This document shows, piece by piece, positions 1 to 37,196 of a stretch of 37,196 nt of DNA (position 1 is the stretch's first letter; every line of letters starts with the position of its first letter). Origin of the DNA: Bacteroidota bacterium (GTDB lineage: Bacteria; Bacteroidota; Rhodothermia; Rhodothermales; Bin80); assembly GCA_028873925.1 (NCBI GenBank), contig JAPPNA010000167.1, positions 1-37,196 of the forward strand. Reading direction: 5' to 3'. The notes below the pieces were generated by a model. The model was given only the letters and a program-made list of their open reading frames with translations. It did not search any database and was not told the origin of the DNA. The position numbers and the translations under genes are program-made.

Positions 1-236
1 GACCGGAAGGAACCGTGAGTTGCGTCCGGTGCTGGTCGGCTCACCGCCGCAGGCCTTGGATCAATAATTGTCAGATGCTGTGCCAGCGTCGGGGCTGTGA
101 AGTAGACCCTCATCATCGAGCGCATGTGAGAAAGGGCTTCAACAGATTGGGCTGTTCGGTCCTCGTTCCCCTTGGATCGACACGGAGTGAACCACCGGGT
201 CGCGGCTTGCATAAATCGATGCCCACCATGGCGCTC
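1..236. other. Left-edge flank, no gene recognised
   Basis: Two reading frames touch the left edge. A plus-strand frame ends at TAA 65-67 after about 21 codons, and a minus-strand frame stays open from about 200 down to position 1. Neither matches a family I recognise. The stretch lies just outside the candidate inverted-repeat element that begins at 237, so it may be the disrupted target of that element. Confidence 0.3.
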
Positions 237-303
237 TGTGGGACATGTTTTTTGTGCGGCGAAGGCAAGAATCGCCCAAAATGCTGATTTGAGCCATTTT
301 CAG
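237..303 (+). repeat. Left terminal inverted repeat
   Basis: The reverse complement of this 67-bp stretch aligns with 1478-1545. The innermost 18 bases and outermost 9 bases are identical between copies; the centre shares GGCGATT and an A6 tract but has diverged. Confidence 0.6.
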
Positions 304-331
304 GCGAATCCGCAGGCCTGCGTCCGTTCCT

Positions 332-369
332 TTATTGCTTCCGTATATTACCATATACGGAAGCAATAA
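332..369. repeat. Perfect 17-bp palindrome with 4-nt loop
   Basis: The arm TTATTGCTTCCGTATAT (332-348) is followed by TACC and then its exact reverse complement (353-369). It sits 28 bp inside the left inverted repeat and 13 bp before the start codon at 383. There is no T-tract after it, so it is not a typical intrinsic terminator. The symmetry suits a dimeric DNA-binding protein, a recombinase core site or a replication/transfer hairpin. Which of these applies cannot be told from sequence alone. Confidence 0.6.
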
Positions 370-382
370 CACCTGCAGACCC

Positions 383-610
383 ATGAAATTTGGTAGCATT
401 GATTTTGATCAACTTCCTGGTGACCGGTGGCTGAAATGGTGCTGGTACATCACCTTCCCGCTGGCTTTGGTGGTGTGGTTCGCGGGGATGCTCGCGGCGT
501 TGGCGGTGGCGTTGGCCGTGCTATCCATCGCTGTCCATTCGATCTGGGGGATCGGATGGGGCCCGCAATTCTTCTACGACAACCTGATTGCCCCACTGAC
601 GGGCCGCTGA
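383..610 (+). CDS. Small predicted inner-membrane protein
   Basis: The 75-residue product has a polar N-terminus of about 20 residues, one long hydrophobic stretch at about residues 22-52 (rich in Leu, Ala and Val, long enough for one or two membrane passes), and a short C-terminal tail. I do not recognise a family. The ATG at 383 is chosen because it follows the palindrome directly; an in-frame start at 335 would place the palindrome inside the coding region. No clear ribosome-binding site precedes it. It lies inside the candidate inverted-repeat element upstream of the broken recombinase, so it may be element cargo. It could also be a chance frame. Confidence 0.4.
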   Translation: MKFGSIDFDQLPGDRWLKWCWYITFPLALVVWFAGMLAALAVALAVLSIAVHSIWGIGWGPQFFYDNLIAPLTGR

Positions 611-689
611 CCGAGGGCCTGTGACCTGCTCCAACCCAAGCCGCAAGGATGATGATGTGGGGCTGTCTTTCTGATGCGGGGGAGGCGTG

Positions 690-1481
690 ATGCTGCTGGC
701 TCCCATAGCGGCAGGCACTGATGAGCTGCAGGAGGTCCTGCAGCAGGCCGGACTGACCGCCGAAGACTGGGCGGTGATTCAAAAGAGCCGCTCGCCGGCG
801 ACACTCGCGCTCTGGCACCGGGCACCAGACCAAAGCGGCCGCGGGCAGCAGGAAGGCATCTCCTACGAGGATGTAACGGTGATCTGCCGGCATGAACGCC
901 GTATAACTTCCGGGCGGTGCAGACAAATGCGCCGACGTACGGTCAGGGCCTGCGGAATGCGTGTGTGATTTCGTTTATGTCGGACGGCATGCTGCGCACC
1001 GCCGAGGCAGCCACGATCCGGTTTGCGGAGGTGCATCCTGTATCCGACACCGGAACACTGACCCTCCCCCCGGTCCAAAACCGATCAGGAGGGTGATGGG
1101 GCGGCGGTGTTTCTGAGCCGTCGGAGTATGGACCTGTTCCGCGAGTACACACTGACCTGTGAGATCACGGGCGGGTATTTGTTTCGGCGGCTGCACCGTG
1201 GCGGACAGATCACCGAGTCTGGACTCAGTCCGCGCAGCATCCGCCAGATCATCAAGGCGGTTTTTGCACGCTGGCAGCCGTACACGTCCCTGGCGGATCG
1301 TGAGGTCCCCATCTCCGGACACAGTCTCTGGATCGGCACCGCCCGATCCCTGGTGGCCGCTGGCGGTAATCTGCCGGAGGTTATGCAGGCCGGCCGGTGG
1401 CAGAGCAGCCGGATGCCGGCCCATTATGCTAAACGCGAGCGGGCGCAGCGGAATGCGGTGGCCCGGCTGCTGGCGGACTGA
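690..1481 (+). pseudogene. Tyrosine recombinase/integrase, frameshifted and catalytically altered
   Basis: The C-terminal catalytic domain of a phage-type integrase is spread over several frames. From about 905 to 1065 one frame encodes the segment around the first catalytic arginine (motif MLRTAEAA). A C6 run at 1066-1071 then shifts the frame. Removing one C restores RSKTDQEGDG, the usual linker, and the next frame runs to TGA 1479-1481. That frame has the region expected to hold HxxR, but it reads HSLW, so the second catalytic Arg (CGG) has become Trp (TGG). The catalytic Tyr is present (MPAHY). The N-terminal part (from 690, preceded by GGAGG) is in another frame and is only weakly recognisable. 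The gene looks dead on at least two counts, and the stop codon lies inside the right inverted repeat. Confidence 0.75.
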
Positions 1482-1545
1482 AAATGGCTCAAATCGGGCC
1501 GAAACGGCGATTTTTGGCGGTCGGGGCGAAAAAATGTGTCCCACA
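1478..1545 (-). repeat. Right terminal inverted repeat
   Basis: This 68-bp stretch is the inverted partner of 237-303. Its first bases include the recombinase stop codon. Its outer end reads TGTCCCACA, matching the outer end TGTGGGACA of the left copy. Confidence 0.6.
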
Positions 1546-1670
1546 AATGCCCCAGAATCGACCTGCGGCGGTCGGTTGGATATGGGTCGGGTGAAATTAG
1601 GATGCGTTATACGCGATCACACGCAGCGACGGTTGTCGTGATCCGCTTGTTGAACCCTGCCAACTCCCTG

Positions 1671-1817
1671 CTAAACCGTTTCAAGCCGGGCGTCCATGAG
1701 ATCGCGGAGATGCGTGATGGCCTCGGGCAGACTCCAGACTTCGGACTCCACGGCCGCCAGATGGTCCGCGGTGCGGTCGGGTCTGGCTTCTGGGGGTGCA
1801 GTGAGAGTTTCGAGCAT
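1671..1817 (-). CDS. Short acidic helical protein
   Basis: A 48-residue frame starts at ATG 1817 and ends with TAG at 1673-1671. The residues after about position 15 (rich in Ala, Glu, Leu and Asp, ending in DARLETV) have the heptad-like spacing of a short amphipathic or coiled-coil helix. I do not recognise a family. It is convergent with the recombinase and divergent from the ParA-like gene at 1931, leaving about 110 bp for control of both. The protein-like composition is the main argument that it is real. Confidence 0.35.
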   Translation of the reverse strand: MLETLTAPPEARPDRTADHLAAVESEVWSLPEAITHLRDLMDARLETV

Positions 1818-1897
1818 GCGAATTGAACGGCTGCAGGGCGGTTTCAATTGGTGTATAGCAGCTGACGGAACGGACCCGGAACGCGGACCGGAGCATC

Positions 1898-1921
1898 AAG
1901 TTTATAGATTTATAGAAACTT
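1898..1921. promoter_or_regulatory. AT-rich box before the ParA-like gene
   Basis: This 24-bp AT-rich island in GC-rich DNA contains a tandem repeat of TTTATAGA framed by AAGTTT and AAACTT. It ends 9 bp before the GTG start at 1931. It could be the promoter -10 region, an operator for the ribbon-helix-helix protein encoded downstream, or part of a partition site. The position fits self-regulation as known for ParA/RHH partition operons, but that is inference. Confidence 0.35.
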
Positions 1922-1930
1922 GGTGCAGCA

Positions 1931-2571
1931 GTGACCATAGCGATTTTGAACAGCAAGGGCGGGGTGGGCAAAACCACCATCACGACCACGCTTGCAGGAA
2001 CGCTGCAGGAGCGGGGGTATGCGGTCCTCCTGGTGGATGCGGACCCGCAGGGGTCCGCCGTTGCGTGGCACCACCGCCGGGCGGAGGCCGAACGCAAAAG
2101 CGGACATCTGGCGTGCGTACAGATCACGCGGACCACCCTGGACCGCGACCTGGCCAGTACGAATGCGGACTATGTGGTCATTGATGGCTCCGCCCGTTTG
2201 GAAAAGCTGTCCGTGTCCGCGATCAAGGCGGCCGATGTGGTCCTGATTCCGGTGCAGCCCTCGGTGCTGGATTTGTGGGACGTTTCAGGCACCGCAGCCT
2301 TGGTAAAAGCGCGCCAGCAGGCTCATGGGGCGCTCCCAGGGCGGCTTTTGTGGTCAGTCGCCAGATCCCGCGTACCTTGTTGGCGCAGGAGGTGGAAGAG
2401 GCGGTCAGCGCCCTGGGGCTGCCGCTGCTGAAAACCCGCACCACCCAGCGCGTCGCTTATCCCGAAGCCGCGGTGGTCGGCCGCACGGTCGGTGAATACG
2501 CCCCCGGCAGCAAGGCCGATCTGGAGGCGGCGGCCCTAACCTACGAAATCATCGCATTCAGCCATGCCTAA
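1931..2571 (+). pseudogene. parA: ParA-family partition ATPase, frameshifted
   Basis: The first frame (GTG 1931) encodes a deviant Walker A (KGGVGKTT, about residues 9-16), the ParA motif DADPQGS (about 37-43) and YVVIDGS (about residue 80), as in the small ParA/MipZ-type ATPases that segregate plasmids. The frame is lost after about residue 135. Near the CCC at 2334-2336 one base appears to be missing, and the family sequence resumes in another frame (AAFVVSRQ, then TTQRVAYPEAA) to the TAA at 2569-2571. Apart from this single lesion the gene is complete. Its end overlaps the downstream RHH gene by 8 nt, as expected for a partition operon. It may be plasmid-derived DNA now in a chromosome. 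Confidence 0.8.
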
Positions 2572-2791
2572 GAGAACTTCCCTGGCCGCGGCCGGCCGCG
2601 AGCCCCAGCCGCAGGCGGCCACACAAGAGCTGGCCCGCATGATGCGGGGACCCGGCAAGAAGACCATCTACGCCAACATCCACGCGGATCTGCACAAGCG
2701 ATTCAAAGCGCATTGTGCCCTCAGAGAGGTCAGCGTCAGTCAGCGCATCCGTGAGTTGCTGGAACAGGATCTCGCCAATCCGCCCGCCTGA
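2564..2791 (+). CDS. Ribbon-helix-helix DNA-binding protein, ParA partner
   Basis: This 75-residue protein has a basic, flexible N-terminus of about 32 residues. It ends in a region resembling a MetJ/Arc fold: a short strand (about residues 34-38, KTIYAN) and two helices (about 42-53 and 58-70, the second starting VSVSQRIRELLEQ). Such proteins often pair with ParA ATPases as the centromere-binding and repressor component (ParG-like). It overlaps the end of the ParA-like gene by 8 nt. It is intact although its partner is frameshifted, so it may persist only as a regulator. Confidence 0.65.
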   Translation: MPKRTSLAAAGREPQPQAATQELARMMRGPGKKTIYANIHADLHKRFKAHCALREVSVSQRIRELLEQDLANPPA

Positions 2792-2879
2792 GCGGCAGAA
2801 ACGGCCCAGTTTCGCATCCTGGCGCTCCAGTTTGGGGATCGGATTCGGCAGAATGGCCCACAGATCGCCCAGAATGGCC

Positions 2880-3101
2880 CCTTTCCACCTTCGCCCACAT
2901 GCTCATGACCCGGCTGAAGGAATGGGGCCTGAAAGGCACCAGGATGGCTTCGGCGCAGTGCGGCACGATACGCCTGAATATGTTCAAGATCGCGGCTGTG
3001 GCATATCGGTGCGCATGTCACTCACTTCCCGAACACGCAACGGACTTCCCCATAGCTCAGGTGGGGCATCTCTCGCATTACCCGTTTCGAGGCCTGCTTG
3101 A
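2880..3101 (+). pseudogene. Remnant of an IS1380-like DDE transposase, 3' end
   Basis: From about 2884 one frame reads STFAHMLMTRLKEWGLKGT and then ASAQCGTIRLNMFKIAAV. This resembles the conserved C-terminal helices of IS1380-family transposases, where a hydrophobic helix is followed by a GT..A.AQ..TIR..L.K pattern. The expected continuation (a V-x-V-R-R-like stretch) appears in another frame after about 2998, so the end is frameshifted. Nothing of the catalytic core is present upstream. This is a fragment left by an old insertion; the family assignment is from memory of the motif and is moderate. Confidence 0.45.
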
Positions 3102-3229
3102 CGTTCACTCACGTTCCGGCCCGCCTGGTTGCTGAACCGCCTCGCGGACGATCCTTTGACACCGCAGTGCTTCATGCTACGTCGTTACCTCCATAACACG
3201 CCACGGCTGCTGCCATTCGGAGCGACAGT

Positions 3230-3300
3230 TAATGGGCGGGATTCGCACCCGCAAGGAAAACGCGCCTTTCCACGGCGCACGGCAATGATGTGCCAAAGAG
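3230..3300 (-). other. tRNA-Ser(GGA)-like fragment, possible attachment site
   Basis: On the minus strand two arms resemble a tRNA. An anticodon arm at 3278-3262 has a 5-bp GCGCC/GGCGC stem and a loop reading GTGGAAA, which would give anticodon GGA. A T-arm at 3252-3236 has a 5-bp GCGGG/CCCGC stem and loop TGCGAAT. A weak D-arm (GGC..GCC) precedes them. I could not pair a 7-bp acceptor stem, and no CCA follows. The best reading is a decayed or partial tRNA, perhaps left by integration of a mobile element into a tRNA gene. A chance pair of hairpins remains possible. Confidence 0.25.
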
Positions 3301-3342
3301 AATCGAATAACCGCTAACAGTCTCGGTTATGGTGTCCATTCG

Positions 3343-3372
3343 TAGACTTTATGCCGAGCCTGCGCGTACAAT
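3343..3372 (+). promoter_or_regulatory. Candidate sigma-70-like promoter for the transporter pair
   Basis: TAGACT (3343-3348) and TACAAT (3367-3372) are separated by 18 bp. They lie about 90 bp upstream of the APC transporter start. Both boxes are near the housekeeping consensus, and no competing promoter is obvious in the 120 bp before the gene. Confidence 0.35.
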
Positions 3373-3464
3373 CTCCGCGCTGCGACTGCGCATTTTCGGG
3401 CAGGTGATTGTGCCGGCACCTGCCCGGCTGCTCAGTTTCACATCCAAGAGGCAAGATCAGGCGC

Positions 3465-5729
3465 ATGGCAACGAGCCGGCGTAGTGAACGACATATGGGA
3501 CTCTACGGAGCAACCGCTCTGGGAGTTGATGCCATTGTGGGTGGCGGCATTCTCGCCCTTGCAGGGGTTGCCTTTGCAACGGCGGGTCCCGGCGCAATTG
3601 CGGCATTTGCCCTCAACGGGGTGATCGCGGCTATCACAGTGGCCAGCTTCGCCCGTCTGGCCCGCCGGTTTCCGGAATCAGGCGGCATCTACACCTACGC
3701 GAAGCGCGTGCTGTCCATCCAGGTGGCCTTCATGGTGGGCTGGGTCGTCTGGTTTGCCTCCATCGTGGCGGGTGTACTGTACGCGCTTGGCTTTGCGGCC
3801 TTCACTTTGGAAGGCATACTCAGACTGCTACCATCCGCCGCCGAATCATATGCATTCCTGGCAGATGGAAGGGGCAATGTGGTCCTGGCCCTGGGGGCCA
3901 TCGGATTTTACACATGGATGCTGTCGGCCAGAACATCAGGCGGCGGTAATGCGGCCACGATCGGCAAAGTCATTGTTTTCGTGGTGCTGATCGCCGGGGC
4001 CATCTGGGCCTGGCTCACTGATGGGGCTGGCGAAGCTGCGCAGCGATTCAGCCCGTTTGCGCCCGCGGGTATGTTGGGCATACTGCAGGCTATGGGATAC
4101 ACCTTCATTGCACTCCAGGGGTTTGATCTGATTGCTGCCGTGGGCGGAGAGGTCAAAGATCCGCGACGCACACTGCCAAGAGCGATGTACCTGTCGCTCG
4201 GCATTGCACTGGTGGTCTACATCCCGTTGCTGATCGCGATCACGGTAGTAGGTGCGACGGATGCGGGCATTGGATCGATGGCGGCGGACAACCCGGAGGG
4301 GCTCGTGGCAGAAGCCGCCGAGAACTTCATGGGGATCGCCGGATACTGGCTGGTCATCTGCGCCGGTCTGTTATCCATGCTGTCCGCACTGCATGCCAAT
4401 CTCTTTGGCGCGTCCCGCGTGGCCTTTTCCATGGCTCGGGATAGAACGCTCCCGCGACAGATCGGCCGCCTCCGCGCAGTAAGCGGTACACCGATAATTG
4501 CCATTGCCGCCACGGGGGCCATGATGACCCTAATCGCTATTGCCGTGGGAAATGTAGCAGCCTCCGGTGCAGCAGCAAGCCTGATCTTTCTGCTTTCGTT
4601 CGCAATGGTGCACTGCATTGTCATCCTGGCACGACGCAGGGAAGGAGAATTGCGCACGGCTATCCTCCCTCTGGTAGGAGCTCTGCTCTGTCTGGGGTTA
4701 GCTATTTTCCAGGCTGTTGCCGTGCCGGAAGCAGGACGTGTTGCAGCCCTTTGGCTTGGCGTAGGTATAGTGTTGTACCTGATGGCTCTGGCCCCCGGCG
4801 CGCGACTGGCAGACGCAAGCGCGGAAGCCCTTGACCCGGATCTTGCGAAAACCCGCGGGCGGAGCCCGCTCGTGCTCGTGCCCGTGGCAAATCCGGCCAG
4901 TGCCGCCAGCATGACCGATGTCGCGGCCACCGTGTGCACACCGAATGTGGGTCAGGTACTGCTCCTGTCGGTCATGCGGCATCAACAGCTTGCAGATCCG
5001 GCGACGATATCGGATGCCAAGGAAATTCTCGATGAGTCCGTGCAGCGCGGGCGGGACCGTTCTCTGCACCCGGAAACGCTGTTTACCGTGGCGAAAGATG
5101 TCTGGGGCGAAATAGCCCGCGTCGCCAATGAACATCGCTGTGAAACCGTGATGATTGGTTTGCCCCGAATCACGAAGGAAGGCATTGCCACACGCCTTAA
5201 GGGGCTGATTTCCGATGTCGGCGCGGACATCGTCATTGTGCGTGCCCCGCCCCGATGGAGTATCCAAGATGCACGAAGCGTACTGGTTGCTCTGCGGGGA
5301 CAGCGGATTCACAGTCGCCTTCGGGCGCGCCTGCTTGCAAGCCTCTCGCGCGGTTCCCCTCCAGAGTTGGCGTTTATTCATGCCCTGCCCAACAATCCAG
5401 ATGCCGATACCATACGACGACTGAAGCGAACCCTTACACGTATAGCCACCGACGAGGCCTCCGGTCCGCACTCAGTCCGCATTGATCCTGTCAGCGATCC
5501 GATTGAGCATATCGCCCAACGTGCTGAAGCCAGTGATCTGCTCGTAATGGGCATGGAAAGCAGGAGGCGGGACGAACCGTCTATTGGGCCGTTCGCGCTT
5601 GAAGTCGTTCGGCGCACTACGGTCCCGTTGATCCTGTTGGGTTGCCGCAGCCATTCAACTTCTTTCAACCCACGTGGCATTGTGCGCGCTGTATCATCCA
5701 TCCAAAAACCCTCGCGTGTAGCGAAATAG
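3465..5729 (+). CDS. APC-superfamily permease fused to UspA-like domains
   Basis: This 754-residue inner-membrane transporter probably takes up amino acids or related cations. Residues about 10-440 contain the 12-helix APC core. The first helix has the glycine-rich GGGILALAG signature, and a second family motif, PESGGIYTYAKR, follows at about residue 70. The C-terminal 300 residues are cytoplasmic and resemble two universal-stress (UspA-like) domains, each ending in a V-P-L/I-type strand. This fusion is known in bacterial APC transporters and is thought to regulate transport. I chose ATG 3465; an upstream TTG at 3408 would add 19 polar residues. The stop is TAG, and the next transporter begins 2 nt later, so the two are probably cotranscribed. 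The substrate cannot be told. Confidence 0.85.
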   Translation: MATSRRSERHMGLYGATALGVDAIVGGGILALAGVAFATAGPGAIAAFALNGVIAAITVASFARLARRFPESGGIYTYAKRVLSIQVAFMVGWVVWFASIVAGVLYALGFAAFTLEGILRLLPSAAESYAFLADGRGNVVLALGAIGFYTWMLSARTSGGGNAATIGKVIVFVVLIAGAIWAWLTDGAGEAAQRFSPFAPAGMLGILQAMGYTFIALQGFDLIAAVGGEVKDPRRTLPRAMYLSLGIALVVYIPLLIAITVVGATDAGIGSMAADNPEGLVAEAAENFMGIAGYWLVICAGLLSMLSALHANLFGASRVAFSMARDRTLPRQIGRLRAVSGTPIIAIAATGAMMTLIAIAVGNVAASGAAASLIFLLSFAMVHCIVILARRREGELRTAILPLVGALLCLGLAIFQAVAVPEAGRVAALWLGVGIVLYLMALAPGARLADASAEALDPDLAKTRGRSPLVLVPVANPASAASMTDVAATVCTPNVGQVLLLSVMRHQQLADPATISDAKEILDESVQRGRDRSLHPETLFTVAKDVWGEIARVANEHRCETVMIGLPRITKEGIATRLKGLISDVGADIVIVRAPPRWSIQDARSVLVALRGQRIHSRLRARLLASLSRGSPPELAFIHALPNNPDADTIRRLKRTLTRIATDEASGPHSVRIDPVSDPIEHIAQRAEASDLLVMGMESRRRDEPSIGPFALEVVRRTTVPLILLGCRSHSTSFNPRGIVRAVSSIQKPSRVAK

Positions 5730-5731
5730 TT

Positions 5732-8092
5732 TTGGGCACCGAGATAATCATTGTCTTCGTCATCATCGCCATTGCGGTGGTGCTGTTTGTAACCGAGTGG
5801 GTTCGCTACGATCTGGTGGCCATCCTGGTGCTCCTGTCACTTGCGATTACGGGCGTGATTCCGATGGATCGGGCCATTGAAGGCTTTGCCAACCCGGCCG
5901 TGGTCACGATTGCGGCTGTGCTTGTGCTGAGCGGCGGGCTGTACCGTACCGGAGTCGCCAACATTGTAGGTGCCCAGGTAATGCGCTTTGCCGGAGCGTC
6001 GCCGGCAAGGGTGACAGCTCTGCTGATGCTGACCGCCGGATTCATGTCCGGGGTAATGAACAACATTGCAGCTACGGCCCTTCTGCTGCCGGTAGTACTT
6101 GATATTTCCCGACGACTGGGCCTGCGTCCGTCAAGGCTGCTGATCCCGCTGGCCTTTGCCTCTCTACTGGGCGGCATGACGACACTCATAGGTACCGGCC
6201 CCAACATACTGCTGTCGGCAGTCCTGGACCGGTCCGGCGAAGGCTCTTTCGGACTGTTCTCCTTCACCCCGGTTGGGGCCGCAGCCTTGGTAATGGGCAT
6301 CCTCTACATGGTTATTGCCGGACGCCACCTGCTGCCGGACCGGTCCGGCAACAATACGTCGTCCACCAACGGAAGTGACCCTGTACACCGCTACAAACTT
6401 AGCGGAACCCTCTTTTCACTGCGCATACCGGAGTCCTCCCCACTCGATGGCAAATCGCTGGTAAATGCCAGGCTGGGGCAGGGCCTGGGGCTCGATCTGC
6501 TCGCAGTCCGACGCGGGGGGCATACCATTCGCGCACCCAAGCCGGGATTCCGGCTTCAGAGCGGGGATATACTCTTTTGCGAGGGTCGGCAGGATGCTGT
6601 TGCCGATTTGGGCAAATGGGGACAACTGGCCGGATCCGATACGGAGTCCGGTTTTCAAATGAACGGTTCGGCGCAATTTGCTATTGCCAGAATCGCGCCT
6701 GATTCCAACTTGGCCGGTCGTTCGGTCTGGAAGGCCGAATTCAAACTGCGCTACCGGGCCAAGGCAATTGCAATTCGCAGAGGTCCGTCCACCATCAAGC
6801 CCGTAGTGGGAGAAACCCGCCTGAAAGCGGGTGATTTCCTGCTGCTTGTCGGCCATGGGGGACTGGAGGACAGACTCAGCCGCGTAGGTGACTTTTCGTC
6901 CGTGCGAAAGGCCGAGTTTAAGGCGGCGGTCCGGGATTATCAGCTTGAGGGGTGCATTACGCAATGTACAGTACCTGAAGGGTCATGGCTTCACGGGAAA
7001 ACTCTCGCCGAGTCCCGGCTAAGCCAGGGATTTGACATTCAAATGCTGGAGATTCAGCGACCGGGCAACGCGGATTCCGGTAGCATTCTGCTGCCGGAAG
7101 CCAGCGCTGAAATTCGATCCGGGGACCGGCTTATCGCGTTCGGTGATCCGGGGTGCTGGAACGTCCTGGGCGGGCTGCAGGCGTTGGAGCCCGGTGGGGT
7201 GCGGCCTACCCTTGCAGACCTGGAATCGGAGCAGGTAGGCTTTGCTGAGGTGACCTTGGCACCCGCCACCAAACTGGTGGGCAAGACTTTACGAGAGATC
7301 TTCTTTCGCGAGACCTACGGGCTTACCCTGTTGGTCATTTGGCACGGGGGACAGACCATTCACTCCAATATTCGCATTGCTGAAACGCGGCTCCGGTTCG
7401 GAGATGCCTTTCTGATGTACGGTTCCAGAAAAAAAATCCGAGCACTGGCGGCAGACGACCGTTTTCTTGTGCTTGCCGACGAACTGCAGGAGGTTTTTCG
7501 GGTGCATCTCGCACCGATATCAAGTGCAATCATGGCCGGAGTGATTCTGTCCGCCTCCTTGAACCTGCTGCCCGTCTATATGGCTGCGCTGCTTGGGGCC
7601 ATCATAATGGTCTTCAGCGGCTGCCTTAAACCCAGTGAGGTGTATTCTCAAATCGAATGGCGCGTTGTGGTACTGCTCGGAGGAATGCTCGCCCTCGGGC
7701 TTGCTATGGAGGAATCAGGGGCTGCACAGCTGATTGCAAGTGAGGTTATCGCCCGCGCCGCCGATGCAGGCCCGCGCGCGCTCCTTGCCACACTCTTTCT
7801 GATGTGCGCCCTAGCTGCCCAATTTGTGCCTACCTCAGCGGTAGCTGTTCTGATGGCTCCCCTTGCCCTGAGTACGGCCGCGGAACTTAATCTCTCCCCT
7901 GAAGCCTTGTTCATGGTGGTGGCCGTCGGGTCATCCTGCGCCTTCTTGAGCCCGTTCGGCCATCCTGTCAATCTGCTGGTTATGGGCGTGGGTGGATACC
8001 GGGTTACCGATTATGCGCGCGTTGGGTGGCCGCTCTTTCTGCTCCTTATTTTGCTGGTAGTGTTCTACCTGCCGCTGGTGTGGCCCCTGTAA
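5732..8092 (+). CDS. SLC13-type permease with four TrkA_C domains
   Basis: This 786-residue transporter belongs to the SLC13/DASS and related ion-transporter superfamily (anion or dicarboxylate:sodium symport). The N-terminal half (about residues 1-200) has six or so helices with the conserved NNIAATALLLP stretch and an IGTGPN motif. The second membrane half (about 590-786) has a GGMLALGLAMEESG helix and the FVPTSA motif. Between them lie four tandem RCK_C/TrkA_C-like modules (about 225-300, 310-385, 390-475 and 490-575), each with a G-x-(S/T)-L then LR.GD pattern; two are more usual. Start choice: no ATG exists nearby. TTG 5732 places the first helix right at the N-terminus, as in the family, and lies 2 nt after the upstream stop. 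Confidence 0.85.
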   Translation: MGTEIIIVFVIIAIAVVLFVTEWVRYDLVAILVLLSLAITGVIPMDRAIEGFANPAVVTIAAVLVLSGGLYRTGVANIVGAQVMRFAGASPARVTALLMLTAGFMSGVMNNIAATALLLPVVLDISRRLGLRPSRLLIPLAFASLLGGMTTLIGTGPNILLSAVLDRSGEGSFGLFSFTPVGAAALVMGILYMVIAGRHLLPDRSGNNTSSTNGSDPVHRYKLSGTLFSLRIPESSPLDGKSLVNARLGQGLGLDLLAVRRGGHTIRAPKPGFRLQSGDILFCEGRQDAVADLGKWGQLAGSDTESGFQMNGSAQFAIARIAPDSNLAGRSVWKAEFKLRYRAKAIAIRRGPSTIKPVVGETRLKAGDFLLLVGHGGLEDRLSRVGDFSSVRKAEFKAAVRDYQLEGCITQCTVPEGSWLHGKTLAESRLSQGFDIQMLEIQRPGNADSGSILLPEASAEIRSGDRLIAFGDPGCWNVLGGLQALEPGGVRPTLADLESEQVGFAEVTLAPATKLVGKTLREIFFRETYGLTLLVIWHGGQTIHSNIRIAETRLRFGDAFLMYGSRKKIRALAADDRFLVLADELQEVFRVHLAPISSAIMAGVILSASLNLLPVYMAALLGAIIMVFSGCLKPSEVYSQIEWRVVVLLGGMLALGLAMEESGAAQLIASEVIARAADAGPRALLATLFLMCALAAQFVPTSAVAVLMAPLALSTAAELNLSPEALFMVVAVGSSCAFLSPFGHPVNLLVMGVGGYRVTDYARVGWPLFLLLILLVVFYLPLVWPL

Positions 8093-8252
8093 GCACACAT
8101 GACCGCCAACTGCAGACTCAAGTAAACAACACCTGCGTCATAACTCGCCTGCTGGCGGAGTTGGCGCAGTCTTCTTGGACTGCAGCAGGAAACCCGGCGA
8201 TTTTCTGACCGTTCATCCGTGCAAATCGAAAACATATTTTACATTTGCAAGA

Positions 8253-9437
8253 ATGTTGGCCCGCAGAGCGTTACCGCGTGTGCGCAAAGCATTAAATCGT
8301 CAGGCTGCTACAGCGCTGCTTGGCCCTCGTCAGGTGGGCAAGACTACCCTGGCCCTGGAGATCGCGCGCACGACAGAATCGTTGTACCTTGATCTTCAGT
8401 CCGCTGCCGACCGGGCCCGCCTGACGGATGCCGGACTGTTCCTACGGCGCTACGAGGATCGGCTCGTTATCCTTGATGAAATTCACCGCGCACCGGATCT
8501 GTTTTCCGAATTACGCGGCCTCATTGACGAAGGGCGGCGGCGCGGTTTGCGCACCGGGAGGTTTCTGATTCTTGGGTCTGCCACCCTGGACCTGCTCAAG
8601 CAGGCAGCAGAGAGCCTGGCCGGTCGCATTGAGTTTGTTTCCCTCAACCCATTCGGCATCCTTGAAACTGACGCGGACGCGATGGATTCCCTCTGGGTTC
8701 GCGGCGGTTTTCCGGACAGCTTCCTCGCAGCCAATGATGAAGACAGTCTGGCCTTCCGTCGGAATTTCATCCGTACATACCTGGAGCGGGACCTGGCGGA
8801 ATTCGTACAGCTGCGAATACCTGCGGAAACCCTTGCACGCCTGTGGACTATGCTGGCACACGGCCAGGGCGGGTTGCTGAATGCAGCAAAGCTGGCAAGC
8901 AGCCTTGCCATGAGTGCACCATCGGTTGCGCAGCATATCGATGTGCTGACCCGGTTGCTCCTCGTGCGGCGGCTTACACCCTATAGGGCCAATGTCCGCA
9001 AGCGGCTCGTTAAGTCGCCCAAGATATACGTGCGTGACAGTGGACTGGTGCATGCGCTGCTGGGTATCAGTCATTTTCACGCGCTGGCCGGACATCCCAT
9101 CGCTGGAGCCAGTTGGGAAGGATTCGTCATTGAGAATCTGCTGTCTGATGCTCATCCTGAAACACATGCCGGCTTTTATCGCACGGCGGCAGGTGCTGAG
9201 CTTGACCTGATCCTTGAGATCCCCGGGCTCCAGCGACCCATAGCCGTGGAAATCAAGCGGACGCTTGCACCCAGCCTTGGTAAAGGATTCCACCACGCCT
9301 ACAGGGACCTTAATCCAGAGCGCGCCTTTGTGGTGTATGCGGGCCATGATCGCTATCCGGTGGCTGAATCCACAGAAGTCATTGGACTCCATGCAATGGC
9401 ACGCCTGCTGGCGCAGCCCCAACTGCTGTTGGAATAA
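8253..9437 (+). CDS. AAA-type ATPase with DUF4143 domain
   Basis: This 394-residue soluble protein has Walker A GPRQVGKT at residues 24-31 and Walker B LVILDEIH at about residues 70-77, followed by the sensor-like stretch LILGSA. The C-terminal half has the winged-helix and nuclease-like DUF4143 region, including ELDLILE then AVEIKRT, a D...ExK arrangement as in PD-(D/E)XK enzymes. Proteins of this family are common in bacteria, often in accessory DNA, and their role is not established. I chose ATG 8253; a longer frame upstream adds 26 residues without family similarity. A 6-bp hairpin (GCAGTC/GACTGC, 8166-8183) lies upstream. Its GC-rich neighbour downstream is a nuclease-helicase. Confidence 0.85.
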   Translation: MLARRALPRVRKALNRQAATALLGPRQVGKTTLALEIARTTESLYLDLQSAADRARLTDAGLFLRRYEDRLVILDEIHRAPDLFSELRGLIDEGRRRGLRTGRFLILGSATLDLLKQAAESLAGRIEFVSLNPFGILETDADAMDSLWVRGGFPDSFLAANDEDSLAFRRNFIRTYLERDLAEFVQLRIPAETLARLWTMLAHGQGGLLNAAKLASSLAMSAPSVAQHIDVLTRLLLVRRLTPYRANVRKRLVKSPKIYVRDSGLVHALLGISHFHALAGHPIAGASWEGFVIENLLSDAHPETHAGFYRTAAGAELDLILEIPGLQRPIAVEIKRTLAPSLGKGFHHAYRDLNPERAFVVYAGHDRYPVAESTEVIGLHAMARLLAQPQLLLE

Positions 9438-9589
9438 AACTCCGCCGGCGGGGGAACGGCCGGTGTTGCGGCAGGCCCCGCGGCTGTCGGGCCAGCGCAA
9501 GTGCAGCATGGGCCCAACAAGTCGCGCCGCGGTGGGTCCGTTTGCGCAAGGCTCAGTATAATCTCTCCGGTAACAACAATTTCTCCCCC

Positions 9590-12500
9590 ATGAAGCATGA
9601 TCAGGGCAGAATTCGCCTTTCGGCGAGCGATCTGATTAAGTTTGCCGCGTGCACGCACGCGTCCCGGCTGGATCTTGACTACCTCAGCGGCACAGGACCT
9701 GAGCCGGCCGACGAAGATCAGGAAGCCAAGATCCTGAGCAACCTGGGTCTCCAACATGAACAGAAATTCCTTAGGGAACTGGAGGCCGAAGGCAAATCCT
9801 GCATCAATATCCACGAAGAGGTCGGCCATGATGCGCCCTTTGACCGATGCGTCCAAGCCACCCGCAGGGCACTCTTTGCGGGATCTGATGTCATCTACCA
9901 AGGAGCCTTTGCCGGTCAGCATTGGGGCGGATATGTGGATTTTCTGATTCGGGTTGAGCGGCGCTCGGAGCTGGGGAACCACGCCTACGAAGTCCTTGAC
10001 ACCAAACTGAAACGCTCACCGGATCCCGCCCATATTCTGCAACTGGTCGTGTACTCCGACCTGCTCGCGGACATCCAGGGCCTTGCTCCAGAGTACATGC
10101 ATGTGCAGCTGGGTACCAATGTACGCGCCTCCTACCGGCTGTCCGAGTTCGTTCATTATGTCCGTGCGATGCGAAAGCGCCTGGAAACCCTTATCGCTCA
10201 GCCCCATGATACACGCCCGGTACCCTGCGCACTGTGCGACAGATGTCGCTGGCGCGAAGACTGCACCGGCAACTGGAAGGAATCCGACAGCTTGTTTCAG
10301 ATTGCTGGCATTCGAAGAGATCAGGTATCCAATCTGGAAAAGGCCGGGGTCGCGACGATGACCGCGCTGGCCCGGAGTATCGGAAAAGTCCCCGCGATGG
10401 CGACCCGGACATTGGCCGACCTGAGAAAGCAGGCCGAGCTGCAGGTTAAACGCAAATCCGGCCCACCCCGGGTCATCGCGCGCCCGCACAGAAAAGGCCG
10501 TGGTTTCGATCTGCTGCCCAAGCCGCAGGAGGGCGACCTGTTCTATGACATCGAAGGCTATCCCCATTATCGTGAGCAGGGCAACGAGGGTCTGGAGTAC
10601 CTGCACGGCATCTGGGATGGTGACAGCTTTACTGACTTCTGGGCGCATAACCATAAAGAAGAGGAACAGGCACTCAAAGATCTGTTTGCGTTCTTCATAT
10701 CCCGGCTGGATGCCCACCCCCAGGCACGGATCTATCACTATGCACCCTACGAAATGACCGCCCTCCGGCGCATTACCACGCGGTACGGATTCGGAGAGAC
10801 TATGCTGGACGGGTGGCAGCGGGAGGGGCGCTTCACAGATCTCTACGGTGTCGTCCGCGGCGGCATTTACGCCTCCGAAAAGAGTTACTCCCTCAAAGAT
10901 CTGGAAGTGTTCTACCTGACACAGCGCAAGGGCGAAGTCACCACCTCGGGCGGTTCGGTGCTCGCGTATCACGACTGGAAGCAGATGGACCCGGACAGCC
11001 CCGAGGCCCGGAAACTGCTGAAGGACCTTAGAGACTACAACGAGATTGACTGCATCTCCACCGAAAAGCTGCGTGACTGGCTGCTAAAGCTCCGACCTGA
11101 AGAATGCACCTGGCGTGAACTGGGTGAGCCCGCTACCGACCACAGCCGTGAGGATGAGAAAGAATTCCAGGCTGTCCGCCAAGCGCTTGAGGAGGCGCAG
11201 CACATTGAAGGGGACCAGCGCAGCCTCCTGTATGACTTAAGGCTGTTTCACAAACGTGAGTCCAAGACTGCCGCCTGGGCCGTCTTTGATGCAGGCAACA
11301 AAGAAACGGCGGACCTGATTGATGACAGTGCATGCCTGGGCGGCCTCAAGGCGATTGGCGGGGTTAGCCCCGTCAAGCGGTCGGTCCAACGAACGTATCA
11401 GTTCGAGCCCCAGACCACCAAAATTAAAGCAGGCTCCCGACGGCAGGTGAAGGTAGCCAACGATAAGTTTGAATCCGTGGGAGTCCTGGAGCTGGATCGC
11501 CGCCATCGCAGGATTACCCTAAAAGTATCCAAGGCGAAAGCCGATCTCCTCTCCGAAGATCTCAATCTGCTGCCCAACTGGGCGCTTGGCACCCAACCGA
11601 TCCAGCGTGCCATCCAGGCTGTCCTGCAGGACCAGATCGGTCCGGCCGCCAATCAGGTTGCCGGGGATCTCCTGTCGCGCCGTGCGCCACGATTCATTGG
11701 TGACCCGCCGCTGGGCCGCTCCTACGCGGGATCCATTAAGCAGATGATCGCTGTGGTTGCGGCCATGGACCACACCCTGCTGACCGTCCAAGGACCGCCG
11801 GGAACCGGCAAAACGTATGTCACGGCTCGGACCATCCTATCATTGGTCAGGCGCGGCCAACGCGTAGCGGTTTCCTCCAACAGTCATGAGGCCATTCTGA
11901 ATGTGCTGATTGAATGTGCAGCGGCCGTGGAATCGCAGGAAAAGGGGCTGTCACCTGATCAGGTTCTGATCGTGCACAAGGGGGGCCGCGGCCCGTCCCG
12001 CAAGCACGCCCTCATCCACACCGTAACTTCAAATTCCGACCGGAAGATTGCCACCGGGCACATCGTCGGGGGAACCGCATGGCTGATGTGCAGAGAGGAG
12101 CTGAGCAACAAGCCGTTTGACTATCTGTTTGTTGACGAGGCCGGTCAGGTTTCTTTCGCGAACCTGTTGGGCATGACGCGCTGCGCACACAACATTGTAC
12201 TGGTGGGCGACCCGTGTCAGCTGCCGCAGGTCATCCAGGGTTCACACCCATACCCGGCCAACCGGTCCTGCCTGGAATGGATGCTGGGGGATGACCGGCT
12301 GGTGCGCGAGGATCGGGGATTGTTTCTGGGGGAGTCCTGGCGTATGCACCCGGCCTTGTGCCGGTATATCTCGGAACAGTTCTACGAAGACAGACTGCGC
12401 GCCCATCCTGACACCTGGCGGCAGCAGATCGATGCGCCCGGATTCCCCGAGGCTGGGGTGTTCCGCGTTGATGTGTCCCATGAGAACTGTTCCCAGGAAA

Positions 12501-12940
12501 GCCAGCCGGAAGTCGCCGCGATCCGGCAGCTGATTGAGCATCTGCTCAAGGGTCAGTGGACGGACCGTCACGGGAGGACGCGCCCCATCCGGGAAAGAGA
12601 CCTGGTAGTCGTAGCGCCATTCAACGCTCAGGTCAATGCGCTCCAGGCCACGCTCCCCAAGGGCATCCGCGTCGGCACCGTGGACAAGTTCCAAGGGCAG
12701 GAAGCCGCCATTGCGCTGGTTTCAATGACCTCCAGTACGGGCGAGGATGCGCCGCGCGGTTTTGATTTCCTGCTTTCCCGCGAGCGCATCAACGTCGCAC
12801 TCAGCCGCGGTAAAGCACTCAGCGTGGCGGTTGCGTCCCCCCGGCTGCTTGAAGCTCACTGCAGCACGGTGCAACAGCTGCGGCTGGTCAACGCCCTTTG
12901 CGCGCTGCCGCCGTGGCAGCCATATTTTCTGGAATCCTGA
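9590..12940 (+). CDS. RecB-like nuclease fused to SF1 helicase (TM0106-like)
   Basis: This 1116-residue protein combines three parts. A RecB/Cas4-type nuclease lies at about residues 10-230 with D117 and D137-T-K139 as the PD-(D/E)XK core. Cys21 plus Cys213, 216, 219 and 225 may bind an Fe-S cluster. A DnaQ-like RNase H fold follows with D320-I-E322. An SF1 helicase has Walker A GPPGTGKT at 735-742, DEAGQ with D849-E850, GDPCQLPQ, and the C-terminal GTVDKFQGQE and NVALSRGK motifs. It is expected to act on DNA or RNA ends, processing or unwinding nucleic acid. I chose ATG 9590; a TATAAT at 9557-9562 lies upstream and would be inside the longer frame from 9542. The next gene starts 15 nt downstream. 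Confidence 0.88.
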   Translation: MKHDQGRIRLSASDLIKFAACTHASRLDLDYLSGTGPEPADEDQEAKILSNLGLQHEQKFLRELEAEGKSCINIHEEVGHDAPFDRCVQATRRALFAGSDVIYQGAFAGQHWGGYVDFLIRVERRSELGNHAYEVLDTKLKRSPDPAHILQLVVYSDLLADIQGLAPEYMHVQLGTNVRASYRLSEFVHYVRAMRKRLETLIAQPHDTRPVPCALCDRCRWREDCTGNWKESDSLFQIAGIRRDQVSNLEKAGVATMTALARSIGKVPAMATRTLADLRKQAELQVKRKSGPPRVIARPHRKGRGFDLLPKPQEGDLFYDIEGYPHYREQGNEGLEYLHGIWDGDSFTDFWAHNHKEEEQALKDLFAFFISRLDAHPQARIYHYAPYEMTALRRITTRYGFGETMLDGWQREGRFTDLYGVVRGGIYASEKSYSLKDLEVFYLTQRKGEVTTSGGSVLAYHDWKQMDPDSPEARKLLKDLRDYNEIDCISTEKLRDWLLKLRPEECTWRELGEPATDHSREDEKEFQAVRQALEEAQHIEGDQRSLLYDLRLFHKRESKTAAWAVFDAGNKETADLIDDSACLGGLKAIGGVSPVKRSVQRTYQFEPQTTKIKAGSRRQVKVANDKFESVGVLELDRRHRRITLKVSKAKADLLSEDLNLLPNWALGTQPIQRAIQAVLQDQIGPAANQVAGDLLSRRAPRFIGDPPLGRSYAGSIKQMIAVVAAMDHTLLTVQGPPGTGKTYVTARTILSLVRRGQRVAVSSNSHEAILNVLIECAAAVESQEKGLSPDQVLIVHKGGRGPSRKHALIHTVTSNSDRKIATGHIVGGTAWLMCREELSNKPFDYLFVDEAGQVSFANLLGMTRCAHNIVLVGDPCQLPQVIQGSHPYPANRSCLEWMLGDDRLVREDRGLFLGESWRMHPALCRYISEQFYEDRLRAHPDTWRQQIDAPGFPEAGVFRVDVSHENCSQESQPEVAAIRQLIEHLLKGQWTDRHGRTRPIRERDLVVVAPFNAQVNALQATLPKGIRVGTVDKFQGQEAAIALVSMTSSTGEDAPRGFDFLLSRERINVALSRGKALSVAVASPRLLEAHCSTVQQLRLVNALCALPPWQPYFLES

Positions 12941-12955
12941 TCAATTCCAACTGCC

Positions 12956-15337
12956 ATGATCCGCCGCGTACTCCTGCTTATCCTGTGCACCATATTCAGC
13001 CTGCCGGCTGCCGCTCAGAAGCCTGAGCTTTCCGTGTCCACCATCATGCAGGACCCGGCCACATACATCGGCGACTGGCCCTCGTCTCCCTACTGGAGCG
13101 AGGATGGCCATACGCTGTATTTCAGATGGAATCCCAAGGGAGAATTCCCGAGCGATTCGCTCTTCAAGATCACGCGGGACGATCTGCGCGCCCGTCAGGT
13201 GCCTGCCGATGAACGCCGCAACCTGCCGCCGGCCTTCAATGGCTTTGCCCACAGCGGGCATGAATATGATGCCGGATTTAACCGCAGAGTATACAGCCGA
13301 AACGGGGATCTCTATGTGTTTGACCGGCGAACCGGCGAAAACACCCGCCTGTCCCGAACGCGGGACAGTGAGCAGAATCCCCGCTTTTCCCCGGACGGAA
13401 CGTCTATCATATTCAGGCGCGACAACAATCTCTACAAACTCAGCCTGCGCGGCGGCGTGCTGGCTCAGCTGACGGATATTCGTAGCGGTCGCGAACCCTC
13501 GGAATCCCAACCGGATGAGCAGGATGCTTTCCTTCAGCGGCAGCAGCTTGAGCTCTTTGAGGTGATCCGGGAAGAAGAGCAGGAGGATGACTTAAGGGAA
13601 GCGGTACGGGAACAGCAGGAACGCGCGGCGGGCCCGCCTCCCACATTCTATGCGAACAACCGTTCCCTTCAACAGCTGCAGATCGATCCGCATGAAAGAT
13701 TTGTCACCTTCATAACTGCCGATCGGCCGGAACAGAGTAAGCGGACCCTAGCCGTGGACTGGGTTACCGACAGCGGGTATGCCGAACAGCTGTCTGCACG
13801 GGCCAAAGTGGGAGTGCCCGGCACGGATTCAAAGCTCTGGATACAGGACCTGGCGCGCGACTCCACCTATCAGGTGGATCTGCACCAGATTGAAGGCGCT
13901 TATGATGTGCCCGCCTATAGGCAGGCGGAGGCTGTGGACTCGTCCGATTCAAAGCGTTCTCTCTACAGCTACGGCCCCTTCTGGAGTGCGGACGGGCAAT
14001 ACGCCGTACTGGAAATCAGGGCTCGCGACAACAAAGACCGCTGGATTGTCCGTTTGGACCCGGAATCTGCAGACCTGGATCTGCTTGAACGGCAGCATGA
14101 CGAGGCCTGGATAGCCGGGCCCGGGATTTCATGGTTCGGCGGAGCCAGTATCGGCGGGTGGCTGCCGGACAGCCGCCGGTTCTACTACCAAAGTGAAGCA
14201 ACCGGCTACAGTCATCTGTACACGGTGGAGGTTGAGACCGGCGCAGTCGCGCAACTGACCAGCGGATCATTTGAGGTATTCAACCCCCAGATTTCCCGCA
14301 ACGGACGCTGGTGGTATTTCACCAGCAGCGAAATTTCGCCGGGCGTGCGGCACTTCTATCGCATGCCCCTTGAAGGAGGCCAGCGCACGCAGCTCACCAC
14401 GCTGAGCGGCCGCAATACCACCGCACTGAATCCCGATGAGGATCTCCTCGGCATTCTGAGATCGGTGTCGGCCCATCCGCCGGAAGTCTATCTCCAAGTG
14501 CCGGGCGAAGACGCGACGCGTATTACCCGCTCCCCCACCGAAGTGTGGCTTGCCTATCCCTGGCGCACGCCGAAGACTATTGGGTTTGAGGCCTCTGATG
14601 GCGTAAGGGTGCCGGCGCACCTCTTTGAGCCGGACTCCAGCAACGGTGCCGCCGTGCTGTTTGTTCACGGGGCCGGATACATGCAGAATGTTCACGACGG
14701 ATGGTCCGGTTATTACCGCGAGTATATGTTCCACAATCTTCTGGCGGACCTGGGGTATACGGTGCTGCAGGCGGATTACCGCGCCTCTGCCGGATACGGC
14801 CGTGACTGGCGTACCGCCATTTACCGTCATATGGGTGGGCGGGATCTGCAGGACTATGTGGATGCCTCCCGATATATCACGCGCACGCACGGGATCGGAC
14901 CCGATCAGATTGGCATCTACGGCGGATCCTATGGCGGATTCATCACGCTGATGGCACTCTTTACCGCACCTGAGTACTTCGGAGCCGGCGCTGCACTAAG
15001 AAGCGTAACCGACTGGGCTCATTACAATCACGGGTATACCAGCAATATTCTCAACACCCCGGCTACGGATTCATTGGCGTTTGCCCGCAGTTCACCCATT
15101 AATTTTGCCGATGGACTGCAGGATCCGCTGCTGATGCCGCACGGGATGGTTGATCTGAATGTGCAGTTTCAGGATATCGTACGTCTGGGGCAGCGCCTGA
15201 TTGAACTCGGCAAGGAAAACTGGGAAATCGCGCTCTACCCCGTGGAAGGCCACGGATTTCAGACCCCCTCCAGTTGGACGGACGAGTACCGTCGGATCCT
15301 CAAGTTATTTGAAACCCATATCCGCCCCGAGCCATAA
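12956..15337 (+). CDS. Exported S9-family prolyl oligopeptidase
   Basis: This 793-residue serine peptidase has a signal peptide (residues 1-20, hydrophobic, ending AAAQ), so it acts in the periplasm or outside. Residues about 30-530 form a beta-propeller with repeated blades such as NPRFSPDGT and GNNLYKLS-like turns. The C-terminal alpha/beta-hydrolase domain has the nucleophile S658 in GGSYGG, with D733 and H766 completing the triad at the expected spacing. An acidic, Glu-rich insert at about 175-225 interrupts the propeller and may be a linker or lid. Peptidases of this type cleave short peptides after proline or small residues. The gene follows the helicase by 15 nt, but the functions are not obviously linked. 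Confidence 0.88.
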   Translation: MIRRVLLLILCTIFSLPAAAQKPELSVSTIMQDPATYIGDWPSSPYWSEDGHTLYFRWNPKGEFPSDSLFKITRDDLRARQVPADERRNLPPAFNGFAHSGHEYDAGFNRRVYSRNGDLYVFDRRTGENTRLSRTRDSEQNPRFSPDGTSIIFRRDNNLYKLSLRGGVLAQLTDIRSGREPSESQPDEQDAFLQRQQLELFEVIREEEQEDDLREAVREQQERAAGPPPTFYANNRSLQQLQIDPHERFVTFITADRPEQSKRTLAVDWVTDSGYAEQLSARAKVGVPGTDSKLWIQDLARDSTYQVDLHQIEGAYDVPAYRQAEAVDSSDSKRSLYSYGPFWSADGQYAVLEIRARDNKDRWIVRLDPESADLDLLERQHDEAWIAGPGISWFGGASIGGWLPDSRRFYYQSEATGYSHLYTVEVETGAVAQLTSGSFEVFNPQISRNGRWWYFTSSEISPGVRHFYRMPLEGGQRTQLTTLSGRNTTALNPDEDLLGILRSVSAHPPEVYLQVPGEDATRITRSPTEVWLAYPWRTPKTIGFEASDGVRVPAHLFEPDSSNGAAVLFVHGAGYMQNVHDGWSGYYREYMFHNLLADLGYTVLQADYRASAGYGRDWRTAIYRHMGGRDLQDYVDASRYITRTHGIGPDQIGIYGGSYGGFITLMALFTAPEYFGAGAALRSVTDWAHYNHGYTSNILNTPATDSLAFARSSPINFADGLQDPLLMPHGMVDLNVQFQDIVRLGQRLIELGKENWEIALYPVEGHGFQTPSSWTDEYRRILKLFETHIRPEP

Positions 15338-15589
15338 CGGCTTGCCGCCTGGAGCCAAAACCGATCCTAATCACAACCCGTAATCATGCGCGACGACACC
15401 GTATTGCCGCCGAATGGCTCCCCCGCGGGCACGAATACCGCCGATTCGGACCGCCCATCAGCTTCACTGGCGCACCGGCTCAGTACGCAACCGAAGGCGG
15501 TCTTCCCATAGTCTTCAGCGACGGGAGGCGTTCCATGTGCTGTTCGCCCGGACGCAGGACGGGTGCCCGAGGCAAGTCCGTTTGCCTAC

Positions 15590-17059
15590 TCAGGGCACCG
15601 GTTTGCCCCACTGCGGCGCAGACAGATCCAACGGATCCGACCACAGGCGGCTTTGCTCAATCAGCAGCGTACGCATGGTTTCCAGCGTAGTACCCATGTC
15701 CGCGCGGCCAGCCAGATTGATGGTCTCAAACGGATCATGATTCAGATCAAACAACTGCTCCGTTCGCACCCCCGCCACTTCATACTGCAGGTATTTCCAA
15801 CCCGCTGCTGTCCGAACGCCCCGCTGCTCGTTGCGATAGGCGTAGAAGGCTGCCTCCCGGCCCGGCAGGTCCGCATCAGCCATCAGCGGCTGCAGATCCA
15901 TGCCTTCAACCGTTGGGGGCGTGGCAAGACCTGCGAGTGACGCTATCGTGGGAAAGAGATCAAACACATACACCAGCGCATCACGCCGTTCATCTGCCGG
16001 TACACCGGGACCGGCCAGAATCATGGGCACACGCATGCTGTGCTCGTAGAGATTCTGCTTGCCCAGCAGGCCGTGGCTGCCGACAGCGAGCCCGTTGTCT
16101 CCCGCCATCACCACCAGGGTGTTGTCCAACTGCCCATTGGCGCGAAGCGCATCCACAATCCGGCCAATCTGGGCATCCAATTCTGAGATCATCCCGTAGT
16201 AAAGCGCCAGCTCCTCGCGCGCGATCGCCTCGGTCCGAGGGTGCTCGCGCAGGTTCTCGTCTCTTACGCGAAGCTCACCGTTGTCAAAGGGATGCTCTGG
16301 AAGATAGTTCGGCGGAAGGGAGATGGATGCAGGCGCGTACAGCGAATCAAACGGAGGAGGCGGCGTTCGGGGATCGTGAGGGGAGGTAAACGAGACATAC
16401 GCAAAAAACGGAGCCGCGGATTGCTGCACACTGCTGAGAAAACGAATGGCCGCGTCGGCATACAAATTGCTGGAAAAACCCTCCACCGGATGTCGGTCGT
16501 CCGTCGGGTAGACACCGGTTGAGTCAAACTCGTGCAGCAGGGGCGATTCATGGCCCCCCTCTCGCGGCCAGTGCATGCCGCCGAAAAAAATGTTGTCCCC
16601 CTGTTGGAAAGCGCGGGCGAAGGAATCCTTATCGTTATGCCATTTACCGGTGGCAAATGTGGTATATCCGGCCGCGACAAAGGCCTCGGGCATCATGAAA
16701 TGATCCGCTGGAATCCGGTCCCCCTTCTCCAGCAGTCGAAAGAGCGGCCGCCCGGTCATCAACATTGAGCGGCTTGGCGCACACAGGGCCCCGTGCTGCC
16801 CGCCCATCGTATGGGCATAGGTGAATGTGGTGCCCATCTGAACGAGCCGGTCCAGATTGGGGGTGTGAATCTCGTCATTCCCCAGAGCCGCGATGGTATT
16901 GTAGCGCTGATCGTCGGTGTAGAGAACCAGCACATTGAGCGGTGCCTCTTCGGGTGCCTCGCAGCTCGCCAGCGCCAGCATTGCGGTCAGGAACAAGCCG
17001 ATCGGCCTGATGAAACGAAAACAGATAAATGGCATAGATTTTCGCAGTGGAAACATCAT
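15590..17059 (-). CDS. Lipoprotein type I sulfatase
   Basis: This 489-residue enzyme hydrolyses sulfate esters. It has a lipoprotein signal peptide with lipobox LASC33, so it is tethered to a membrane, probably facing the periplasm or outside. The catalytic cysteine C93 sits in CAPSR, the sequence modified to formylglycine. Metal-binding aspartates are in YTDDQR (D49, D50). A second metal site is in GDNGLAVGSH. Length and layout suit the S1 sulfatase family. The natural substrate is unknown; sulfated polysaccharides or organic sulfates are likely. It is transcribed divergently from the ThuA gene at 17172, sharing a 112-bp control region. I chose the first of two ATGs (17059), preceded by GGGG. 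Confidence 0.9.
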   Translation of the reverse strand: MMFPLRKSMPFICFRFIRPIGLFLTAMLALASCEAPEEAPLNVLVLYTDDQRYNTIAALGNDEIHTPNLDRLVQMGTTFTYAHTMGGQHGALCAPSRSMLMTGRPLFRLLEKGDRIPADHFMMPEAFVAAGYTTFATGKWHNDKDSFARAFQQGDNIFFGGMHWPREGGHESPLLHEFDSTGVYPTDDRHPVEGFSSNLYADAAIRFLSSVQQSAAPFFAYVSFTSPHDPRTPPPPFDSLYAPASISLPPNYLPEHPFDNGELRVRDENLREHPRTEAIAREELALYYGMISELDAQIGRIVDALRANGQLDNTLVVMAGDNGLAVGSHGLLGKQNLYEHSMRVPMILAGPGVPADERRDALVYVFDLFPTIASLAGLATPPTVEGMDLQPLMADADLPGREAAFYAYRNEQRGVRTAAGWKYLQYEVAGVRTEQLFDLNHDPFETINLAGRADMGTTLETMRTLLIEQSRLWSDPLDLSAPQWGKPVP

Positions 17060-17171
17060 GAATCCCCAGATTACAGATTTGGACGCGATTCCTCAACTGT
17101 CGTTGCGCCAGCACAGGCGACAGCACGGAGGCCATCGTCGTACATTTAGCGGGCAACAACCTGTCTGAATC

Positions 17172-18116
17172 ATGAGAACGCTACTTATGACGCTCCTGTT
17201 GAACGCCTGTGCGGCCGGCGCAGCCGGACAGTCGGAGGATCCGCTTCGCATCGTTTTTGTCACCGGCGATGAAGAGTACCGGTCCGAGGAATCGATGCCC
17301 ATGCTGGCGGGCATCCTGCAGCGCGATTACGGATTTGATGTGAGCGTCTGCTACGCGCTCAATGAGGAGGGTTACATTGACCCCAATGTGCTGGACAATA
17401 TCGCGGGATTGCGTCAGCTGGAAGAGGCTGACATGATGGTACTGTTTACCCGATTCAGGGCTCTACCTGACTCCCAAGCCCAATACATCCTGGATTTTGC
17501 GGAATCCGGCAAACCGATGGCGGGCTTCAGAACGGCCACGCATGCCTTCCTTTACAAGGAGGATCGTGAGCGCGAGCATCTCAACAATGAATGGCCCACC
17601 AGGGTGTTCGGTCAGCAGTGGATCACCCACCACGGACACTTTGACGATGGGGCACTACCCCTGACCCGGGTTGAGGTGATTGACTCCATGATGGCGCACC
17701 CGATCCTCCAGGGGGTAAATGATTTTGATGCCTATTCCTGGCTGTATCATGTGCATGGGGGAGACCACCGCCTGTACGGGGACAGCGCGCCGCTGCTGGC
17801 CGGTACTGCACTTCAGTCAAATCATGCGAACAATGACCGCCTGGACCGCTTTCCGATCCGGAATCCGGTCGCTTGGACGAAGACCTATACGGGTACGTCA
17901 GGCCGCACGGCCCGGGTATTCTTTACTACGCTCGGCCATCCGTATGACTTCAAAGATGCCTCCATGCGCCGCCTGGCCCTCAACGGCATCCTCTGGGCAC
18001 TGGGGCATGAAATCCCCGAGGGCGGGGCCAACGCGGACACCGCGGCCCCTTACGAACCGAACAACTCCGGCTTCGGCGACCGGTTCAAGCCGAATATGCG
18101 CCCGATAACTTTCTGA
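17172..18116 (+). CDS. Exported ThuA-domain protein
   Basis: This 314-residue protein has a signal peptide of about 20 residues. The ThuA fold (a class I glutamine amidotransferase-like fold) covers most of the rest, with the early strand IVFVTGDEEYR and the later GGDHRLYG and FFTTLGHPYDF segments. ThuA proteins act on trehalose-related or other sugars in some bacteria, but most have unknown roles. The conserved histidines (THAF, HHGH, VHGGDH, LGHPYDF) are more suggestive of a metal or substrate site than of amidotransferase activity, and no catalytic Cys is evident. It is convergent with the second ThuA gene (18126-19031), only 9 nt away, and divergent from the sulfatase. Confidence 0.8.
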   Translation: MRTLLMTLLLNACAAGAAGQSEDPLRIVFVTGDEEYRSEESMPMLAGILQRDYGFDVSVCYALNEEGYIDPNVLDNIAGLRQLEEADMMVLFTRFRALPDSQAQYILDFAESGKPMAGFRTATHAFLYKEDREREHLNNEWPTRVFGQQWITHHGHFDDGALPLTRVEVIDSMMAHPILQGVNDFDAYSWLYHVHGGDHRLYGDSAPLLAGTALQSNHANNDRLDRFPIRNPVAWTKTYTGTSGRTARVFFTTLGHPYDFKDASMRRLALNGILWALGHEIPEGGANADTAAPYEPNNSGFGDRFKPNMRPITF

Positions 18117-18125
18117 GCGAGGATT

Positions 18126-19031
18126 TCAGTTTTCTCCCAGAACCACGGTCTGGTCCGCGGTCGGAAAATTCCCGGGTACCGGTATGGCGACCTCGCCGGT
18201 GGCCAGCCACTCCGTTCCGCGCTGCAGGAGCGTCCTGAATCCCACGCAGCGCAGCGCCCGATCGTCCTCCTGCCCGCCCCACAAATGACCCGGAAGCACG
18301 GTTAGGACTCTGCCTTCTCCGAACGCAGTCCACCATACCATCAGCTCATGCTCACCGGTGCCGCCGAATTCCGGGTCCGACCAGGCGGTAGCCAGCACAT
18401 TGATGCCTTCGGCTGGCCCGCGCTGGCCGTGATACAACTCATCATGGGGGTGCAGCCACACCCTCGGCAACCCCGCCATGACCGGATGTTCCGGGTCTCT
18501 GGTGGTAATCTGCCAATCGTGCAGGCTCCCGTGCCCGGCACCCCGATCCTCACCGGGCGGCAGGCGGACCAGACCGGAGTCCTCGTCCCAGAAGGCCCGG
18601 TATCCAACATCGCTCCCCCTCCAGAGCTGGCCTACCATCTGTTCAAAGGCCTCCCAGCCCGGGAAGGGGTTGTTGGCGGCATGCTGCACCAGCGCCATGC
18701 CGCCACCGGCAATGTAATTCTCAAAATCCTGCCGGACAGGTTCGGGCCACATTTCGCCGTTGTAGGCCAGAATTACCACCGAATATGCCCCAAAATCCGG
18801 ATGCCAGCTGCCCCATTCCGCCGGATCAGACTCTCGGGGCGGCGCAAGCGATACCGTGATGTCAAACAGGTCGGTGTCCTGGAGCGCACTCTCCAGATGG
18901 CCGATGGTCCGCTGCCAGTCATGGTTGTTCTGACCGCTAACGATCATCACCGCGTACTTCTTTTGCTCAGCCTCCGGCCACAAAAAACCCAGAAGCACTG
19001 GCAGCCATAATAGGTGCATCGCCGAAATCAT
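18126..19031 (-). CDS. ThuA-domain protein, probably exported
   Basis: This 301-residue protein has a short hydrophobic N-terminus (LLWLPVLLGFLW), probably a signal peptide. The ThuA pattern follows: a strand with VMIVSGQNNHDW, a GGGMALVQHAAN turn, and the H-rich WLHPHDELYHG region. It is similar in fold to its convergent neighbour, although the two sequences differ greatly. Only 113 bp separate its start from the FAD-oxidase operon, so the two may share a divergent control region. Neighbourhood with a sulfatase suggests carbohydrate or glycan metabolism, but the substrate is unknown. The start at 19031 is chosen; a second ATG 12 nt downstream would still keep the hydrophobic segment. Confidence 0.8.
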   Translation of the reverse strand: MISAMHLLWLPVLLGFLWPEAEQKKYAVMIVSGQNNHDWQRTIGHLESALQDTDLFDITVSLAPPRESDPAEWGSWHPDFGAYSVVILAYNGEMWPEPVRQDFENYIAGGGMALVQHAANNPFPGWEAFEQMVGQLWRGSDVGYRAFWDEDSGLVRLPPGEDRGAGHGSLHDWQITTRDPEHPVMAGLPRVWLHPHDELYHGQRGPAEGINVLATAWSDPEFGGTGEHELMVWWTAFGEGRVLTVLPGHLWGGQEDDRALRCVGFRTLLQRGTEWLATGEVAIPVPGNFPTADQTVVLGEN

Positions 19032-19144
19032 CGTATCTTGGACTCGTTTTGAACGTATGATGCGTCAAATTAATGATTTATGGTGTTCCGCCAAGAATTT
19101 CGGCCGGTGTGGTCTTGGGGTAGTCCTTAGTCAGTAGGAGGCGG

Positions 19145-20584
19145 ATGGTGCCGCGTGGACTTCAGTTTGAGATGATTCGCAGTGAGCTCGCTGAGATCGT
19201 GGGCGATGCCCACATCTCAACGGCGGAAACCGATCGACTCGTCTATGCCACGGACTGGTTCTGGCTGCCCCAGATGTGGCTGGACCGCGGACAGGAGCCA
19301 CGCAAACCGGACTATATCGTGCGGCCGGGGTCAGCCGAAGAGGTTTCAGCTGTACTGAAAATTGCCAATGCGTACCGGATTCCGGTGATCCCCTGGGGCG
19401 GCGGGTCCGGGTCACAGGGAGGTGCCCTCTCTGTATTCGGGGGCATAATCCTGGACATGAAGCGCCTCAACCGCGTCATTGAAATTGACGAAAAATCCCT
19501 TACGGTGACCGCCGAGGCCGGTATCAACGGTAAGCAGCTTGAATGGGCCGTCAATGAAAAAGGACTGATGCTGCCCCACTATCCGGCCTCGGCCAACTGT
19601 GCCACGCTCGGCGGATATCTTGCCCCCAGAGGTACCGGCACAATCAGCACCAAGTACGGAAAAGCGGAAGACCTGGTCCTGCGCATGCAGGTCGTGCTGC
19701 CGGATGGTCACATTCTGCGGACCCCTATTGTCCCGCAGCACGCGGCTGGGCCGGACTTCTTCCGGCTGTTTCTGGGATCCGAGGGCACCTTTGGAGTCAT
19801 TACGGAAGCCACCATGCAGCTGGATTACCAACCGGAGGCCCGGCTGCTGCGCGCGTTGCTGTTTGATGATCTTACGCAGGCGATTGAAGCCGGTAGGCAA
19901 ATCATGACGCGCCGCCTGGATCCGTTTGTGATCCGGCTGTATGACCCGCGTTCAACGGCCTCACGCATCCGCAAAATCCTCGGCTACGAACTGCAGGGTG
20001 CCTACATGGTGATCGGATTTGACGGTGACCCGGACCTGGCTGCCCTGCAGGAGGAAAAGGCCATGGACATTATCGGACGGTTCGGGGCAAGGGACCTTGG
20101 GCGCGAGCCGGGGGAAGCCTGGTGGAATCACCGCTATGACTTCTATTATCCCCCCCAGAGCCTGAAGCTGCCCTGGATGTACGGAACTACCGAAACCGTC
20201 ACCACCTACGACAAAATTGAACGTCTCTACTACGCGGAAAAAAGAGCCGTAGAGGAAGGCTTCGCTGACTGGGATATTGACTTTATCGGCCACTTTTCGC
20301 ACTGGTTTCACTGGGGTGTCATGGTCTACACACGATTCATCATCAGGAATCCCCCCGAAGATGCGACGGAGGCCGTGCGCCTGCACAATCGGGTCTGGAA
20401 CACGGCCATGACCGCAGTGATGAACCATGGCGGCATGGTCAATGAGCATCACGGTGTCGGCCTAAAGCTCTCCCGCTACATGCAGCGTCAGTATGGCGAT
20501 GCCTGGCCCTTGCTGGAGCGCATCAAGAAGGCGCTCGATCCCAATGGGATCATGAACCCCGGCAAAGTCGGATTTGGATTCTAA
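19145..20584 (+). CDS. FAD-linked oxidase, GlcD/vanillyl-alcohol oxidase-like
   Basis: This 479-residue soluble flavoprotein is predicted to oxidise a hydroxy acid, alcohol or similar substrate. The FAD-binding PCMH domain covers about residues 50-235, with WGGGSGSQGG in the P-loop-like turn and GYLAPRGTG then KYGKAEDLV later. The C-terminal domain ends NPGKVGFGF, the usual end of the family. A strong AGGAGG lies 3 bp before ATG 19145; GTG at 19148 is nearly as good. It is the first gene of a four-gene operon and the only oxidase in it. Its partner next door is an Fe-S protein, which recalls the GlcD/GlcF pairing. The substrate is unknown. Confidence 0.9.
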   Translation: MVPRGLQFEMIRSELAEIVGDAHISTAETDRLVYATDWFWLPQMWLDRGQEPRKPDYIVRPGSAEEVSAVLKIANAYRIPVIPWGGGSGSQGGALSVFGGIILDMKRLNRVIEIDEKSLTVTAEAGINGKQLEWAVNEKGLMLPHYPASANCATLGGYLAPRGTGTISTKYGKAEDLVLRMQVVLPDGHILRTPIVPQHAAGPDFFRLFLGSEGTFGVITEATMQLDYQPEARLLRALLFDDLTQAIEAGRQIMTRRLDPFVIRLYDPRSTASRIRKILGYELQGAYMVIGFDGDPDLAALQEEKAMDIIGRFGARDLGREPGEAWWNHRYDFYYPPQSLKLPWMYGTTETVTTYDKIERLYYAEKRAVEEGFADWDIDFIGHFSHWFHWGVMVYTRFIIRNPPEDATEAVRLHNRVWNTAMTAVMNHGGMVNEHHGVGLKLSRYMQRQYGDAWPLLERIKKALDPNGIMNPGKVGFGF

Positions 20585-20587
20585 CCG

Positions 20588-21667
20588 ATGGAAAGCCTGA
20601 TTGCCGCCACCGAAAACTGCCGGTATTGTCTGATGTGCCGGCATGTGGCTCCCGTGGGTCATGTAATGCATGATGAGGCCCTGACACCCCACGGAATTGC
20701 CCTGGTGGTAGCCTCTCAAAAACGTGGGCTCCTCACTTGGAATGCGGAATCTGTGGCAATTCTGTATGCTGAACCGGACGCTGGCAACTGCCGTGCACAC
20801 TGTGTGACCAATCAGCCGCTGCCGGCGGCGATTGCCGCTGTGCGTGCCCAGGTCGCCAGGGAAGGTTTAGCCCCTACCGTGGCCTATGAACTCCGTGACC
20901 GCCTGCGGGAGCAGCATTCACTCTTCGGCACCTGGCAGCCAGCCAGCGGCCGCAGCCGAACCGTTCTGTTTGTAGGCGATGAGGGACACAACCTACGCCC
21001 CGATTCCACAGCCGCCGCGCTCAGGCTACTGGAGGCCGCAGGCATCGGTGCCATCCCCGTTGGGATCGGCCTCAGCAGCGGTTATTTTGCCAGCTCCCTG
21101 GGATTCCCGGCATTGGCCAAATCACTGGCCAGCAAATGCCTGGACGAAATCCGGGCGGCCGGGGCAGGAAGGGTCCTGGTACTGTCGCCCCAGGAACAGT
21201 TCACGTTCCGCCAGCTTTACCCGGAGCGTTTGGGCGTAGCGTGGCCTGACGATGTTGAGCTGGCAGATCTGTCCACCGTGCTGACAGAGGCTGTTAATCG
21301 CCGGGTTCTCAACATTAGATCTCAGCCATCGCCTGCCGCGTATGTGGATCCCTCGCATGCGGTGCGCGTGCCGGAACGGTTCGATCCGGTGCGCCTGTTG
21401 TGCGCCCGGCTGTTGGGACAACCGCCATCAGAGCTGTTCTGGCGACGGGAGCGTGCCCATCCGGTGGGCAGCACGGCGCTGCAGTTTACTCGGCCGGATA
21501 TTGCCGAACGTCTCACCCGGGCCCGCCTGAAGGATGCCACCGCACGCGGAGCTGTTACGGTGATTTGTGAGGAGCCGGCCACGCTGCATGCACTTGAGGG
21601 TCATGCCGAGGCCTGCGGCGTTACAGTGGTAGACTTATATCAGGCACTCGCCGGTGCCCTCTGCTGA
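20588..21667 (+). CDS. Fe-S protein with an apparently lost second cluster
   Basis: This 359-residue protein has the GlcF/LldE-like arrangement: a ferredoxin-type N-terminus then a long C-terminal domain. The first motif has C11, C14 and C17, but the fourth position is A21 (HVAPVG), where CP is expected. The second motif would place cysteines at 62, 65, 68 and 72; C68 and C72 are present, while 62 is Glu and 65 Ala. By the standard pairing for 2[4Fe-4S] ferredoxins, cluster I (C11, C14, C17, C72) is complete and cluster II (62, 65, 68, 21) has lost three ligands. It would thus carry a single cluster. It starts 3 nt after the oxidase gene and is probably its electron-transfer partner. Confidence 0.72.
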   Translation: MESLIAATENCRYCLMCRHVAPVGHVMHDEALTPHGIALVVASQKRGLLTWNAESVAILYAEPDAGNCRAHCVTNQPLPAAIAAVRAQVAREGLAPTVAYELRDRLREQHSLFGTWQPASGRSRTVLFVGDEGHNLRPDSTAAALRLLEAAGIGAIPVGIGLSSGYFASSLGFPALAKSLASKCLDEIRAAGAGRVLVLSPQEQFTFRQLYPERLGVAWPDDVELADLSTVLTEAVNRRVLNIRSQPSPAAYVDPSHAVRVPERFDPVRLLCARLLGQPPSELFWRRERAHPVGSTALQFTRPDIAERLTRARLKDATARGAVTVICEEPATLHALEGHAEACGVTVVDLYQALAGALC

Positions 21668-22893
21668 TGAAGAAAACTGTGGTACTTATTGGCACGCTGG
21701 ATACCAAGGGGCCGGAAATCGCCTACCTTCGGGACCGGCTACAGGCGCTCGGGCTGCAGACCCTCGTCGTTGACTCCGGCATTCTCGGTGAACCGCTGAA
21801 GATCACCCCGGATATCGGACACGAGGAATCCGCCACCTATGCAGGCTCCAATCTTGAGGCCATGCGAACAGCCGGGAGCCGCGGTAGGGCGGTCGCGTTG
21901 ATGCGCGAGTCGCTAAAGAATCTGGTCCGACAGCTCTACCAGTCCGGCCGCCTGGATGCCATCGTAAGCATGGGAGGGGCAGAAGGGGCCGTAATGGGGG
22001 CAGCGGCCATGATGGTACTGCCCCTGGGCGTTCCCAAAGTGCTCGTCTCTCCGATTGCGTCGGGATATCATTTCTTTGGGCCTTTGGTAGGGACCAGTGA
22101 CATGATGGTGGTCCATTCCGTTGTGGACATTCTCGGCTTGAATCCGATAGCCTGCGCGATTTTTGACAATGTCGCAGCCGCCCTTATGGGCATGGCGCAG
22201 CATGGCCGCGGCCTTGCCGCACCCGGCAGTAAGTATGTGGCCATCACGATGCTCGGCAACACGACCACCGCAGTAATGGCCCTGAAGGACCGACTGGAAG
22301 AACACGGCTATGAGGCCGTCATCTTTCACTCCAACGGCGTAGGGGGACCGGCTATGGAAGAGCTGGCAGCTGAAGGTCAGTTTGTGGGGGTTGTTGACTT
22401 TACCACCAATGAAGTCTACGATCCGCTCGTGGGGGGTATCCATGATGGCGGAGTTGACCGGCTTGAAGTTGTCGGGCGGCTGGGCCTGCCCCAGGTCGTG
22501 GTCCCCGGCTGCATAGATTTCAGCGTGTGGAATGCAGGCACCGTTCCGGCTGCGCTGAAGGACCGACCCAGGTACGATCATAACCCGGAGTATGTGCTGG
22601 TACGTGCCACGGGGGATGAAATGGAGGAATTGGGGTGTATCTTTGCCAAGAAACTCAATGCTGCTACCGGACCGGTCAGAGTAAGTGTGCCGACCAGGGG
22701 ACTCTCCATCCCCAATACGCCCGGCGGCGTATTTTGGGATTCATTCGCGGATGCCAGATTCCGGCGCATACTTGAAACAGACCTGCGGCGCGACATCCCG
22801 CTCACCCTTTACGACCACCATGTGAATGATCCGGAATTTGGACGCGCAGTGGCCGACGACTTTATTGCAATGATGGAAACCTTACAGCCATGA
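21667..22893 (+). CDS. Tm-1-like/UPF0261 ATP-binding family protein
   Basis: This 408-residue soluble protein has the UPF0261 (Tm-1-like) layout. The N-terminus IGTLDTKGPEIAYL is the family signature, followed by the glycine-rich SMGGAEGAVMGAAAMM and the VSPIASG segment with GTSDMM. The C-terminal half has VPGCIDF and the late PTRGLSIPNTPGG stretch. In plants the Tm-1 protein binds ATP and inhibits viral replication; the bacterial role is not established. The start overlaps the previous stop by 1 nt (TGATG), so translation is coupled to the Fe-S gene. It may process an intermediate from the oxidase, but no activity can be assigned. Confidence 0.85.
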   Translation: MKKTVVLIGTLDTKGPEIAYLRDRLQALGLQTLVVDSGILGEPLKITPDIGHEESATYAGSNLEAMRTAGSRGRAVALMRESLKNLVRQLYQSGRLDAIVSMGGAEGAVMGAAAMMVLPLGVPKVLVSPIASGYHFFGPLVGTSDMMVVHSVVDILGLNPIACAIFDNVAAALMGMAQHGRGLAAPGSKYVAITMLGNTTTAVMALKDRLEEHGYEAVIFHSNGVGGPAMEELAAEGQFVGVVDFTTNEVYDPLVGGIHDGGVDRLEVVGRLGLPQVVVPGCIDFSVWNAGTVPAALKDRPRYDHNPEYVLVRATGDEMEELGCIFAKKLNAATGPVRVSVPTRGLSIPNTPGGVFWDSFADARFRRILETDLRRDIPLTLYDHHVNDPEFGRAVADDFIAMMETLQP

Positions 22894-23816
22894 TAGCCCA
22901 CCAGACACACGATTACAGCCACCTGCCCAAGCTGACAGAAGGCGACGAGTCTTTCCGAAGCGAATTCCTGTCTTGGGATCTGGGAGATCTCACCATGACT
23001 GACATCCGGCACTACCTTGAGCACAAGGACATAATCCTGGTGCCCGTGGCCAGCCTTGAGCAGCATGGTCCCCATTTGCCCCTGTATACGGACACCGTGA
23101 CCGCGGTCCACATGTCCATGCGCGTCGCTGAAATGATTGCCGTGCTGCATGCGCCGCCGATTTGGATGGGGTATTCACCTCAGCACATGCACGAGCCCGG
23201 CCAGGGGCGCGGTACCATAACGGTGCGCAGCACGACGCTTCTGGCGGTGATGCATGATGTGGCGCGCAGCCTGATCCATCACGGATTCAACCGCATCATC
23301 TTCGTCAACGGTCACGGCTCCAACATCAAGGTGGTGGACCCCGTCCTGCGCAAGCTCCGGTACGAAACCGGTGCGCTGGTCAGCTTCGTCAAGCCGTACA
23401 TGGAGCGTTACACCGGTATCCTGAAGGGTCTGATGGAGAATTCACCTGAGGAGACACCGGGCTGGCACGCCAGTGAGCTGGAGACTTCCCAGGACCTTGC
23501 CTGGCGGGAAGATCTGGTGCGCATGGAGCGGGCCGAGTTTACGCGCGCACATATTCCAGACTTCCTGCCGCCATCGTTTGCCAAAAAGGATGGAATGCCG
23601 GATGTGGAGTTCGAAGGGTACAACTACTTCAATTTTCCGATGGATCATCACGAATTCATCGAAAGCGGGGTTATCGGCAACCCCTGCCGCGCGAGCAAGG
23701 AAAAGGGGGAGGAGGCCTTCCGCCGCCTGTCTGAACATGTCGCCCGGGGCGTACTGGAGCTGATGACTGTCCCGGTAAAGGTGCACACGCGCGCCTTTGT
23801 GGATCGTGTGATGTGA
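22890..23816 (+). CDS. Creatininase-family amidohydrolase
   Basis: This 308-residue protein belongs to the creatininase family (creatinine amidohydrolase, arylmalonate/formamide-type hydrolases and MftE-like enzymes). The metal-binding segment is E57-Q-H59-G-PHLP...D68. FVNGHGSN and WHASELETS follow, supplying the later His and Glu ligands of the known two-metal site. All ligands are present, so it should be active. An N-terminal extension of about 30 residues precedes the core. It overlaps the previous gene by 4 nt (ATGA), the last of a four-gene operon. Its likely job is hydrolysis of a cyclic amide or peptide bond in the pathway started by the oxidase. Confidence 0.88.
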   Translation: MIAHQTHDYSHLPKLTEGDESFRSEFLSWDLGDLTMTDIRHYLEHKDIILVPVASLEQHGPHLPLYTDTVTAVHMSMRVAEMIAVLHAPPIWMGYSPQHMHEPGQGRGTITVRSTTLLAVMHDVARSLIHHGFNRIIFVNGHGSNIKVVDPVLRKLRYETGALVSFVKPYMERYTGILKGLMENSPEETPGWHASELETSQDLAWREDLVRMERAEFTRAHIPDFLPPSFAKKDGMPDVEFEGYNYFNFPMDHHEFIESGVIGNPCRASKEKGEEAFRRLSEHVARGVLELMTVPVKVHTRAFVDRVM

Positions 23817-24406
23817 ACGGCTGCTCTGCCTGCACATCAGGGCTAAAGCGGAGTCCGCCCGCAGGCGTAAGAAATGCATTCCCGCTCAGCAGGCAGACCC
23901 TGCCTAGTGTAACACGGAAGCGGGGCGGTATCGTGTCGGCGTAGAGATTCACAGCTCTGCCTGATCAGCACCATTCTGCGACCGGTATTGATTTGAGCAT
24001 GGAGCCGTTTTGACTAGGGACCTGAACGCAACAGTATGCCGCGGATTTCCAAGCCGGCACGTACACTGGGCATACCGTGATCCCGAAACAGCGCGAGTGC
24101 AGCAGGCCCGCCCGCTGACCCAAGCTTGACGAAGGGCTGGCCATTGCCTGCCTGTTCCGGCTGCGAACGATCCCTTCTCTACCGGATATACGCTCTGCCG
24201 AGGAGTAATGCGCCTCCCCACCCTGCTCTGGTACCACCCAAGGGCCGACTGTCCCACAGGCAGAGAAATCTCAGCCGCGCGCGGCTGATAGGGATGCTCA
24301 AGGCGCTTATCCTTGTTCAGCGAGAAACTGGGAGGCTCAGGCCGTACCAGGCCACGCCTTGTCCAAGCTCACCGTGCGCCATGTTGCTATTATTGTCCAT
24401 AGACAG
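23817..24406. other. Noncoding gap of about 590 bp
   Basis: I see no supported gene. Open frames here are short and lack family features. A small hairpin (AGGCAG/CTGCCT, 23891-23905) is 75 bp after the creatininase stop and has no T-tract. No tRNA, riboswitch or small RNA pattern is recognisable. Confidence 0.5.
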
Positions 24407-24435
24407 TTGATACGGGCCGATCCCATTGAGATATA
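24407..24435 (+). promoter_or_regulatory. Candidate promoter for the MscS-ATPase operon
   Basis: TTGATA (24407-24412) is followed after 17 bp by GATATA (24430-24435). The first is near the -35 consensus; the second is a weak -10. ATG 24460 lies 25 bp downstream, giving a short leader that would include the palindrome at 24442-24453. Confidence 0.3.
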
Positions 24436-24441
24436 GCAGCT

Positions 24442-24453
24442 AACTGATCAGTT
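24442..24453. promoter_or_regulatory. 12-bp perfect palindrome, candidate operator
   Basis: AACTGATCAGTT is perfectly self-complementary and lies between the candidate promoter and the start codon at 24460. This is where a dimeric repressor would block transcription. It overlaps the expected ribosome-binding region. One 12-bp palindrome alone could occur by chance. Confidence 0.3.
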
Positions 24454-24459
24454 GCCGCA

Positions 24460-26442
24460 ATGAATGTCCAAGCCAAGCGGAAGCAGATGGCCCTCAGTGT
24501 GTGGCGCATCGGACTTGCGCCGCTATTCTTGTCGGTGCTGATACTCTCGGGATGCGGCGGTGCGCAGTTGCCTGACTGCGTCTCCATTAGCGAAGATCAG
24601 CGCAATGCGGCACCACCATTCCAGCGATCGGCGATGACGGATTCCATGGAATCCGTTCTCCAGGTTGTGTGCAGCGATTTAGCTGCACTTCGGGACACGC
24701 TCGCGGCCGTACCTGCGGCACCGGACACCACGCTGGCCAAGCGGATAGAGGTGCTATTGGACCGTCAGGTCCGAATGGATTCCCTGCTCCACGCAACGTT
24801 CATCACATGGATGTCAACAATTTCGGGTGAGCTGTCCCCCCAAGACACCGCCTCCTGGTCCCGGAATCTCGGAACAGGCTTTACCTATGACTCTTCCGCC
24901 TCCTATCTGACCCGCCTACTGGCCCTCTCTGACCATGTGACTCGGTTTGGTGAAGCCAGTGTCCCGCTCAGAGAGCGGATTGCGACGGGCCGGGCCGGAT
25001 ACGCCGGGAGGCTCCTTGGGCTGCACATCTCGCTGATGGACTCCCTGGATGGGCTGCTGCGGGTGACCTTGCAGCGCGGAGCAACTACGACACCGAGACA
25101 GCTCACGCTGGGACTTGACTCACTGTTTAACAGGCTCGCTCTCCTTGATGCAGCGCACACCGTGCTGGTGGAAATGCACGCGGCGTTCCTGGACACCACG
25201 GGAGGCGGAATCCTTCCTGTTGACCTTACGGCCGAAAGCGTGCGCACGCGCGAATTCATCTGGCAGATCAGGCAGGAGACGGACATTCTTCCCGAACTGG
25301 TGAGCCTCCTGGCTGCCCTCTCGGAGTACGCAATCGGCGGTCAGAACCACCTGTCCGGTCTACGTATGGAACAGACCCTTGCGCGGCTCCGAGACCTGGT
25401 GGATGCATTGATGGCAAAGAGCAGCATACTGGCAGATCTGCATTCCTCCCGCAGTTCCAACGACAGCCTTCGCCTGACGGCCAACGAGATGCGGAATGAA
25501 CTTCTGAGGCAGGGGTATATCTTGGCGGAATTACAGAAGGACTTTGCGCTGCTGGCGGATCGAGGCCAGCCAGCCATTCTGCTGCTGGAGAGGACCGCTG
25601 GATTGTATCTGGGGGTGCACGGAGAGCTGGAGGCGCTCACTGAAGTGCTGCTGGCGGAAATGGGCAGCGAACTGGCCAGTTACGGGACAAAAGTCGCGCT
25701 GATTGTGCTGCTCCTGGCGCTGTGCCTTCTGGTGATCCGATCCATGAATTGGCTGCTGAACCTGCTCGCGGAACGCTATGCGAGCCGCCGGCTGCTCTAC
25801 AAACGTCTTATCCCTGTGATGCGCCTGGCAGCGTGGAGTATTGCCATTTACGTCGCTCTCGCCTACATCCTGCAACTCGATCAGCGTAGTCTGCTGGCCG
25901 CCGGGGCCGCTATCGGTGTAGCGATAGGCTTTGCGGCGCAGGACATCGTCAAGAACGTCTTTGGCGGCATCATCATCATCTTCGGGCAGACGTTCCAGGT
26001 GGGCGACAAAATCAGAGTCGGAGGCACCTACGGAGAAGTGATTGCGATTGGACTGAGGGCAACCCGAATTGTCACGCTGGACGACAACGAAGTGACTGTG
26101 CCCAATGCCCATGTCATTGACAGCCAAGTAGCCAATGCTAACACCGGATCGCTGACCTGCCAGGTAGTCGTGGATCTCTATGTGCCCGGCTGGACAGAGG
26201 TTACCCAAGCAAAATCCATCGCCTACAGCGCTGCTGCCAACTCAAAATATGTGCACATGGGCAAGCCGATAGTAGTCCATGTCCAGGATACTTTCAAGGA
26301 AACGTTTCTGACCAAGCTCTCGGTCAAAGCTTATGTACTGGATACGCGGCACGAAGCCGCGTTCGCCAGTGAGGTAACCGAAACAGCGAAGGCTGAGTTT
26401 GCAGATGCCAGAATATTCAGGCTGCCAAAGCTCCGGCCATGA
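24460..26442 (+). CDS. MscS-type channel with lipoprotein-like periplasmic domain
   Basis: This 660-residue channel is unusual at the N-terminus. Residues 1-31 form a lipoprotein signal peptide with lipobox LSGC, so the mature protein would be lipid-anchored. About 370 helical residues follow, predicted periplasmic, with many Leu/Asp heptad-like stretches. Then come three membrane helices (about 405-430, 450-470, 475-510); the last is the Gly/Ala-rich pore helix GAAIGVAIGFAAQDIVKNVFGG. The C-terminal beta and alpha/beta domain (GQTFQVGDKIRVGG, then NAHVIDSQVAN) is typical of MscS. Such channels release solutes under membrane tension. It overlaps the next gene by 4 nt, so the two proteins are likely made together. 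Confidence 0.85.
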   Translation: MNVQAKRKQMALSVWRIGLAPLFLSVLILSGCGGAQLPDCVSISEDQRNAAPPFQRSAMTDSMESVLQVVCSDLAALRDTLAAVPAAPDTTLAKRIEVLLDRQVRMDSLLHATFITWMSTISGELSPQDTASWSRNLGTGFTYDSSASYLTRLLALSDHVTRFGEASVPLRERIATGRAGYAGRLLGLHISLMDSLDGLLRVTLQRGATTTPRQLTLGLDSLFNRLALLDAAHTVLVEMHAAFLDTTGGGILPVDLTAESVRTREFIWQIRQETDILPELVSLLAALSEYAIGGQNHLSGLRMEQTLARLRDLVDALMAKSSILADLHSSRSSNDSLRLTANEMRNELLRQGYILAELQKDFALLADRGQPAILLLERTAGLYLGVHGELEALTEVLLAEMGSELASYGTKVALIVLLLALCLLVIRSMNWLLNLLAERYASRRLLYKRLIPVMRLAAWSIAIYVALAYILQLDQRSLLAAGAAIGVAIGFAAQDIVKNVFGGIIIIFGQTFQVGDKIRVGGTYGEVIAIGLRATRIVTLDDNEVTVPNAHVIDSQVANANTGSLTCQVVVDLYVPGWTEVTQAKSIAYSAAANSKYVHMGKPIVVHVQDTFKETFLTKLSVKAYVLDTRHEAAFASEVTETAKAEFADARIFRLPKLRP

Positions 26443-29400
26443 ACCCTCCCGAAAGCCATTCGCAGGTGACATCATCCTGGCCCTTGCTTGATGATACGCT
26501 GGACAGCCTGGTGCACCAGGCGGATGAGTCCGCAGGCCAGGCGCTGGCCTCCTGGCATGAGCAGTCTGAGGCGCAGTTGTTCGGGCCTCTTCGCACCGTG
26601 TCAGCTGCAGCGGGCAAGCAGCATAAACAGACCTTGGCGCAGCTCTCATCATTGCGGCAGCCGATCTCCACGGAATCCATCTCTGCTTATCGGATGGCTG
26701 TTACGCGCGAAGTGCTCATCCCCATAGCAAAGGGGCTGGATACGCTTGCTCCCGCAGAGTTACCCGACCCGCACAGCCTGCTTAATGAGGCCCTCAACCG
26801 ACTGATCAGCAATGCCGACACGCTCCGCACACTCCCGCTTTCACTGAAATTCTATGCATCTGCGCCCGGGCAGAAGCGCTGGATGACCCGGCGGCTCATT
26901 TGGTGCCGCCACCGGGCCATAAATCACCTCAGATCGCTATTGAACAAGCCCCGAAAACCGCTTATACGCGATGTGCCCGTCCGATCACTGCTAAAGTTCC
27001 ATGCGCAGGTTCGATTGGCCCGTACGGCAGCCAGCCTCCGGGAATCCGGTGAGCAGCAACTGGCATTTCTGGTCGCTTCTGTAACGGCGGGCTTTACGGC
27101 GTGGACCCAGGATATATTGGCCTTGGAACGGAACTGCGGCACCGATGAACAAATAGAGCATGCGTCCCCTACCGCCAATCTCAATGACCCTTCAGTCACG
27201 CTGCTGAAGATTGCCAGCGCACTTCAGGAGGTGCTGGATAATGTCGCTTTGAACAGCCGTTTACAGGACCCCATTGCCGCCGGAATTTTGACCGCTGATG
27301 CCCAGCAGCTGCGTGCTGATCTGAGATGTGCCGGAACCGTGCTGTTGAAAGCTCGCAGGCGCCAGGTCCCGCCGGGACCAACCGGCAGGACGCAACCATC
27401 CAGTTGGGTACCTTGGCACCGACATGAGCGCCGTAGGCTGGAGCTGAATAACTCCGTATTGCAATGGCAGAGTACGCTCAACCGCTGCCGGGACGACATG
27501 CTGCAACGGGCATTTTCGTTAGCCGTAGCCCCGGTCAAAGACACATTCCGTTCCCTCACCGTTGAGCTGGACCATGCGCAAGAGCACTGCGGCAGGCATG
27601 ATGCCGACAAATTGGCCGACGCTTTGCGGCACCACACTGAGGTTACGCTGATCGGGCTGCGAAACGCGCTCGGCAAACTGCCGGGATTAATGGCCGCAGA
27701 TGCAGAACTGGCTAACCCCGGCCAAGATGCGCGGGACCAGCTCTTAGCGGTGGCGGATGGCCTGCCCGAAGAACTTGCCCTGCATCCGGTGCCGCAACCG
27801 GGAATCCCTATCGTACCGGCGGCAAAGCCGGAGCTCCGCAATCTGCGGCAGGAAGTCCTCCGAGCGTTGGCCCCCATGCAGGACCTCCTAAAGGACTGCG
27901 CCCGTCCGTTGCGCAAGAAGCTGGTGGACTTGTGGACGGAGTCAGAATCGGCTATCGGTGTCGTGGAATTCGGGTTGAAGGGAGCCTTGACGGAGCTGGA
28001 AGAAAACCGTTCGGCTGATAATGCACGCGAACTGGCAGAGGGAGGCTTTCAGAGAGCTGTAGCGCTGTTGCAGGATCTGTCCGATTCCCTCACCCCACCC
28101 TGGGAAGACTTTGTCCGGTGCGTTCATCGGCTGTATAAGCAGCAGTCTTCTGATATTCACCACTGCCTTCGCGCTGAAGCGAATATTGAAGAGCGCGTGC
28201 AAGGCGTTAAGGTCAGACTGCGCAGAGCATCTGAACTGCTTCGCAGGCGGGTGAAACTCAGTTTCCAATCATATCGCTCGTTGGCGACCAGACTGTTTAG
28301 ACTCGGTCAAAGCCGGGCTGGCGGCCTGATTGAACGCGGCCGGTCAGCCATGGGTGTAGCGGAGGAAATCGAACGCGACCGGCTCGTCACCATGGAAGGC
28401 ATCGATCCTGTTCGAATTGCGGCACGATTGGACAACCTTCCACTGGTTTACCGCAGACTGTTTGCGCTGCAGCCGGTCAGCCTTGCCTGGCAGTTGGAGG
28501 GTCGGTCTGCTGAACTGGCATATGTGAAGGCCGGTGTTGAACGCTGGCGACAGGGGCACGCCATGAGACCCCTGATGATACCCATGCTCCCGGGGAGCGG
28601 GCGTACAAGCCTTGTGCATGTAATTGCCTCCCACTTCAGTTCGTCCATGCGCGTTGATACACTCACGCTGAGTCACCGCCGTTCCGGGCCGGATGACTTT
28701 GTCTCCCACGCAGCGCGCATTACCGGTGTGAAGGCTGGTTCCTGGCTTGAATTGGAAGAAGCCTTGAACAGGTCCGGGCCGCGGATATGTCTGCTGGACA
28801 ATCTGGAGCATCTGATGCTTCGCACGCAGGGGGGTGTTGACCTGATGGAGGAATTACTCCTGCTAATGTCAAATACGGTCTCGCGGGTGCACTGGATTGC
28901 AGCCGTCAGCCAATTCGCCTGGCAGTACCTTGAGAAAGCTCTCCAGCACATTGCCGACCTCACCGACGTTCATCCCGCATCCGCCTTGACCAAGGATTTC
29001 TTGGCTGGCATGATGCTCAACCGACATCAGCGAAGCGGCCTCAAACTTCAATTTGCCCTACCGGCGACCGCTCCCCAGGTTCTCTCTCGGCGACTCAGGT
29101 ATACACGCAGCGACACGGCCCGACAGGCCCTGTTGCGTGACCATTGGTTTGATCGGTTGTTCAGCTCCTGCGGCTCCAACCTGCGCCTGGCGTTAGCGTA
29201 TTGGCTGCGCACCATTGTGATAGAAGACGGCGCGGTAACGGTACGCCCACACACCCCGTTCAGCTTCCGTTTCCTTGAGTCCATAGGCTTAATGCATACC
29301 TTCGCCCTGAAGGCGTTCCTGATCCACAACACGCTCTCGCTGAAAGAGCATGGCATGGTACTCCGCATGACGAATGCAGAAAGCCGCGTCGTGTTGCATT

Positions 29401-29543
29401 CACTGATCAATCAGGGGCTCGTCGTGCCCTGCAGGTCGGACCTGGATCCAGATGCCGTTGAGACAAAACAGCGATATCGCCTTCACCCGTTCGTCCTGTT
29501 TCCCGTGCAGCAACACCTCCGCAAAATGAATATTATCCACTGA
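26439..29543 (+). CDS. Large helical protein with degenerate C-terminal P-loop ATPase domain
   Basis: I do not recognise this 1034-residue family. It has no signal peptide or membrane helix, so it should be cytoplasmic. Residues about 1-670 are almost wholly helical, with Leu-, Arg- and Glu-rich segments suggesting long bundles or coiled coils. From about 690 an AAA/STAND-like module appears: a Walker-A-like loop LPGSGRTS at 717-724 with Arg722 where Lys is expected, and a Walker-B-like ICLLDN with D787-N788 in place of DE or DD. A VHWIAAVSQ strand follows, then a basic helical C-terminus that could be a winged helix (about 960-1030). ATP binding may persist, but hydrolysis is doubtful. Its ATG overlaps the MscS stop by 4 nt. 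Confidence 0.7.
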   Translation: MNPPESHSQVTSSWPLLDDTLDSLVHQADESAGQALASWHEQSEAQLFGPLRTVSAAAGKQHKQTLAQLSSLRQPISTESISAYRMAVTREVLIPIAKGLDTLAPAELPDPHSLLNEALNRLISNADTLRTLPLSLKFYASAPGQKRWMTRRLIWCRHRAINHLRSLLNKPRKPLIRDVPVRSLLKFHAQVRLARTAASLRESGEQQLAFLVASVTAGFTAWTQDILALERNCGTDEQIEHASPTANLNDPSVTLLKIASALQEVLDNVALNSRLQDPIAAGILTADAQQLRADLRCAGTVLLKARRRQVPPGPTGRTQPSSWVPWHRHERRRLELNNSVLQWQSTLNRCRDDMLQRAFSLAVAPVKDTFRSLTVELDHAQEHCGRHDADKLADALRHHTEVTLIGLRNALGKLPGLMAADAELANPGQDARDQLLAVADGLPEELALHPVPQPGIPIVPAAKPELRNLRQEVLRALAPMQDLLKDCARPLRKKLVDLWTESESAIGVVEFGLKGALTELEENRSADNARELAEGGFQRAVALLQDLSDSLTPPWEDFVRCVHRLYKQQSSDIHHCLRAEANIEERVQGVKVRLRRASELLRRRVKLSFQSYRSLATRLFRLGQSRAGGLIERGRSAMGVAEEIERDRLVTMEGIDPVRIAARLDNLPLVYRRLFALQPVSLAWQLEGRSAELAYVKAGVERWRQGHAMRPLMIPMLPGSGRTSLVHVIASHFSSSMRVDTLTLSHRRSGPDDFVSHAARITGVKAGSWLELEEALNRSGPRICLLDNLEHLMLRTQGGVDLMEELLLLMSNTVSRVHWIAAVSQFAWQYLEKALQHIADLTDVHPASALTKDFLAGMMLNRHQRSGLKLQFALPATAPQVLSRRLRYTRSDTARQALLRDHWFDRLFSSCGSNLRLALAYWLRTIVIEDGAVTVRPHTPFSFRFLESIGLMHTFALKAFLIHNTLSLKEHGMVLRMTNAESRVVLHSLINQGLVVPCRSDLDPDAVETKQRYRLHPFVLFPVQQHLRKMNIIH

Positions 29544-29621
29544 GCATCACGACCGGAGCAGGTGAAGATCGTAGCCTGGCAACCACTGGCAGTAAACCTC
29601 AGTACAACTGCTAACTCGCCT

Positions 29622-29732
29622 CTACAATTCCGCATGCCAGCCCGCCCATGGTTGCGCTTGATCGATATCCTCGGTGTCATCCAGCCGCAGAAACCGGGCA
29701 GGTCGGTCAACAGTGTGCGGATTTGAGATCAT
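29622..29732 (-). CDS. Possible 36-residue ORF between operons
   Basis: The frame starts at ATG 29732 and ends TAG at 29624-29622. The product (its middle reads RFLRLDDTEDIDQAQPWAGW) has a balanced, protein-like composition but no family I recognise. It runs antisense to the 217-bp gap before the OLD-like gene. It could be a remnant of a longer gene or chance. Confidence 0.2.
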   Translation of the reverse strand: MISNPHTVDRPARFLRLDDTEDIDQAQPWAGWHAEL

Positions 29733-29760
29733 CAAATGTCTGATACACAGGCCTGGAACC

Positions 29761-31317
29761 ATGATTGAGTGGCGCCTGGAAGATTTATGGAACAGCCTTT
29801 CCGGAAAGATGCCGCATATGCCGCATTTCCTTGAGAGCATCAAGCTGCAGGGGATTCGCGGTATCAGGGACCTCCAGGTACGGTTCAGACACCCTGTATG
29901 TGTTCTCGCCGGACGCAACGCGACGGGCAAGTCTACGGTTCTTTTTGGTGCTGCTTGTGCCTACAGCGTGCCTGGCTCGGGGGTTCGAGATTTCGTTCCG
30001 GCGACCCTGTTCCCGGACTACCGCCCAAAGTTCGGTGATAGGAGGGACGAGCGTACCCCAATATCGCTTGATTTCAGCTACTCCACCCCGACCGGATTAC
30101 AGAGGATGCGCTGGAGGCGGATGAAAGGTTGGAATCGAAGCTTTTTCGGAGATAGGAACGCTGTACAGCCGGTGCGCCGTGTATACCTGCGTACGTTGAG
30201 CAATCTGAGCAATCCGTCCGAGGTGCGCGGGATCTTGAGCATGAATCGACTCAGGAGTCCGCCAAAGGAAGAGGCGCTAACAGCTCTACAGCTTGAATTG
30301 GCCCAGCGAATGCTACCGTTCAGGTATTCTGAAGTGCACCGATTGCACAGTGGTACCAAGAGCCTGCTGTTCGCCTTGCAGAAAAATGGCCCAGCCTATT
30401 CAGAGCTTCATATGGCAGCTGGCGAACGAGTACTCTTTCGCCTTTCGCAGGCAATAGGGCACTTGCAGGACGCGCTTGTTCTTATTGATGAGGTAGAGGC
30501 CGGTCTGCATCCCTTTGCCCAGCAGCTCCTCATGGTGCAGCTGCAGCAGCTCGCCCTGCGCAACAATATCCAGGTGATTGTAACCACGCACAGTCCGGTT
30601 GTGCTGGACTGCGTTCCGTCGATTGCCCGAATCTTTATGGAGCGGAGTGAATCGGGCAATGTATATGTGCAGGAGCCTTATAGGGATATCCTCCAGAATG
30701 CGTTCTATGGCCGCAGCAGTCAGCAGTTGAAAATACTTTGTGAGGATCAGGCTGCAGAGGCCATCCTGGAAGGCGTTGTTGATCTGCTGATCCCCAGACT
30801 CAAGATGCGCAGAGATGCCGTTGTTATAGGGCGCAATACCGGAGCTGATGAATTTGCGTCCCATGCGCGCGCGTTCAGAAAATTCCGATTGGTTGACGAA
30901 TTTGTGTTCGTGCTGGATGGCGACCAGAGAGAGGGCGCAATCAGGCAGAAAATCGCTGATGCGGCCGAGACCAGTTCCGTTCGAATCCTATACCTGCCGG
31001 GTGACGAGGCTCCGGAAGTATGGATCTGGACCCGTCTGTCGCGCGAGACAAATTACCTGGCAGGCGCGCTGCGCCAGAATCCGCAGTTGTTGGCCAGCCA
31101 AATCCGCGACTTGAACAGCACCTTTGATGCCGCGTCTGATACTAAGGCTGAAATTGCCAAAGCTAAACTTCGCGGCCTGAGCAGGGTGATTCGGCTGAAG
31201 CCGGCTCAAATCTGCCAGCAAGTCGCTTTTGCCGAGGCGCGTCGGGATTCCGGCGACATTGAGCCACTGGTGACCGACCTGATTGATGCGGTTTCGCACT
31301 GGCGGAACTCCAACTGA
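29761..31317 (+). CDS. OLD-like AAA ATPase with TOPRIM domain
   Basis: This 518-residue protein combines an ABC-type ATPase with a TOPRIM nuclease-like end, the OLD-family layout. Walker A is GRNATGKS at 51-58. An ABC-signature-like AAGERVLF lies near residue 220, Walker B is VLIDEVEAGLHP near 240, and the H-loop TTHSP near 277. The TOPRIM part has CEDQAAEAIL (first acidic cluster, about 324-333) and VLDGD (second, about 384-388). Known relatives (P2 Old, Gabija GajA and others) cut DNA and often act in phage defence. The ATG at 29761 is chosen; the alternative M17 or M20 also keeps the ATPase. It follows the helical ATPase gene by 217 bp, so it may be separately transcribed. Confidence 0.82.
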   Translation: MIEWRLEDLWNSLSGKMPHMPHFLESIKLQGIRGIRDLQVRFRHPVCVLAGRNATGKSTVLFGAACAYSVPGSGVRDFVPATLFPDYRPKFGDRRDERTPISLDFSYSTPTGLQRMRWRRMKGWNRSFFGDRNAVQPVRRVYLRTLSNLSNPSEVRGILSMNRLRSPPKEEALTALQLELAQRMLPFRYSEVHRLHSGTKSLLFALQKNGPAYSELHMAAGERVLFRLSQAIGHLQDALVLIDEVEAGLHPFAQQLLMVQLQQLALRNNIQVIVTTHSPVVLDCVPSIARIFMERSESGNVYVQEPYRDILQNAFYGRSSQQLKILCEDQAAEAILEGVVDLLIPRLKMRRDAVVIGRNTGADEFASHARAFRKFRLVDEFVFVLDGDQREGAIRQKIADAAETSSVRILYLPGDEAPEVWIWTRLSRETNYLAGALRQNPQLLASQIRDLNSTFDAASDTKAEIAKAKLRGLSRVIRLKPAQICQQVAFAEARRDSGDIEPLVTDLIDAVSHWRNSN

Positions 31318-31430
31318 TTCGCCGCGGTGTTGCAAACGCGCCCCAGGAGCCTGTCGCATCGGCTGCGCCACCGGCCGGAACCGCATTCCCCGGCCAAACA
31401 TATCATAACTCGTCCCGACTATTTCTACCC

Positions 31431-32642
31431 ATGTACAAGATAACCTACCCTCAATCACTCTCTCAAGTCTTGATCGTCGTACTGGCCGCCACCACGCGGC
31501 CGCCTGTAGAACCCTTCGCCCAGGACCTGCCCCACATTGAATCCGTCACCATTGATACCGCCGGGGCCGTAATTATCACGAGTGACCCGCACAGTTCGGA
31601 TGCTACCTGCGAGATCAGTGAAGAGCCTACGCTGATCATCGGCGACAATGAGGACGATGTCAATCACCTATTTTCCTCCATCAGGGGCGCGGGACTGTTA
31701 TCGGACGGATCCATTGCGGCGATTGACCGCCGGGCTGCCGAAGTGCGCATTTTTGACAGCTCAGGGCGGCATGTGCGTTCTATAGGGCGATCAGGCAGGG
31801 GGCCGGGGGAGTTCTAGGACCCGTTTATCCTGTGGATTACGCCTGGTGACACCCTTTGGGTGGGAGACTACCCCCCGTGGCGATACAAGATCTTCACAGC
31901 CAATGGTGAATTCGTACGGCAGGTGAGCCCCAAACCCGAGGACCCCAACCCGTCCAGAGGCGGGGGCGTGCTGGACAACGGATTCACAGTGAATGCAAGT
32001 TTTTCGTGGCCGTACACCAGGGATTTTTCTGAGCGGGAGTCGTTGATCATGGAAGTGCACGACCCCGATGGCAACCGCGCAGGGGGCCCGCTTGTTCTAC
32101 CGGGATCAAGAATGGGCAGCATCAGAGGCGGCCCGCCGACCCACGTCCATAGAACACTGTGGGGAGCGAACCCGGAAATTGATGCACTCGGATCAACGAT
32201 TGCTGTTGCGCACGGAAGCAGGCCGGAGGTAAAACTCGTGGACCATGACCTCAGTCTGCAATTGGTTATCCGATGGAATGAGCCGACGCGGTCAGTTCGA
32301 CGGGCGGATGTACGCAACTGGCGCGACAACCTCAGAGAGCGCCGGGGCGAGAACTGGAGTGAGTATGACGAGGCACGCGTCAGCCCGCAACGCCCCGTTG
32401 CGGATAACTTTCCGGTGATCTCAGATGTCAGAATCGGGCGTGACGGCCGCATTTGGGTCAACAGATACAATCTGCCGGACGAACGCCGCGGATGGCTTGG
32501 CTTCAGCACTGATGGCAGCTTTGCCTGTCACCTGACTGAAACGCCCGGTTACGTCTGGGAATTCGGGTCCGACTATGTGCTTTGGGAATCCGATGAAGGA
32601 TCTCTGACTGTTCGCAAACATGAACTCAAGCTGCCCTTGTGA
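31431..32642 (+). pseudogene. 6-bladed beta-propeller protein interrupted by in-frame TAG
   Basis: A 403-codon frame encodes a beta-propeller protein with a short hydrophobic N-terminus that could be a signal peptide. NHL/propeller-like blades include AEVRIFDSSGRHVRSIG and GRDGRIWVNRYN. The frame is continuous except for one TAG at 31815-31817, directly after GRSGRGPGEF. Here the family normally continues with a residue such as Gln followed by DP (GPGEFQDP). A single CAG-to-TAG change would explain it. The remaining frame to TGA 32640-32642 is open and protein-like. Either the gene is recently inactivated, or the 129-residue N-terminal piece is all that is made. Function of such propellers is usually unknown. 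Confidence 0.75.
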
Positions 32643-32653
32643 CGGAGGCCCCT

Positions 32654-32686
32654 CCCTTCTTCGCCTCAGTCGGGCACAAAGAAGGG
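32654..32686 (+). terminator. Candidate terminator after the propeller gene
   Basis: CCCTTCTT (32654-32661) can pair with AAGAAGGG (32679-32686) across a 17-nt loop, 12 bp after the stop codon. The downstream side reads GGAATTTCC with only a short T-run, so efficiency is uncertain. Confidence 0.35.
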
Positions 32687-33112
32687 GGAATTTCCGATGT
32701 GGGTTGAAGAGCACCCTGAAAGCGTGCTTGAGCCGGCGAGGCGCACGAAAAAGAATATCATGATCACACCTGCGTATGTGTACGGTGAAGTACATCTTGA
32801 CAAATTCTGAGGTCTTGGTCCTATTCGTGACTGGATGAGCAAGCCGAGACGTACGGCAGCGTAGATGTATCGGCTGTTTGAGACATATGCGAAGCGGAGT
32901 AAGCGTCGGGAAAACCCGTGATTGGATCCGTGCCGGGTTCGGCTTTTGAGCGCCACAGGATGCGACCTATCGCTGGTCACCCCCTGTATATTGGTCGGGC
33001 GCGCTGGCTGATGGCAGGGTAGGTCTGCAGGTGCCAACTTAATGCGTTGTGTCGGCGCGGCCCAGTGCCGGGCCGCATCGACAGGCTGCTCCAGACCCGC
33101 TCGCCAGCACCC
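32687..33112. other. Gap before IS66, with one short frame
   Basis: A 37-codon frame (ATG 32697 to TGA 32808-32810) has a protein-like middle (RRTKKNIMITPAYVYGEV) but no family I recognise; it may be a gene remnant. The rest shows nothing clear. The left end of the IS66 copy should lie here, probably between 33000 and 33112, but I could not identify its terminal repeat. Confidence 0.35.
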
Positions 33113-34693
33113 TCAGGCCGCTTTCCGCAGCTGCCGCAGTTCCTTCCAGCGGTGCGGCAGCAGTTCGTGCACGCGGCGGGCCGGATGCGTCGGAATGCGC
33201 GTCAACACATCGGTGAACCACTCCTGTACATTGACCCCATGCAGTTTGCAGGTCCACAGGAGCGAGTAAATGATTGCGGACCGCTGCGCCGCCTCATGGG
33301 AACCGGCAAACAGGTAATTCCGGCGGCCCAAGGCCAGCTGCCGCAGCACATTTTCCACCAGATTGTTGTCAATCTCCACCCGACCATGGTCCACATAACG
33401 CGTCAGTTTCTTCCAGCGGTTGAGGCTGTAGCGTACCGCTTTCCCCCAACGACTCTGCCGCAGACCTCCGTTCTTCCGCTGCCTATCCTCCAATGCGTCC
33501 AGGATCGGCTTGGCCTCCGCCTGGCGCACTTTGCGCCGCAACTCAACGCTGCCATCCCGCAGCCGACGCTCTATTGCATAGAGCTTCCGCAGCTCACCCA
33601 ACACATATTCCGCGCGCTTCGGGTCTGAGTCCAGACACTCATGGAAGTAGCGCCGGACATGCGCCATACACCCGAAAGTTGTGACCTCCAGGGATCGGTC
33701 ATACATCTCATATCCCTTAAATCCGTCCGTCTGCAGCAGTCCACTGAATTTCTTCAACATCGCCTCCGGTCCGGCCCGACACCGCGTCTTGGTGTAATCC
33801 ATCACCATCAGATTCAACGCGGTCGCCAGATAGGTCCACACATACCCCCGGTGAGTTTTGCCCTCATCCTACACCTACAGCGTGGTTTCATCCACCTGCA
33901 AGTACTCATTTTTCTCTACCACCTCTTTCGTGAGCGCCTCATAAAGGGGCTTGAGATTCCAGGCCACCCGCGCAACCATGTCTCCCATCGTGGAGCGGGA
34001 CAGTTTCAGCCCCTGCTCTTTGAACCAGCGCTGCTGCCGGTTCAATGGGATGTGATAGACATACTTGGAATTCACCATATGGGTCAGCATCCCCGGACCG
34101 GCCATCCCTTTATCAATCACCCGGGCTGGCAGATCAGCCATGATCACGCCGCGGTCCGAGTTCTTCGGGTCTATGTATTTCTTGCGGATCCATTCGACGA
34201 CCTTCACCTGACTCGGCACCACTTCCAAAAATCGGGTCACTTCCTCACCGACGCACTTCAGGTCGGAGGTGTCCTCATCAGGCTCAAAGTAGTGTTTTTC
34301 CACCGGCGTATTCGGCGGCAGATCGTCCAACTTCAGGTGGTGCCGGACAGGGAGTTTCTTCACCTTGGGGGCTTCTGCCCCCTTCGCGCAAGTCGCAGGT
34401 GGCACCTCAGCCTCCGGCTCTTCAAACAGGTTCCCCTGATTCGGATCCGGCTCCGGTAAATGCCGCTCGCTCTTCGGGCCATACAACATACGCTTGAAGA
34501 ACTGCTGCTTCACGTAATCCAATTGCTCACTCAGGCCAGTAATCTGCTCAGCCTGCTCCGCATTCTCTTTGCGAAGCCGTTCATGATTATCGGACGCGCT
34601 GGCCAGCTCCTGCTGCAGGAGAGCCAGCTTCGTACGCAAGTTCTGCGAAGGCTCTTGAGCACCGGGCTGTTGATGTTGATTCTGAGCTGCCAT
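33113..34693 (-). pseudogene. tnpC: IS66 transposase TnpC with two in-frame TAG codons
   Basis: A 526-codon frame encodes a complete IS66 transposase. In order it has an N-terminal coiled coil (about 20-65), a linker, a degenerate zinc-finger-like region, the LPARVIDKGMAGPG and KYVYHIPLNRQQ motifs, and the DDE catalytic domain. The first catalytic Asp is in QVDETTL, the second in LLQTDGF, and the Glu in IDNNLVENVLRQLALGRRNY. Immediately after QVDETTL two TAGs occur (33877-33875 and 33871-33869), separated by one Val codon. The expected sequence there is Q-V-Q, so both fit CAG-to-TAG changes. No frameshift or other stop is present over 1.5 kb. The enzyme would be inactive unless the TAGs are read through. 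Confidence 0.85.
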
Positions 34694-34746
34694 ATCCCAT
34701 CCAACACTCGCAAAAATGCAAAACTCCCCATTTTAACATAAAACTC

Positions 34747-34929
34747 TTAGACTGATTTGCCCTCCAGCGCGAACCGCCGCCGGTATTTCACCGATTCCAG
34801 GGATACCCCCTCCAACATCATCGTCATCTGCGCCCACGTCGGCTCTGCGTCCGGCGGCAGCTCAAAAGTGCCCTCCTCCAGACGCTTGTAGCACAATAGG
34901 AACCCGTTCCGGTCCCACAGAATCAGCTA
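34747..34929 (-). pseudogene. tnpB: Fragment of IS66 accessory protein TnpB
   Basis: The C-terminal 59 codons of TnpB are present, beginning LILWDRNGFLLCYKRLEEG and ending in TAA at 34749-34747. The codon just before is TAG (34929-34927), and the upstream sequence no longer resembles TnpB, which is usually about 115 residues. The gene is therefore cut at its 5' end. Its stop lies 53 nt before the TnpC start, the normal IS66 spacing. Confidence 0.75.
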
Positions 34930-34966
34930 TAGCGCTTCCGCAACTGCGAAGCTACCGGAATCATGC

Positions 34967-35260
34967 TTGCCGCAGGAGGCCACGGCGAAAGGTGATGCCG
35001 ATACCGTGACGGTTACGCATCCCTTCCATCCGCAGGGTGGCCAGGTGTTTCGCGTAGCCCCAGGCCAGTGGTTCAGGGGTGTACCGATGCTGCGCTGTTA
35101 TGCGGATGCGGGTACGCAATTCGGTCTGCCGGTGGCGTGGACGAATCAGCGGGAGATAGACGATTTTGAACGGGTCTCAGCCGGGCGTGCACCGTTTCGG
35201 CCGGACGATCTGAAGTGCTTACGGGCGCGGGTGGACGCGCTCCTGAATGATCAGAAATAA
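34967..35260 (+). CDS. DUF5372-like small protein
   Basis: This protein has up to 97 residues. The core pattern VTHPFHPQGGQVFRV then WFRGV resembles DUF5372 proteins, which often sit beside recombinase genes; the family function is unknown. The start is uncertain. TTG 34967 gives 97 residues; GTG 35006, which begins VTVTHPFHP, gives 84 and fits the domain better. An AGGAGG occurs just after the TTG, which favours an initiation codon a little further downstream. It overlaps the upstream frame of the HTH gene region, consistent with one transcription unit with the recombinase. Confidence 0.5.
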   Translation: MPQEATAKGDADTVTVTHPFHPQGGQVFRVAPGQWFRGVPMLRCYADAGTQFGLPVAWTNQREIDDFERVSAGRAPFRPDDLKCLRARVDALLNDQK

Positions 35261-35372
35261 TGGCACCCTATACAAATTATTATATTATCCACCAATGAGG
35301 CCATTGTTAGGCGCAACAATTGACGGTATGGGTGGTATACTGTATTATTTAGTGATCACCATCTGGCTCGCC

Positions 35373-35831
35373 ATGCCGTCCAAGAAGATTGACAGGCTTC
35401 GCACCTCGCGAACCCTGAATCCCAACCCGGAGAAAATCACTGATCCGCTGTTTGAGCAAAGCGAATTCTTCGATCCCAGAGATCTGCTTCAGGTCCGCTA
35501 CGAAATGGTCCGCTGCGCCAGGACGGGGACATCGCTGCAGGACACGGCTTCCCGCTTCGGGACCTCGGTGCCCACTTGTGTGCGCGCCAATCGTAAGTTT
35601 CGGCAGTACGGTCTTCAGGGGCTGATGCCGCAGCGCAGGGGCCCCCGGGGGCCCCACAAGATCACCCCTGATGTCGTTGAATTTATCCTCAAGCACCGCG
35701 CCGATCACGGACTGGTGAGTGCTGAAAAACTCGTGCCGCTAATTGAGGAGCGCTTCAATGTGACGATCCATCCGCGCGGTCTGTATCGGGCCCTGGAAAA
35801 AAACCGTATCGGCACCGATGACGCTGGATAA
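35373..35831 (+). CDS. Helix-turn-helix DNA-binding protein of the recombinase module
   Basis: This 152-residue basic protein has a homeodomain-like helix-turn-helix at about residues 56-90 (SLQDTASRFGTSVPTCVRAN), of the kind found in transposase N-termini. A basic RRGPRGPH linker follows, then a second helical unit (about 108-150) resembling the HTH part of IS630/IS481 transposases. There is no catalytic DDE domain. I chose ATG 35373, which begins MPSKKIDRL; an upstream start at 35247 adds a hydrophobic stretch of doubtful reality. It probably binds the element DNA to direct the serine recombinase or to control its expression. The next frame overlaps its end by 14 nt. Confidence 0.65.
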   Translation: MPSKKIDRLRTSRTLNPNPEKITDPLFEQSEFFDPRDLLQVRYEMVRCARTGTSLQDTASRFGTSVPTCVRANRKFRQYGLQGLMPQRRGPRGPHKITPDVVEFILKHRADHGLVSAEKLVPLIEERFNVTIHPRGLYRALEKNRIGTDDAG

Positions 35832-36051
35832 GCACAGTCTTAACCGCTATTGTCTCTGGCTCCGGCGGTGGTGCGCGGGACAGCGCAGCCAGGCTGCGGC
35901 CACGCTGTGCCACCATGGTTTGGCGCATGCACTGGTGCTCACGGCCGCGCGGCCGCGCCCGGCATCGCCGCCATCGGCCTCACCTGTGCTGTCGGCCTCC
36001 GTGCATAACCAGGCAGCCTCAATGATATTTAACCTGCTGCAGCATGCTTGA
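35818..36051 (+). CDS. Small unknown protein in the recombinase module
   Basis: This 77-residue frame starts at ATG 35818 inside the end of the HTH gene and overlaps the start of the recombinase gene by 8 nt. The N-terminal half has Trp-, Arg- and Cys/His-rich text (C12, C19, then CHH at about 31-33), the rest is Pro/Ser/Ala-rich. I do not recognise it. Tight overlap on both sides argues that it is translated as part of one operon, but the composition leaves room for a non-coding frame. Confidence 0.45.
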   Translation: MTLDKHSLNRYCLWLRRWCAGQRSQAAATLCHHGLAHALVLTAARPRPASPPSASPVLSASVHNQAASMIFNLLQHA

Positions 36052-37144
36052 GCAATCCGCGCAAAAGGTTAAGCCGGAGCATTTGAGCCGCCGTGCGTGC
36101 CTGTATGTGCGGCAGTCTTCTCTGCATCAGGTCCGACATCACACCGAGAGCACGCGGTGCCAGTATGATCTGCGCCATCGCGCCCGTGCACTGGGGTGGG
36201 CCAACGACTGCATTGATGTGATTGATGAAGACCAGGGCAGATCCGGCGCACATGCGACGCATCGCACAGGCTTTCGTGATCTGTTGGCCCGGGTCGCCGC
36301 CCGGGAAGTAGGCCTTGTACTGAGTCTGGAGGTCTCGCGCTTGTGCCGCAACAATGCCGACTGGCACCAGCTGCTGAAGTTTGCGGCGCTGACCGATACG
36401 CTTATCCTTGACGAAGAGGGGATTTACGATCCCAACTGCAGCAACGATAAACTGTTGCTGGGCCTGAAGGGCTCCATCAGTGAGTTTGAGCTGCAATGCC
36501 TCAAAGCTCGTCTGCAGGGCGGCCGGCTCAACAAGGCGCTCCGTGGAGAATTGATACTGCCGCTACCGGTCGGATTTGCATATACGGACACGAAAGCAGT
36601 CGTGCTGGATCCTGATGAATCGGTGGTGGAAGCCATCAAGCTGATTTTTGACATATTTCGTCGCGAAGGCTCCATTACGCAAACGGCCAAATGGTTGCAG
36701 AAGCAGGACTTACGTGTACCGAGCCAGCCACGCAATTCGCGGGGCAAGTTGGAATGGAGCCAGCCTCATATTCCCCGAATTCGGAACATACTCCGCAATC
36801 CCCGCTACGCCGGTTGTTATACGTTCGGGCATCGGAAGTCACAGCCGCAGCCGGACGGACGCATCAAACAGGTCATGCAGCCCATGTCAAAATGGCTGGT
36901 GTGCATACAGGAGCACCATGTCGGCTACATCGACTGGGATGAATTCCTGCGCAATCAGGAGACGCTCGACCGAAACGGATCCAGTTTTAAGTTGGTTCAG
37001 GCACGCCAGACTCCCCAGCGCGAGGGACCGGCCCTACTTCAGTCCCGCGTGCTTTGCGGCCGTTGCGGCCTCCAGATGCGCGTCAAATACGCCAAGCCTA
37101 ACGGGCGAAAGGTGTGGTACTACGCCTGTCGCGATGATATCTAG
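36044..37144 (+). CDS. Large serine recombinase, stopped by TAG in the zinc ribbon
   Basis: This 366-residue frame has the resolvase catalytic domain (about 17-150), with nucleophile S25 in YVRQSS and the LEVSRLCRN and KGSISEFELQ motifs. A recombinase DNA-binding domain follows (about 170-300, including NILRNPRYAG). It ends in a zinc-beta-ribbon start, CGRCGLQMRV then YYACRDDI, and TAG at 37142-37144. Large serine recombinases of this kind are usually several hundred residues longer, and the zinc ribbon lacks its last ligand here. The frame stays open after the TAG for the 17 codons left in the window, with Cys directly after it. So it is either a truncated gene or one more in-frame amber codon. 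It is the last gene of the module. Confidence 0.75.
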   Translation: MLEQSAQKVKPEHLSRRACLYVRQSSLHQVRHHTESTRCQYDLRHRARALGWANDCIDVIDEDQGRSGAHATHRTGFRDLLARVAAREVGLVLSLEVSRLCRNNADWHQLLKFAALTDTLILDEEGIYDPNCSNDKLLLGLKGSISEFELQCLKARLQGGRLNKALRGELILPLPVGFAYTDTKAVVLDPDESVVEAIKLIFDIFRREGSITQTAKWLQKQDLRVPSQPRNSRGKLEWSQPHIPRIRNILRNPRYAGCYTFGHRKSQPQPDGRIKQVMQPMSKWLVCIQEHHVGYIDWDEFLRNQETLDRNGSSFKLVQARQTPQREGPALLQSRVLCGRCGLQMRVKYAKPNGRKVWYYACRDDI

Positions 37145-37196
37145 TGTTTGCCAGAAAAAGCCAAATTTCGGAATTCCGAGGGTGCGGCGGCCGGCA

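Follow-up and report, generated by a model that had tools for sequence, protein, structure and literature searches.

Pores that open in response to membrane tension and nothing else have their classic example in the MscS channels. Some MscS subfamilies have shown no response to tension, and stimuli or factors of another kind have been suggested for them (PMC4560390). The locus described here raises the question of what a large cytoplasmic protein might do for such a channel. Within the window, by which we mean the whole stretch of 37,196 nucleotides that was analysed (contig JAPPNA010000167.1 of a Rhodothermales bacterium), an MscS-type channel gene of 660 codons (24460-26442, + strand) runs directly into a gene for a 1034-residue protein on the same strand (26439-29543), the stop codon of the first overlapping the start codon of the second in the four letters ATGA (26439-26442), an arrangement that recurs in relatives. 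A preliminary description of this DNA had reported a lipoprotein-type MscS channel that overlaps the larger reading frame by ATGA, and both reading frames and the overlap were found where it had placed them, together with a lipobox.

The channel gene was assigned by its open reading frame, by Pfam, by Foldseek and by AlphaFold2 (AF2) modeling. Its product is laid out as a signal sequence, a predicted helical periplasmic region of about 370 residues, transmembrane helices and a cytoplasmic cage. The signal sequence ends in the lipobox LSGC (aa 29-32, 24544-24555, + strand), recognized by inspection and by a pattern scan, and the same scan found a lipobox-like motif in 12 of the 20 fetched relatives in which the MscS gene comes first (L068, L069, L072, L073, L075, L077-L079, L082, L083, L048 and L049). 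Ion channels with what looks like a lipoprotein signal are thus common in the taxonomic order of the window and were rare among the few partners checked from loci in which the AAA gene comes first. The channel domain proper (25687-26424, + strand; Pfam and AF2) is made of transmembrane helices, a beta-domain and a divergent C-terminal alpha/beta domain. The beta-domain matched PF00924 at aa 495-561 (E=4.5e-19), Foldseek returned MscK and MscS with E values of 2e-13 to 6e-13, and the AF2 model had a pLDDT of about 95 at aa 410-655, with lower values in the N-terminal region.

All 47 of the aligned partner channels matched PF00924, whereas none of the 47 matched PF21082, the canonical MscS C-terminal cytoplasmic domain, which was found in 4 of 4 neighboring paralogues. 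In the window channel, AF2 still predicts an MscS-like alpha/beta domain where PF21082 fails. Inclusion in the MscS superfamily is defined by the pore helix and the beta-domain, PF21082 being usual and not required (PMC4560390); the membership of the window channel therefore stands, and by its sequence it is a member of the superfamily. Like E. coli MscS and MscK it has pore helix and beta-domain homology and a predicted alpha/beta cage, and like MscK a long periplasmic N-terminal extension, but unlike either it has a cytosolic AAA partner of its own, the gene for which is adjacent. It also departs from the norm of the superfamily in a cage too divergent for PF21082, as in all of its aligned counterparts, and in the lipobox carried by many channels of its order. 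A divergent cage is what might be expected of a special docking surface. In a phylogenetic tree the AAA-linked channels formed one group, separate from the paralogues, and the topology mostly followed taxonomy; this was a quick tree with long branches, in which the position of the SLC12-linked channels is unsure.

The partner (26439-29543) was defined by its reading frame, by family searches and by AF2. It has no membrane segment apparent from sequence and is taken as cytoplasmic. No Pfam, NCBIfam or PADLOC model matched it above cutoff (PF00004 reached E=0.0037 in the window protein, below cutoff) and a single-sequence search found no relative in the PDB, in keeping with the earlier remark that the protein belonged to no recognizable family; that remark does not hold for the C-terminal third, which is an Orc/Cdc6-like AAA+ domain followed by a winged helix. 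The AF2 model, built with 37 relatives in the alignment (pLDDT 88, pTM 0.72), contains N-terminal helical bundles (aa ~13-660, 26475-28418), an AAA+ domain (aa ~690-925, 28506-29213; also Foldseek and profile search) and a C-terminal winged helix (aa ~944-1034, 29268-29540; also MarR-type wHTH profile matches and Foldseek), all on the + strand. The helical bundles and C-terminal P-loop-like module of the preliminary description are thereby borne out, the module being weak by sequence and clear as an AAA+ fold with winged helix in the model. The closest solved folds were those of Orc/Cdc6 (Foldseek E=1.3e-6, probability 1.00), at 11-15% identity and with whole-query TM-scores of no more than 0.2, and a profile search likewise returned Cdc6 (E=2.9e-6) together with MarR-type wHTH proteins. 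In Balneola-type loci (L062, L063, L064 and others) the AAA partner has only about 440-466 residues, most of the helical N-terminal region being absent. At about 448 aa the Balneola AAA protein lacks the helical N-terminus, so this region can be dispensed with, and what stays constant is the AAA-winged-helix core.

With Orc1/Cdc6 and other winged-helix ATPases of the AAA+ initiator clade, the partner shares the succession of an AAA+ core and a winged helix. It differs from Orc1/Cdc6 in its degenerate Walker motifs, in its long helical N-terminus and in being linked to channels and transporters instead of replication. The partner thus resembles Orc/Cdc6 in its modeled fold, and it is not filed here as an active Orc/Cdc6 ATPase since the catalytic motifs fail in the window. 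Where an intact Walker A motif reads GxxGxGK[ST], the alignment of the window protein gives GSGRTS (aa 719-724, 28593-28610, + strand), with arginine in place of lysine, and its Walker B reads LLDNLE, so that neither the Walker A nor the combined Walker A and B pattern is intact. The Walker A lysine was scored over 121 distinct homologues: none of the 32 from the order of the window carries it, arginine being usual there, as against 80 of the 89 from elsewhere. At the position of the Walker B glutamate most aligned members have N, G, S or H. With the lysine lost in all 32 proteins of the order, the window protein is unlikely to hydrolyze ATP, and an ATP-driven cycle is unlikely in that order. 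The window protein may therefore be a pseudo-ATPase, and regulation in its order would probably rely on nucleotide binding without hydrolysis or be nucleotide-free.

How closely the two proteins belong together was examined in 196 genomes of the class, which were searched for the AAA protein with MscS left out of account and, separately, for the channel domain, the channel subfamily (E<=2e-41) being set apart from ordinary paralogues (E>=6e-30) by a sharp gap. The channel subfamily was found in 86 genomes, the AAA protein in 87 and both in 85, leaving one genome with the channel only and two with the AAA protein only (Fisher p=3e-52). In the sole genome with the channel and no AAA match (G449), the channel begins at base 9 of its contig. 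The two genes lay within 2.5 kb of each other in 82 of the 85 pairs, and in the remaining three they were split over different contigs. Over all loci fetched, an MscS gene on the same strand, detected by HMM, directly adjoins 112 of the 121 distinct AAA proteins, to which one further locus (L058) is added by Pfam only; six of the 121 are truncated by a contig or locus end, and 113 of the other 115 stand beside MscS. Two real exceptions were seen, namely an antiporter-type fusion (L123) and a divergent AAA relative (L132, 4574-9942) whose neighbor is a CASTOR/POLLUX-RCK-type channel (PF06241, E=7e-17). The pairing of channel and AAA protein is close to obligate. The preliminary description had proposed that the two products act together and had named homologues found mostly without an adjacent MscS gene as the result that would speak against this; such homologues were almost never encountered.

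The order of the two genes varies. The channel comes first in the taxonomic order of the window and in one other locus (L120), and the AAA gene comes first elsewhere. In the MscS tree the channel-first arrangement forms one clade (SH-aLRT 98), with L120 falling inside the AAA-first group, which implies two or more changes of gene order, the genes remaining adjacent throughout. As linkage that outlasts rearrangement says more than linkage alone, a shared function is the better supported. The ATGA overlap occurs at 24 of the 112 distinct junctions (16 of the 29 in which MscS is first). It had been suggested from this overlap that the two products are made in a fixed ratio; the overlap is present and recurrent, but at this share of junctions synthesis in a fixed ratio is no rule for the family as a whole. 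Scans for promoters and terminators around the operon gave sites no more numerous than in shuffled sequence.

In other families the AAA module was found as the C-terminal part of a transporter. One such protein (L054) has an Na_H_Exchanger domain (E=3.8e-21) to which five others (L050, L051, L053, L055 and L056) are homologous over the exchanger N-terminus, and L123 more weakly. Three more are fusions with AA_permease and SLC12 domains (L058, 4986-10079, - strand; L059, 179-5419, + strand; L185, 5533-10644, - strand). The latter three are bacterial SLC12-type proteins, that is, cation-chloride cotransporter-like, with a C-terminal AAA module. An MscS gene follows every transporter-AAA fusion except L123. 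Genes for TrkH and TrkA lie near the L050-L056 group and L052, an SLC12 gene near L116 and more weakly near L115, CorA near L060, L116 and L121, and an Na/Ca exchanger near L121, and additional MscS genes occur near some AAA relatives. The immediate neighbors of the window pair are not ion-homeostasis genes.

Taken with the near-obligate pairing, these associations make it probable, in our judgment, that the two genes encode a conserved unit of two proteins by which the flux of ions and osmolytes is controlled, with the AAA protein as a dedicated regulator of the MscS pore. The preliminary description had spoken of a channel that opens to release solutes or to kill the cell; release is favored by the transporter fusions and the Trk, CorA and SLC12 neighbors, while killing is disfavored, and the best reading of the pair is a flux control module and not a toxin. 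An MscS-type heptamer would form the pore. The AAA-winged-helix protein would most likely dock on the divergent cytoplasmic cage, and once docked it might shift the opening threshold or hold the channel shut. The trigger would be a cytoplasmic cue such as ionic strength, K+ or nucleotide state, and the modules fused to transporters would likewise adjust uptake or exchange. In E. coli, the cytosolic protein FtsZ was reported to be bound by the cytoplasmic portion of MscS (PMC4440785). Since the module is fused to exchanger-like and SLC12-type transporters and lies near Trk genes, one kind of sensor could coordinate the release of solutes with the uptake of ions. More tentatively, we consider it possible that the module represents an undescribed class of cytoplasmic AAA+ control modules (pseudo-ATPases in some lineages), common to MscS, Na+/H+-exchanger-like, SLC12-type and CASTOR/POLLUX-type proteins and serving in many phyla as a shared sensor of ionic conditions or turgor by which the release of solutes and the uptake of ions are both set.

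A role as chaperone or assembly factor, in which the AAA protein remodels or stabilizes the MscS heptamer and does not act on its opening, would also be compatible with the linkage taken by itself. Such a quality-control factor would be consistent with the AAA+ fold, with translational coupling at many loci and with the one-to-one linkage. We regard it as unlikely, as remodeling AAA+ enzymes do not resemble a family in which the P-loop lysine is gone throughout one order and the glutamate of Walker B is mostly replaced, and fusion to unrelated transporters better suits a regulatory domain.

An anti-phage abortive system, with a STAND-like AAA sensor of infection opening the MscS pore so that the cell is killed or arrested, is suggested by weak matches to AAA_16 and nSTAND models in relatives, by a patchy presence, and by a HEC-04-like putative defense ATPase 130 bp downstream of the pair with a serine recombinase farther along. 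PADLOC, however, has no match for either protein (E<=1), the Balneolaceae neighborhood is stable and not defense-like, the cation-transporter fusions and Trk and CorA neighbors point elsewhere, and the channel tree is largely taxonomic. None of the other loci examined has a counterpart of the HEC-04-like gene, and because this gene is not conserved beside the pair we set this reading low and hold it to be quite improbable. The resemblance to STAND NTPases (NACHT, nSTAND) consists of weak AAA_16, nSTAND1/3 and NACHT matches in relatives, with all STAND models below their curated cutoffs; the window protein itself matched no NACHT, NB-ARC or nSTAND model in Pfam. Unlike STAND proteins, the AAA chain ends in its winged helix at aa 1034, without C-terminal superstructure-forming sensor repeats and without a PADLOC match.

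Least probable of all, and very doubtful, is a DNA-linked role in which the winged helix ties the chromosome or the transcription of osmotic genes to the channel, as Orc/Cdc6 initiators, the nearest solved folds, do bind DNA through this domain and MarR-type wHTH profiles match, but the Orc/Cdc6 likeness is slight (whole-query TM-scores <=0.2, 11-15% identity), the module sits directly behind membrane transporters in the fusions, and no replication genes are conserved nearby. A housekeeping role in replication, raised by the Orc fold, was rejected on linkage.

A regulator of flux, the reading preferred here, has parallels among known systems. In RCK/KTN proteins (TrkA, Kef-type), a cytoplasmic nucleotide-fold module is the partner of, or is fused to, K+ channels and cation antiporters. 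The AAA module is likewise partnered with or fused to ion transport proteins, and Trk genes adjoin some of its relatives, but its fold is AAA+ and not Rossmann, and the window protein has no TrkA_N or RCK match. Bacterial cyclic-nucleotide-gated channels (bCNG) are ligand-regulated relatives of MscS (cited in PMC4560390), and they resemble the proposed unit in that a cytoplasmic module, alone or together with tension, would control an MscS pore. They differ from it in that Pfam detected no cyclic-nucleotide-binding domain in the window channel or the 47 partners, the putative regulator being a separate AAA+-type gene. As a factor other than tension, a near-obligate cytosolic partner that is also fused to exchanger-like and bacterial SLC12-like transporters is a concrete candidate, and it could link ion release with uptake through one kind of sensor. 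As a two-gene cassette, the locus makes the question of regulation directly testable, and the pairing offers a first approach to the function of a large, uncharacterized protein family. Among open-licence PubMed Central papers, with subscription papers and preprints outside the scope, no description of the pair or of the transporter-AAA fusions was found.

Near-obligate pairing in several phyla, with relatives of the AAA protein also fused to cation transporters, suggests a previously undescribed bacterial control of ion release. The named relatives from Balneolota and Bacteroidota include Aliifodinibius, Gracilimonas, Balneola, Aquimarina and Splendidivirga; relatives in named organisms were reached through a Balneolales alignment, a single-protein scan of named genomes having given none. 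The record labels of other relatives are Gemmatimonadota, Calditrichota, KSB1, Acidobacteriota, Thermodesulfobacteriota, Pseudomonadota and Myxococcota, many being metagenome bins in which single labels may be wrong. Within the family of the window, presence is patchy (5 of 16 genomes).

As to the remainder of the window, the HEC-04-like gene (29674-31317, + strand) encodes 547 residues, matched PADLOC HEC-04 with E=8.5e-40 and also matches OLD/PtuA-type AAA_15/AAA_21 ATPases. The serine recombinase, with Resolvase and Recombinase domains, lies near the contig end (36044-37144, + strand), and together these two genes may mark a mobile or defense island. On the opposite strand, part of a group II intron (D1-D4-4, Rfam RF02003, 60 bits) was found at 3109-3254.
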